Assembly: GCF_021134715.1 (NCBI RefSeq)
Contig: NC_060019.1
Coordinates: 1,054,001 to 1,118,000 of the forward strand
DNA length: 64,000 bases
Direction: 5' to 3'
Origin: Daphnia pulex
Lineage: Eukaryota > Arthropoda > Branchiopoda > Diplostraca > Daphniidae
Made by a program: the position numbers and the translations under genes. Below, piece by piece: positions 1 through 64,000 of this stretch. Numbering within the stretch: the stretch's first letter is position 1; every line of letters starts with the position of its first letter. The notes beneath the pieces were generated by a model. It made no database searches. It had not been told where the DNA came from and worked only from the letters and a program-made list of their open reading frames with translations.

Positions 1-121
1 AATAAAACTTGAAAAATGAGAGGAAATTCATTTTGCGAACGACGGCTGCAGTGCCAAGGCAAATAAAAGGAAAGCCCGTTTGAAACAAAGTAATTTCAGT
101 TTGCAAAACTAAAATTTGAAA

Positions 122-778
122 ATGGCAGATCTCTGTTTTCTCTTTAAATGTCTTTCTTTGTCTGAGTCTGAGAAGCGAAAGCGCACCTGTGAGTACGAGG
201 ATGATGATATTCGACACCGCAAACCACAACGAATTCGTTTGGTCAAAACATCCTCCGAGTTAAATGTTGTTGGGCTGCGTAATGTTGGAGAGAAGATTCG
301 TCTCAAAAGATCCAACAAACTCCCGAAAATGGACGAAGGTGTCAGTCCCCTCTTGAAAGGTAACGGAATGGAAGTTGATGAAGACGTCGAGGAGATTGGG
401 CGTAACTTGCCACGAGACAAATCGAACAATCGCCAACGTCGCATCGCTACTAATCCCGAACCGAATCAGCACCTGTCCGTCCGGAACACCAACCGATTCA
501 AGACCTTACCAACTGGCAGCAACCGAAAAGGACACCAGACCCGTCAACCCGATCGCGGAAACCGTTTGAAGAATTTATTGGTCGTGAACTTGTCCGACCG
601 CGGCCGGATCGTGGAATTGACGGGAATTGGGTCCAAACCGAACGTGACTGCTGGGGAGGGTGGAGATCTCAGGTCCCTTCTGGATTTAAAGCGAAAAGAA
701 AAAGTCGAGGGAGTTCAGCAGGACCTCAGGTCAGTTTTGAACTCACGGCGAAAAATAACACCTCTTCGTCGGCTTTAA
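122..778 (+). CDS. Hypothetical basic protein, probably the 3' exon of a larger gene
   Basis: An open frame of about 218 codons from ATG 122 to TAA 776-778. The protein is strongly basic and hydrophilic, with clusters such as EKRKR, RHRKPQRIR and NNRQRRIA, no signal peptide and no membrane segment. Near the C terminus a motif is used twice, DLRSLLDLKRK and DLRSVLNSRRK. This composition suggests a nuclear or RNA-binding protein, but I do not recognise the family. The first ~20 codons are doubtful: pyrimidine-rich sequence ending in AG near 170 could be an intron acceptor, so the true coding part may start at SEKRKRTCEYEDDD and the gene may begin left of the window. An AATAAA lies near 934, after a long T-rich tract. 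Confidence 0.5.
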   Translation: MADLCFLFKCLSLSESEKRKRTCEYEDDDIRHRKPQRIRLVKTSSELNVVGLRNVGEKIRLKRSNKLPKMDEGVSPLLKGNGMEVDEDVEEIGRNLPRDKSNNRQRRIATNPEPNQHLSVRNTNRFKTLPTGSNRKGHQTRQPDRGNRLKNLLVVNLSDRGRIVELTGIGSKPNVTAGEGGDLRSLLDLKRKEKVEGVQQDLRSVLNSRRKITPLRRL

Positions 779-848
779 TTCTTGCTTTGGGGGAGTAATA
801 TGGGGTTGGATTTGAAGAGGATTGGCTTAATTTCAGTTTTGGAAAATT

Positions 849-902
849 TGCATTTTTTTTTTTTTTTTTCATTTTTTTTTTCATTTTTTTTCTTTTTTTT
901 TT
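849..902. repeat. T-rich low-complexity tract
   Basis: Almost uninterrupted runs of T broken by single C or CA, in the 3' flank of the preceding gene. It produces a lysine-rich shadow frame on the minus strand that is not a gene. Confidence 0.8.
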
Positions 903-1055
903 CAAAGCGTCATATTGCATGACTGTACAGATCAATAAAATTCATAAAATCCATAAAACCAATGTGTCTTGTTTTTTTATTACTAACAATATGCCGATAC
1001 AACAGAACAATAACGGCAACGACAAAATTATATCCATCACACAACCCTTTCTTAA

Positions 1056-1740
1056 TCAGAAAGGCAAATTGTTATAGGCGGTCAGAGCGAATAACAACGT
1101 CAATATTTTAAACAAACTATAATTAATTCTTTTCGCTGCCATCCAGTCGTCAGTTGCCAAGACTTCGGTCGAAAAGCGCCGGAAATGATGGACGGCCAAC
1201 GTTTTCAAATGCTCCGCCGGATGGTTATATATCGGGGAGTACAAACAATTCGACACAATTTGCAGCAGACATTCAACAAACAATAACATTTTCACACGGT
1301 TTTTAACTGCCCCAGCAAATAATCTATCGGCCGCCACAAAAAGGCGCAAAAAGACCGATCGCTATCATCTGATCCAGCGTTGCCAAGGACAACCGTCCGG
1401 TGTAAATAAAGCATAGAGACTCTTATCCATTTCTTGGAGGGAGCCGGAATCCAGAATTTGTTGTTTGTTAAAGGGAAAACTACGTAGGCCGATGAGTTGA
1501 CGGGCACAATGTGAACGCGGGAGAGACACTTTTGGCGGGATTGATTCAAAATGACTTCTTCCGCTCGAACCGGGTAACCGGGTTGGCTGGTGCCGCCTAC
1601 GACGTTCGTACACAAATTGATTTTCAAGGTGTGGCCATCGTCCAAGAGACCCAATTTCCATTTGAAATTGGGGATTTCCTCGGCCGAAAAACTGAACAAC
1701 GACAAGGAATAACTCCATCACTTCTCAGGTGATTCCAGGA
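1056..1740 (-). pseudogene. MATH/BTB (speckle-type POZ-like) relic
   Basis: Minus-strand fragments in different frames look like the two ends of a MATH-BTB protein. From ~1700 down to ~1420 one frame reads like a MATH domain (IPNFKWKLGLLDDGHTLKIN, then VPVNSSAYVVFPL) with an internal frame change. From ~1290 to ~1100 another frame resembles the helical C terminus after a BTB domain (HPAEHLKTLAVHHFRRFSTE, then VLATDDW). The intervening BTB core is missing and there is no consistent start or splice pattern. Such genes are numerous in arthropods, so a dead copy is the simplest reading. Identification rests on pattern resemblance only. Confidence 0.4.
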
Positions 1741-2640
1741 AGGCCAAACTGTTGAATGTTTCACTCGAAATCGAGTCTGACAAGTTCGCACTTTGACTGG
1801 CACTGTCGGGCCATAACTTGGTGTTGCTCAGACTTCAATTTCTTCTTGATTTAACATGTTCGCCAAATAGTTAACGGTTTAAAATTAAGCAGTAGCCTAG
1901 AGACCTCTGTGCAGGTGTAAATCTAATATAGGTAGATGGTAGATCTAATAAACAGGAATGGATAAATTTAAAATACTCAAATAAAAAGGAATGAATATCT
2001 CAAGTAGATAGAAATGTTTTTACCAATCCTACAATTGACTGAAAGAGTAAAATAAGTAAAAGTATTCTGTAACATTCACTAATTTAAACATCAAACCAAC
2101 AAAGAAAAAATTCGAAAGACTGACACACGCAAGTGTGGTTATCAAATTGTTAACTATCGATGACAAAGGTGAGCGAAGATTGACACCGCTCCGGCCCCAC
2201 TTTTTCACTTTCCGAACAAATCGAGACGATAAGGAACAACACACAAAGTCACCAGGACGTCCCATTAATCCAAGCAGTTTGTTTAATATCGTTCCCTGAC
2301 TGTAATAAGTTTGACTAATTTTTTTTCTATTTCTAATCGAGTTTCTCTCCATCTTTGCTCGAGTCGTTGTGTACAAGATTTCAAATGCGGAAGAGAAAAT
2401 AAACCATAACAAAGCTTTAGGGTTAAATGGCATCGTCAACTTCGGTCAACTTCCTGAATAGATAATTGTCAATACAAATTTTAAAAAAAGGAATGAATCA
2501 TCGATCCTTCTTTTTGTTTCGATGATATCGTTCACTTGTTGCGTCAACTTTGGAGATACCGGTATTGGCCGTTTAAATAGACGACTAGATAACTGCACAG
2601 TGCAAAGTAGTCCAGCACAAGGAAGTGTAAACATATCGCA
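1741..2640. other. Intergenic, no supported gene
   Basis: AT-rich sequence with only shadow frames. The part from about 2300 to 2470 has short similarity to 7130-7240 (shared strings such as TCAAATGCGGAAGA and GCATCGTCAACT), marking one flank of a decayed local duplication. Confidence 0.6.
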
Positions 2641-2643
2641 AGG

Positions 2644-2650
2644 TATAAAA
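2644..2650 (+). promoter_or_regulatory. TATA box of the DOMON gene
   Basis: TATAAAA, about 30 bp upstream of a plausible start site near 2675 and 142 bp before the start codon. A 5'UTR intron (about 2724-2785, GT...AG) separates the promoter exon from the ATG. Confidence 0.6.
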
Positions 2651-2785
2651 TAATCAACGGGACACCAGCAGAATCGAACCAGTTGAACAAACTCGTACGA
2701 ACGATCAACGAATTCAAAAAAAGGTAAAAATGAAACAAATCGTTATTCCATTTTTCAAAAACTTGACTACAATCAAATTAATCAG

Positions 2786-3481
2786 ATGGCCAGCATTAAA
2801 CTGTTGCTGATCGTGGCGACTATTATAGCCAGTTGCGCCGCTTTCCCATCAAGAATTCATCAAACAAACAACAGGAAAAGCGGCAGAGAATTAGAAAATG
2901 TGGTCCTAAACAACACGGCGGAATTGGACCCGGAAGGCACATTCCGGCTCGACTGGGATATCGTTTACGACCAAGATCCCGCCAATCCTCTAGTCGTGAT
3001 GGAAATGCGCGTAGCAACCGCCGGATGGTTCAGCCTCCGCTTTACATCCGCCGATCTCACCCTGGGCGACTATTTCTACGGAGCTTACGACGTCAACAAA
3101 CCGGCAAACAGTTTCTTCCTCGACAAACATTGCGACCTGGTTGACGGACTGGGTTGCGAGACGGCAGATGGGCCCTCAGACGACCTCCGAAACGATTTCC
3201 AACTGATTTCGCTCGTCAACGGACTGGACTATACCGTGATGCGCATTGCTCGCCTAGTCGATACTGGACATTTGCAAGATGTCGTCATTACTGTAAGAAT
3301 TTGTTTGAACACTTGAAAAGATAAACAATCACTAAACAAATCTGTTTTTGGGCTTTAGCCCGGCCCAATGATGCTCGGCTGGGCGTGGTCGACTGGCATC
3401 CAACAGAGTGGACTTGGGAACCAGCTGACTCCTATCGAGAAATTTGGATTCCAAAATGTTGCTCTCATTCCGGCAAAGTAA
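2786..3481 (+). CDS. Secreted DOMON-domain protein
   Basis: Two coding exons, 2786-3292 and 3359-3481, joined in phase 0 by a 66-nt GT-AG intron, give 209 residues. Residues 1-19 (MASIKLLLIVATIIASCAAF) form a clear signal peptide. Residues ~50-190 resemble a DOMON domain, the heme/sugar-binding beta-sandwich found in dopamine beta-hydroxylase relatives: FRLDWDIVYDQD, then WFSLRFTS, the GLGCETADGPSDD region and the closing MMLGWAWSTG. No monooxygenase or cytochrome domain follows, so this is a stand-alone extracellular DOMON protein. The ATG follows the acceptor of a 5'UTR intron directly, which fixes the start. An AATAAA lies near 3579. The ligand is unknown. A second copy of the flanking DNA near 7-8.3 kb has lost this gene. 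Confidence 0.8.
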
Positions 3482-5090
3482 AACGCCAACGTCAAGACAA
3501 CAAAATAGAGGAAACGAATGAAAACCCAGCAATTTAAGCCGCTATCTGGTTGATAATATCATGTAAAGAATACCGCACAATAAACCGATTAAGATGTAGA
3601 CTGCTAGTTTTGAGGCTGCCCAAAATTATAGGAAAATTAAGGACGCCAATTAAACAAAAAGTGTGTAAAAGCTATTCAATCAGCAATTCTATCAACTCAA
3701 CATCCACTGTCACACTTTTGCCACCTGGCATTTTTCTTTAATCGACAATTTCAAATTAGAAATCCAGAATGTGGCAAAGTCATGGCTAAGGTGGTAAAAG
3801 TAATTGACGACATTGACTTACCCTTTTTTTGAAGTGATCCCACACATTTCACAAGTTATTTTTTATTGATGTGTCAATGGAGTAGCACGGAATCCATCCC
3901 TCCAGGAAATAAATAGCGATAAATAGGTGATGACATCTAAGAATTGAAAAGAAACATACAGAATCAGCAACTGGTCATAATTATCAACTTATAAATATTG
4001 CATGTGGTATTAAGACAATTATTTTTATACTGGACAATCATTAATAAAACCTTCACAAAAAGTAAAAATCAAAAAAAGCTTACAGCATGGTAGTTGGTAG
4101 TATGTTGTTTTAAAAACTGCCTTCTCTTAATAGGGCTATTCAGAAATCTCAATTTGCTATATAATTTTCCCTGCAGCAGCACTAACAATAAATCAAATGT
4201 ACCTGAGGAGGATACTTACGTAACCAAAAAAAGTTTTCGTTCAATTGACGGCTCAAGTACGACAGAGGACAGACTACAGAGTACAGAGTAAACTCATTAC
4301 TCAGTACAGACGACGATAATTTTGACAGCTGACAGCAAATTGCTAGAAATTAAGAGCAGCCAGCAGCCCTGTCTAGTGGCAAATTGTAACATTAGAAATC
4401 GCACATTTTTTTGCGCGCGTTTGAAAAAAAAAGTAGGAAGTCAAAAACTAGACTACGTACCTAAAATAAGTAAAAATAAACTCCTCACGATATAGTGTGG
4501 GCATTAATAATATGTTGATTGTTGGGGTGGGGCAAAGCAAACATCGCAATACAAAATTAAAGTTTCCGTTTAATACACATGTACGGAAAAAAACTATGCC
4601 TTTTATCAACTAATGGTTGCAAAGAGATTAGGTTAGTCGATTTCAGTTGGACAAAGACAATGAAGGTTGCAGCACAGCAACACAATTTTCTTTTTATCTC
4701 ATGTCATGTATTATGGCACAATGAAAGGGTCGCAATAAAGTTTCTGCGCTACAGGGATTAAACAGGATGATGACGAAAATTATGACAGTGTTTCATACTT
4801 TGGCAACCAAATTTCTATTCGTTGATTTCCCCAAAAGTAAGATAAAATGGTTCAGATACAAACGGTTTTTTAGTCTGAGGCAAGCGACGAATAAACGGTC
4901 GAAATTTCCGCGTTTTTGAGCAAGAAAAGGGAATATTTGCATGCAGTTCTAAATCTGACCTCCAGATGGCGTCGTCATACTCATAACCATTCTTATTTCT
5001 TATCAAATTATCAAAGAAACAAATTTCTTATCAAAGAAATAAATACTTCTTTTCCATCAGACAAACTTTGTCCAGTGCGTTTGTTGCAAA
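3482..5090. other. Intergenic, flank of a local duplication
   Basis: No supported gene. Stretches around 3745-3880 and 4309-4390 are recognisably similar to 7725-7860 and 8232-8302. A short local duplication (TTTCTTATCAAAGAAA-type unit) lies just upstream of the kinase start at 5010-5045. Confidence 0.6.
3741..4390. repeat. Decayed direct duplicate, copy 1 (pairs with 7721-8302)
   Basis: Shared islands include ACAATTTCAAATTAGA, GATGATGACATCTAAGAATT-like strings and TTTTGACAGCTGAC followed by CAAATTG and TCTAGTGGC. They occur in the same order and orientation in both places. Copy 2 lies beyond the kinase gene, so the duplicated unit included the flanks of the DOMON locus. Confidence 0.6.
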
Positions 5091-6682
5091 ATGGCAGCTA
5101 GTTCATCCGTCGACAAAGTGACCATTGATCGTGCAAAGATTTTAGGAAAGGGAAATTTTGGCATCGTTTTCGAAGGTGCTTGGTGTTATCTTAAAGTGGC
5201 CGTCAAACGAATTCCTCTAGAAAACGCCGCGAGCAGTAAACGAGAAGAAAGTGCTTTACAAAAATTCAATCACGAAAACGTCATCAAACTATTTCATGTG
5301 GAGGAAAATGATGACTTTAAGTATATTTAAAAAACTGACCTGGCATTTAAAATTTAAACATACAAATTCTAAACTTGTTTTTTTTTTTTTAGAATTTTCG
5401 TCCTTGAATTTTGTGATGCCTCTCTGGAAAAATTGTTTCTCAAAGAAAATGACCCGAAAAAATACCGCGGTCCAATGCCGCCAGAAACGGAAGTTCTCCT
5501 CCAGTTGGCTAAAGGACTAGAGTACATTCATCAAAAGGAATTAGTCCATCGCGACATCAAGCCACAGAACGTTCTCATTTGGGTGAATCCAAACTCAAAC
5601 CAGGTTTTGATGAAATGGGCTGATTTCGGTTTCAGTAAACGTGTCAACGAAAGGGGAACTTACACAATGAGTGCAGTGAAGGGAACATACGATTATTTCG
5701 CACCGGAAATATTGAAACACCTGGACGAGGCCAGTTCTACTGGAAACGAAGTTCAGAAAAGAGGGACCGTCAAGAGCGATGTATTTGCAGAAGGCCTCGT
5801 CTTTGGCTACTTCATTGTGGAAGTGATAATCTGGTGGAAATGGTTAGTCTCCTGATCCAGCACGGAGCCAACGTCAATGCACTGGACAGTATAGGTAAAA
5901 ATGCTCTTCTTTTGTGGTGCGGATATCGTGAACATCATGAAAACAAAAGTTTTTTGGCAATCATCAATCTCTTCGTTAAAAATGGGATCAATATCAATTG
6001 CAAAACTGAATACGGATATAATGCTCTAATTAAATTGTGCAAATATTATAAAAAGGAAAATTTAATTGACATTATTCAATTTTTAATTGAAAATGGGATC
6101 GATGTCAATTGCAAAGACAAAGACGGAAGGAATGCTCTCATTTTTTTGTGCGTAAATTATAAAAACCAAATTCTAATTGACATTATTCGACTTTTAATTG
6201 AAAATGGGATCGATGTCAATTGCAAAAACGAATACGGAAATAATGCTCTCACTTTATTGTGCGCATATTATCAAAACGAAAATTTAATTGACATTATTCA
6301 ATTTTTAATTGAAAATGGGATCGATGTCAATTGCAAAGACAAAGACGGAAATAATGCTCTCACTTTATTGTGCGCATATTATCAAAACGAAAATTTAATT
6401 GACATTATTCGACTTTTGATTGAAAATGGGATCGATATCAATTGCACAACCAATAACGGACATAATACTCTCACTGAATTGTGCGAATATTACGGAAACA
6501 AAAATTTCATTGACGTAATCAAATTTTTAATTAAAAGTGGATTGAATGTGACGGAAGAAACGTGGGCCTTTTTCAAGAAGAATTATTACAAAAAAAATCG
6601 CGATGAAGTCTTGCAAATATTTCATGAAATCTTACAACAACATCCAGTTGAACCAGCGACTAAACGAATGAAGTTCGAATAA
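5091..6682 (+). pseudogene. IRE1/RNase L-like kinase joined to ankyrin repeats with a frame break
   Basis: Exon 1 (5091-5320) and exon 2 (from 5393), joined in phase 2, encode a protein kinase of the IRE1/RNase L type. Visible features are the glycine loop GKGNFGIVFEG, VAVKRI with the ATP lysine, HRDIKPQNVLI, the ADFGF magnesium motif, GTYDYFAPEIL and KSDVFAEGLVFGYF. The frame then runs to a stop at 5853-5855. From ~5819 the next frame (GSDNLVEMVSLLIQHGANVN) continues as ankyrin repeats to 6682. The rest of the kinase C-lobe is missing between the two. No intron of workable size can join the frames, so a deletion with frameshift, or a sequencing error, is likely. No KEN ribonuclease domain follows. 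The ankyrin part has about seven repeats, five of them near-identical. An AATAAA lies near 6799. Confidence 0.65.
5955..6540 (+). repeat. 111-bp tandem ankyrin-coding repeat
   Basis: Five units of 37 codons follow the pattern LIDIIQFLIENGIDVNCKDK then DGNNAL and LCAYYQNEN. CATTATTC recurs near 6181, 6292 and 6403. Nucleotide similarity between units is high enough to imply recent unit duplication or conversion within the gene. Confidence 0.85.
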
Positions 6683-8507
6683 CGTTGACTTAACTTTTAG
6701 ACACTTTGCAATATAATAAGTCAGTTTGTCATTCATTTTGTCTTAACTTGTGTATGTTCCCCCCTTAGAAGTTGGAACGTAGTTATCAAAAAGATTTAAT
6801 AAATTACTAATCAATATTGTGTATGAAAGACTCTTAAATCTGGCACCTTGATCAAGAACGGTGGAGAAATATTGAAATAAAAAAATCCCATGTAATTACT
6901 AGTCACTGACTACTATAACAAGTAACAATTCGTGGCGAACAGCACATAACTATGCTGCCGTATTTTTCCCTCGTATTCGATCGAGGGAAGTTACAAAGGT
7001 TTTATCAAGAATTGATTGCGTAACAATATCGCAACAAATTTAGTAAATACTACAGCACATCCTAAGCAATATGCAGCACACCCAGCAATACAGCACAACC
7101 CAACTGAACTGCCGGCTCGACTACCGGTATCCTTGCCTTTGAGTTCAAGATGTCAAATGCGGAAGAAAAATAAAAATATAACGATGAAATTTTCTTTAGC
7201 CTATATCGCATCGTCAACTGCCTGAATTAAAAAAAAACGGTTTTTTCTCTTGCATGGCAGCTTGTACCGACAAGTAAATGTAAATTAAAACTTATCGAAG
7301 GTTTGCTTCTACCGACTTATCAGTTGGCAGTTGCCTCAACAAACGACGTACAAAACGGAATATTGGAAAACAAAAGAAAAGTTATTTAACTCTTAGTCGT
7401 TTACAACTAAAGCAACTGAGTCCTAACAAGTCATCATTTGCTGAAGTTTACTAGCAGATTAAAAAAAGTTCTGATTCAACCTTTCCGTAATATGGTACAG
7501 CTCATGTTGATGCCGCCAGTATCAGACAAACACCAGGTAGGAATGATTGATTCCATAAAGAAGATCATTGTGTATAGGTGCTGCATCATATTGCTTCGAT
7601 GCAGCACCTATAAATTTAAAAAAAACATGAGGTAAAAATAGGACAGAAAGAAAAATGTTGAGAACATGTTGCAAACATGTTTCCGAATTTCTCCACAAAC
7701 AAACTAGTTATAGACATCACCTAGCATATTTCTTAGATCTACAATTTCAAATTAGATACCCAGAAGGTGTCATCTTTGACATGACTAAGGGAGAAAAAGA
7801 CTTTGACGTACCATGTTTTTAAGATGCCACAGATTGTGTAGAGTAATTTCTTTCTTGATGTTGAGCAACACACTGAGTTGATCCCACCAGTGATGTGTTG
7901 TGCATGAACAAAAGTTCTCTTTATTTGGCACCCTGATCAAGTAAGGTGATGAAATCTAAGAATTCAAAAGAAATTAACAAATTTGTTCCATGTTATTGAC
8001 TTACATACATGTTATTACCTACAGAAACACGTGATCACAAAAATGTATAAAATCTTGCAGGATGATAGTTAATCTTACTGAATCTTATTATTTAAAAAAT
8101 GTTTTCATTTGCACATGCAGCTTAAGCTTATAATAGCTCAATAACAACAACATGAAGGAGAAATGATAGTAATAACTTACCGGCCATATCGACGACCAAA
8201 GTGTATACCTCAGACTCAGACGCACAGAGTACAGACGATAACTTTGACAGCTGACTGCAAATTGTAAAAATTGCGAGCAGCATTATCTAGTGGCGAATTG
8301 TACATTTTTTTAAAATCTGCTAAAAAATCCGAAATCATATAAGACTATCTATAGACGGTCTATAGAAATCAGAAATTTACTTAATTTCTTATGAATTCCA
8401 AGTACAAAAAGGCTGTCTTTATCAGAGTGTGTACACAGATTCAACAACTCTATTGGGATTTTCTGTATTAAAAAATCGCAGTAAATTTGTTAACTAGCAC
8501 TCAAAAG
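6683..8507. other. Intergenic, decayed copy of the DOMON-locus flanks
   Basis: Contains the second, degraded copies of segments from 2300-2470 and 3741-4390 (here 7130-7240 and 7721-8302), but no DOMON coding sequence remains between them. It also holds a perfect 15-bp hairpin at 7573-7612. I see no gene here. Confidence 0.55.
7573..7612. repeat. Perfect 15-bp inverted repeat (hairpin)
   Basis: TATAGGTGCTGCATC (7573-7587) and its exact reverse complement (7598-7612) flank a 10-nt loop. No gene is attached. It could be the end of a lost foldback element or a structured RNA. Confidence 0.8.
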
Positions 8508-10496
8508 TCAAATTTCTTTTAAAATATTTTCGAGAATTAATCGACGTTTCTCCAGGACGTCTACCCAATGGATCTCGTAGCGCAGTATTTCGGAAGATGT
8601 CATCAAATGACTAATTGCGTCCTTGATCAATTCCTAGATACCTAGAACGAAAAAAAATAGTAATTTCAACACCACATATCCCAGAAGGCCTAATCCACAA
8701 TGTAAATACCTTGAATTCAGCAGAGCCACGTTTAAAAGCACGGTTAGCTTTGTGTTCCGTGACAGACTGTAGTTCAAACAGTAAATGACCTCTCAACTGA
8801 CTCAAACCAGGTTCAATAACATCCGCAAGTTTCAATAGCTGTCGGCAGTAATCCAGCTTCCTCTCAATCAGTTCTTCACTCAAATCTAAACATGAAAAAA
8901 AATTGATTACAACGTCTCGACAACAAAGTCGAGCGACATGAATTACAGCCCAAAAAATGATTTAATGAAGCATTAGAAAAGCTTTGAAAAATTGCGTTAA
9001 ATCATACTATTTCAAGTAGCAAAGATCAACATGCAAAAGCGAATCTTCATCCAGACATCTTTAGTTGCTCGCAGCCGCTTGCCCAGGTTAAGTATAACTC
9101 CTTGAGAATAGAGTCAAACATTCTTATAGAAACCATGGTAAAGAAGTTGCGGAGTATTTCCGTAAAGCTGAACGAGGGCGTATTTGGCCTCTATCACGTG
9201 ACAGCTATCCGGATGGATAGCTCCGGAATATTTCCGGATAAAATCTTCTAGTAATTCCGGACGATTCCGTGCCAATTGAGCAACTTGTTTCAATTCCATC
9301 CGTGCGGAATCATGGACCCTTTTAACTTGTTCGATTTTTTGCACTGATCCGCAATCGCTGCACCCCCAATTTGACATTTGATCGAGCGGATCTTGACTTA
9401 GGACAGCACCTCCGCAACCTGCACACTTGACGGTGCTCAATAATGTCCCCAGTTCTCTTGGGTCCGCACAGCGGCTGCATTGGCACCAAAAATGTTTGGT
9501 GGATTTCAAATGTAAGCGACGATCCAGGGTGTTCCAGAGGCTTTGCGTATAGGTGGCGCTGATTTTGTCTCCAGCCGGAATATCTTTAGTTGCCAAAATT
9601 CTTATCCGAAAATCAGCCGGATCGAAAACATGCCGAGTATTTGCTACGCAATCGTGGTTCATTAGCGACGCCGTAGGATACAATCCTCGGACACTAACGC
9701 GTCCCTGAACGCGGATCTCGAAGCAGTTGGTCTCCAAAATTCCGCAAACTCGCTGGATACTTTCGGAATCGTATTGGGTCAGCAACAGCCGATAGCGCAG
9801 GAAACTGGAAATGTTTTGTTCAACTAGTCGGTAGATGTCCGTACCCCGACGTTGTTCCAGATGTGAAACGAGCTCGTCTAAACGCTCCCTATCCGAATCC
9901 GGCAAAGTCAAGTAGCGTAAAGGAGTTATGCATTGATACACTTGACTGTTGATGGCGCCCTGATTGAGATGGTTGGTCATCAAAGTCGGATCAATCATTC
10001 GGCATTCTCCATTTTTGTGCAAGGCAGATTCTTCGCAAGCTGCCGAACACATTGGCCAATTACAACGCGAACATCTATTAGAATAAAATTGGTTATTACT
10101 GGTTAAATTGTATCAGGTTTTGATATAAAATTACCGATAAGTGTCAGTGATGGGCTTATAACAGCCAAGACATAGCGGCAATGTTTTCAATTTGGGTCCG
10201 ACCACTAGTGGTAACTCCTGCAGGATCACTTCGCCAGCTTTAATGAGACGACTGGCCACCAGATAACGGCCTTCAGCTTCTGATTCTTCGATCTAAACCA
10301 ACCCAAAAAGGATAAATTCGAATGTTAAAACTTGTCAGTGTGTCAGACAAACCTTAAAAGGAGGTGCGCACAATGTCTTGTGATTTGTCCAGTCGGCTTT
10401 CTGGTGTTCGCGGGAGCAGTAGTACACTCTGCGGCACTTTGAACAACAGTTGGTGGAAGGCAATTGACACTTGGCGCACGGGAAATGTTGAACCAT
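8508..10496 (-). CDS. SET and MYND domain protein, arthropod SmydA type
   Basis: Five exons, complement(8508-8633, 8710-8885, 9134-10074, 10135-10292, 10353-10496), give 514 residues with all junctions in frame. Residues 7-43 are a MYND zinc finger with C7, C10, C18, C21, C27, H31, H39 and C43. The split SET domain follows. Its core contains RGLYPTASLMNHDC (NHDC in place of the usual NHSC) and GDKISATYTQ, then the post-SET cluster CQCSRC and further C-x2-C pairs. The C-terminal helical region (SEELIERKLDYCRQLLKLAD, then GLSQLRGHLLFELQ) is typical of SMYD proteins. The family methylates lysines on histone and other proteins; activity is not guaranteed because arthropod SmydA members vary at catalytic positions. 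I start at MVQHF; an upstream in-frame ATG at 10580 would add 28 residues. Confidence 0.85.
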
Positions 10497-11481
10497 TTTT
10501 GAATTAGTTTGTCTCGCTCGTTTTCTTTTGTTTTTCTTTTGAAAATGTTCGGTGAGGGAAGTAGAAATGAAGACCTTCACATTTGTTGCGAGACGAAAGG
10601 GTGATGACGCCGACTCGTGTCCACGCAGTTCCTATATTGTGTGAGGCGTCGACCCCGTTCCGACACTCTTTCTCTCCACCGGCACGAAAATAGATTTTCG
10701 TGATGTTGCCGTACACAGCGCTTCTCGGGTCTAGACACTAAAAACTTTCGCTTCCCATTTTCGTATAAGTCACGGTTGTTTTAAAAAAATTGACTGCACC
10801 TTTAAATACATTCCCCCCATGAGAAACCCTTTTTTAAAACTCTCTTCTTATGCAGCCGCTTTAGTCTATTCAACAGACCCAAAAAATAAAGAGGAAATTA
10901 TTTTCACAATCGATCAATACAAGGACTAGCATTAGAATTCATTTCCTGTTTACTATTTACGAAGAAAAGAATACGCTTCTTTAAATAAACAACCGAATAA
11001 GCATCGCCAACAGCTTGAGAACGCATTCGAGGCCAAAAATTTAAATGCTCCCCAAAAGTCCGGAAAAGAGTTCAATTTTAAAAGACTAGCTTCAAGATAA
11101 AAGGAAGTGATTAGAGGCGAGGGTTGCCAAGTATTTTTAGCTTTCGAGTTATGGTCAAATTTCTTGACGTGGGGAATTTCGGGGTGTTATGAATAGTTGA
11201 ATAGTTTGGCCTATTAATTCAAAACGATAAGTTGGGACTTTTTCTTTTCTCTCTCGTTCGAGCTGTAAAGATGCACCTGGTTGCTATACGCGACGTTATC
11301 TATCCCAAACCTAATATCTCGGATGACGTTCGCTATCAATACCGACTCAACCGACGTCGTTTATCAGTCTAGGCATGGGTCCCCATTTCTACACCAAGGT
11401 ATATCACAAGAGCATCCTTCCCACCCGTATTTTTTGAGCTGTCTGCCGTTGATTCATGGCATTTCAAATCGATGAATCAAC
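10497..11481. other. Intergenic between divergent genes
   Basis: No coding signal is supported. It should hold the promoters of the SmydA gene (leftward) and of the membrane-protein gene (rightward). The stretch ~11270-11480 is probably 5'UTR of the latter. Confidence 0.5.
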
Positions 11482-12531
11482 ATGAAAGTAGGTGTTTTCA
11501 TTCAACTGTGCTTCCTCATATCCATTGGCTACGCTCAACAAACGCAAGGTAAATGGAAACAATTAAATAGGATATTACTGTTATTGACCCAGAAATAAAA
11601 ACAGTTCTTCCGGAAATTGTTACAGAACTTCCGGAACATGTCGATAAGACGACCTGCATTCCGCTTAAAAACTTACGAGACTCGTTGGTGCAACGGGGAC
11701 TGGGAGAAGCCCGCAAAATACGAAAGGCATGTTTAAAAAACCATTTGAAATAAAAAAATATTTTATAGGAATAATGACGACGAATCTTTTTCCCTAATTA
11801 AGGTTCAACTACATTTGATCGGAAGCGGTAAGAGATAACCCGATTAGTCCTCGATTATAGTTGGATGCTATTTTAAACGTTCTGATTTCTATTCTAGGAG
11901 ATATCGATGTGTCTGTCGCTATTGCAACTCGTTTTCTCGATGAAGCTGCCACCAGACCTATCGTTCACCAGTGTGGAGATTATCAAGGAACCGCCAATGA
12001 CGTAATAGTAACAGTTAGTTGTTTAGAGGAAAGAGAAGGTGCGGATATTGAGGGCTACACTGGGTATGCAATCTACGCTCAATTTCACGGCGACGTCGCC
12101 AATCAAGATGCAGCTATCTGCCAAATGGACATAGTCCTCTACGACAGTACGTACATAATTCTTATCAAAATTACAACTTGAAGCGGTGTTTATACTTACC
12201 AAATTCTTTGGCTGCAGAATATGCCAACCAGAAAAGCGAAAATCTGAAAAATTTGGTCATCATCACCGGCATAGTCTTCGGGTTGATTCTTGGAGTCGCT
12301 GTTGGAGTAATCATCTGGTACCTCTGCGTCAAAAAGTAGGTATTTGAGTAAAGTTGCAATTTTCTAACACAAATGGTAATTATAACAAATTTACTGTACA
12401 GGCAAAGGACGGTGAAAGATGAACTTCCTTCCGGCGTGCAATACTGGGAAGAAGAGGTTGCCAAAGAAGATGTCAAAAGCAAAAAGAAGCCAGTAGAAGA
12501 TGATTATGATGACGAAGTGTTTTTAAGTTGA
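11482..12531 (+). CDS. Single-pass type I membrane protein, family not recognised
   Basis: Six exons (11482-11548, 11593-11726, 11803-11827, 11898-12146, 12218-12335, 12402-12531) keep one frame of 240 residues. Residues 1-18 (MKVGVFIQLCFLISIGYA) are a signal peptide. The ectodomain of ~155 residues contains few cysteines (TTCIPL, HQCGDYQGT, VSCLEE, ICQMDIVLYD). A membrane segment LVIITGIVFGLILGVAVGVI, extended by IWYLC, precedes a ~50-residue charged tail ending in DDYDDEVFLS. Exon 3 is only 25 nt. The intron after exon 2 uses a GC donor (AAAG|GCATGT), needed to keep the frame. The regular splice pattern and clear topology argue for a real gene, but no domain is recognisable. Confidence 0.75.
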
Positions 12532-12909
12532 TGCGATCATGCTGCCCATGCATTCTTTCGTTTAAAATTTTGTATCCAACCATTTTGTAATCACGAATAC
12601 GTTATAAATTATCTTTACGAGTTTCAAAATTACTTACACTTTCGCCTACAATGATGACAGTTGGTTTCTCACCTGTTACGCCTGTAGATCACCTGTAAAA
12701 CATCACGAACAATTCTGCTAAGATTAAACAAGGAAACGCCTTTTAAATAGCATTTCGTGAAAGAAAGTGTATTGTTTTTTTAGAGATGTCACTTTTTCAC
12801 TTCTCAAAAAATCTTGCGTTCATTTGAGAATTGAACCAAAGAGAAAAATGCGCGTTCGAAATTTTTTTGCGATTTTTGTTGCTGTCATTGACGTGTAAAA
12901 GTGTAGGGA
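12532..12909. other. Convergent intergenic region
   Basis: The 3' ends of the membrane-protein gene and of CWF19L1 face each other. No further gene is seen. Confidence 0.6.
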
Positions 12910-15244
12910 TTACAAAGTAAAATCGAATGGTTGAAACATTTGCCGAAAACGGGCTGTTTCTTTAACCTCTTGGTCCTTTGAAGACGGACAGTTTTTCCAG
13001 TCGACTCTATCCATGCAGTTGAGTAAATCTTGATTGGCCAGCACCTCCCGACCAAACTGCAAAGGGAAGCGCCCTTGTATGTGAGATACGAAGCGCTCCT
13101 TCTTCGGTAGTTCCAGGAAAAAGTATGGTTTGCCAGAGGGGACAACTTGGCGAAGTTCGGCGTGTGGCGGAAGCTCATCCAAGTTGATGGATTGCATAGC
13201 GGCCATTTCAACGAAAACTTCCTTGACGAGATCTTCTTTTTCACTCGGAATGGCGACGCACTGGATCTGCAGGTGAGGCGATTTGAAGCTCCGCTCGAAA
13301 AAGACGACGCTCTTACCTTTTGTCTTTAGCGCTTTCGTGATTGCTACTTTAAATGTATAAAAGCGGTTAAGGAAATTCAGTTTTACGAGTAGACATTTTT
13401 CTTATCTAGTAATAAGTATAATGTGAAAAAGGATATTTGTCAACTTCTTCCAGGACTTCTTCCGGCAATTCAATTATGCTTTGATAGTGCCCTATTAATT
13501 ATTTAAAAAATTATAATTTCGAAAGATAACACAATTTTAACAATTAGTTACCAATCGGTAAAATCAAGACGTGTTCAGGTACCAACGGACCCTTGGGCAT
13601 CGCCACGTAACACTATTGAAGACAATTACACAAAACCAAATTAGAAAAACTGCAAATGAATCAAGAAAGATTTGATTTACTTACATGTTCGCCCACACTA
13701 ATGACCAAATGTTTTTCAACTTCAGGACTGGAGAGGCAAAACCAACAAGGGCCTATTAATAACATAATTAAATGAGAATAGGAAATACAAATATAACGAT
13801 GAAAAAAAAAATATTACCCATAGGCTTGGGAGGTGGTCGCGGTGGTCTTCCCTGATTGTTCTGTCTGCGCTTGTTACCCCGCGTGTTTCCAGACATGACA
13901 TCGGCACTGACATCGTAGAAATATTGATTCCCTAATGCTTCCTGTACTTGGATAGAATTTTATGTGTTTTTCAGTAGAAAAACGTGATGAGTATAAGAAA
14001 CTTTGACTTGCCTTTCTAGCTTCCGTTTCATCTTCTTCCTGCGTGACAGCGTATGGGCAAGGAGTTGTATTGGCTGGTTGTTCATTAAGTTTTAGCGCTG
14101 GCATTTTCGCCATTGGGGCAATGTTGAATGCATAGATCCATTTGAGTTTATTTGCATTGCCAACTTTGCCCAATGCAATAAAACGAGAAACGTGAAGTGT
14201 CTTTTCTTGCAATACTTCGTGGTTTCTAATTAAATGAAAAATAAATGATGATCTAAGCATGGGAAATTCAAGACGCTTCCTTATTACCTATACGGCAACC
14301 GCTCGTAGTGTATCCCTTCTGATCCAGCAAAATGGTATCTAGGTTTGATCCTTTGAGCTAGTCGAGAAAGCAAAGCAGATCCAAACTTTTCACTATTTGC
14401 ACCTTCCTATAAGAGAATTTCTTAAATTAAAACTAACTTAAATAATTAACAAAAACTATTGCATACCAATGGGAGAGACAAATTTTCAACACCTTTTGGC
14501 CACTGTGATGTCAACAATATGTCTACTCCTGTCGAACTGTTTCCAACTTGAACTTCAATTGACTTGATAGCGTCCATCGTGAAGCCAACATCATTTGGCT
14601 TGGTCATCATCTTTTGCTTGCCACTGACATATACCATTTTCAAACCACTACTTCCAGTAAATACTCCGTAATCACCTAATAATAGAAATGTTACAGCCTC
14701 CTTGGTATTAACGAAAAGCTCGAGACCTTACCAAGGTAAGTCAAATTGTTGCAAACTTCACATCCCTTCAAATCTGGGAGATAGCGAGAATGTTCTGGCT
14801 TGGATGATCCCAAAATAAATGTTGGAATAGGAACTGGAAGAAAAAGATTGTTTTAAATTGGTTACATATTTTAAAGAAGTAAAATTTCAACATACCTTGT
14901 TTCTCAGCTATTTTATAGGATTCTAGCTGAGCTTCAGCAGTAGGGTCAGTACTGAAGAAGTCCCCAACACAAAGCTAGAATTTAATAACATTTATTACAC
15001 AGGATAAAAACATTACAATCCATTTAAATTGCTATTAAATGTGTCGGTATCCCAGCTTACCAACATGTCGAACGGCCCAGATTTTTTGTTGATCGTTCGC
15101 ACACGATTAAATAGGGCATCATATTGACCTTCAACGTCACCTGCTACAAGACTAATGGAAACAAAACATTAGTTACATTTGATTAAAAGCGCACAAATTG
15201 GTTAAAAAGAAAAAACCTTCTTACATTTTCAAATTTTCAGCCAT
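12910..15244 (-). CDS. CWF19L1: CWF19-like protein 1 (spliceosome-associated)
   Basis: Twelve exons give 528 residues, close to vertebrate CWF19L1. In coding order they end or start at 15244-15225, 15151-15061, 14974-14896, 14833-14732, 14675-14467, 14406-14288, 14225-14012, 13941-13818, 13752-13685, 13612-13552, 13491-13437 and 13354-12910. The N-terminal half is the metallophosphatase-like region ([24 protein letters not shown]). The C-terminal half has the CwfJ domains: [28 protein letters not shown] with HIT-like histidines, [20 protein letters not shown] and [10 protein letters not shown]. The family acts in late spliceosome and lariat handling. Intron 7 uses a GC donor, and intron 11 is an AT-AC U12-type intron. 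The gene is divergent from SLC37A4. Confidence 0.95.
13355..13436 (-). other. AT-AC (U12-type) intron in CWF19L1
   Basis: On the minus strand the 82-nt intron begins ATATCCTTT, the full U12 5' splice consensus, has TTCCTTAAC (13366-13374) as a full-match branch site about 12 nt from the end, and ends in AC. Only this AT-AC pair restores the frame (EEVDK to [10 protein letters not shown]); no GT-AG pair does. Confidence 0.92.
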
Positions 15245-15650
15245 TTTTGCTATCAAGAGCAGACGACTGTTTTAGAAACAACATTGCCGGATCTCAAATT
15301 TAACTCATTTTGACTTAAAGAATATTTGCTCATAAAAAAATCAAGCACGAAAATCCCTAGAATCATTAGCATATCAATTCGCCTTGAGACTTTGAATTAT
15401 GGAGTCTTTCCTCGTCCGCCGTGTAAAGTGAAATGGATACATGCTGAAATAAAAACATTTAATTGCTGGGATGTGTCGGCTCGGATTCGTGCTTCACAAC
15501 AGGTTGTTTTTGTTTACCATTTACAGCCAAGGTCATGTTACCATCTAGCTCATGAGACGAGACGAGTTTGTTGTTTTCTTCCTGTGTTGGCTGTGTATGG
15601 TATCAGTTGGTCAGTTACTATCCAAAGGCCGATGAAGGTTCTGTATCAAA
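15245..15650. promoter_or_regulatory. Divergent promoter region CWF19L1 / SLC37A4
   Basis: Start codons of the two divergent genes are 406 bp apart. No TATA box is obvious on either side, as expected for housekeeping genes. Confidence 0.55.
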
Positions 15651-17559
15651 ATGTCTAAAGACGCGAGTGGTTTTTGGCGGACTCAGCTGACGACTTTTGC
15701 AGTTTTATTTGCTGGATATGCATCGTATACTTATAATCGGAAAAGCGGTAGGATAACAATTATGTGAATATTTTAAATCATTATCTAATGCTTGTTTGTT
15801 TTATAGTCTCTTTTGCATTGCCAAATTTGATGAAAAATGGCCTTTTGGACAAAAGTGCTGCTGGTACATTTACTTTCTCGTGAAGTGTTTTTGAGTTTTG
15901 ACAGGTTTGTTTTCATTTCACACTTTTCTTATAGGAACAATATCAAGCAGCCAAAATACAGCATATGCGATAAGCAAATTTTTAGGAGGAGTCTTGTCTG
16001 ATAGAATCAGTGCCAAATGGTTATTCTTTTCAGGTAAACATATCTTTAGATTATCTTTTCTCCATAAATTACTTTAATGCTTATACTGTGTATACTTGTT
16101 TTTCAGGTTTGGTTCTCAGTGGAGGAGCAACAATTTTATTCTCAACAACTTCATCATTAACTTTGTTTGCTGCTCTGTGGTTTTTAAATGGATTTGCTCA
16201 AGGAGCAGGTTGGCCAGCTTGTGCAAAGCTGCTCAAAAAAGTACAAGATAGCCTTCCATGACCCATGCATCTAATGACAAAATTGTTTTCTTCTTTTATG
16301 TACATAGTGGTTTAGTCCTGAACAATTTGGAACATTTTGGAGTGCACTTTCTGCTTCTTCCAATGTTTCAGGATCTCTTTGCCCTTTCTTGGCAACTTGG
16401 GTAATCGAACATTTTGACTGGCGAGCTAGTCTAGTTGTTTCCGGTATTGTTACATATCTTTTGAATAAGTTGATAGTTTAACATCAGCCACATTCAGCAG
16501 CTCTTTTCACTTGTATTCACAGGTGGAGTTACCATAACCAGCGCAGTTTGTGTTGCTATGCTGTTGACTGATAGTCCAATCGATGCGGGTTTCAACAAAA
16601 ACTTTACGCCAGAAGCATCGAAGAAAAAAACAGATGGAAAAAGCACTGCTGCCCAGTCAACGTGGAGAGATCTCATTAAATCCCCTTTCTTGTGGGTCGT
16701 CTCGGTTGTTTATTTGGTCGTTTTTGCTGCCAAAACGAGTGTGACTGAATGGGGGCAAATGTACTTGATTGAAGACTTGGGCCATTCAGCTTTCACTGGT
16801 AGGAAACTTTGAAAGATTTTATCTAAAATCCTAGTAAATGTTCTTGTTATTGATTATAGGTAGCGGTTTCATCAGTGCAGTGGAGACGGGAGGATTTTTC
16901 GGTGGAATCGCCGCTGGATATGTTACTGATTGGCTCATGAAAAAAGTACGCCTTACACCTGATACTTGTTTAAAAGATTACTAATTACATAAAAATTCTT
17001 GATTTTAGTCAGGAAAAAAGACAGCCGGTAATCCACGCATGTTTGCAGCCATATGGTTCATGGCTGGCGTTGCAGGATTTTTATTTCTTCTTACTACTTT
17101 TGTAACGACGTCTACTTCTCAAGTAAATTCAATTCACGCGTTTAATTACTTTCTCTAATGTTAAACAATTTGTCTCTGTCCGTTAGTTTTTCCTTACTGT
17201 GATTGGATTTGGTCTAGGAGCGTGTCTGTACGCTTGCATCGCCATTTTTGGCATAGTCGCTTCCGAGTCTTATCCTTCTCATTTGAGCGGAACAGCACAT
17301 GCCGTTGTCGCTCTGGCTGCCAACGGTAAACAAACAAGTTATTTAAAAAATTAAGGAAGTGCGTGTGTTTTGACTTTTGTTTTTCTCTTCAGTGGGAGCA
17401 ATATTGTCTGGATTACCTTGCAGTTACGTGGCTCAATTGTACAACTGGCGCGCAATATTTATAATTCTAGAAATTTTGGCAGCGGCCGCTGCCCTATTTT
17501 TAGCCGTTTTTGGCAAAGTGTCCCCAGGATTGCCTGGAGATAAACCCAAATCCCAGTGA
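15651..17559 (+). CDS. SLC37A4: Glucose-6-phosphate translocase (SLC37A4-like, MFS)
   Basis: Ten exons (15651-15747, 15807-15863, 15935-16033, 16107-16240, 16308-16443, 16523-16798, 16860-16945, 17009-17122, 17187-17325, 17393-17559) give 434 residues, matching the ~430 of the family. Characteristic stretches are YTYNRKS near residue 30, the [20 protein letters not shown]-type loop motif of sugar-phosphate MFS carriers, [37 protein letters not shown] and the late segment [20 protein letters not shown]. Twelve hydrophobic segments are consistent with two six-helix halves. The protein exchanges glucose-6-phosphate and phosphate across the ER membrane. All introns are short GT-AG. It ends tail to tail with NDUFV3-like locus A. 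Confidence 0.93.
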
Positions 17560-17728
17560 AACTAACCAAAATAAAATACAGTAGTTATTGTTTATATGGG
17601 TCTTAGTTCAGGTACATCCGAAATTATTCACCTACAACCATTTCATTGGTTGACATTTTTAACCAAATTAGGAAAAACAAAAATACAAGAATATTGATTC
17701 TAAATATGGTCCGAAAATATTTCCATAC

Positions 17729-20700
17729 TTAAGCTTTGTTTGAAGGCTGGGGAAGTCTAAACGATTCCATAACTTTTTCAATGTCGTAAAACGACATGAC
17801 GTTGTAAGTGAAATATTCAGGATTTTTATACGGTCCTTGTTTTGACGCCCCAGGACCCACCACTATTGAGGAAAAGTAAATTTATCGTTAACTCAAATAG
17901 TTCATACAGATATACGAATGTTGACTATCATTACCTGGATCTTCAATTACGGGTTTGTCCAAATTTCCTTCGGCTGTCTCTGTCTTAGACTCTAATATTC
18001 AGCAAAGTTATGATTTCAATTAAAAATTAATCTAGACAATACACGATCAAACTGTACCTTTGGATAATTTCGAGTCCACGTCAGAGTCCGAGTCAGAGTC
18101 AGAATCCGAATCAGAATCCGAGTCTGTGTCGCTTCCAGCTGAATTCACAACATTTGAATAAATAATAAGACTGGAAATTGCAAGTTAATTAATACCGGTA
18201 GACTCCGTGTTAGGTTTGGCGTCGGTAGCTGAAGATGTAACCACAGGATCTTTTGCAGAAAATTACAATTAGCATAATACAATCAACAAAAAGAAATGCT
18301 TTTACCTTCGATTTTCTCCGCTAGTTTCACTGATTCGACAACAACAGGCGAAGAAGCAGTAACGTCTGTTTCCAAGCAAAGTTTAAGATCAGTATCATGA
18401 ATTTTTTAATCGGAATCTAGTAAAGATTACTTACTAGCAGGTTTCACCATTTCAGCCTCGCAAGGGGCAACTACAACTGGTTCTAAATAATGAAATTAAA
18501 TGTAATAACAATTTCGCTGGCTTCATAGGAAAAATCACTAACCAGTAACTTCCTCGTCTGCGGGTTTCAATGATTCGAGGACGGGAGCAGCAGCTAAAAC
18601 TGGTTCTAAATAATAAATTTAGATGAAAAAATAACACATTCGAAAAGCGATTCTAATAAACATTTATTTACCCACAACTTCTTCAACAGGTTTCCCTGCT
18701 TCAACGGTGGGAGCAGCAGCTACGAGTGGTTCTAAAATAAGAAATAAAATCCAAATATGATATTCATAATCGAACAGGTTAGTAGAACGATCCTTGTAAA
18801 ATAAATTACCAGCAATTTCTTCAGTAGATGTCACCGCTTCAACGACGGAAGGAGCTGCTAAGATTTGTCATAAGAAGTTAAGACCATAAATTGAATAAGG
18901 ATTCGAAAAATAATTATTGGGAATAAATTACCGGCAACTTCCTCGGCAGGTTTCGCTAGTTCAACGATAGAAGGAACAGCTAAGACTGGTTCTAAATAAT
19001 AAATATAAATGAAAAAATAATAAAAACACTGTAAAGCAAACTAATAAAAAATCACTTACCAATAACTTCTGCTGTAGGTTCAAGTGCTACAGCGACGGGA
19101 GGAGTAGCTAAAACTGGTTCTAAAAATACACTGAAATGTAAATGAAATTTCGCTAAAAGTCAAATTAAAATTCAACTACCAGCTACTTCTGGAGCATGTA
19201 TAACTGCTTCAACGATGGGAGGAACAGCCAAGACTGGTTCTAAATCATGAATTTATGCGTAAATAAAATTTTCGCCAATTCAACGATCCTAATAAAAATC
19301 AATTACCAGCAATTTCTTTAGCAGATGCAACTGCTTCAACGACGGAAGAAGCGGCTAAAACTGGTTCTAGAGAAGAAAATAAAATGTAAAAAAACATTTG
19401 AGTTAAAGGATCCTATTAAAAATCGATTACCAGTTACTTCCGCAGCAACTTTAACGGCTTCGACGGGAGTGGCAACTAGCACTGGTTCTAAACAATGTAG
19501 TAGAATGTTTATTACATTTTGCACAGCGATCCACGATCCTAATAAAATCGATTACCAGCAACTTCCTCAGTAGGTTTCAGTGCTTCAACGATGGGAGGAC
19601 TAGCTAAGACGGGTTCTAAATTAATAATAATAAATGTTAATGATAAAATAAAACAAACAAATAACTTTTAAGTGAACCTAACAAAAATCACTAATCACTT
19701 ATACCAGTATCTTTTTCTGTAGGTGTCAGTGCTTCAACGGCGGGAGTGGCAACTAACACTGGTTCTACATAATGAAATAAAATGTATAGTAAAATTTTTC
19801 AAAGTGATCTTAATTGAATTAATTACCGGTAACTTCTTCAGCAGATTTAGCTGTTTCAACAATGGGAGGGGCAGCCAAGACTGGTTCTAAAAGGTTGAAC
19901 ATTATGCATAAAAATTTTGCAAAACAATCCTAGTAAAATAAATTACCGACAACTTCTTCAGCAGGTTTCAGTGTCTCAACGATAGAAGGAGCAGCTATGA
20001 GTGGTTTTTTAAAAATAATTCTGAAAAATAAATATTCTGAAAAGCGATTCTAATACAAATCAATTACCCGCAACACTCTCGGCAGGTTTCACTGCTTCAG
20101 TGATGGAAGAAGCAGCCGAAATTGGTTATAAAGAATGAATTCAAATGTAAACCGATGTAAACAAACATTTTCGCCAAACGACATGTTGAATCAATTACCA
20201 GGTACTTCGGCAGCAAGTTTAACTGCTTCAATGACGGGAGGAGGAGCCGAGACAGGTTCTATTTAATGAAAAAAAAAATCCAATTACTGTAAAAGTTTTG
20301 CAAAGCGATCCTACTAAAATCAATAACCAGCAATTTCTTCAGGAGATTTCATCGCTTCACCGACGGGAGTAGTAACTAGGAGTGGTTCTAAAAAATAAAA
20401 TCGAAATCATTGTTTTACGGCGATCCTAGTGAATTGATTTTTTTAAATTACTAGCTTCCTCCTCTACAGGTTTGATTGTTTCGATGACGGAAGGAGCAGC
20501 CAAGATTGGTTCTAAATAATTGAAAAGTAAAATTCATTCAGTTAAGCGATTCTTTTTAAAAAATCAATTACCAGTGACTTCCTCGGCAGGTTTCATTTCT
20601 TCAACGACGGAAGAAGCAACTAAGATGTGTGTTCGGAAAATGAAAAGTAAATAACATTCTGTAAAGCGATCCTAGTAAAATTACCTACCAGTAACTTCTT

Positions 20701-21468
20701 CGGCAGGTTTAACTGCTTCAACTGCGGGTGGAGCAGTTAATACCGGTTCTAAATAATGTAATTAAATGTACATGTAAAAATCAGCAAAACGATCCTAGCA
20801 AAAATTGTTACCAACAACTTCCTCAGCAGGTGTCACTGCATCGACGGCGGTATCGGCGGAAGACGACTTTACCAATGGTCGTACTTCTACGTAGTATTTT
20901 GATTAGAAACAATACTTGCAAACTGTCATAGTTATAATCAAATTACCAACAACTTCTTCAGGTTTCACTGCTTCAATAATGGTAGTAGTTGCTGCAATGG
21001 GTTCTAATCCATGAAATGAAAATATTTCAAGGTTAAGACTTTTACCCTTATGTAAAGCAATTTAAATGTTACCTTTTGCTATTGACTTATTAGAAGACTC
21101 TGCACATCAATGATAAAGTACATGAATAATTTCAGATAAAACCAGATCGTATCTTTTGAAAATTATACCTGCATCTGTTGCTGTGACTGCTGACATATTT
21201 ACTATCTTTATTTCTGTTGGCTTTGAAACTATTGCAGAATGCACAGCGCTGGTACCCCTGGAAGTAGGCTGGAGAACAGACTCCAAAGGATTGTTCGTTT
21301 TAGGAGGTTTAGAGCAGAAAAGACGTGTTCCAATTGGCATCACCTTAAACAGTTCATTTCATTCAAAGTTATAAATTTCGTCCGTCTATCCATTTTTAAA
21401 TTTTAACCTAGTCCAACGTTTGTTTGTAAAAGTACCTTTCTGACGAGATTTAGGCGAACGAACGACAT
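17729..21468 (-). CDS. NDUFV3-like gene A with a repeated-exon array
   Basis: Exon 1 (21468-21436, MSFVRLNLVRK) and exon 2 (21343-21169, VMPIGTRLFCSKPPK...) form a likely mitochondrial presequence. The last exon (17862-17729) encodes the conserved NDUFV3 segment (GPYKNPEYFTYNVMSFYDIE, then FRLPQPS). NDUFV3 is an accessory subunit of complex I (NADH dehydrogenase). Between them I see about 26 small exons. Around 20 of these, ~125 bp apart, each encode a ~21-residue module like EPVLAAPPIVEAVKPAEEVAG. Exons 18138-18058 (Ser-Asp repeat), 17991-17935 and 18249-18196 differ. The junctions I worked through are phase 1-1. The unit near 20067-20128 has lost its acceptor AG. Total length would be roughly 600 residues, mostly disordered, against ~90 in locus C. 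The mammalian gene also has an optional long exon at this position. Confidence 0.75.
18058..18138 (-). repeat. Ser-Asp repeat exon in locus A
   Basis: An 81-nt exon encodes an alternating acidic run (GSDTDSDSDSDSDSDSDSDV) within the NDUFV3-like gene A. It is not present in the part of locus B that remains, nor in C. Confidence 0.85.
18434..21000 (-). repeat. Tandem exon-intron repeat array A (~125-bp unit)
   Basis: About 20 direct units. Read on the minus strand each has an acceptor TTTAG, a ~60-nt exon starting AACCAGT and ending near GAAGTTG, a donor GTAAT, then a ~60-nt AT-rich intron. Exons lie near 18543, 18672, 18809, 18930, 19058, 19178, 19304, 19429, 19553, 19704, 19827, 19945, 20067, 20198, 20326, 20449, 20568, 20687, 20809 and 20945. 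In several units the acceptor has moved inside the exon, to CTTAG before GCTGCTCC. Confidence 0.9.
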
Positions 21469-22045
21469 GATTATTGATTTCTTCGTGATATTTTTGCACT
21501 GTTAACAAAATGATAAGCTTGGCTAGGCGAGTTCTTTCTGACTGCTTCAAATCTGCTAGGACCCCCTCCTACCACAGCTTTGGCCTTGGTTAAAAATGTA
21601 GCACGCTGGATCGTATAAGCGCGTTCAAACGGGAATCTAGGTAAACATGAAGGTTTGTTGTCAAGCAGAGGCCAACCCAGCTGCTAGTTATTCACCAATC
21701 AAAACTGTTCGCGTTGTTGTCAGGCGTAGAACACACTTGAAAGAACAGCGACTAGTTCTACGAGCTACGAGTTTGGCAGCTTTGACTTTGTAAAATCTTT
21801 TTACAAAGTGTAAGGACAAACGCCTGTACGAGTACGACAGTGTTTCAGAACTTTGTTTCCCCTGATTTGAGATCGACAAGGCGGCACAAGCGGTAACCTT
21901 GACATTGTTCAAAGAAAAATTTTTGCAAGATAATTTTTCCTGTTGCGTAATTTGCAAAACAATAGTTTCTTTTTTTAAAATTCCAATGTAGTAACCCTTC
22001 GATAAAGACTAAAAATAAACCCAACCTTGAAACTGACCACAGACG
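21469..22045. repeat. Duplicated upstream flank of locus A (pairs with 29283-29885)
   Basis: The 5' flank, including TACCACAGCTTTGGCCTTGG and the GCGTTCAAACGGGAATCTAG region, is repeated with few changes upstream of locus B. Similarity stops abruptly after CCAACCTTGAAACTGACCAC on both sides. This fixes one edge of the A/B tandem duplication. Confidence 0.85.
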
Positions 22046-22113
22046 GAATATGCACTAGTATGCGCGGAATTTTCTTTGCGCGCGGAAAATTAAAATGCGC
22101 TCAAGGTGGAAAT

Positions 22114-22133
22114 GTTAGGTTAGGTTAGGTTAG
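22114..22133 (+). repeat. Interstitial telomere-type repeat (TTAGG)n
   Basis: Three full TTAGG units plus TTAG in perfect phase. TTAGG is the usual arthropod telomere unit. It lies ~70 bp from the edge of the locus A/B duplication. Confidence 0.8.
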
Positions 22134-22329
22134 ATAGATTACAATGTGATAACCGTGCGCGCAAGTCGCGAGGGGAAGAGTTTACATGCTATATAGTGTT
22201 AGAGGCTACATGCTTCACCATAATCTATTACTCTGGTCTCTTTGTAGTTTGGATTACCTTGGAAATGCAAAAATTTGTTGACATAGATTCTCAGTATTTA
22301 GAAAAAAAAGACGAAAATGGAATGAATCT

Positions 22330-22490
22330 TTTCTTAAAAATAATTTGATATGGTTAAATCAAACTTATTATGAATTGTAATTATGTGAAAACAAATTTGT
22401 ATGATGTTTTCATCTTTCACTTGTTAATAAAGTTTTTTTGGTGAGTCATTACTTTCGTCGTGAATGAGCGAACTAAAGACATTTTCTCTT
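22330..22490 (-). pseudogene. Relic of an NDUFV3-C-like first exon
   Basis: Positions 22482-22453 read MSLVRSFTTK followed by donor GTAATG, nearly the same as exon 1 of locus C (30582-30553, MSLVRPFTRK). Intron sequence after it also matches locus C (ATGGTTAAAT...GAATTGTAA). Exons 2 and 3 are absent, so this is a leftover of a second copy of the C-MANBAL block. Confidence 0.8.
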
Positions 22491-22554
22491 GATTATTTTT
22501 TATTATTATTTTAAGATTATTCTGTCTATTTATCTATATATATACATATTTATA

Positions 22555-22775
22555 CTAATATTCTTTCTCAAAACCCAACATTAAACTTATTGACTCAGTT
22601 TTATTGCAATATTTGGGGGGTTGTTTTGTGTTTTTCTTCATTTGACCACTTTTGATTGATGGAACAGCAGTTACACAGTTACACTATAAGGACAAAAAGG
22701 AAAATCTAATTCAAAGGAAATGCTAATGTTTACCAAAACGATTCCAAATATTCTTGAGCATGACGAAAAATTTAT
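22555..22775 (-). repeat. Duplicate of the 3' end of the 31.5-kb secreted-protein gene
   Basis: Matches 31250-31560 closely (shared GACTCAGTTTTATTGCAATA and GTGTTTTTCTTCATTTGACC). The MANBAL gene that lies between the equivalent segments at 30.6-31.2 kb is missing here, so a deletion followed the duplication. Confidence 0.85.
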
Positions 22776-25700
22776 TAGGTTTGACGTCCTCGGTCGCAGA
22801 AGATGTTACCACGGGATCTTTTGCAAAAAATTACAATTAACGTGATGCAAACAATAAAAAGAAAAGTTTTTACCTTCAATTTTCTCCGCTGGTTTCACTG
22901 ATTCGACAACGGGAGAAGCAGAAACATCTATTTTGAAGCAAAAGTTTAAAATCAGTATCATGAATTTCAGAATCAGATTCTAGTCAAAATAACTTACGGT
23001 CAGCAGGTTTCGCTATTTCAGCCTCGCAAGGGGCAACTGAAACTGGTTCTGTATAATGAAATTAGATGTAATAAAAATTTCGCAAAGCTTTCTTTAAAAA
23101 TCACTAACCAGGAACGTCTGCGGGTTTCAATGATTCGAGGTCGGGAGCAGCAGCTAAAACTGGTTCTAAATAATGAATTTAGATGAAAAAATAACATTCG
23201 CGAAGCGATCCGAACAAAAATTTACAGTGGGTACCTAAAGTATCCGTACGGCTGAGAGGAGCAGTACGGAAAACGCGTTTTTCAAAACGCTCCCATAAAT
23301 TGAATTCTCGTTGGAATGCAATAAAATTTTTTTGTAAGGTTAAGATTAGGGTGGGGTTTCATCTGATTTTTTTTGGGAATTTTTCAACAACGCGATATGT
23401 GGTTTTTATCGCGTTGCGAAAGTATCCGTACGGCCGAGAGGCCTAGTAGGGAAATGGGCTTACTTTGGAGGCCTCTTATTCGGTAAATAAGTAACATTAA
23501 AGGGTGGGAAAGTTCTTAAAAAAAAGAGCTGCATTAGCTCTATGTGTGGTCATAAGATCACATTTTTTAAGTTTCATTTATAGTAATGAAATCAAAAATG
23601 AAAACACGACTTATAAGTTTTCCGTTTTCTTCCCCTCGATTCCCCATCACCAGTGTTGCCATATCCCAAAATCTCTTTCTTCCCTTGGACGGAAGAGGGA
23701 GAAAGAGAAAGGGTAAATATTTTTTGATATGGCAACACTGGTGATGGGGAATCGAGGGGAAGAAAACGGAAAACTTATAATTCGTGTTTTCATTTTTGAT
23801 TTCATTACTATAAATGAAACTTAAAAAATGTGATCTTATGACCACACATAGAGCTAATGCAGCTCTTTTTTTTAAGAACTTTCCCACCCTTTAATGTTAC
23901 TTATTTACCGAATAAGAGGCCTCCAAAGTAAGCCCATTTCCCTACTAGGCCTCTCGGCCGTACGGATACTTTCGCAACGCGATAAAAACCACATATCGCG
24001 TTGTTGAAAAATTCCCAAAAAAAATCAGATGAAACCCCACCCTAATCTTAACCTTACAAAAAAATTTTATTGCATTCCAACGAGAATTCAATTTATGGGA
24101 GCGTTTTGAAAAACGCGTTTTCCGTACTGCTCCTCTCAGCCGTACGGATACTTTAGGTACCCACTGTATTTACCCAAAACTTCTTCAACGGGTTTCCCTG
24201 CTTCGACGATGGGAGGAACATCTACGAGTGGTTCTAAATTAAGAAATAAAATCAAAATATGATATTCATTATCAAGCATGTTAGTAGAACGATCATAGTA
24301 AAATAAATTACCAGCAATTTCTTCACTAGATATCACCGCTTCAACGACGGAAGGAGCTGCTAAGATTTGTTATGGAAACACAAATGAAATAAAAATTCGA
24401 AAAAAAAAAATCCTAGGAAATTGATTACCGGTAACCTCCTCCGCAGGCTTCACTGGTTCAGTGGTAGAAGGAGCAGCTAAGGCTGGATCTAAGTAATAAA
24501 TGAAAATGAAAAAAAAAAAATTGTAAAACTGTAAAGAACATTTATCACAAATCACTTACCAATAATAACTTCTCCTGTGGGTTCCATTGCCTCAGCGACG
24601 GGAGGGGTAGCTAAAACTGGTTCTAAATAGCACATTTAAAAAATGGAATTTCGCTAATAGTCCGAGTGAAATTAAATTACCAGGTACTTCGGCAGCAAGT
24701 TCAACTGCTTCAACGATGGGAGGAGCAGCCAAGACTGGTTCTAAATCATGAAATAAAATGTATACCGTATCACATTTTGCAAAAGCGATCCTAGTAAAAT
24801 TAATTACCAACAATTTCTTCAGTAGATTTCATCACTTCGCCAATGGGAGGAGCATCTACGATTGGTTCTAACAAATTAAAATCTAAATAATTGTTTCAAA
24901 GTGATCCTCGAAAAAATAATTTACCAACAACTTCTTCCACAATTTTTACTGGTTCGATGACGGCAGCTGCTGCTAAGAATGGTTTTTAATAATGAAATAA
25001 AATCAAATAAATTGTTGCAAAGCGATCCTAATTTTTAAAAAAATGATTACTAGCTTCTTCTTCTGCAGGTTTCACTGTTTCGGTGACGGAAGGAGCAGCT
25101 ACGGCTTCAATGATGGAAGGATCAACTACAAGTGATTCGGAAGGAGCAGCTATTATTTATTATACAAATGAAAAGTAAATGAGGTTACGAACATCTTTCC
25201 TAGAAAAATCAATTACCAGCAACTTCCTCGGCAGGTTTAACTGCTTCAACGATGAAAGGAGCAGCTAAAACTGGTTCTAGAGAATGAATTAAAATGTAAA
25301 AGAAACATTTGAGTTAAAGGATCCTATTAAAAATCGATTACCAGCTACTTCTGCAGCAACTTCAGCTGCTTCAACGACGGGAGGAACAGCTATGAGCGGT
25401 TCTAAAATTTAAATTATTAATTGTAAAATGATTCTATTAAAAAAAAAAGAATAATGTTACCAGGAACTTCTTCAGCAGGTTTCATTTGTTCGATGACCAC
25501 ACCGTCCGATAAGACTGGTTCTAAATATAGAATTAAAATAAATAATTAAAAAAAAAACTTAGCAAAAAGATCCTATTTGAAATCGATTACCAGCTTCTTC
25601 CGCAACAACTGATTCGACGACGGGAATGGCAACTAACACTGGTTCTAAAGAATATAGCAGGCAGAATGTATATTACATTTTACACAGCAATCCGCGATTC

Positions 25701-28700
25701 TAATTAAATTAATTACCAGCAACTTCCTCGGCAGGTTTCGCTGCTTCAACGATAGAAGGAACAGCTAAGACGGGTTCTAAATAATAAATTAAAAAATAAA
25801 AAATAAATAAAAACTTTTAAATGAACTTAACAAAAATCACTTACCAATTACTTCTTCTGTAGGTTTCAGTTCTTCAACGACGGGAGGAGCAGCTAAAACT
25901 GGTTCTAAATAATGTAATAAAATAAAAATAAATGTTGCAAAGCGATCCTAGTAAAATTACCTACCAGTAACTTCCTCGGCAGATTTCACTGCTTCAACGA
26001 CGGGAGGACTAGCCAAGACTGGTTCTAAATCATGAAATAAAATGTAGAAATATTTTGCAAAACAATCCTAGTAAAATGAATTACGAGTGATTTCTTCTGT
26101 AGATTTTATCGTTTCACCAACGGGAGGAGCAGCTATGAGAGGTTCTAAAAAAAATAATTCTTTACAATAGTTGCAAAGTGAAAAATAGTGACAAATAAAT
26201 TACCAGCAACGATTTCTTCAACAGTTTTCGTTGGTTCGATGACACTATCAGCTAAGACTGGTTCTGCAATGGCAAATAAATATTTAGAAATCGTTTTTTC
26301 ACTATTTCAAACACAGAAGGAGCAACTATGATTTGTTCTTAGAAGTAAAAATAAATATTTTGAAAAGCGATTCTAATAATAAGAATCATTTACCAGTAAT
26401 TCCTTCAGCAGGTACAGCAATTTCAGCTGCTTCAACGGCGGGAGCAACAGCTATGAGCGGTTCTAAAAATTAAATTCCTAATTGTAAATTAATTATTCTA
26501 ATTTAAAGAAAAAGGATAATGTTACCAGAAACTCCTTCAGAAGGTTTCACTTGTTCGATGATCTTACCATCAGATAAGACTGGTTCTAAATAAATAATTA
26601 AAATTTAAAAAACATTGTAAAACGATACGATTAGAAATCGATTACCAGCTACTTCCGCGGCAACTTTAGCTGATTCAACGGCGGGAGTGGCAACTAACAC
26701 TGGTTCTAAATTATGAAATAAAATGTATACCGTATCACATTTTGCGAAAGAGATCCTAATAAAATTTATTACCAGTATTTTCTTCAGTAGATTTTATCGC
26801 TTCACCAATGGGAGGAGCATCTACGATTGGTTCTAAGAAATTAAAATCTAAATAATTGTTTCAAAGTGATCATCGAAAAAATAATTTACCAACAACTTCT
26901 TCCACAATTTTTACTGGTTCGATGACGTCAGCTTCAGCTAAGACTGGTTCTAAATAATGAAAAAAAAAATTAATTGCCGCAAAGCGATCCTAATAACAGA
27001 AACAAAACATTACTAGCTTCTTCTTCGGCAGGTTTCACTGTTTCAATGACGGAAGGAGCAGCTGCAAGTGGTTCTAAGTTAAGAAATAAAATCAGAATAA
27101 AATATCACCTATCAAGCGATCCTTGCACACATCACTTACTGGCAACTTCCTCAGCAGGATTCACTGCGTCAACGATGGGAGGAGCATCCAAAACTGGTTC
27201 TAAATAATGAATTTATGTGTAAATACCATTTTCGCAAATTCAACGATCCTAGTAAAAATCAATTACCAGCTATTTCTTTAGAAGATGTGACTGCTTCAAC
27301 GATAGAAGGAGCAACTAAGATTTGGTTTGAAAATGAAAAATAAATAACGTTAAGAAAAACGTACTAGAAAATACAATTACCAGTGACTTCTCCAGCAGAT
27401 TTAGCTGTTTCAACAACGGGAGGAGCAGCTAAGGCTGGTTCTAAATCTAAAGAATGAAATAAAATATATGGTATATTTTGCAAAGCGATCCTAGTAAAAT
27501 AAATTACCGACAACTTCCTCAGCAGGTTTCAGTGTCTCAACGATAGAAGGAGCAGCTAAGACTGGTTCTAAATAATGAATTTTGTAGAACTTATAGTTTT
27601 TTTGTTCCAAAAAGGAAACGCTTAGGCAAAAATCGCTTACCAATAACTTCTTCTATTGGTTTCAGTGACTCAACGACGGGAGTGGTAGCTAAGACTGGTT
27701 CTAAACAATTAATTAAAAAATGTAAAAAACATTTTCGCCAGACGATCCTAGTGAACATTAATTACCAGGTACTTCCGCAGCAACTTGAACTGATTCAACG
27801 ACGGGAGGAGCAGCTAATATGAGCGGTTCTAAATAACAATTCTTAACAATAGTTGCAAAGTAAAAATGAATTTGTGATCAATAAATTACCAGCAACGATT
27901 TCTTCAACAGTTTTCGTTGGTTCCTCGGCAGGTTTCACTGCTTCAATGATGGAAGGAGAAGCTAAGACTGGTTCTAAACAATGAATTCAATGTAGAAAAA
28001 AAAAACATTTTTGTCAAACGATCCTATTAAAAATTATTACCAGCTACTTCCGCAGTCACGACCGCTTCAACGAAGGAAGGAGCGGCTAAAATTGGTTCTA
28101 AAGATTAAATTGATTGAATTCAAATGCAACCAAACATTTTCGCAAAACGATTCAAAAATCAATTACCAGGTACTTCGGCAAGAAGTTCAGCTGCTTCAGT
28201 GACGGGAGGAGGAGCCGAGACCGGTTCTATATAATGAAAAAAAAAAAATCCATTTACTGTAAAAATTTTGCAAAGCGATCCTGGTAAAATCAATAACCAG
28301 CAATATCTATAGCAGATTTTGTCGCTTCACTGACGGGAGTAGTAACTAGGAGTGGTTATAAAAAATAAAATAAAAATAATTGTTGTAAAGTGAACCTAGT
28401 TGCTTTTTAATTACTAGCTTCCTCCTCTACAGGTTTAATTGTTTCCATGATGGAAGGAGCAGCTTAGGTTTGTTCGGAAAATGAAAAGGAAATAACATTC
28501 TGTAAAGCGATCCTAGTAAAATTACCTACCAGTAACTTCTTCAGCAGGTTGAACTGCTTCAACTACGGGAGGAGCAGCTAATACCGGTTCTAAATAATAT
28601 AACAATTAAATGTACATGTAACATTTTGCAAAGCGATCCTAGAAACAATTATTACCAACAACTTCCTCAGCAGGTGTCAATGTATCGACGGCGGGATCGG

Positions 28701-29282
28701 CGGAAGAATTTACCAATGGTCGTACTTCTACGTAGTATTTTTGATTAGAACACAGTACTTACAAACTGATCATAGTTAATCAAATTACCAGCAACTTCTT
28801 CGGAATGTTTCACTGCTTCAATAATGGTAGTAGTTGCTGCGACGGGTTCTAATCCATGTAATGAAAATAGTTTAAGTTATCAAAGACTTTTACCCTTTGC
28901 CGTAGTATACAAAATACACGAATAATTTCAAATAACACCATATCATATCTTTTGGAAATTATACCTGCATCTGTTGCTGTGACTATCATATTTTCTGTCT
29001 TAATTTCTGTTAGCTTTGAACCTGTTGCGGAATGCACAGCGCTAGTACCCCTGGAAGTAGGCTGAAGAACAGACTCCAAAGGAGGTTTAGAGCAGAAAAG
29101 ACGTGCTCCAATCGGCATCACCTTAAACATTTCATTTAAATCAAAGTTTCAAATTTCGTTCGTCTCTTTTTTGAATACAAATACTTTTACTTTTTTTTTT
29201 TATTTTAAAATTTTAATCTAGTCCTACGTTAGTTTGTTTGCAATAGTACCTTTCTGACGAGATTTAGGCGAACGAACGACAT
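22723..29282 (-). CDS. NDUFV3-like gene B: long exon array with a foreign C terminus
   Basis: Exon 1 (29282-29250) and exon 2 (29121-28965) match gene A (MSFVRLNLVRK, VMPIGARLFCSKPP). About 40 small module exons follow down to ~22870, again each encoding ~20 residues of the EPVLAAPP..EAVKPAEEVAG kind. Unlike A and C there is no exon for the conserved NDUFV3 tail. The final exon (22817-22723) starts like A's exon 18249-18196 (DPVVTSSAT) and then runs in frame into KFFVMLKNIWNRFGKH and a stop. That ending is a near copy of the C terminus of the secreted-protein gene at 31511-31783. The product could not serve as a normal NDUFV3 subunit; it may be a chimeric protein or a decaying duplicate. I did not verify the frame of every exon. 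Confidence 0.45.
22870..28850 (-). repeat. Tandem exon-intron repeat array B (~125-bp unit)
   Basis: About 40 direct units of the same kind as array A, interrupted once by the palindromic element at 23225-24166. Some units are fused or altered: near 27888-27975 one exon holds the start of one module and the end of another, and near 28360 the acceptor AG is changed to ATAA. Confidence 0.9.
23225..24166. mobile_element. 942-bp palindromic (foldback) element with TA target duplication
   Basis: Two inverted arms of 441 bp (23225-23665 and 23726-24166) surround a 60-bp centre; I see one mismatch in the parts compared. Ends are CAGTGGGTACCTAAAG and its complement. Flanks are TA on both sides, and the array sequence resumes as in the empty site (AAATTTA|TTTACCC), so TA was duplicated as for Tc1/mariner elements. 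It encodes no transposase; the frames in the two arms are mirror images of each other. It lies in an intron of gene B next to a splice donor. Confidence 0.92.
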
Positions 29283-29885
29283 AATTTCTTTGTGATATTT
29301 TTGCACTTTTAACAAAACGATAAGCTGGGCTCGAAAGGCGAGTTCTTTCTGACTGCTTCAAATCTGCTAAGACCCGCTCCTACCACAGCTTTGGCCTTGG
29401 TTAAAAATGTAGCACGCCGGGTCTTATAAGCGCGTTCAAACGGGAATCTAGGTAAACATGAAGGTTTGTTGTCAGGCAGAGTTCAACCCAGCTGCTAGTT
29501 ATTCACCAATCGAAACTATTCGCGTTGTTGTCAGGCGTAGTACACGCTTGAAAGAACAGCGACTAGTTCTACTACCGAGTTTGGTAGCTTGACTTTGTAA
29601 AATCTTTTTACAAAGTATACTAGCGTTCGACTGCGTGTGTTAGGCTTCCATTTCTTTAAAATGATTTTAGTTCAAGTTCATAACTTTCATACCTTGGTTT
29701 GAGATCGACATGGCGGTGACCTTGAAATCGTTGCTTGAAAAGATAATCTTCCTTGATGCGTTATGTGCAGAACAGTATTTTTTAAAAGTAATGTATCTTT
29801 CTCCGCATCTTAACATTCCAATGCAGTAACCCTACAATAATGACTAAAAATAATCCCAACCTTGAAACTGACCACAGACAATAAG
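29283..29885. repeat. Duplicated upstream flank of locus B (pairs with 21469-22045)
   Basis: Same sequence order as upstream of locus A. Divergence is visible but modest, and includes an extra ~80 bp near 29620-29700. Confidence 0.8.
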
Positions 29886-29996
29886 AAACTTTTCATGGAG
29901 AAAATTTTTAGTTTGAAATGATTTTATCTAATAAAACCAAATGGCTTATTCAATTCTAAACATACAGTCATACTGTCATAGATTAACACTTTTTTT

Positions 29997-30582
29997 TTAC
30001 TTCTTGAGGCTAGATGGTTGGGGGATTCTGAAGGGTTCCATGTCCTTTTCTATATCGTAGTGAGACATGACATTGTAAGTGTAGTACTCTGGATTTTTGT
30101 AGGGTCCTTGTTTGGATGCTCCAGGGCCTACGACTATATTCAATTTTCATTTTATTGTTAGTTTTCATTTGTTTTGCTTTGCTGTATTTTATAATAATAC
30201 CTGGATCTTTTGCTGTGGGAATTGGTGCAGAAGCTGGTTTAGGAGGAGTGGGGTTCACTTTCGGTGGCTCAGTAGCAAAAAGACGAACACCGATAGGCAC
30301 CACCTAGGAAATTAAATCAATTTGTTATGAAAAATTCACAGTATTTTTGAAATTATAAAATTGAATTAAAGTTCTCTTAAAAATGATTTGCTATGGTTAA
30401 ATTAAACTTGATGTGAATTGTAATAATTATGCAAACCAAATGTTTTTATCCTAGATGCAAAACCTAGATGTTTTTATCTAATAACTGTAACTTAATTTTG
30501 GAACTTGAAAACTGAAAATATATTTTTGTTCATTAATATGGTGATTCATTACTTTTCTCGTGAATGGGCGAACCAAAGACAT
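29997..30582 (-). CDS. NDUFV3: NADH dehydrogenase flavoprotein 3 (complex I accessory subunit), locus C
   Basis: Three exons (30582-30553, 30303-30201, 30133-29997) give 89 residues: MSLVRPFTRK, a Pro-rich linker (PPKVNPTPPKPASAPIPTA) and the conserved tail VGPGASKQGPYKNPEYYTYN then MSHYDIEKDMEPFRIPQPSS. The tail matches the short NDUFV3 isoform (YKNL...MPQPSS in mammals). Both internal junctions agree with loci A and B (phase 0, then phase 1). The Arg-rich N terminus fits matrix import. This is the plain version with no repeated exons and is the best candidate for the ancestral gene. It is divergent from MANBAL. Confidence 0.88.
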
Positions 30583-30805
30583 GTCTAGTTGATTTTTTAT
30601 AGAATAAACTCGAAAGTCGAAAAGTAAGAATATTTCTTAAATTGATCAGCTGCCCAGCTGTGATCGGCAAGTGCAGACGACGTAGATGTGGTTCAGCAAA
30701 CAGCATAGTCAAGTCTACAGGTTGCACGACCGTAGTTGTTTTTCGTAATCGAATCAAGTTCCAAATCCAAATCCTAGATGTCAGGTCAATCGTCTGTCAT
30801 TAAAC
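30583..30805. promoter_or_regulatory. Divergent promoter region NDUFV3-C / MANBAL
   Basis: Only 223 bp separate the two start codons. It must hold both 5'UTRs and promoters. No TATA box is clear. Confidence 0.5.
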
Positions 30806-31207
30806 ATGGTGGTACGTGTTTTTGTTCTGATTGACAATTAACTCTTTAAATAGTCTTGTTTTTCGGATGTCCTTTGATTTTTCCATTGTTTGTGTGTAGG
30901 CCGCAATGATGGATATAGAGGAAACAACGTTTGATCTCTTTCTAAGATATGGACTCTTTTTTGGAGCAATCTTCCAACTGGTGTGCATAGGCGCCGCTAT
31001 TTTTGGACCAGAGATTTCAGAAGCTCATTCCAAGGTAAGAAAAAATAAAAACCTATGCGAGAAAATGTTTCAAACTTTGAAATTTCGGGCCATCAGGAGG
31101 AGATCAGTGAAGATTCTGGTTCTGAACACGGTAGCCCAACCAACACTGGCCACAAGCATTCTGGGCAGCACAATCGTAGAAAAATGGATAAGAAAAAGAG
31201 AAGATGA
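30806..31207 (+). CDS. MANBAL: UPF0239 / MANBAL-like small membrane protein
   Basis: Three exons (30806-30811, 30900-31034, 31097-31207) give 83 residues. The first coding exon is just ATG GTG. The core FLRYGLFFGAIFQLVCIGAA is the single membrane segment diagnostic of the UPF0239 family (Drosophila anon-73B1, vertebrate MANBAL). The tail is hydrophilic and ends MDKKKRR, as in the family. Function is not established. If the 6-nt exon is not used, translation could start at ATG 30912 or 30906 with little change. The 3' end converges on the small secreted-protein gene. Confidence 0.9.
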
Positions 31208-31510
31208 AGACTCATCTGATGAACACTATTCTTGCATTTTTGAACACCAACATAGTTTCTTTCTCAAAAACCCAACATTTAACTTATTGACTCAGTTTTA
31301 TTGCAATATTTGGGGGTTGTTTTGTGTTTTTCTTCATTTGACCATTTTTAATACATAAATGATTGATGGAACAGTAGTAAATGTCTCTAAAGCATTCTTT
31401 TAGTACATGCCTGAGAAATGGGGTGAATAGTGTTGGACGCATAATCTTACACAATACAGTAGTACATTCACTTATAAGGACACAAAGGAAAATCTAATTC
31501 AAGGGAAATG

Positions 31511-31783
31511 CTAATGTTTACCAAAAAGTGTCAAAATAATCTTGAGCATGATGAAAAATTTCTTTAAACTACCATCTCCATACTTTTTATCATCGTAAAA
31601 TTTAAAGTGCCTCTTGACGATGTTGTGCGCTGGCGATGTTAATAATACAGAGTCCTCTTTAATATCCGATATCCGCTGTCCTGCAACCGCGGCGTCCACT
31701 GCACAATCACTCAAGAAAACAATTAGCAAGACGGTCATCGCCAACAACAGAATTCTCTTTCTTGATCGAAAAAACCTCTGCAT
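31511..31783 (-). CDS. Small secreted or signal-anchored peptide precursor
   Basis: A single-exon frame of 90 residues. Residues ~8-31 are basic then hydrophobic (RKRILLLAMTVLLIVFLSDC), followed by AVDAAVAGQ, consistent with a signal peptide. A dibasic site (NIVKR) precedes a lysine-rich tail HFKFYDDKKYGDGSLKKFFI that ends in MLKIILTLFGKH. Small size, a possible KR cleavage and a cationic amphipathic end resemble secreted peptide precursors, including antimicrobial ones, but I recognise no family. The last ~17 codons and the 3' flank exist again at 22723-22775, fused to gene B, which supports that this end is transcribed coding sequence. Confidence 0.55.
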   Translation of the reverse strand: MQRFFRSRKRILLLAMTVLLIVFLSDCAVDAAVAGQRISDIKEDSVLLTSPAHNIVKRHFKFYDDKKYGDGSLKKFFIMLKIILTLFGKH

Positions 31784-32140
31784 ATCGCCACCTTCAGTTT
31801 AAACTATAAACGAGAAAATTTCAAATAAATCCGTGCATTAAATTCATTCCACCAAATTGCCAGTTTAGTACCACAATGTATATAGAATAATCCGTTCAAA
31901 AAATTGCAAGTCCTTGGAACTAAGACTAATCAATCTTGCGATCCAGCCCTGGTAGCGCGCACGTAGAGAATGAAGACTTAAAGAAAGAAATGAGTGGGAC
32001 CTTTGCATTGTGAGGGAAACACGCCTAAGTCGCCTGAAGCATATACTCTAAACGAAACTGAAAAGCCGGTTGAATATAAAGGCCCAGCTTTCACCTAGTG
32101 CCATTATTACGTGCATGACAAAGTAAGGAATTCCGAACGA
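31784..32140. other. Intergenic
   Basis: Upstream of the small secreted-protein gene and downstream of MRM1. TATATA near 31876 on the minus strand could serve the former. A plus-strand TATAAA near 32074 has no gene that I can attach. Confidence 0.4.
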
Positions 32141-33199
32141 CTATCTGCGATTGTTGTTGCTATTATTGAGAACGCTGTGCAAGATAACGGCGGCAGCAGC
32201 GGAAACATTCATCGAATCCACGTTCTTATTGAGGTTGCTTCGAGATTCAACGTAGATTTGGTGGGTGCAGAGGTCCACAAGTTCGTCCGGAAGCCCACGC
32301 CCTTCGTTTCCTTTCAAGAAATGCAATTTTATTAGTTTTGTAGTTTCACATAGTGTTATAACAGGGGATTTTACCTAATATGATGAGAGTTGGATTACTC
32401 AATTGAAATGAACCAACTGGAGTAGGCTTACATGCCGTCCCGTTGGATTCGTCAGTCTTAGATCCTGTTCCCACAACATCCCATTTGGACTCTTTTAAAA
32501 CTTGGCAAAATTCAGTTGTGTTCATGATGGAATGGATAGGCATCAGCTCCATGACCCCAGAACTGGCTTTGCTTACAACTGGAGTCAATGAACAGCTATA
32601 TGTACACAACATGAAAGAGTGTAAATATTTATTCGGTAAATAATGTTTGAATATGATTACCTTTTGTGAGAAGTGACGAAAATCTTATCACATCCCATAA
32701 AGTAAGCTGACCTTAATATGGAGCCGAAATTCATGGGATCCTGTATTTCATTGAGCAGAAGCCACACAGGTTTGGAAGCCTCTTTCTCAGAGGATAATTG
32801 AGCAATAGACTGAGTGCAGGGCGTAGGTATGTAATACAAACGAGTAGTCTTTGCAAGTAGCCCTTGATGTGGCTTTCCTTTAGGTACAATTGTGTCAATT
32901 TTGCTCGCCGGTATCGGTAGAGTTTTGATATTTTCCTCCCAACATCGTTCCAGTATTTCCTTGACTCGTCCACTGTGGTTCAGCAAATCTCTTCGGTAGT
33001 AGACGGTCTCTATGGTCCGACGTTTTGCTTCGAGGGCGCAACTGATTGGATGAATACCGTACAGAATATCGAAATAAAACTCTTCACGTCCTGGACTTTG
33101 CTTTTTTTCTAATGACATCAAATCTATTCCTGCTCTGGAAATGGAACTTTTACAAAACCATCGCCGTGCAACTACTTGAGAAGCTTTGAAAGACCACAT
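32141..33199 (-). CDS. MRM1: Mitochondrial rRNA methyltransferase 1 (SpoU/TrmH family)
   Basis: Three exons (33199-32661, 32595-32375, 32310-32141) give 309 residues. The N terminus MWSFKASQVVARRWFCKSS is a mitochondrial presequence; no earlier in-frame ATG exists in this exon, which fixes the start. A substrate-binding domain (EEFYFDILYGIHPISCALEA) precedes the SPOUT knot motifs: NEIQDPMNFGSILRSAYFMG (motif 1), GNEGRGLP (motif 2) and SMNVSAAAAVILHS (motif 3). Family members 2'-O-methylate a guanosine in mitochondrial large-subunit rRNA using SAM. The 3' end is Asn/Arg rich. All introns are GT-AG. Confidence 0.93.
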
Positions 33200-34780
33200 G
33201 TTTGTATTTTTTAAATGTCTGTCTGCTATCAGCAGACCGTATCGATTTATGAATCGATTTACTGTTAAATTAATTTGCACCAATTTTACAATTTTCAAAT
33301 CTTATATTTGAATTCATCGCTTGTTAGTTTCACACGAATCAGACCGACGCCAAGTGTGAGAACATTTATTAAATATTTCGCAGAATTATCGACGATTTGC
33401 CAACACTTTCGCGAATAACCCAATTTTTGTTACTTTGCAATTGCTAATAGAAACGCCCTTTTTTTCATAAACGTCCCAATTAAAACTCCTGTTATAGTTC
33501 GAATAGCGAATCTGCAAACATACAATTGTGAACTCGGTCAATTAGCCAGTAAAAGCCAGAATATTTCTAATATACCGCTCCGTTCGCCAAACTACTAAAA
33601 TTAATTAGACCAATAAAAGTGCCATTCGCGTATAAAATGTGCGCAGTGTTATTTTTTCCTGTGTCTGCCATTTCTATGTACTACGTGTAAATGGGCCTTG
33701 AGGCACAACGACCTGCCTGAAGTTTAACAACTTGGGAAACTAAGTTACGTAACAAGAAATAGCGTTATTCAGCAAACTTTTCTGAGGTTTTGTTTCAAGA
33801 TAGAACGTGTCAACCAATCGCTGATTAAAAGATAAATTTTTTCCCAAATTTCCTTAAAGAATTCCTTTCTCAGAAGTTGGAAAGGAAGTTCGTGCGAGGT
33901 GACACTAGCATATTGGCGTGCAATAAACGAGAAAGGTGTTAATTTATTCCGTAAAGGAATATCAGCAGAAATCTACAAATGACAGCTTGACAACAGTTTC
34001 CTGTAAAAGGAGGTCATCAGGTCATTTCTCTTTGGTAATACAAATTGTTTTTCGACAGTGGACACGGTCACGTAAAAAACAACACCCGGCGTAAATTTAT
34101 TGACCCAAACATTTTTCACCAATGTGACTTTCCTTCCAAGTTATGCATGTCAACGTCAATTAGAGTCGGGTTCAAGAATGGCCATGCGTGTGATTAAAAT
34201 CTGAGTTGGGATGGCTGAATTTTGTTTTTAAACTTGTGAATAACACAAGGGCGTATTCTTGGCTTTCTAAATCTCTGCGCATTTCATTCTATGACGAAGA
34301 ATGCAATCTGCAGGGAAAGCTTGTCTCCTTTTGATTTAAACACATTTCCGCCAAGACTCTAAAACTTTTTTCGAGTATCCGTATGAATCGAAAGTTGGTT
34401 CTTTTATTTTGCCATACATTTTTGATAAATACTATAGCGACCGAAAATGTTTTGTTCCGGCAAAATTATCTGCGGTTGGCCAGACACTGCCACCTTGTAA
34501 TTTTCGAGAAATCAAAAGTGCTGTTTCAGTTTTGTTAACATCTTTATAAAAAGATCTGTGTGATGTAACAGTTACGATGTAAGGCGAAATTCTGACATTT
34601 AGTTAAGATATACTGCTAATTGGTTTCGGTTTCACTAGCGGAAAAATACGGTGCAAAGAAGAGACGCGCGAGGTTTCCCTTCGTTAGTCGTTACAAACCC
34701 GTTTAATTCCATTTGACGCAGGGGGTCAGCAGGAATGCCGCAAAAGGGGACTTTCACTGACTGTCACGGTCGGTGTGAAA
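33200..34780. other. Intergenic with several promoter-like motifs
   Basis: No gene is supported between MRM1 and the frame at 34781. TATAAAA at 33631-33637 and TATAAA at 34545-34550 are both on the plus strand. GGTTTCGGTTTCACT (34622-34636) resembles an interferon-regulatory (ISRE) element and GGGGACTTTC (34746-34755) a kappa-B site. Confidence 0.4.
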
Positions 34781-35176
34781 ATGGACAATACTAAGAATCA
34801 AAGCAAAATGATTACAACATGCAAAACAATGAAATTTCAGTGTTATTGTTATCGTAGATGTAGTAACACGCAATTTCTACTTGATTCCTTTTTAACGAGA
34901 ATACAAGAAGACCTTTTGGGCGTGACGGATGACTTTTCGTTCAACGCAACGATGCATCGTTGTTCTCATGAACAAAGCTGCCGAGAAAGTACAGAAAAAA
35001 CCCATTGCAGTGAATCAACAGATACGTATAGCCTATTACTCGATCAACCTCAATATTGCCAAGTCTCCATTGACAATAAATACACCGTAAAACGCTCGAG
35101 AGGAACACACAACTTTCACTACTACGCGAGAGGAACAACAAAAGGATGGAGTTCAAGAGCACGAGGTTATACATGA
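34781..35176 (+). CDS. Hypothetical 131-residue protein
   Basis: An intronless frame from ATG 34781. The product is hydrophilic with many cysteines (FQCYCYRRCS, HRCSHEQSCRE) and a basic C terminus. No signal peptide, domain or family is recognised. Its only support is a TATA box ~230 bp upstream and nearby immune-type motifs. It may be a chance open frame. Confidence 0.25.
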   Translation: MDNTKNQSKMITTCKTMKFQCYCYRRCSNTQFLLDSFLTRIQEDLLGVTDDFSFNATMHRCSHEQSCRESTEKTHCSESTDTYSLLLDQPQYCQVSIDNKYTVKRSRGTHNFHYYARGTTKGWSSRARGYT

Positions 35177-35590
35177 TATTTCGAAACGGCAATGAAAAGA
35201 AAGTGAAAACTTGAAACTACGACCGCGTTAAACCGTAGAAGGGAACTATTCATTACATTACATTCTAGCAAGATCGTTGTAGCCTATCCCAGCATTTACC
35301 ACGTTAGTACACGCTGACGAAACATCTGAAAGTGAAAGCTACCAAAACATTTAAAAACTAAATGTCTCCTCGTTTTGAATAGCTAGGCTAGCATCTATTA
35401 TTACAATTTTTAAATAATAGGATGCTGCTTTCAGTTACGCCTTACAATAATTTTACAGAAACGTATATTCATCAAAAGAATTTTCCTAATTCAGGGTAGA
35501 ACATTTTACAAGTACGCAAGTTAATCGAAAAATAATAGAACAAGTGAGGTATCCGACACTGGATTGGAGAAATAATAATAAGTAAAACTC
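35177..35590. other. Intergenic
   Basis: AT-rich; further GAAA-rich strings (AAGTGAAAACTTGAAAC near 35201). No gene is seen. Confidence 0.5.
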
Positions 35591-36319
35591 TTATACTACT
35601 TCCATCGTGCTGTGACTGGATTCGCTGTGGATGTACGACTTGAGTGGAGGCTCCATAAGACTGCTTTCAGCGTTATCTTGCATTTCAGCTTGGGTTTCCA
35701 TCTCCACTTCATTGGCTGCTTCAAGAACTTCTCCACCCCAATCAATCTTAAATCGGGTCACGCGTGGTTCTTCAAGAATGTTTCGTGTCATCTAATGAAA
35801 AATGGTCATAAACAGGTGGAAAACACACAGTAATGAAACCAAAAAGAATTACCTTATCAAATTGAGGAACAGGAGGTGGATTATCTTTCAGTTCTGGATC
35901 AATATAATCGTTGTTGACAAAATAGCCCACTCTGACAAATTCATGTTCTTTGTATGAGCAAGTCAACAAGACAGCAGTTACTCCAATTGCATCTGCTACG
36001 GGGATCTTTTCAGGGTCTGGTTGGTCAGCTTGAAACACAAACTTGTGCTTTCCAACAGGTACTGGACCGACAACTACTGTATCAAGAATCTGGTCATGTG
36101 CTGCACTCTCGGCTGAGCCAACATACGTCAACTTCCACTCCAAATCTGCCAGAGTAGTTCAAAAGAAATTGTTAAAATGTGTTCGATCGATGATAAAATG
36201 AATGGCTTGCCTTCTGGAATTTCATCGATGCATTCAAAAACAATCTCAAATTGAAATGGACTGAAAAATGGGCATGGGTTGTTCAACACTTTGACATCAA
36301 CAATGTGAACTTTCGCCAT
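35591..36319 (-). CDS. asf1: Histone chaperone ASF1
   Basis: Three exons (36319-36211, 36145-35853, 35791-35591) give 200 residues. The conserved immunoglobulin-like core is complete: MAKVHIVDVKVLNNPCPFFS, FEIVFECIDEI, DLEWKLTYVGSAES, VVVGPVPVGKHKFVFQADQP, AVLLTCSYKEHEFVRVGYFV and NNDYID, ending with RNILEEPRVTRFKIDWG. The acidic, Ser-rich tail is typical of animal ASF1. The protein hands H3-H4 dimers to CAF-1 and HIRA in the nucleus. Intron 1 uses a GC donor (GAAG|GCAAGC); this is the only choice giving the conserved ECIDEIPEDLEW junction. Confidence 0.96.
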
Positions 36320-36852
36320 TTCTTTTTAATCTAAAAAAGAAAGACAATTGAACATTTAGGTTAGAAATACATATAACACAAGAGCTGAATTACCTAAAAC
36401 AAGAGTATATTCTTAAAGTTAAAAAAACGAAATGGCTCTGATGAGTTTCTGTGAATCGCAATCACACAACGAGAGACACTGCCTGCCCGCCAAATTCTAC
36501 CAGGCTACAACGATGCAAGATGGAGAAATTATGACAAATGATTTATTTTTATTTTAGAAAATTAATGTTTTTCAAATTTGGAAATATCCTATTCCCACTA
36601 TTCCTAATGCTATTTTGAATTTTCTGTTTTAAGTTTATTTTAGTTTATGTTTTACTTAATTACTCGCATATGTCGATACGCGTTAAGAACAAAACCGCTG
36701 ACACCTAGTGACCGAGGATAAATTAAATTGAATTCCACTAAAAATTCGAACAGATAATTTGATTCAGCCAACACCATTTATTTTTTAAAGTAACAATGAA
36801 TTTCATAGCATGTTCATAGTGTAATGCTAACAGCTGGACTTTCTCCTTGACA
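36320..36852. other. Intergenic
   Basis: 5' region of ASF1 and 3' region of the lectin gene. No extra gene is seen. Confidence 0.6.
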
Positions 36853-38349
36853 TTAAACAGATTCACAAATGTATTCCAAGTAGAAGCTGTTGCACAAGTA
36901 ATCAACCCAATAAAATCCACTCTCAAAGTCGAAGTCCATAAAAAAATAAACGCAGTATCCAAAATCACTGTGACCGGGTTTACCCGATTGCCAGTTGGTG
37001 TAAGTAAAGCGTTGGAAAGGCTCTATGGTGGCCCATTCATAGGTACGATTATAACCTTTTTGAGGAAATTTCCCGGAAGTCCAATACTTCTCGCTTTTTA
37101 GTTCTAAACTTGAACGTTTGAGACTACAAAGAAATGTATGGGTGTTACTATTTATTTCTCACCTGGATGGACTTGCCAGTGATTGTAAATCAGTTTTTCC
37201 TCTTCTTCAGTTTCAACACTTAGCAAAGTCATGTTTCCTGTTCTGCAGAATGCATCCGCTTGCTCCCAATTATCGCTCTAATAATTATCAGAAATATATA
37301 ACATTTGGTATCATTTTTCTACTAATGAGGATGGTCGACTTACGTTACTATTTGTGAAACAATAACATTTGTTTCCTAATGCCCAACAAGGCACTTTCGT
37401 GTTTCCTTGGAAATAAGGGGCACAATCTTCTGTGAATAAAATGTTAGCGAGTTATCAAAACTAGAACATTTTCAAATAAAACCAAACAGTCCCTTAAACG
37501 CGCATAAAATATACTTGGTTTAACCGTCGTCGTCGATGTAACGGTTGTTAATCCAGTGGTTGTAATTTCGTCACTGGGTTCTAGAACAATGTCATCAATG
37601 GCGATTGCATCTTCTGCATTCCCCCCACAACTTGCGTAAAATGCCAACTATTCAGTGGTTTCATAACACTAGGTTACTTTTCTTTTCAAGTATTTATTAA
37701 TTTTTTTAACCTTATCTAAAGACCCACCGTTAAAACAGTTGGCTCCGGGACTGGGATGAGGGTAGACGCCTGCCGCCATTCCAAATTTACGGAAGTGGAA
37801 TAGCTCGACAATGTCAGCAAAGTTGTTTCAGTGTCGCCAATGGCCAGAATGAGCTATAAAAGAATGAATTGCGTTTGTGATAAATTTGGACTCTGATCAA
37901 AATTGACACCCAATTTAAAAAAATCCTGCTACTAAAGGAATTAATACCTCTAAGGTATTGCCAAAGGTATATTTTGATCGAATCCAGAATTTGAAAGTAA
38001 TTCGGTCGCCTGGTAAGGCCATGAATTCGACTGTACGCAAAATAACAAAACCAGGAGAAAGTTGAGCGTCACGGGTTGCCCGTAGGTATTTAGTGCCAGA
38101 TGACGGGATAGGAGGTGGGTAGTTGACTTCTGACGGCATTGTAAAATCTTCGACAACCCAATGAACAGTCGATGGTGAACTGTCGTACCATGGATCAGCT
38201 GAACCACTCTCGAAGTCGTTGCTGTTCAACAGGATTCGTGCAGATTGAGGATCGATTTCCAAGGACGGGATGAACATTTTCTCTTGTTCATCTTGTTTTG
38301 ATAACGAGACAGCAACGGTAACGAGCACGAATAAAAACCTAAAATTCAT
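36853..38349 (-). CDS. Secreted C-type lectin with an N-terminal MAM-like sandwich domain
   Basis: Six exons (38349-37948, 37853-37728, 37647-37515, 37429-37344, 37277-37163, 37103-36853) give 370 residues. The signal peptide is MNFRFLFVLVTVAVSLS. Residues ~35-195 form a beta-rich region (NDFESGSADPWYDSS, LPGDRITFKFWIRS, LAFYASCGG, AIAIDDIVLEP) resembling a MAM-type jelly roll. A Thr-rich linker follows (TTTGLTTVTSTTTVKP). From ~233 a C-type lectin domain begins: DCAPYFQ, WEQADAFCRTGNMTLLSVET, NWQSGKPG where EPN or QPD would confer classic sugar specificity, WVDYLC in place of WND, and a closing C near the end. The altered calcium-site motifs make standard sugar binding uncertain. The protein is probably extracellular, perhaps immune or matrix related. 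Confidence 0.85.
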
Positions 38350-39346
38350 TTTTTTTTAAATGAACATAAATGCTTCAATCACGAGCGAAAGATCCTTAAA
38401 CAATAAACCTGTGAGTTGATAAAAGACACGGTAATTATCTTATCAAGTCAATCAATTTCGTCATTCAAATAAACTGCATTTTGATATGCTTATCATTGAA
38501 TAGGATATGGCCAAGTTAAATTAGCGCAAAAAATACATGGATTCCAGTCGTTTTTTTCCTTGCTTACAATAAATAACCTATAATAATTTCACACAGATTG
38601 CAATTAGAATGCTGTACAACTTGCGATACAATGAACTAACGGAAAAGTATGATTTTGCTGCCGTTTCTTTCTTTAGTTGCTGGTGTTTGTTTTTTAAATA
38701 TATACGTGTAATCGCATTTGCTACTAATTTCAGTATTTATTTTGATCGTCTTTAAGTATTTGGCCAATAATAAAAATTCAATCGCAGAAAATCATGATGG
38801 CTCAATTTTTTAAGTTATAACCTGAAGAAGGGATTCGAGGGAACGAACAAACAGATGCTCAGGTGTTTTTTTTGTTTAAAAAATGAATTCCGAGCACCAA
38901 CATATGAAAAATTTGATCCGAAGTTTTGTGATTTTTAAAGTTAATCGTTGTCCATGATTGAAGGTTACAAAGTAGAATGAAAACTCTGAGCGTCACGAAG
39001 TGTTGCAATTCTTCATGAGCAACGATAATTTTAATTTCGCAATAGAAACTTGAAATAGCTGGCTGATTTTCCCCATTTCGCAAGTAAAACGGCACCAGTC
39101 GAGTCCTTTTAAAAAAAAATAACCAACAGTCTTATTTCGTTTGACAATTACGATAATAGCATAATTGATAAAATCATTATCTGATTTGATCTAATCCTAT
39201 TTCCGACAGATTTCCGCTATTGCAAACTGTTTGACCCCAAGCGCCACTAAGCGGCAGCTTCGTGATTTACTTGCTTATCACCAATTGATTTGTCAACAGA
39301 CTTCAGTCAAGTTCGCTTCCATTGAATAGCAGGCAGGATCAATAAA
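38350..39346. other. Divergent intergenic region lectin / UMAD1
   Basis: AT-rich; no gene is supported. It should contain promoters for both flanking genes. Confidence 0.55.
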
Positions 39347-39818
39347 ATGTCTCTACTTAACAAATTTTTCGGAATAAAAAAAGAAGTACCTGTAGTTGCA
39401 CCTCACACCCCAGTCAGTGTTACCAATGATACACCAGAATCTGGTTTTGTTATGGTGCCTAATGCAGTAGAGTCCTATCAACTTCATTCTGGTAACTATA
39501 AAAATGCAATTAAGGATAATTTGTTATGCAATAACAGGATTTTCCTTTTAGTCAAATGAGAAATTAAGACTTACACTAGTTTGGGTTTCTATTTCAGGTC
39601 CTTTGCCATATGCTATCAATTCAAATGCCTCCAGCAATCAACAGGACATTTCATCTAACAAGCTATATGATGAAATCCCTTTCCAGTTCTCCCCAGCTTA
39701 CAATTCGATGTGGTTAAATGGTTCCACTGTCAAGCATAAACCTAAAATGCTTAAAGAAATTGACTGGGACTCTCTGTGTTATGATTTTACACTAGAGAAA
39801 TCTATTTTACAGTCATGA
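39347..39818 (+). CDS. UMAD1: UMA-domain protein UMAD1-like
   Basis: Two exons (39347-39491, 39598-39818; phase 1 junction) give 121 residues. The start MSLLNKFFGIKK is followed by the ESGFVMVP segment, the UMA core LYDEIPFQFSPAYNSM and the ending WDSLCYDFTLEKSIL. Vertebrate UMAD1 shows the same order (DGFVLL, DVPFTLAP, YDFTLENSVL) and similar length. The UMA motif is shared with the ESCRT-I subunits UBAP1 and MVB12, so a role linked to ESCRT-I is likely. The gene converges on DNAJC11, 165 bp away. Confidence 0.82.
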
Positions 39819-39983
39819 AATATACTTGAATAAACTAAAGTGTGAAATGATGACTCAACACAGTTGTAAGATTAAATCAACACTTGTAATGTCTACTGAT
39901 AGTCCATCATCATCATTTTAAAATGTTATCTATTGCCTTGTCGTTTCAGAGCTGTTTCCTGTGAGCTGCATAACAGACAGAAA

Positions 39984-42272
39984 TTAATTTGCGTGTAAAT
40001 TTGTAAAATAACTTGATTGACTAGAATTACACTGCTTGGGTATCCGCAGAGGGTCTGTGTCTTGGATTGTTACTTCATGTGGAACTCCATGGAAGGAATA
40101 CTGTACATATAAGGACTTGTCTTCTCCCATGCATGGATCATAGAAACCTGGAAGCTGGCACTGTGATGAGACAAAAACATTGTTTAAAAACTTTCTTTTC
40201 TGGAATCTATTTTGAAGTACTCTTACCTTAGATGCCTCTTGAAGTATAAGCTTAGAATCCCTGACTAGGCATTGGAGCGGGATGGTAACGTCGGTGATGG
40301 CATCGCCGAGATCACGGTGGCTTAGATCTAACCACCGACCGTAAATCGATTTTGTGATAATTAAACCTTTCTTGTTTTCTTCGTCCTCGACATTCCGTCT
40401 AAATGTTTCTTTCATTAAATCGATGGATATCTCGGCTTCTCTCCGACGAGCTAGCATTCTATAAGGCAAGAAATTGGTTACTATTGTAAGAAAAGAAGAA
40501 AAATCATAAAAGTTCAACTAACTGGGCGTGATGCATAGCTCGATGTCTCTCTATATCTTTGACTTTCTGTTGTTGCATGTAAGGTTCCACGACCAAGCGG
40601 CGGACGATGATCCATGCAATCATTGGTGTAACAGTTCCATAAAATATTGGGCTTGGTAGCACTTCATGACACAAATGAATAGGAAAAGCGTAAATTTGGT
40701 TCCCTCGAAGTAATCTAGTGAAAATTGAACACACATCAAGTATACAAGCTATCGCTACACATTCGAAAAGGGTGAAATCAATACTTTATCTTTAGTCTTA
40801 CGCCAGTCGGAACTCCGACTGTCATTGAAACTGCTAGTGAACTATGCTGTGATACTTTACGCTGAAGACCATATTCTAACATAGCTCCAAAGGTTCCGGC
40901 TCTGTACATAAAAAAATAAATTTTAAATCATTGATAGAAAAAATGATGCACAAAAATAAATACTGACTTGACAGTTGCTCGTAATCTCCCTTCATGCTTT
41001 TCAAGTTTGTGGCAGTAGGACATTGAAATAAACGAGTGCGGGATTCCAAGAACAAAATTTACTTGTGTCCTATATGTTGTAGTCTCTTTTACTATGCTTG
41101 TGCTCATCGAGCTAGACTGTGAGTTTTTGTAAGTTAGATAACCGACCGTATTTTTATCTAGCTGATGTGCCAATGCTTAAATTCCAATAACAATCATTAC
41201 AAAAAGAGCATAAGAATTTTTTAAAGTTATGACAACTTACTTGACACAAAGCCAAAACTCAAGCCTTCGTCAGTGGTAGTTAGGATTCCAGAAATATTTG
41301 TAAACATCCGTTTAGTCAGATTGCGGAATCCCTTGGCAGAAAAAGAAAGACCGTTACCGAATCCTAAGTCAACTTCTGCCCATCCATCAGGAGAAGTGAT
41401 TCTTCTCAATGACACATTTACTGAACCAGAACCTGAACCCTTGTGTGTTGAAAGCTCACCTATGGCCAATAAACACTAATTAAAACCCCATTATCCATGT
41501 CAAAAATTATGATAGATTACCAGACAAGTAAGCTGTGTCAGTTAAGGTGAGAGGTGCTTGAATAGACTGAGAAAAGTTCATGCCTTTGACCACAATAGAT
41601 GGAAAAAAATCACCAGGAGGTCTGTAAATGTAACATATGGTTCAGTGAAGGAGCACATAATAAATAAGTTCTTCTTAGCTTACCCAAATTCATCATCATA
41701 TGCATCTTCATAAGAACTGAAGAGTTCAGTGGCATCAATGTTGACGGTAATGGAGCTTTGAGGATTGGTCCTCTGGAGGAGCCGGCGCTCTTCTTTTTGC
41801 TGAGCAAGGAGCTCATACTCCTCTCTAATTTCTTGTGGAGTTTTTGTCCTTTGTACAATTTCCCATCCTTCAGTTTCAAGCCCTTTGGTTCCCAAGCTGT
41901 CATAAATGGCTCGCTTGTGGGGGTCACTCAGAACCTCGTATGCTCTTTTAGTTTTGTTGAATAACACTTCAGCTTCCTTCTTTCTGAGGGGATCTGTATG
42001 TTTATCTGGATGATAGATGCGACTCAGCCTTCTGTAAGCATTTGTTATCTCTTCTTGTGGAGCCTAATGATTTAAAAAAATATGTTAAATCTTGTGATAA
42101 ACAAAATAAGTCATGTGCAAAACACACTGATAACACATGTTTTGATTTTTCGCCTCACAAGCGTCCTTAAATACATCAACGTACATGCTTAAAAAAATGA
42201 AAGGCTTACATCTCTTGGTAAATTGAGGAACTGATAAAAGTCTTCTTCCAATCTTTCATTTTCATCATCCAT
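39984..42272 (-). CDS. DNAJC11: DnaJ homolog subfamily C member 11
   Basis: Nine exons (42272-42210, 42063-41684, 41621-41521, 41459-41241, 41175-40968, 40901-40785, 40714-40523, 40458-40227, 40160-39984) give 562 residues, the usual family length. The J domain is at residues ~11-77 with HPD at 39-41 ([12 protein letters not shown]). The central beta-rich region follows ([40 protein letters not shown]) and then the DUF3395 C terminus ([44 protein letters not shown]). DNAJC11 is a mitochondrial outer-membrane protein associated with MICOS/SAM. At the end of exon 6 I chose donor AA|GTATTG over an earlier GGC|GTAAGA because it keeps the conserved GVRLKIK segment. Confidence 0.94.
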
Positions 42273-42868
42273 ATTGGACGAAAAAAATCGCGAAACTAGT
42301 TGTTCAGTTACGAACGTTTACACGAAAACGTGAAGACTGAAGAGCCGGTCCGATTGCGTCGAACATGTCTACCACCTAGCGGTGTTATTTGACACTTTTT
42401 AAGTAAACCATACTTTTTGAGGTTTTGTTCGGCAGGTGGCTATATGTTTGTTATTATGACTCACGAACTCCTAAACAAAACAATACGGCCCAAAAGTCTG
42501 CAAGTCTTTTTCAGTGGAAAAACCATTTTCGCATTCAGCCATTCAGCCATATGTTATTATTAGTGCTGATTCAAACCGTCATCTGAGGGGCGTGGGCGAC
42601 ACCATACATTAATAAGAGAAGTGACGTGCTTAGTTTGGAAGTTAGTGACATTTCACAGAAAGAACCGTACAGCTACAGTCTGCAGTTGCTGCTTCTAGTA
42701 TAAGTAAGTAAGTTCTGAGTTCACGTATTACGTAGATGTTAACCTGATATACTCAGTTTAGTACCAACATAATTTCCGAATGTTTTTTTTTAATATTTGA
42801 CTACACCAAATGAATTGTAAAGAAATTGTTACTTGTTTTCCAGAGTTCTACCATTTTGAAGCTTCAAA
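42273..42868. promoter_or_regulatory. Divergent promoter region DNAJC11 / VWA5A with a 5'UTR intron
   Basis: About 600 bp between start codons. A likely VWA5A 5'UTR exon ends near 42701 at a strong donor (GTAAGTAAG), and the intron ends with TTTTCCAG at 42843, 25 bp before the ATG. Confidence 0.55.
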
Positions 42869-45800
42869 ATGATATGTTGTGGTTTGATAATTGAACGTGC
42901 CGAACGTGAGTCAATTCCGGTTCCTTTGATCGGGGTTTCGGTTCAGGCTCGTATCGTCGATTTGGTTGCCGAGGTCACCATTGAGCAACGATATGTCAAC
43001 AAGGAAAATCAACCCATTGAAGCAGTTTATCTCTTTCCTCTTGATGAAGGTATTGCAGTTTAAAGTAATATTAACATTTAGTTATAGAAATTAACTGCTG
43101 CTTCATGAATCACAGGGGCTGGAGTTTCTATGTTCACTGCCGAAGTAGATGGGCGTGTAATCGAAGGTGTCGTAAAGGAAACGGAACAAGCTAAAGCCGA
43201 TTATGACGAGGCAATTAAGAGCGGACACTCGGCATTTTTAGTTGAAGAAAAATTGCCGGATGTATTCAAGGTAAACTTAACAGTTGTCATGCAATGGTAT
43301 TTGTTTTGTTTTTTTCTGATCTTTCAATGACAATTTTCAAAGGCTAAAGTTGGTAATTTGGCACCTGGATCTGGAGCCAAAATCCGCTTGACTTACGTCA
43401 CAGAATTAAAAGTAGAGGGTAAAGAAATTCGGTTTTACTTACCCACTACTATCGCTCCTCGTTACATTCCTCCAACCGATAAATCCAGCACTGCAGCCGA
43501 TCTAGCTTCAATCAAATATTCAACGTTAGTAACTATTTCGTCTCTGTGAACATTATAGATAAAATCAACTCAATTTTGTTTTTCCTTTTCAATTAAGGGA
43601 ATCGAATTATCAAGTGGATTTTAACGCAACTGTGCAAATGGCTTCAGCCATCACAGAAATTCGCTCTCCGACCCACAAAATCGCTGTTACTCGAGACGCT
43701 GTCAATAAGGTAAGATCGAGTTGTTGAATTGGACAAATATTTGAATTACATAGATTGTTAATTGTTTCTTTTGAAATCCATTAGCCTAAATATGGAACAT
43801 TACGATTCGACAATGTTGTGACCTCCATGGATCGAGACCTCGTCGTTTACATTCAAGTTGCCGAGCCAAACCAGCCACGACTTATTTGCGAGGTAAACTT
43901 CGATGGTTCCCAATTGGAAAATATTGTAGGGCTCTTTATTCAAATTCAATTTCTTAGAAATCACCGAAGGGTACTGCTGCATTGATGCTAAGCTTAGTTC
44001 CCAGCTTCAAGTTGACCGAACAGAAGACAGAGTTGATATTTCTTGTGGACCGTTCGGGTTCTATGGGTGGATCAGGGATTAATCAGGCTAAACAGGCACT
44101 ACAGGTATTATTTTATAATTTTTCCCGAATGTTAGGTAAAATTACTAATTACCAATTTAAAATGTTTACAGCTTTTTCTCCATTCACTACCTTTGGACTG
44201 CTACGTAAGCATAATTAATTCAAAATCGTGTATATTTCGTATTTTCATTTACTAACACCACAATTTTCGCATCTCAAAGGTTAACATTGCGGGTTTCGGA
44301 TCTTCGTACAAAGAACTTTTCCCCGCAAGCAAGAAATATGATGAATCCGTACTGAACCTGGCCAAGCAGCATGTTGACAGTATGCTTACACAAGTTAAAC
44401 GAAAAAATTCACTCCCATCAATATCTTTTTTGTTTTCCGATTCTTTTTAGGCATCGATGCCAATTTAGGCGGTACTGAAATATTTCATCCGTTGGAAACG
44501 ATTTTCAAAAAACCATCCATCGAAGGCTACTTACGGCAAATATTTGTTCTAACGGATGGAGAGGTAAAATTACTGCTTATTAAATTGCTTTTATTAAATG
44601 ATCAATTGTGAAACTATTTTTATGAAATGAAAAGGTCTCCAATGCAGATGAAATCTTAGGTCTAATCCGCCGTCAAAATGGGCAAGCGCGAGTTTTCGCC
44701 TTAGGTATATCTCTAAAAATAAGTTGGAGGCAAACATTTTAGTTCATTTGTTATTACAAACAGGTTTGGGGAGTAGCGCCAGCCATTATTTGGTTGAAGG
44801 CATGGCACGAGCTGGTAATGGAACTGCCCTATTTGCGTCACTGGAAGAACGTCTGGAAAAGAAAGTCATGCAACAGCTCCAGGACTCTTTGCAGCCAGCC
44901 CTTTCAGGTACCACCTAGACAGGAACATCAATTAGTTTAGTTCATTTATTCATATTTAATTGACAAACAGATATCAAGATCAAATGGGATGGTCACGAGG
45001 AAACTGGGCAAAAGTTCACTACTGCCAAACCTGTACCCGTTCAAACAGAAAAGACTTTGATGGGATACGGTAAACCGTTGGAATCGGCCAAGCCTGTTCC
45101 TACCGAGAAACCGCAACTGAAATTTCGTCAAGCCCCGACCGCCGATATGGTACCCATCCACTAAATTTAGATTTGTTTCAGCTGTTTCACAAGAAAATAT
45201 TTCGCTGACAGGTTCCAGCAGTTTTTGACGGGAAGCATCTGATTGTGTACGCTCTTCTGACAGAAGATGCTCACGTGCCAAAATGGGCTGAAGTTATTGC
45301 AAAATCTCCTGTGGGTCCGCTAACGTTGAAAGTCCATTTGGACGAATCCAATTCAGAGGAAGGACAACTTATTCATTGGTAAATTATAAAAGAACTTGCG
45401 GGAAAAGAAATTCTTTTGAATTTTATTTCTACAATTATTCGTTTTGTTTAGTTTAGCGGCAAAAAAATTGATCCAGGCCCTACAAGACAGTGAAGGGGAT
45501 CCCGATTCGATTGAAGATTCCAAGTCGACTGAGACTAAACAAGAAATTATTCAACTAGGCTGTCAATACGGTAATCCGCATTGTCAAACACGTACGTATG
45601 CAATGAATTCATTTAATGCCTGGTATTTTATGTAGGTTTGGCGTCTCGATACACTTCTTATGTGGCCGTTGATCCCAAAGAGCAGAAGGAACTGAAGGAA
45701 TCCTGGATGATGATGAAGTCACGTGACGTCCCTGTTCAGTTAGCTCACGGTTGGGGTGGTGTTCAAGCCCTTGGAGCTTTTGCAGGTGGTTGTGGTCCTA

Positions 45801-46590
45801 TGATGGGGCGCTCTAACTGTCCTCCTATGGCAATGGCTTGTCATTACAGCCTTCCTCCAGGTATAGATTTAGTCCTAGTCGGTGTAACAAAGTATCGCTT
45901 AGATATAGAAGATGTTATCTTACTTTCAGGAATATATACGGATGGAGTTGAGCAAGTCGGCGGTGGCGGCGGCGAAGCGTATGAATCCTGCTCAGATAAC
46001 AGTACGTACTGCGTTCATTTCCAAGAACACTTGAGAACCTTTCTACAGATTACAACTGGCGATGTTTCAATTTTGTTTGAAATAATTTAGTTGAGGAGTT
46101 GGACTGTGAAGTCGACGACGACTACTGTGACAATGAAATCCAGTTTACACTCAGTTCGTCTGAGGGGACTGCAAATGAAACCAGCAACACAGACGACGAC
46201 AAGTTGCTGAAACTCATTACATGCCAAAATTTCGATGGATCGTTTAAATTGGAATCGGCGTTGGCTGAGCTTCTCCACACAACATTGGAGGACATCAAAC
46301 AAGGTTTTTTCCTTCATCAAATTTAGCGCAGAAATTAGCAATTACAATTTCATTACTCCATAGCCGCAGAAAAGAATTCGTACTCTGAACAAGTTTGGGC
46401 AACCGCTGTCGCTCTGGCGTTCATGGGGATCGTCTTAGCTGATCTGCAGACCACATGGATGTTGGTAGCCAAGAAAGCTGAAAATTGGATCCGCTCGTCT
46501 GGCAAACTGACCGGAGACGAAACCGCATGCACAGGCGCAGCCCAGGAATACGTCAAAGCCAAATTAAGTTTGTCAATCCTTCGTCTTTGA
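42869..46590 (+). CDS. VWA5A: von Willebrand factor A domain-containing protein 5A (VIT + VWA)
   Basis: Eighteen coding exons give 848 residues: 42869-43049, 43116-43270, 43343-43524, 43598-43709, 43785-43892, 43958-44104, 44172-44204, 44280-44379, 44451-44563, 44635-44704, 44764-44907, 44971-45149, 45212-45378, 45452-45570, 45636-45860, 45930-46001, 46091-46303, 46364-46590. The N-terminal VIT domain contains ARIVDLVAEVTIEQRYVNKE, EAVYLFPLDEGAGVSMF and ADYDEAIKSGHSAFLVEEK. The VWA domain has the metal-site motif DRSGSMGGSG (first Asp ~277), GGTEIFHPLETIF and VLTDGEVSN. A Gly/Cys-rich stretch (QALGAFAGGCGPMMGRSNCP) and a conserved C-terminal helical region (SEQVWATAVALAFM) follow. Family members are cytosolic and of uncertain function; human VWA5A is a tumour-suppressor candidate. 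Confidence 0.93.
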
Positions 46591-47377
46591 CAGCAACATT
46601 GAAATCCAGCCATGCAAGTACAGCACAATTAGCAATATGCTAATATCATTACTAAACAGTATTATTCAGTATTTTGTGTGATTTGTTTATTCTATCTACA
46701 GTGTGATAATTTCATTTCTGCTTTTCTATAATCTATTCACGTCAATTGATTTTCACTGTTTTGGGTTACAACGAAATACAAACCAAGTTATAAATATGAC
46801 CGTAAAGTGTTAAAGTGTATCATTATTCCGAGCTTGGACTTAAATAGCTTTGATCCTGGATCGATGATTAAAGAGAAATTCGATTACAAGTCTTTCATCT
46901 GATTTTATTTACAGGAATTCATGACCATCCGGTGGATCAACAATTTCTTTGATGGAGGGCAAATAGTGAAGGACAGAAGAACGAAAGTGCAAAAATAACG
47001 TCGAATATGAAAATGTCTCGTTAACATACACGAGTAATAGCCTGTTATTATGTATAGGGGACACATAATTATGAAAAGCCTCTGGAGTGGATTGATATGA
47101 AATGTTACAGGAAGTCCAAGGTCTATGTAAAAATAAACACGGCTGGAATGTTCACAATGCAATTCCAAACAATTGATAATTAAAGAAGAAACAAAAGTAA
47201 CAAAACAAAAATTCAAACAGATTTGACTAGATACCAATGTCAACATCATTTGCCACGATACTCATCAACCAGAGTAACATAGAATGTTGTCGATTTTTGC
47301 TATAATTAGTTTTTTTTTCAAGCAAATATTTAGAAAAAATAATTATTTGACAATGATTGGAACCGGAATATAACAAT
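46591..47377. other. Convergent intergenic region
   Basis: 3' flanks of VWA5A and of the secreted-protein gene. No further gene is seen. Confidence 0.6.
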
Positions 47378-49624
47378 TTAGACAACCAACCGACTCAACA
47401 TCTCGGCGTCCTGTTCAGAGAGAAGCGGCAACGGTTCATTTTCATTCGTCGTTTTGGGTAGTGAACGACCGAAACGGATGATTGTCATTTTAGAAGATGA
47501 AGAATCTTCATCTAAATTAACCGATGAGGGTTCGTTTGGCTCCGACTGCTGGCTGCTGTCAGCGGATGGAGTAGCCGGTGGAGCGACGAATGTCGGAGGC
47601 GGCCGGACGCGGACTTCGTACGGCGACGAGTAGACGTCGTTGCCGAGAGCAGCGGACGATTTCGGCGGAGTCTTGACGGGTTTCCCATTGGTCAATTTCG
47701 TCGGCAATTTGAATTCGCCGCGCATAATCTTCTCCCACACTGAAATAATAATATCCAAAAATGAAAAAGGTTAGAGAAATGAATTGGCGCCAGCCACAAA
47801 GGACAAATAATAATTGTGGAATCGTACCGATGGTTTTGGCGTCGCGTTGGTAAGGATCCATCAAGTCGAGCGAGTGTTCGCTTTCGCTGACCAGATTCGA
47901 CATGCCGTACAGCGTCAAAACCTTGGGGCAATCTGCGGGAAAATAAAAGAAACGAAAAAGTTAGTACCGGTACAATGACTACAATCAGTTGATTGTGCGA
48001 TGCTATCGATTCTATTCGTGTGCTGTGTAATCATTATCAGATCCATCCCGAAAAAAAGTGCAACTTAAAAACCATTTCTCTCTCTCTCTCTCTACTACAC
48101 CAGCATCTAATCGCTCCGCAGCGCTGGGAAACTTTTACGTTGGGATATGCAAATCACTCACGAGAGCCGACCTCATGCCAGAGTTTGTTTGACGTCATCA
48201 GTTTTTCGTTGCAGGAATTTCCTGCACACAAGTCAATGCGCACACACGCACCGTGACTTTATAGCCTCACTCCGTGCATAGAGATTCGTGACTCGCTGAC
48301 CCGCTGATTAACGACTCGACCGCCCTCGGAGGAATGTACACTTGTGTTGCGTGCAAATAACTGGACATCAGTAATGCCCTCCTTTCTTTATTCTCCTCTC
48401 CTCATTTGAAAGATTTTCAGTTTCACGACCGTGTCAGCGCCTCGATTCGTGACGTCAGCAGAATTCCACACGCCGGCCAGAAGAGTCTTCCTGAATTCCC
48501 AGCTATAGAGAGAGAGGCTTTCTATCTTTTATTTTTCTTTTACATCCTGGTCCAAGTCGAACAGAAAGAAAAATAAAAATGTTTCAAACGACCTTCCCTG
48601 CGGCAGATTTAGACGAGTGTGAACTGATTTTATTCCTATGGCCTCCATACCTCCAATCCCGAAAAAAGAAAAAGAAAACCACCGGGATACTGTTGTTTTG
48701 AGAAAATAACCGAAACAACAATTTCGGTAGGTTGAAATAGGGGGAGAAATAATATAGGATATCCATCACGAAATAAATAAATACAGCGCCGTGTGTGCCA
48801 GGGCCACATCAGTGATTATACGTACAGCACACAATGCACACAGCAGACACTTGTGGAAAAGATTTGTGAAACTCACGAGAATCACGATTCTTTTATTTTC
48901 TCTTTCTCTATCTGTTGATGGGTCTCGTGTGTTGCGGTCTTTTGTCGTGATTACGCGTGAAGCGGTACATTCTTTTTCCCCTCCGAGCCGGATTCAGCTC
49001 TTCAATTCTTTCGTTTGCGGGTGAAAACGCACAAAAGGAGGAAATCTCTTTTAAGTGAAGGGAGAAGAGGGGGACAGACATAGTTAACCGTTGCACAGCT
49101 GCTAGTTGACTTTTTGAAGGATACATTCACTGTACGTATTATAATGACGTGTCTAGCGAAACTATAGGGACTAGGACGAGACTATTTGTTGCGTGTGAAA
49201 TTGTAGATCCGGAACACGAAGCCCGGACGTGATAATTGATTTCGTGAATTTTTAAAAACTGCCTTTTACATTGGTGTGGGGGTAAAGTTCAAGAGTGAGA
49301 AATGAAGTCAAATAATTACCGGGGATGTCAGAAGTCTTGCAGTATTGTTCCACTAGATGAACGAAAACGTAGAATAACCGGCCCATCTGTTAAGATAAAA
49401 TTTGAATTTAGATTTGAAATAATTTCGCGCTTCCTTGTGTGGATTTTGTGACAAGAGACTTGAATGCACGAAATAGAATTGGCATCGATTTTTACCTTTT
49501 CTTCGTGTTTGAGCAGCTCCCAAATTGGAATGGCGGCCGCGTCGGTTGGTTGCGGCTGATTCACTAAAATGAACGAGGCGACAATCAACAAGATGAAAGG
49601 GCAGCGGCAACTCCAGCGGGACAT
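47378..49624 (-). CDS. Secreted protein of unknown function, copy 1 (complete)
   Basis: Four exons (49624-49496, 49386-49320, 47932-47828, 47739-47378) give 220 residues. The signal peptide is RCPFILLIVASFILVNQ, preceded by MSRWSC. The mature part begins AAIPIWELLKHEEKMGRLFY and continues VHLVEQYCKTSDIPDCPKVL, a pair of nearby cysteines. SLDLMDPYQRDAKTIVWEKI and MRGEFKLPTKLTNGKPVK follow, then a Pro/Ser-rich region (VRPPPTFVAPPATPSADS) and a C terminus SLPKTTNENEPLPLL. No domain is recognised. It could be an extracellular or cuticle/peptide-precursor type protein. Intron 2 is 1.39 kb, unusually long for this window. A second copy lies at 61105-62964. Confidence 0.8.
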
Positions 49625-49849
49625 TTTTGTCTTGTCGACGTTTGAAAAAGCGAACGAAATAGTCACACGTGAAAAATCGAACGGGAGAAAATCAAGGGAC
49701 TGACGGTGAAGTGTTGTTTGAGTGAACGCTGGTCGAGCAACTGATTGTGGCCGCACGTTACGCGGTCCCTCTTATGGGGCAGGAGGAGGAGGTTGGGATG
49801 TTCTCTGGCGGGCGGGACTGGAGGAGGAGGTCCCGAAGAGGAGAAGAAA

Positions 49850-50000
49850 GAAAAAGAAGAAGAAGAGGAGGAATGCACCAAACTCCGCCGGCAAGGACGT
49901 TCTCCATCCACCGTCGAATTTCTTCTTCTTCTTCTTCTTCCTTGAATTTTCTTTCTCTTTTCTTTCTTCTCTCTCCCTACACCTTTTCCTTCGTTCGTTC
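49850..50000. repeat. Purine/pyrimidine simple repeats
   Basis: GAAGAAGAAGAGGAGG on one side and CTTCTTCTTCTTCTTC then CTTTCTTT on the other, with length differences between the two duplicate copies (compare 63200-63320). Confidence 0.8.
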
Positions 50001-50225
50001 CTTCGTTTGTTCGTCTCTTTCTTTCTTTTTTTCGTGATTGGAATGTCTTGGTCGGCCTCTTTCCGACATTCTTTCGGAGGTCACCAAGGTCGTTCGTCCT
50101 TCTCTTCCCCGTTTTCCCAATTCCTTCACGACGACCGAACGGCGATGGAAATTCCGCACAGAAACTGATCGAACGTGAATTTCGTTTTGAAAAGATTCGG
50201 GCACCAAATTTAATTCACGGCGGAG

Positions 50226-50231
50226 TATAAA
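50226..50231 (+). promoter_or_regulatory. Plus-strand TATA box, conserved in both duplicates
   Basis: TATAAA in GGAGTATAAAGGCGTC, ~600 bp upstream of and divergent from the secreted-protein gene. The same box is at 63571 in copy 2. No protein frame with a conserved ATG follows in both copies, so the transcript, if any, starts with a non-coding exon. Confidence 0.4.
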
Positions 50232-50679
50232 GGCGTCGCTTTGATTCTGCAACCAACGACATTGGCCTGGTTAAAACATCTTCCTGCCAAGGTTCATTCG
50301 CGCACATTTATTACGTTGTTGTTAATGTTGTTGTTGTTGTTTGGTATTGGAATTGCGGGAAATGAGCGGTGCGATGCGGTTGTTGCCGGGCGCATTGCAA
50401 CAGAATTCACGGACGTCCAATGAAATTCGGGTCATCGAGTACGAAAGTTGAACGAGTCGACGACTAATTTATTAGTCGACCAATTCAGTCGATGCTCTGG
50501 ACAACATTGGAACAATCGGGCGCTTTATTGGTTTTTCTTTTGGTTCTTTTTTCTCCCGATTGGAATGCAAACGTCCAACAATCAAACGAACGAACGAGGC
50601 GAATCCACGTCAATAGAAAAACCCACAAGGAAAAGCCGAACATTCAAATAAGAAAAAGAAAAGGAAAAGAAAAAGGGAC

Positions 50680-53600
50680 GTTGGCTTCTGCTGCTGCTGC
50701 CACAGTCGAAGAAAACGATTGAGTAACATTCCCATATATGGTCATGTCTCTCTTGATGTTTTCCCATTGCGCTGGCCGTTTCTTCGTGCCAGCCACTCAG
50801 CGCAGGCCTCGGCAACATCCTTCACCTTTTCCCTCATCATCACGCAATCACACGTGAATTTATTTTTATTCTCTTTCTGCTGCTGGTAGTCGGAAAATAT
50901 TTTCCCATTTCTTCATGAAAATTTGAATTTTGTGCCAATTGAATTTCCCGGTCGATTTTTGGAATTTGGAGGGAAATTCAAAATTGTAAAAATAAAATCG
51001 GAACGGGTTGCAATGAAATTGTGGGGTTACTCGAGGTTAATCGTCGAATTGAGGTGGCCGTTTCTTCTTTTCCACATTATTCGAATGATAAGAAATAGAG
51101 AAGAAGAAAAAGAAGAAAAAGAAATGGGAGGGAAGAAGAAGAAGAAGAGGCCGAGGGGGGAAAAAAGAAACGAATGCGTCGGCCGTCGCCGCTGCTGTCC
51201 GCCACCGACTCTCTCCGCTCATTGCACGCGGGACTTGCGAGTCCCGACGGGACGGCGCCGACTGGATGGCGCCAGATCAAAAGAAAAAATAAGAAGAAAA
51301 AGGTAAAAACTGGCATCAGGCGGTTGTTGGGAGAGAGAAAAGAAAAAAAGGCCAGGAGGAACTGCTGGGCAGAGAGGCAGCAGCAGCCGACGGACCGACG
51401 GTTGTTGGGGCGTTCGATCGTTCGGGTCGACTCCATCAAACATCATTTATGCGCCCATCATCTTCCCACACACACACACACGAGAGGGTCTACACATACG
51501 TAGGGGCCGCCACACTATGACGGCGTTGCTCTTTTCTTCTCTTCTCTCGTCCCAGTGCGCGCGTACAGAAATAAATAAACGGCCCAAAAAGACTCGCGGG
51601 GTTTAAAAAAAAAACGAAAAAGCATTTGGGTTGCGGGACTGCTCCCGGCGGACCAGGCTCAACGTCGCCACAACTACAAACAACAACAACAACAACAACA
51701 ACGGAAAAGAAAAGAACAAAACAAAACAATTGCCGACTAAAAAAGAGGAAAACACTTAGCCGTTGCAACACAATAGGAAATTCCCAAATACTGCTACTGA
51801 CGCAATATACATGTTTCGGAGACAATCGAAGAATTTATAGTCAGTTTGTCATACAGACAGACTATGATTATTATTATTCAAATAATAGCAGTAAAGTGAG
51901 TTGGGGGCTTTTTTTTGTTGTTTTTTCGACGGTCACTTGGGTATTCTGTTATTCTCTTCAAAATTCGATCATTCCTCGATGATAAGCGGAAAAAACGGGA
52001 ACAGGACAGTGGCCTTTATTTTCGTTCGTTTTTTCTTTCCTTATTCCTATCACGATAACGTAAACGAGTTCCAGAAAATGACGACAAAAACAACCGGTGC
52101 TGTTACTGCTACTATATACACACACGCTGCTGGGACTGATGTTACAGTTATTTTGTAACTGGTCCGGTCTGGTTCGGTCTCTGATCGGTGGAACCAAAAT
52201 AGCGCGATTAGAATATGGCCTATACGCCTAACTTGGGAGTTTATCAATGTCCAGCACATCTGTTTAATCATATGTAACAATCAATTGAGCAAATTGGGTG
52301 GAATGAGATGCAATAACGACAGCAGAGCGGGATAAAAAAAAAACCAAATGCGCGTTCGATCGACCCGGCACGGCAAAGTCGATGAAAACGGGGCCGTCCA
52401 CTTTCAATTACTATCGTCAAACGGAATTATTATTATGTTTTTTTAATTCTCCGAGTGAACCAGGGTGGAATATGTAACGGTCTCGTTACGCTCGTTTCGT
52501 GATATTACACGGTCAACAGAATAACTTGCGTTGATGTTTGAAAATTCTCCCGCGACCGAGTAAACGATTGGCACAGAATTCACAGTATTATAGCCTACAT
52601 TAACGCAAACATTGTTAGCAGCATTAACACAATTAACTGGCCATCTTTAAGACAAAAGCATGCGAAAATTTTTGTTATAGTCTCAAGATTAGAGATAACG
52701 GTTCTATTTCAATTGCGAATGGGATTTCCATTGACCCAAACAGTGTTGCGTGAATGTCGTCATATCTGGGACAAGAGCAACAAACGGCCGTGGGTTAGAC
52801 AATCCATAAATCGCTGAATATTCTGATGCGCTTCTTTTATCATTTCTAGTCGGGATATGATTGTGCGCAGCAAACGATCAAACAGATGCGGATAATAGAG
52901 GACAGATTTGCATTATTTAGGCATAGGATGGGCGCGGTCAAGGAATTCCAGTCCCGCCAACACCACCACCAGCCACCAACAATTTGAACGGCATTTAAAA
53001 ACAAACAGACGAAAATTGTACGGAGCAGAAGAAGAAAATCCCACGCATCACATCGTCGTTCCTCTTTTGAGCGATTGGATCGGCTCGAAAACTTTCCCAT
53101 CGTTTCCATTTTGCCTTACACAAGTTTGTCTCGACCGCCGGTTGTTGATGGCCGCCGTGCTCCATGTTGCTGTTGTTGTTGTTGCTGGTGAGAGATGCGC
53201 GTGGCTCGTGCCGTATCTGCCCGTTCTATCTCCCCCGCTGGCCTTGGTATGCGGAATTTCGGCCCTTTTTTCTCTTTTCTTTTTCTTTTTTTCGTTCGTT
53301 TCTTGTTTTTCGGGAATTTTGGTTTTTCGAAAGGTACAACCACACAGACACATCAGTACGATCTTCGACGCCATAATAACAATAATGCACTGCACTACGC
53401 ACTGTAGGTAATATCTCCAAGAGACGTCACTAAGCAAAAATTCCGCACCATCCACACTCGACGTGTTTCTCTTTGCGCCAAAACAAAAAAACAAAAAATT
53501 CACGACCCCGCGGCTAAATTCGTCGACTCGAACGCAAGTTGAAAAAAAATACAAAAAAAAAATTTGCATACGGCGACATTTTCGGATCGTTAACCTCCTC

Positions 53601-56600
53601 CTCCACGATCAATCTGTCCTTTCCTAGCGACGTGAAATTATCCACAAATAAGGGAATATTTTTCTGTTTTCCTTTTTATATTTTCTTCCTTCAAAAAAAT
53701 TTCCTTCCATTTCCAGGAATCGTAAAAAAAAAGAGCCAAAAAGAAAAATCGCCGTGTTAAAACGTTGCCGCATATGGCCGCCAACATCAATTCGCCTTTT
53801 TCGTCTACGCAATTCAGAGGTCAATATGTAGAAACGGGAAGTACTGGTCAAACATTTTCTGGCTGACCGCCGACCCAAGTTATAATAAGAGAAAAACCCG
53901 CTACATTTGAAATATAGTAGCTGTGGGAAATATAATCGCCGTATAACCTTTCAATAGGGGACAAACTCGAAAATACAAAAATGAACAAGGGACGAATAGA
54001 AAAATCTGTCGAATGAAATGGAATCCAACCGAATAAAATACGCGGGGGGTCCTTTTTTTATTGGAAAATATTTCTCTACCAATGTGATGCAGTTTGTCTC
54101 GGACCTTGCAATCAAACCTGGCGGTTATTATTATTATAGCCGCTCGGTGTTCATTAACATATACATATCATTCCACCTGGAAGTTTTAAAAAGATGCTTA
54201 TAATTGACGCTATTTATTGATAACCCAAAAGAATGGAAGGATGGACACGGAGGATCGTTCATCACGCACCTTGCGCTCGGTACATCTACTGCACAGATAT
54301 AGCTGCCAGGCATATAAATAAATGACAGATGATAATTCATCCCGAAAAAAAAAGGAAAAATACAGAGACGAACGACGACTAGACAAGAAAGAAATGTCGT
54401 CCTTGAATCGATATGTTGTTTCTTACCTGTTAAACATCTCTCAGCGTCTTGTCTAACTACTCGGATCACATGTCGGGCCAGATTTGCATCAAATTGTTGT
54501 TCGCCGGCGCGGCCAACAATTTTCATGTCCAACAGCTGATGTTATTTATGGCGATCTCAAAATAGCCCAGCTCGCGTGAATAATGTCTAGCCCCGAATAT
54601 TTTTACTTGCAAGTGTAGGTACTTTTTAGACGTGCTGGATAATAATCGATTCAATGCTGTGCAAAAATTATCCGCCCAAAAGTGAACTGATGTAACTGAT
54701 AGACACTTTTCGGGGATGATAGACCCACAGCACATCTTCTTTGGGTGTATCGATCCTTGTATGGCTATCACTTGTCTTCCCAACACTTTACGGCCTTATT
54801 GGCTTACACATTATAGCGCGGATAGTGCTATAGTGCCTCCTGATATCAATCCGGAATCTCATTTGATTTGCGCAGTTTGAAAATCACCTCGGCCCCAACT
54901 TTTTTCTGTAATGCGTAGGTACGTGACGGCTTACGGTGATCCCATCGCATGGTTTTGTCAGACCCAAATTTGGGTGCCACACCTTTTTCTTTGTGTGTAC
55001 CGGAGTGAAATATCACGACAACTTTTTTTGTCAAAACCGGGACAGACTCACATAAGACGCTGGGCGAACGAAAAAAAAGATTCGTTCAATTGTTTTCAGT
55101 CGCCAGCGTTTTGTCAGTCGGTCCGCCGATTGTTCCGGTAAAAGGGTAAACGACATTATCCCGACGGTATAGAATAGATAAGATGGGACATCAAAATAAC
55201 ATTCGATTCTCTCCTTTGAAGGTTGATGCGAAAATCAACAAGGAAATAGTTGTTGGGAGACCCAAAATGGAATATCTACAATAAGCAGAAAATGAATTTG
55301 CACATTTTTAGCGCAATGATGGAGATGTTGAATCGGTAATGAACCTTCTTTATTCAGCACCACTTCATTTAATGCACGAAGCGGAGAAATTAAAAAGAAA
55401 AGGTGCATTTCATTATTTCGGCTATACGTTTTTTAATAAGACATTTGCGCGGGCTATTCAAATCTTCATCCACCGAATATTTTTCGCGCCGTTTCATCTC
55501 CGATTATTTTCCGTGCGCGTTTTTCTTTCTCTATCTTATTCCGTTACGTCATTGCGGAGACAATTGAAATACGAATCAATAAAAGTTTTTTTTTTTTCGA
55601 ATACATAAAAGGAATGTGTCCTCACCGCGTGAGATAACAATAACCTGCGCGATCAAAAAGCCAAATAAAACGTCATCATCATCAAACAACACAGCGGCTT
55701 ATCTCGGGCGGCATTTTTGTTCTCTATTGCGTTTTATTGTTGCGCGAATGCAACAACGGCGGAGAATAATAGGAAAAGCGAACAAAATAGAATAATGGCC
55801 AACGTTACAATGGGTCGAAAATAGAAAACCCATACAGACTTCTTTTACCACCTCGTTGCCATTTTGGCCGAGAAGAACAACAAGACGGAAAGAGCAAAAA
55901 AAGAAATGCGTCTCGGTTGGAAATGTGTAAACGCATCGCAATCCAAAGAAAAGAAAAAGAAGTTGCCGACCAGTCGTCGATTTTCCCACATTTTCTAGAC
56001 GAAAAAAGAAAAAATGCTTAAATTGGTGGAATGCTGGAAAAAGATTTCTGAACTGGACGTCTAGAAATCAAAGAGCAACAACAACAACTGACAGCTCTAC
56101 GGAGAAATTTTATTTACAATCAACGAGCGCTTGGAAGGTTTGAAATTTTTATGAGTTCCAGCTCCCATCGGCAGACGGTCCTTTTAAGAGTCGAATCAAA
56201 AACCCACACAAGGGAAATATTTATTCAAATTCAAATCTATAACCAGTTCAACCGCGCTCGACGAGCGGCCAGCAGAAAAACCAGCCCCCGCTTCATCATC
56301 CGGAATTCCCAAGGTCGATTCCACTGGGCCTTTTGCATGCGATTCGTTCCAGATGCCAAATGGGAAAAAACAAAACGACGCGGGAAAGGGAAATAATAAC
56401 ATTGCGAATAAGAAGTCTATCGGGGGAGTGACGTCACCGGTTTCCCGGAACGCCCTTGAAATTAATGAAAACAGGAAGGAAAAATATAAATGGATGGATT
56501 CAACTGGAGGTGGAGCGGCGGAGCTAATCAGCCGACCGCGCCATATCGGGATCTAATTCGCCATCTATTTTGCATATTAGATTGTGTGACCAGCACCACC

Positions 56601-59600
56601 ACCACCACCAAGTGCCGGCCACGTACGAAATCTTTTCACCACCACCCGGTGAATCGTTAATTATCCCGAGGTACGTGAGTGATGAATCCCCTTCGTACGT
56701 ACAAGTGTACAACTTGCGTTTTTCCTCTTTTGTTTTTCCACTTTCCTTTCGCTCATTTGCGGTACAGCAACTCATTGCCATAATACACAAAAACAATGTC
56801 CGGAACGACAAGAGGAAATAAGTATACTCTTCGGTCACGCACTGCCAAAGAACCAGAAACAAGAGACCTGATAATGTGAAAGGAGACGAGGCAATTGCGG
56901 AAAACGACTAGACCCGAGTACTTTATGGACATTTGCCAATTCCACCTTTTTTTATTTTGTCCAAATTTGTGTCTGTCATGCTCACGCAGCACAAATTTAA
57001 ATTTAGCAAAAAAGGAAGAAAGAGAATATCCTTTCACCCATCTTTACCCAGTAATTAGACCTTGTCCGGTTGTCAGTGATTACGTCAGACATCACTTAAC
57101 ATTTGAGTTTACGTTTGTGAACGAAAAGCTTATAGACATACACAAGTCCGGGTTGAAAAACCTTTGGATATATTATTGGACTATATACTCACCGTAGCTA
57201 TTATGCAGCTCTGTCGATGGCTCTTTCCAGGAACTCAACGGCCACGAAAAGCAGAAGCAGCAGCAGTCCGGCTCATAAATAAGTATTAGGAGCTGACGAA
57301 AGAATTTGCTACAAATTGACCGCGTGCGAGTCACAGCTGAACGTTCCACCAGGATGTTGTTGGCGAGTCATCATTTATTTATATGTGCTTCTTTTCTCTT
57401 CTTTTTTTGGAAGAAAATGCCGAAACTGATTGCAAATCAGAGAATCCCGGGAATAAGAGAGTCAACATCCGCCTCCATCATCCACTCGTCCACGCGAGGC
57501 TGCAGACAAGTTGGCGGTGGTCTCGTCTTGAATCACGAAAACCTTTTGACGTCAGACACGCAAAATCCAATTCCAAAGAGGCTCGAAACGAATCGCAAAA
57601 GGGAAATTCTTATCGGGAAATCGCGGGAAAATATTAAAGAAACGAGTCGAAAAATAGCGGCGAATGAAACGAACGAAAAGGAACGACAATAAAAAAAAGT
57701 CAAAACCGCAACGACGTCGACGGACCCACTGGATGACCGAGTGACTTTTTTTAAATGGCGACATTGTTCCTCCTCGACGAGATGACACAATTCTCTGTGA
57801 GTATACCCTCCCTCCCCCTTCCTCCCGGCCGTGGATGGACGCCAACGTCGTGATGACCGACTTCACGGCTCATCATCGTCGTCGTTCGTTCGTTTGCTGG
57901 GCATCGATCGGCCGCCGATTTGAAAAGGAAAATCCGCAACGGCCGGAGCAAAACGACAACGCCTTTTGAAATGTTTGGAAACGAGACACTTCGTGATTTC
58001 GAATCGCTTCGTCGGCCGACGCTGACAGCGTCCGTCACGGTTCGATAATCGACGGCGTTGCGTGCCCGGCAATCGTCTCAGCGTCTCGGCTGCAGTCAGA
58101 CTCATCCAGTCCCGCGATGGCGTCACTTCCATCGAGGTCGAAATGCATCACAATCGCATCCGCACGCAGAAAAATACGAAAATTCACGAACGAAACAAAA
58201 ATAAAAGTTGAAAAATGAACAGCCGGGAACTCCAACGGCCGTGCGGGAACTCGTTGATCAACGCCAGTCGGAGCAGCGGGACGATGGGGCCGATTGCGTC
58301 GTAAAAGATTATTCATTCCGCCCTCTGTTACAGTCAAATGAAATCAATCCGGCGGTCCTCTCAGCACGAAGTGAACGCATTTTGTGGCTTTTTCATCTTT
58401 CACGGCCGCCCAAAAAGTTACGGGCTCTGCTTTTGCCCAACGACTTTGTAACCGACCGACCGACCGACTCACGAACGAACGAACGAAATAAAATGAAAGA
58501 AGAACAAGGCCACCACTAGCGAATCCAATTCGAAATCGATCATCGCTGCTGCTGCACAGGCCCTTCCTCTTCGTATTCAAACAAGAATCCATCCAGCATC
58601 CATCCGCTTCTTTCATCTCTTCGTTTGCAAGTGAATCAGCCAAAGCAAATGAGAAGCGTGACACTCGCATCCGTTTTGTTCCGGTTTCATTTCAACAGAT
58701 CACGACTGTTTGCGTTTCAAACTTTGACTCCCCATCAGTACACCTGCACTGGTGATTGCGAAAAAATCAAAAAAACAAATCATAAAAGGGAAATTCACGA
58801 ACGCAACATTTCGGCGTGAGCGAATCATTCACGTGGAAATGCGCAGGCGTTTTCCATTTCTAAATGTCGTGAATTTGTTTGTTGTTTTCCGATGAGTCAT
58901 CGATTCCATCAGAGAAAGAAAAAAGTATTTCTCTGAGATTGTGTTTCACGTCATTGTGCATCACAGCTCGAACAAATTGTTAGAAAAGCGGATGCATCCG
59001 GCGCAACCGGAAAATTATTTTTCAAAAAACAATCAAATGAAAATAGAGAGCCCGTTCCTTTTCAGTGGCGTGTTCGTCCAGCCAATTCGAATAGCGAACG
59101 ACCGACCACCCAGCTCTCTTCAAAATTCAACAATGGAACGAGGAAGAGATTTAATTGGGGTTACCCTAGGAGTCCTCATCGGAGAAACCTCCATTTGCCA
59201 ACGAGCTTCCATCACAATTCATGATCAATTCCGACAGATTGGTTTTATCGCACAATAAAACAGCGCCTGTGTTATAGCTCAAAGCTTGTCTCAACAGCCT
59301 GTGCAGTGTCTACAGTCTCTAAATCATATTGAACCCCTAAACAACTATCAGAACATCGGACTGGGCATCTGCTCAAAATCTCGAAAAGGAGGACGATTTT
59401 GAATTTAGAGAGATGGAATCGCTGAAAATTTATTTACTCCTTAACTCCATATTTTACTCTGACCCACTTCACCTTCATCATTTAAGAACAATCAATTAAA
59501 CTCCCTTGTGCCAAAATCATGCTAAATGTATAAGGCAGCGCTAACTTTTGAAAAACTGTTTTCAAGTTAAGAAAACTGAAGAAGAATTGCGATTCCGTTC

Positions 59601-61104
59601 CTCATCTAAGCAAGCGTCTAGACAATGTTACAAAAGAGACCCCAATTCTACAATTAGGAGAAAGCCTCAAACAATTTAAAGATTCAACATTAGCGAGTAA
59701 AGATTTTCTGAATTTCGATCCCTTCCCCTGACAATAAAGGCGCGAAAAGAATAATTGCGTTGAACAGCAAACAGCAAATGCACTTTTGCCAGATTTTTTT
59801 TTTAACTCGCGTGAGTCGACATAAAATTAAGAAACGAACTAAATCGACTAGATTTAGCTACAATATTTACTTATTTGCTAAAAAAAAATTGCAAATAATA
59901 TTCGCACTAGCAAATAATAATTTTCGTGCAGCCATTCATCACGCTGTTGTCAAATGTAACTTTTGTTCCCTTTTGGCCTTCCCGCCAAATCAAATAATTT
60001 AAAATAAAAGAAATAATAAAACCGAATAAAACGAAGTTGTACTTGAACATAGCTCTGCGTCAATAATGGAAGTTGAGATAACATTCTAATTTGTTTAGCT
60101 TTATTTGTTGCAATGGAAATTTATTCGTTTTTCTATATGCATTTGCACATTTAACCTCGATCACAGTTCATACGATCACTTCTGACAGATTGTGGTTTTA
60201 TCGCAGAATAAAACAGCTTGTCTTAACAACCTGTGCAACCTTGACGGTCTCTAAATCAAAGTGACTGTAATGTATTTCTACCTAAACATCCAGGATTTCT
60301 CGTCACCAAAAACTTTTGACCGCTTTGTTACTCTGTGAAATGAATCCAGCCGAGTTCACGAGGTACTTGGTTATTTAGTTCATCAGTCCCTTTGGTTGAT
60401 TTTTGTAACAAACTTTATTTTTTGGTTATCTCGACACAACGAACAATAAATGCTTTACAAATATTTGAAAGAACACGGAAAACAAAGAACAGGATGGAAT
60501 CCACAAATGAATTTATACAAATGAAATTTAGGTTTCTAGGTCGAAAATCTCAGCATCACCAGACATTCAAAGGCCCTTCAGCAATTAAACAAAGGACACT
60601 GAACGGTGGATTGTCTATACATTATTATTTCATCAGGTACTGGAAAACATTTCGAAAGACGCCAATGCAACATTAAAAACAGACCCATTTGCCAGGGGGA
60701 AACGATTGAACCAGTTGAGAATAAGAAGAGGCCGTTTTTACTATCATTCCAGATCGACGGTATTGTCCAGCAAACTGTCGGTACTATAGCCGTCGAAAAG
60801 TTGACCGCATTCAACTTTGAAGCTACAACACTTTCTGCAAAGATAAGAGCAAGCTGATATGAGTAAAACTGATTGGACTGTTAAATGAAATTTAAGGTCT
60901 AACATACCCGAGTTAATGATTAAAGTTGAATTTGTAAGTCTGCAGGATTGAAGTTGATGACGTTGGCGTTTTCTTGCTGGTACAGGGAAGGAGAAGGACA
61001 CTAGAAAGGCACACCAATAATTTCCAAACACTTGCGGCTTTACAACCGATTCCGGCTCGTTGGTTCAAAGTCGCAATTATGGGTGAGATGTCTTGATGGG
61101 TTTG
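50680..61104. other. 10-kb gene-poor, low-complexity region
   Basis: I can support no gene here. Open frames on both strands come from biased composition. Visible simple repeats are GAA/CTT tracts (51100-51160), a CA repeat (51470-51482), a CAA/ACA run (51676-51706) and a TG/GTT stretch (53165-53185). It may be an intergenic regulatory region or a long intron of a transcript starting at the 50226 TATA box. One minus-strand stretch at 54427-54535 looks exon-like but is unproven. Confidence 0.55.
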
Positions 61105-62964
61105 TTAGATTCGATTTTCAGTGTTTCGGTTGTGCGATGAAATAATAACAAAAGACGAAGGTTCGTTTGGCTCCGACTGCTGGCTGCTGTCAGCGGATGG
61201 AGTAGCCGGCGGAGCGACGAACGTCGGAGGCGGGCGGACGCGGACTTCGTACGGTGACGAGTAGACGTCGTTGCCGAGAGCAGCGGACGATTTCGGCGGA
61301 GTCTTGACGGGTTTCCCATTGGTCAATTTCGTTGGCAATTTGAATTCGCCGCGCATAATCTTCTCCCACACTGAAATAATAATATCCAAAAATGAAAAAG
61401 GTTAGAGAAATGAATTGGCGCCAGCCACAAAAGGAAAATAATAATTGTTGAACCGGCCGTACCGATGGTTTTGGCGTCGCGTTGGTAAGGATCCATCAAG
61501 TCGAGCGAGTGTTCGCTTTCGCTGACCAGATTCGACATGCCGTACAGCGTCAAAACCTTGGGGCAATCTGCGGGAAAATAAAAGAAACGAAAAAGTTAGT
61601 ACCGGTACAATGACTACAATCAGTTGATTGTGCGATGTTATCGATTCTATTCTAATCGCTATCAGATCCAGTACCGAGAAAAAGTGCGACTTGAAAACTT
61701 TTAAAATGATCATGCGCAATCTGCAAGCAAGCGCTTAGTATGTCGTAGTAAGTAGACGAGATATGCAAATTTCGTTACGAGACGCCGGCTTATAACCTTC
61801 ACTATCGTGTGAGTGTTTGACGTCATCAGTTTTTGGCCAAAAGGAATTTCCTCGGCTGTGCCATAAACACTTCAGCGCGCTATATGACCGTGACTTTATA
61901 AACGCGCAACGTCAGTTTCGTGACGTAACCTGCGGATTAACGGCGGGCAATAACAGCAGAGACTCGAGAATATAATGCTTTTCGCGTGCGTGCAAATATT
62001 TGAAAATCAATAATGCCTTTTTTGGGGTATAAGCTATTTTAAGATCCTCACATATCCTGGTCGAAATCTTACAAAAATATTTATGGCCGTTTTCTGCCAA
62101 ATGCAATTTCGGGCGTTCGTGTCAAATACAGATTTTACTCGGAAAAACTTGTTCTTCTTCTTTCGGGAAGGTTAACAAAATAAAGAATAATAAAGTCGAA
62201 TACACTGTTAATAATACCTCACGTTTTTCGAGACATACAGTCCTCGGAAACCGGGCAACTAGAAACGTATATTATAATCTACGATAACCGAGACGTGTTT
62301 TCCGTCTCGGAAATCGAGAGTAATAATCGTCCATTCTCATATAAAAGATTAGACTTCGGTAGGAATTGAACTCGGATCTCCGACATCACAGTCGGATGCT
62401 GATCCGCTGTGCCATTTCAATATGTTATAGGGAACAGTACCTTTTTGATACATTTTAGGCTGTTTTTTTAACTAGACAAAAGGAAGGGAAAAAGTAGGAA
62501 ACAAAAATTGAGAATGTACATTTTTGGTCGAGACGTGCTATTGAAAATCGAAGGTTATAACTACCGAAACGGAGAACCTACCGATTTTCGATACATAGTA
62601 ACAATTTTCGGTAATATGTATTTACCCATAAACGAGACCTTTTTTAACAGTGTAATTACCGGGGATGTCAGAAGTCTTGCAGTACTGTTCCACTAGGTGA
62701 ACGAAAACGTAAAATAACCGGCCCATCTGTTAAGGTAAAATTTGAATTTAGATTTTGAATAATTTTGCGCTTCATTGTGTGGATTTCGTGACAAGAGACT
62801 TGAATGCACGAAATGGAATTGGCATCAATTGCTACCTTTTCTTCGTGTTTGAGCAGCTCCCAAATTGGAATGGCGGCCGCGTCGGTCGGTTGCGGCTGAT
62901 TCACTAAAATGAACGAGGCGACAATCAGCAAGAGGAAAGGGCAGCGGCAACTCCAGCGGGACAT
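61105..62964 (-). CDS. Secreted protein of unknown function, copy 2 (altered C terminus)
   Basis: Exons 62964-62836, 62726-62660, 61567-61463 and 61370-61105 correspond one to one with copy 1 and all splice sites are kept. Residues are nearly identical through SADSSQQSEPNEPSS. There the duplication ends, and unrelated sequence supplies a short tail FVIISSHNRNTENRI before a stop. About 46 C-terminal residues of copy 1 are thus replaced by 15 new ones, giving 188 residues. Open frame and splice sites are intact, so the copy may be functional. A tRNA-derived insertion sits in its second intron. Confidence 0.75.
62359..62420 (-). mobile_element. tRNA-derived (SINE-like) fragment
   Basis: On the minus strand TGGCACAGCGG (62414-62404) matches a tRNA A box and GAGTTCAATTCC (62373-62362) a B box, with a short CCGAC...GTCGG stem between them. 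It is present only in intron 2 of copy 2 of the secreted-protein gene. No mature tRNA acceptor stem is evident, so I read it as a SINE or tRNA relic. Confidence 0.5.
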
Positions 62965-63570
62965 TTTTGTTTTTTCGACGTTTGAAAAAGCGAACGAAAT
63001 GGTCAACACGTGAAAAATCGGAACGGGAGAAAATCAAGGGACTGACGGTGAAGTGTTGTTTGAGTGAACGCTGGTCGAGCAACTGATTGTGGCCGCACGT
63101 TACGCGTTGCCTCTTATGGGGCAGGGAAAAGGCGAAGAGGAGGAGGAGGTTGGGATGTTCTCTGGCGGGCGGGACTGGAGGAGGAGGTCCCGAAGAGGAG
63201 AAAGAAGAAGAAGAAGAAGAGGAGGAATGCACCAAACTCCGCCGGCAAGGACGTTCTCCATCCACCGTCGAATTTCTTCTTCTTCACTTCTTCTTCCTTG
63301 AATTTTCTTTCTCTTTTCTTTCTTCTCTCTCCCTACACCTTTTCCTTCGTTCGTTCGTTCGTTCGTTTCTTTTTTTCGTGATTGGAATGTCTTGGTCGGC
63401 CTCTTTCCGACATTCTTTCGGAGGTCACCAAGGTCGTTCGTCCTTCTCTTTTTCATTTTTCCCAATTCCTTCACGACGACCGAACGACGATGGAAATTCC
63501 GCACAGAAACCGATCGAACGTGAATTTCGTTTTGAAAATATTCCGGCGCCAAATTTAATTCACGGTGGAG

Positions 63571-63576
63571 TATAAA
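63571..63576 (+). promoter_or_regulatory. Plus-strand TATA box in copy 2
   Basis: TATAAA in GGAGTATAAAGGCGTC, identical to the box at 50226 of copy 1. Confidence 0.4.
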
Positions 63577-64000
63577 GGCGTCGCTTTGATTCGGCAACCA
63601 TTAACGACATTGGCCTGGTTAAAACATCTTCCTGCCAAGGTCCGCTCGTGCACATTTATTACGTTGTTGTTGTTGTTGTTGTTTGGTATTGGAATTGCGG
63701 GAAATGAGCGGTGCGATGTGGCTGTTGCCGGGCGCATCGCAACCGAATTCACGGACGTCCAATGAAATTCGGGTCATCGAGTACGAAAGTTGAACGAGTC
63801 GACGACTAATTTATTAGTCGACCAATTTATTAGTCGACCAATTCAGTCGATGCTCTGGACAACATTGGAACAATCGGGCGCTTTATTGGTTTTTCTTTTG
63901 GTTCTTGTTTCTCCCGATTGGAATGCAAACGTCCAACAATCAAACGAACGAACGAGGCGAATCCACGTCAATAGAAAAACCCACGAGGAAAAGCTGAAAA

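Follow-up and report, generated by a model that had tools for sequence, protein, structure and literature searches.

The window, by which we mean the whole 64-kb stretch of Daphnia pulex DNA analysed here, carries on its minus strand three related units, which we call A, B and C (Table 1). Gene A (21468-17729) is an NDUFV3-type gene whose frame-consistent model encodes 614 aa without an internal stop, and which runs from a start exon through a linker exon, a 27-nt exon, an array of 22 exons and three linker exons to a tail exon carrying PF15880. The preliminary description had proposed a gene with an NDUFV3 start and an NDUFV3 tail over exactly this span, and it was borne out: the span equals the CDS limits of the model (the ATG at 21468, the stop ending at 17729), the tail is PF15880, the start exon could be modelled in frame, and the stop codons in most spliced exons that it had named as evidence against itself are absent from spliced model A. 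Its ~20 micro-exons do form a tandem array there, but they number 22 in A, and a further 40 in B had been overlooked. Unit B (29282-22723) begins in the same way, with a start exon and a linker exon; the 40 array exons follow, and its last exon continues into foreign sequence, where it meets a stop (895 aa as modelled, without an internal stop). The observation is confirmed, and is larger than first reported, since it takes in array B, gene C and a block duplication besides A. The 27-nt exon and all exon limits were set by splice signs and frame and are to be read as a model.

Table 1. Features of the locus, in window positions; the two exon lists for array A follow transcript order.
Feature	Position	Strand	Remarks
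Gene A, exon 1	21436..21468	-	Start and presumed mitochondrial targeting peptide MSFVRLNLVRK; identical peptide in B
Gene A, exon 2	21169..21343	-	VMPIGTRLFCSKPP... linker, phase 1 at end; VxPIGxRLF in common with gene C
Gene A, putative 27-nt micro-exon	21073..21099	-	Phase 1-1; modelled in A, not in B; placed by splice signs and frame only
Array A	18306..21003	-	22 phase 1-1 exons, from profile matches, splice signs and frame
Array A exons, first half	21003-20947, 20886-20812, 20748-20689, 20619-20572, 20511-20452, 20387-20328, 20258-20199, 20127-20068, 19994-19947, 19886-19827, 19764-19705	-	
Array A exons, second half	19615-19556, 19487-19431, 19366-19307, 19239-19180, 19119-19060, 18991-18932, 18857-18810, 18731-18672, 18605-18543, 18482-18435, 18365-18306	-	
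Gene A, linker exon 'dp'	18196..18249	-	Phase 1-1; its B copy is the breakpoint exon
Gene A, acidic serine/aspartate exon	18058..18138	-	GSDTDSDSDSDSDSDSDSDVDSKLSK; phase 1-1
Gene A, linker exon	17935..17991	-	ESKTETAEGNLDKPVIEDP; phase 1-1
Gene A, tail exon	17729..17862	-	NDUFV3 C-terminal domain (PF15880) and stop
Unit B, exons 1 and 2	28965..29282	-	Exon 1, 29282-29250; exon 2, 29121-28965
Array B	22874..28848	-	40 phase 1-1 exons, none with a stop
Long-arm inverted-repeat element	23223..24168	.	~0.9 kb, inside a B intron; many copies genome-wide
Unit B, last exon as modelled	22723..22817	-	Fused to sequence matching 31473-31564; ends in a stop, without NDUFV3 tail
Duplicated-block remnants between A and B	22256..22776	.	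C exon 1 in a second copy; further pieces match 30302-30427, 31257-31378 and 31473-31564
Gene C, compact NDUFV3	29997..30582	-	89 aa; exons 30582-30553, 30303-30201, 30133-29997

The array exons are uniform. As modelled, all 62 of them (A and B) have a length divisible by three and are phase 1-1, in agreement with the phases given earlier for the exons read by eye, and the accompanying claim that any exon could be skipped or included without a change of frame fits these lengths and phases; because both borders are phase 1, gain or loss of an array exon likewise keeps the frame. The usual exon is indeed 60 nt long (38/62), although it encodes a module of 20 residues, not 21, with the consensus EPVLAAPPVVEAVKPAEEVA. 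The introns, put at ~60 nt, are short, but the median of the 60 introns between array exons is 67 nt, and 58 of the 60 measure 57-89 nt; 28 are divisible by three, which is a slight enrichment, and retention would bring in an in-frame stop for 56/60. From exon 2 onwards all introns of models A and B are phase 1, and C has a single intron at that place, of phase 1 too. Donors begin with GT in 62/62 cases (GTAA 53, GTAG 4, GTTA 4, GTAT 1), and acceptors end with AG in 61/62 (TAG 57, CAG 3, AAG 1), the one without AG being exon A8 (20127-20068), which lacks it at either usual acceptor place. The P/A/E/V/K composition claimed for the modules holds as well: array A encodes 428 residues, 74% of them P/E/V/K/A, with a net charge of -58 and without F, W or Y, and the corresponding figures for array B are 72% and -128.

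Of the 69 matches that an HMM built from 33 array exons with their flanks gave at E<=10 in 17501-31600 (minus strand), 65 reach E<1e-3; the 33 seeds match by construction, and three matches scoring under 4 were removed ahead of the counts. On the opposite strand of 17501-31600 there were 0 matches at E<=0.01, and the remainder of the 64-kb window gave 0 matches. Nor was a further array found elsewhere in the genome among the matches listed for two queries, array DNA (at least 14 places) and a 159-aa module stretch (at least 8), all of which lie at this locus, and no relatives of the array were confirmed in the bacterial and archaeal genome collection. A different tandem repeat, with a period of 111 and 5.1 copies, occupies 5979-6540 of the window; its translation we take to be ankyrin-like in appearance. 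Within the introns of both arrays a motif around ACTAGGATCGCTTTGCA, ~15 nt past the donor, is partly conserved: in an alignment that took in 58 of the 60 array introns, AGGATC occurs exactly in 24/58 and with at most one mismatch in 39/58.

The tails belong to the NDUFV3 family. PF15880 is recognised in A with E 2.3e-15 (56.7 bits) and in C with E 7.8e-14 (51.8 bits), against a cut-off of 25. Compared with solved structures, gene C matched 15 distinct sequences at E<=1, all named NDUFV3 or synonyms, the best being the NDUFV3 chain 8b9z_s (E 2.8e-10), which is presumably from Drosophila. A Pfam scan of A at E<=0.1 returned NDUFV3 and a subthreshold IMUP match only, with no Ig or Fn3 domain. Searched against its own genome, the tail has two matches, A and C. 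These differ at 31/126 nt (42 codons), and since 24 of the 31 differences fall at third positions, selection at the protein level has acted strongly on the tail in one branch at minimum and probably in both. By eye, a small plus-strand gene at ~30806-31207, of MANBAL-like appearance, starts head to head with gene C.

Several lines of evidence bear on whether the arrays are coding. (i) In 18 reciprocal-best A-B pairs the exons differ at 128/1023 sites and the downstream introns at 169/916 (odds ratio 0.63, Fisher p 3e-4), with splice signals excluded, each intron counted once and the 1008-nt B37 intron left out; 20 hand-chosen A-B array pairs, again with introns counted once, gave 113/1137 in exons versus 198/1030 in introns (0.46). 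(ii) In the same 18 pairs gaps come in threes in 9/9 cases in exons, one of these being a choice of acceptor, and in 4/44 in introns; because the frame guided the choice of exon borders, the exon figure largely restates that lengths come in threes. (iii) No stop is found in the 40 B exons, of which ~6 would be expected to carry one in the absence of selection, given 0.088 changes per site; for rates of 0.060, 0.088 and 0.107, simulation gave an expectation of 4.3, 6.0 and 7.1 stop-bearing exons, and 31, 3 and 0 of 3000 runs, respectively, were free of stops. Gene conversion from A or between the arrays could help in keeping frames and could weaken the argument from stops. (iv) For hand-chosen A-B pairs dN/dS comes to 0.81 (interval 0.53-1.25), a value not confidently below 1; this set of 21 pairs includes exon 2, leaves A4 and A8 unpaired, joins A6, A12, A13 and A16 each to the second-ranked unit, and adds A10-B12 although B12 is outside the three best of A10. 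(v) In the exons that measure 60 nt (38 in all), pairwise differences average 0.37, 0.26 and 0.33 at codon positions 1, 2 and 3, and a codon-position pattern of residue-level constraint was not found. The A-B rates together with a dN/dS of ~0.8 indicate that frame and composition have been kept more than residues, and residue turnover with kept frame and gross composition is as expected of a disordered linker. The B-B pairs described below tell against this reading, exons there being scarcely slower than introns. A chance or satellite origin of the repeats was considered and rejected in view of the evidence from frame, stops and rates.

A block duplication links the two arrays. Stretches of the A side match others on the B and C side at 21115-22044 versus 28911-29879, 22256-22384 versus 30302-30427, 22561-22671 versus 31257-31378, and 22685-22776 versus 31473-31564. 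These matches fit one tandem duplication that would have started at the 'dp' exon of the array gene, taken in C and extended past the small plus-strand gene, and whose outcome would be A whole, B without a tail and a remnant with the copy of C exon 1. That copy, at 22482-22453 on the minus strand between B and A, reads MSLVRSFTTK and is followed by GTAATG; with its phase-0 end it would fit A exon 2 as an alternative first exon. Best-match pairs between the arrays keep gene order at the ends (A1-A3 with B1-B3, A7 with B6, and A18-A22 with B36-B40), and within B, B16-B18 resemble B31-B33 and B19-B20 resemble B27-B28, from which it follows that growth of the B array was internal. Given that the introns are phase 1 in A, in B and at the same place in C, the array probably lies in what was an ancestral phase-1 intron, the ancestral state being a reconstruction from the present genes. 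The earlier claim that the array occupies the place of the optional exon of mammals is supported, as it stands before the tail exon, where C has its single phase-1 intron, and the mammalian exon is so placed in excerpts of PMC5293009.

The reading that we favour, with a probability of roughly 0.7, is that A is a paralogue of gene C producing a long-form NDUFV3 whose PEVK-like linker grew by duplication of frame-neutral exons, and that B is a later block copy. Within the phase-1 intron that precedes the tail exon, a 60-nt exon together with an intron of ~65 nt would have multiplied in tandem, and the later tandem duplication of the block would have produced B without its tail, after which the B array would have expanded in its middle. 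The spliced A product would consist of the targeting peptide, a disordered acidic linker of P/V/A/E modules of ~20 residues each, the acidic Ser/Asp stretch and the conserved tail; it would be imported, and the tail would dock where NDUFV3 sits, near NDUFV1 and NDUFV2. With the targeting peptide included, the A model comes to 63.5 kDa, as against 9.9 kDa for C. A targeting role for MSFVRLNLVRK is suggested by its basic, acid-free composition, and disorder of the linker by the composition of the array; that A is transcribed and its product imported and incorporated into complex I we presume. Most array exons would be spliced in constitutively, and length would change chiefly as genomic exons are gained or lost; with arrays of 22 and 40 exons in one genome, copy number probably differs between clones and species. 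The conserved C-terminus of bovine NDUFV3 lies 'most likely' in the cleft between NDUFV1 and NDUFV2 (PMC5293009, in excerpt). That paper reports no NDUFV3 homologue in insects; excerpts of the later PMC10036122 describe a partly occupied site at the NDUFV3 place in Drosophila complex I.

The status of B allows more than one reading. Having no tail, B cannot make an NDUFV3 subunit on its own: a genome search with the tail finds A and C only, and the 26-aa end of the modelled last exon of B has no Pfam match at E<=0.1. It is quite possible, although we incline against it, that B is a young pseudogene kept readable through conversion from A. Besides the missing tail, B contains a dead unit, the fragment 26337-26278 in the B20 intron, which lacks a donor and was left out of the 62. 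An element has inserted into one of its introns, with 450-nt arms that are 99% complementary and 46 nt apart, ends reading CAGTGGGTACC and TA adjoining on both sides; a query of one arm and part of the spacer matched at least 78 places genome-wide, many with an identity of 99-100%, 40 of its 102 candidates having been scored. Finally, in 8 B-B pairs exons and introns barely differ in rate (71/463 versus 132/772 sites), and exon gaps are in threes in 7/11, the four exceptions being confined to B8-B21 and B15-B35, where we suspect the alignment to be at fault. All four features, from the lost tail to the faint contrast between exons and introns in B-B pairs, argue for a pseudogene. Against this, the 40 modelled exons carry neither stop nor frameshift, and their open frame speaks for B being translated, either by itself or as part of transcripts joined to A; moreover, B7, B8, B10 and B15 in the middle of the array have no close partner in A.

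A second alternative, the one put forward in the preliminary description, concerns the use of the array: that it is a splicing device in which many combinations of skipping and inclusion would yield a range of linker lengths. All modelled array exons are phase 1-1, so that any skip would be safe for the frame, an in-phase second AG lies 12 nt inside 34/52 exons of at least 54 nt, and in mammals, according to excerpts of PMC5293009 and PMC11749709, the NDUFV3 exon at the same place is subject to regulated skipping. G at donor position +5, present in just 12/62 array exons, might also be taken to favour such a device, but among the donors listed from outside the arrays in A, B and C it is missing in 10/10 as well and is therefore not a mark of weak array exons. 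Short introns go with constitutive splicing, and those of the array are of this kind; acceptors (61/62) and donors (62/62) are present and alike throughout, and a scan of 17001-31600 on the transcript strand for the antisense of the single shared 15-nt intron motif tried, allowing up to 3 mismatches, found nothing. With uniform splice sites, short introns and one negative result of the docking type, there is no sign of regulated choice. Moreover, a separate short gene exists, and with short and long forms encoded by the neighbouring genes C and A there is less need to invoke splicing as a parallel to mammals; we regard a splicing device as unlikely.

Two further proposals join the arrays. B might not be an independent gene, its exons being spliced onto the A array, so that a single locus would have two promoters and as many as 62 modules. 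The absence of stops in the 40 B exons despite the missing tail, the agreement in phase (phase 1 at the donors of B as at the array acceptors of A) and the identical start exon at B and A speak for such joining, but B has a last exon of its own with a stop, the joining requires that A exons 1 and 2 be skipped, and the 0.9-kb element sits within a B intron; we consider it improbable. The boldest form, in which A and B are one length-tuning complex I locus whose two promoters, up to 62 interchangeable modules and one NDUFV3 tail would furnish graded acidic tethers beside the NADH site, varying by tissue, stage and clone, with C as the short form, is a long shot. Least credible, and very unlikely, is that the repeats are an unexpressed tandem repeat merely resembling exons: the ~120-nt tandem period does span exons and introns and residue turnover is high, but the frame is held in 62/62 modelled exons, exons change more slowly than introns in A-B pairs, 40 B exons are without a stop and the tail is constrained.

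How the paralogue with its long linker compares with known systems depends on the feature chosen. Among the nearest likenesses is the long form of mammalian NDUFV3. The long and short forms of mammals, in excerpts of PMC5293009 and PMC11749709, share the tail of the same subunit, and a long insert stands between start and tail. Mammals, as described there, have one long optional exon, whereas here the array belongs to a paralogue of its own, next to which lies the compact gene. In the NDUFV3-L of mammals, phosphorylated serines occur in an acidic serine-string region (PMC5293009, in excerpt), which the Ser/Asp exon of A resembles in composition only. Homology of the linker exons of A to the mammalian long insert was not found when the last 108 aa of A were compared with solved chains: NDUFV3 chains were matched through the tail, one of them (6g2j_s) with a weak match ahead of the tail as well, and the long NDUFV3 chain of 471 aa was outside the 14 matches. 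The role of the NDUFV3 long form is little known, as excerpts of PMC5293009 put it, and a paralogue with a growing frame-neutral array offers a natural test of that role, the short and long NDUFV3 being here neighbouring genes in place of splice forms.

Two other systems are alike in part. The micro-exon genes of schistosomes also have many tiny exons, mostly divisible by three; those in the excerpts of PMC10526429 encode secreted products, with exons of 6-81 bp and introns that range from 100 to nearly 5000 bp, and the same text cites earlier work on exons repeated in tandem in a schistosome. Unlike these, the present arrays consist of repeated 60-nt units with short introns and have a presumed mitochondrial product. 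Dscam-type clusters choose one exon, and the array exons described here can all be joined; the one docking-type comparison was, as said, negative. What they do have in common, judging from excerpts of PMC4835542, is a tandem set of homologous exons in an arthropod gene.

The other near likeness is the PEVK exon region of titin. Among the titles listed from the open-licence PMC literature none describes such an array in NDUFV3, which does not imply its absence from print. The PEVK exons of titin are frame-neutral too. In the excerpts of PMC6469411 they are alike in that (i) many short exons encode a stretch rich in P, E, V, K and A, (ii) growth was by exon duplication, larger blocks included, and (iii) ordinary annotation catches the exons poorly; the per-exon ratio threshold used there for titin is 0.54, and A and B reach 0.74 and 0.72 as whole arrays. 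They differ in that the present gene and compartment are others, without a muscle context, the array units are near-identical in length with introns of ~65 nt, and the composition is P/V/A/E, with low K (~4-5%) and a net acidic charge. Taken together, tandem short frame-neutral exons for disordered protein are of a kind already known from titin, and what is new, as far as our literature search shows, is such an array in the paralogue of a complex I subunit, in two linked copies beside the compact gene, which makes this locus a compact case for studying how tandem exon arrays for disordered protein originate, how they spread by block duplication and how they stay readable after the loss of their anchoring domain.
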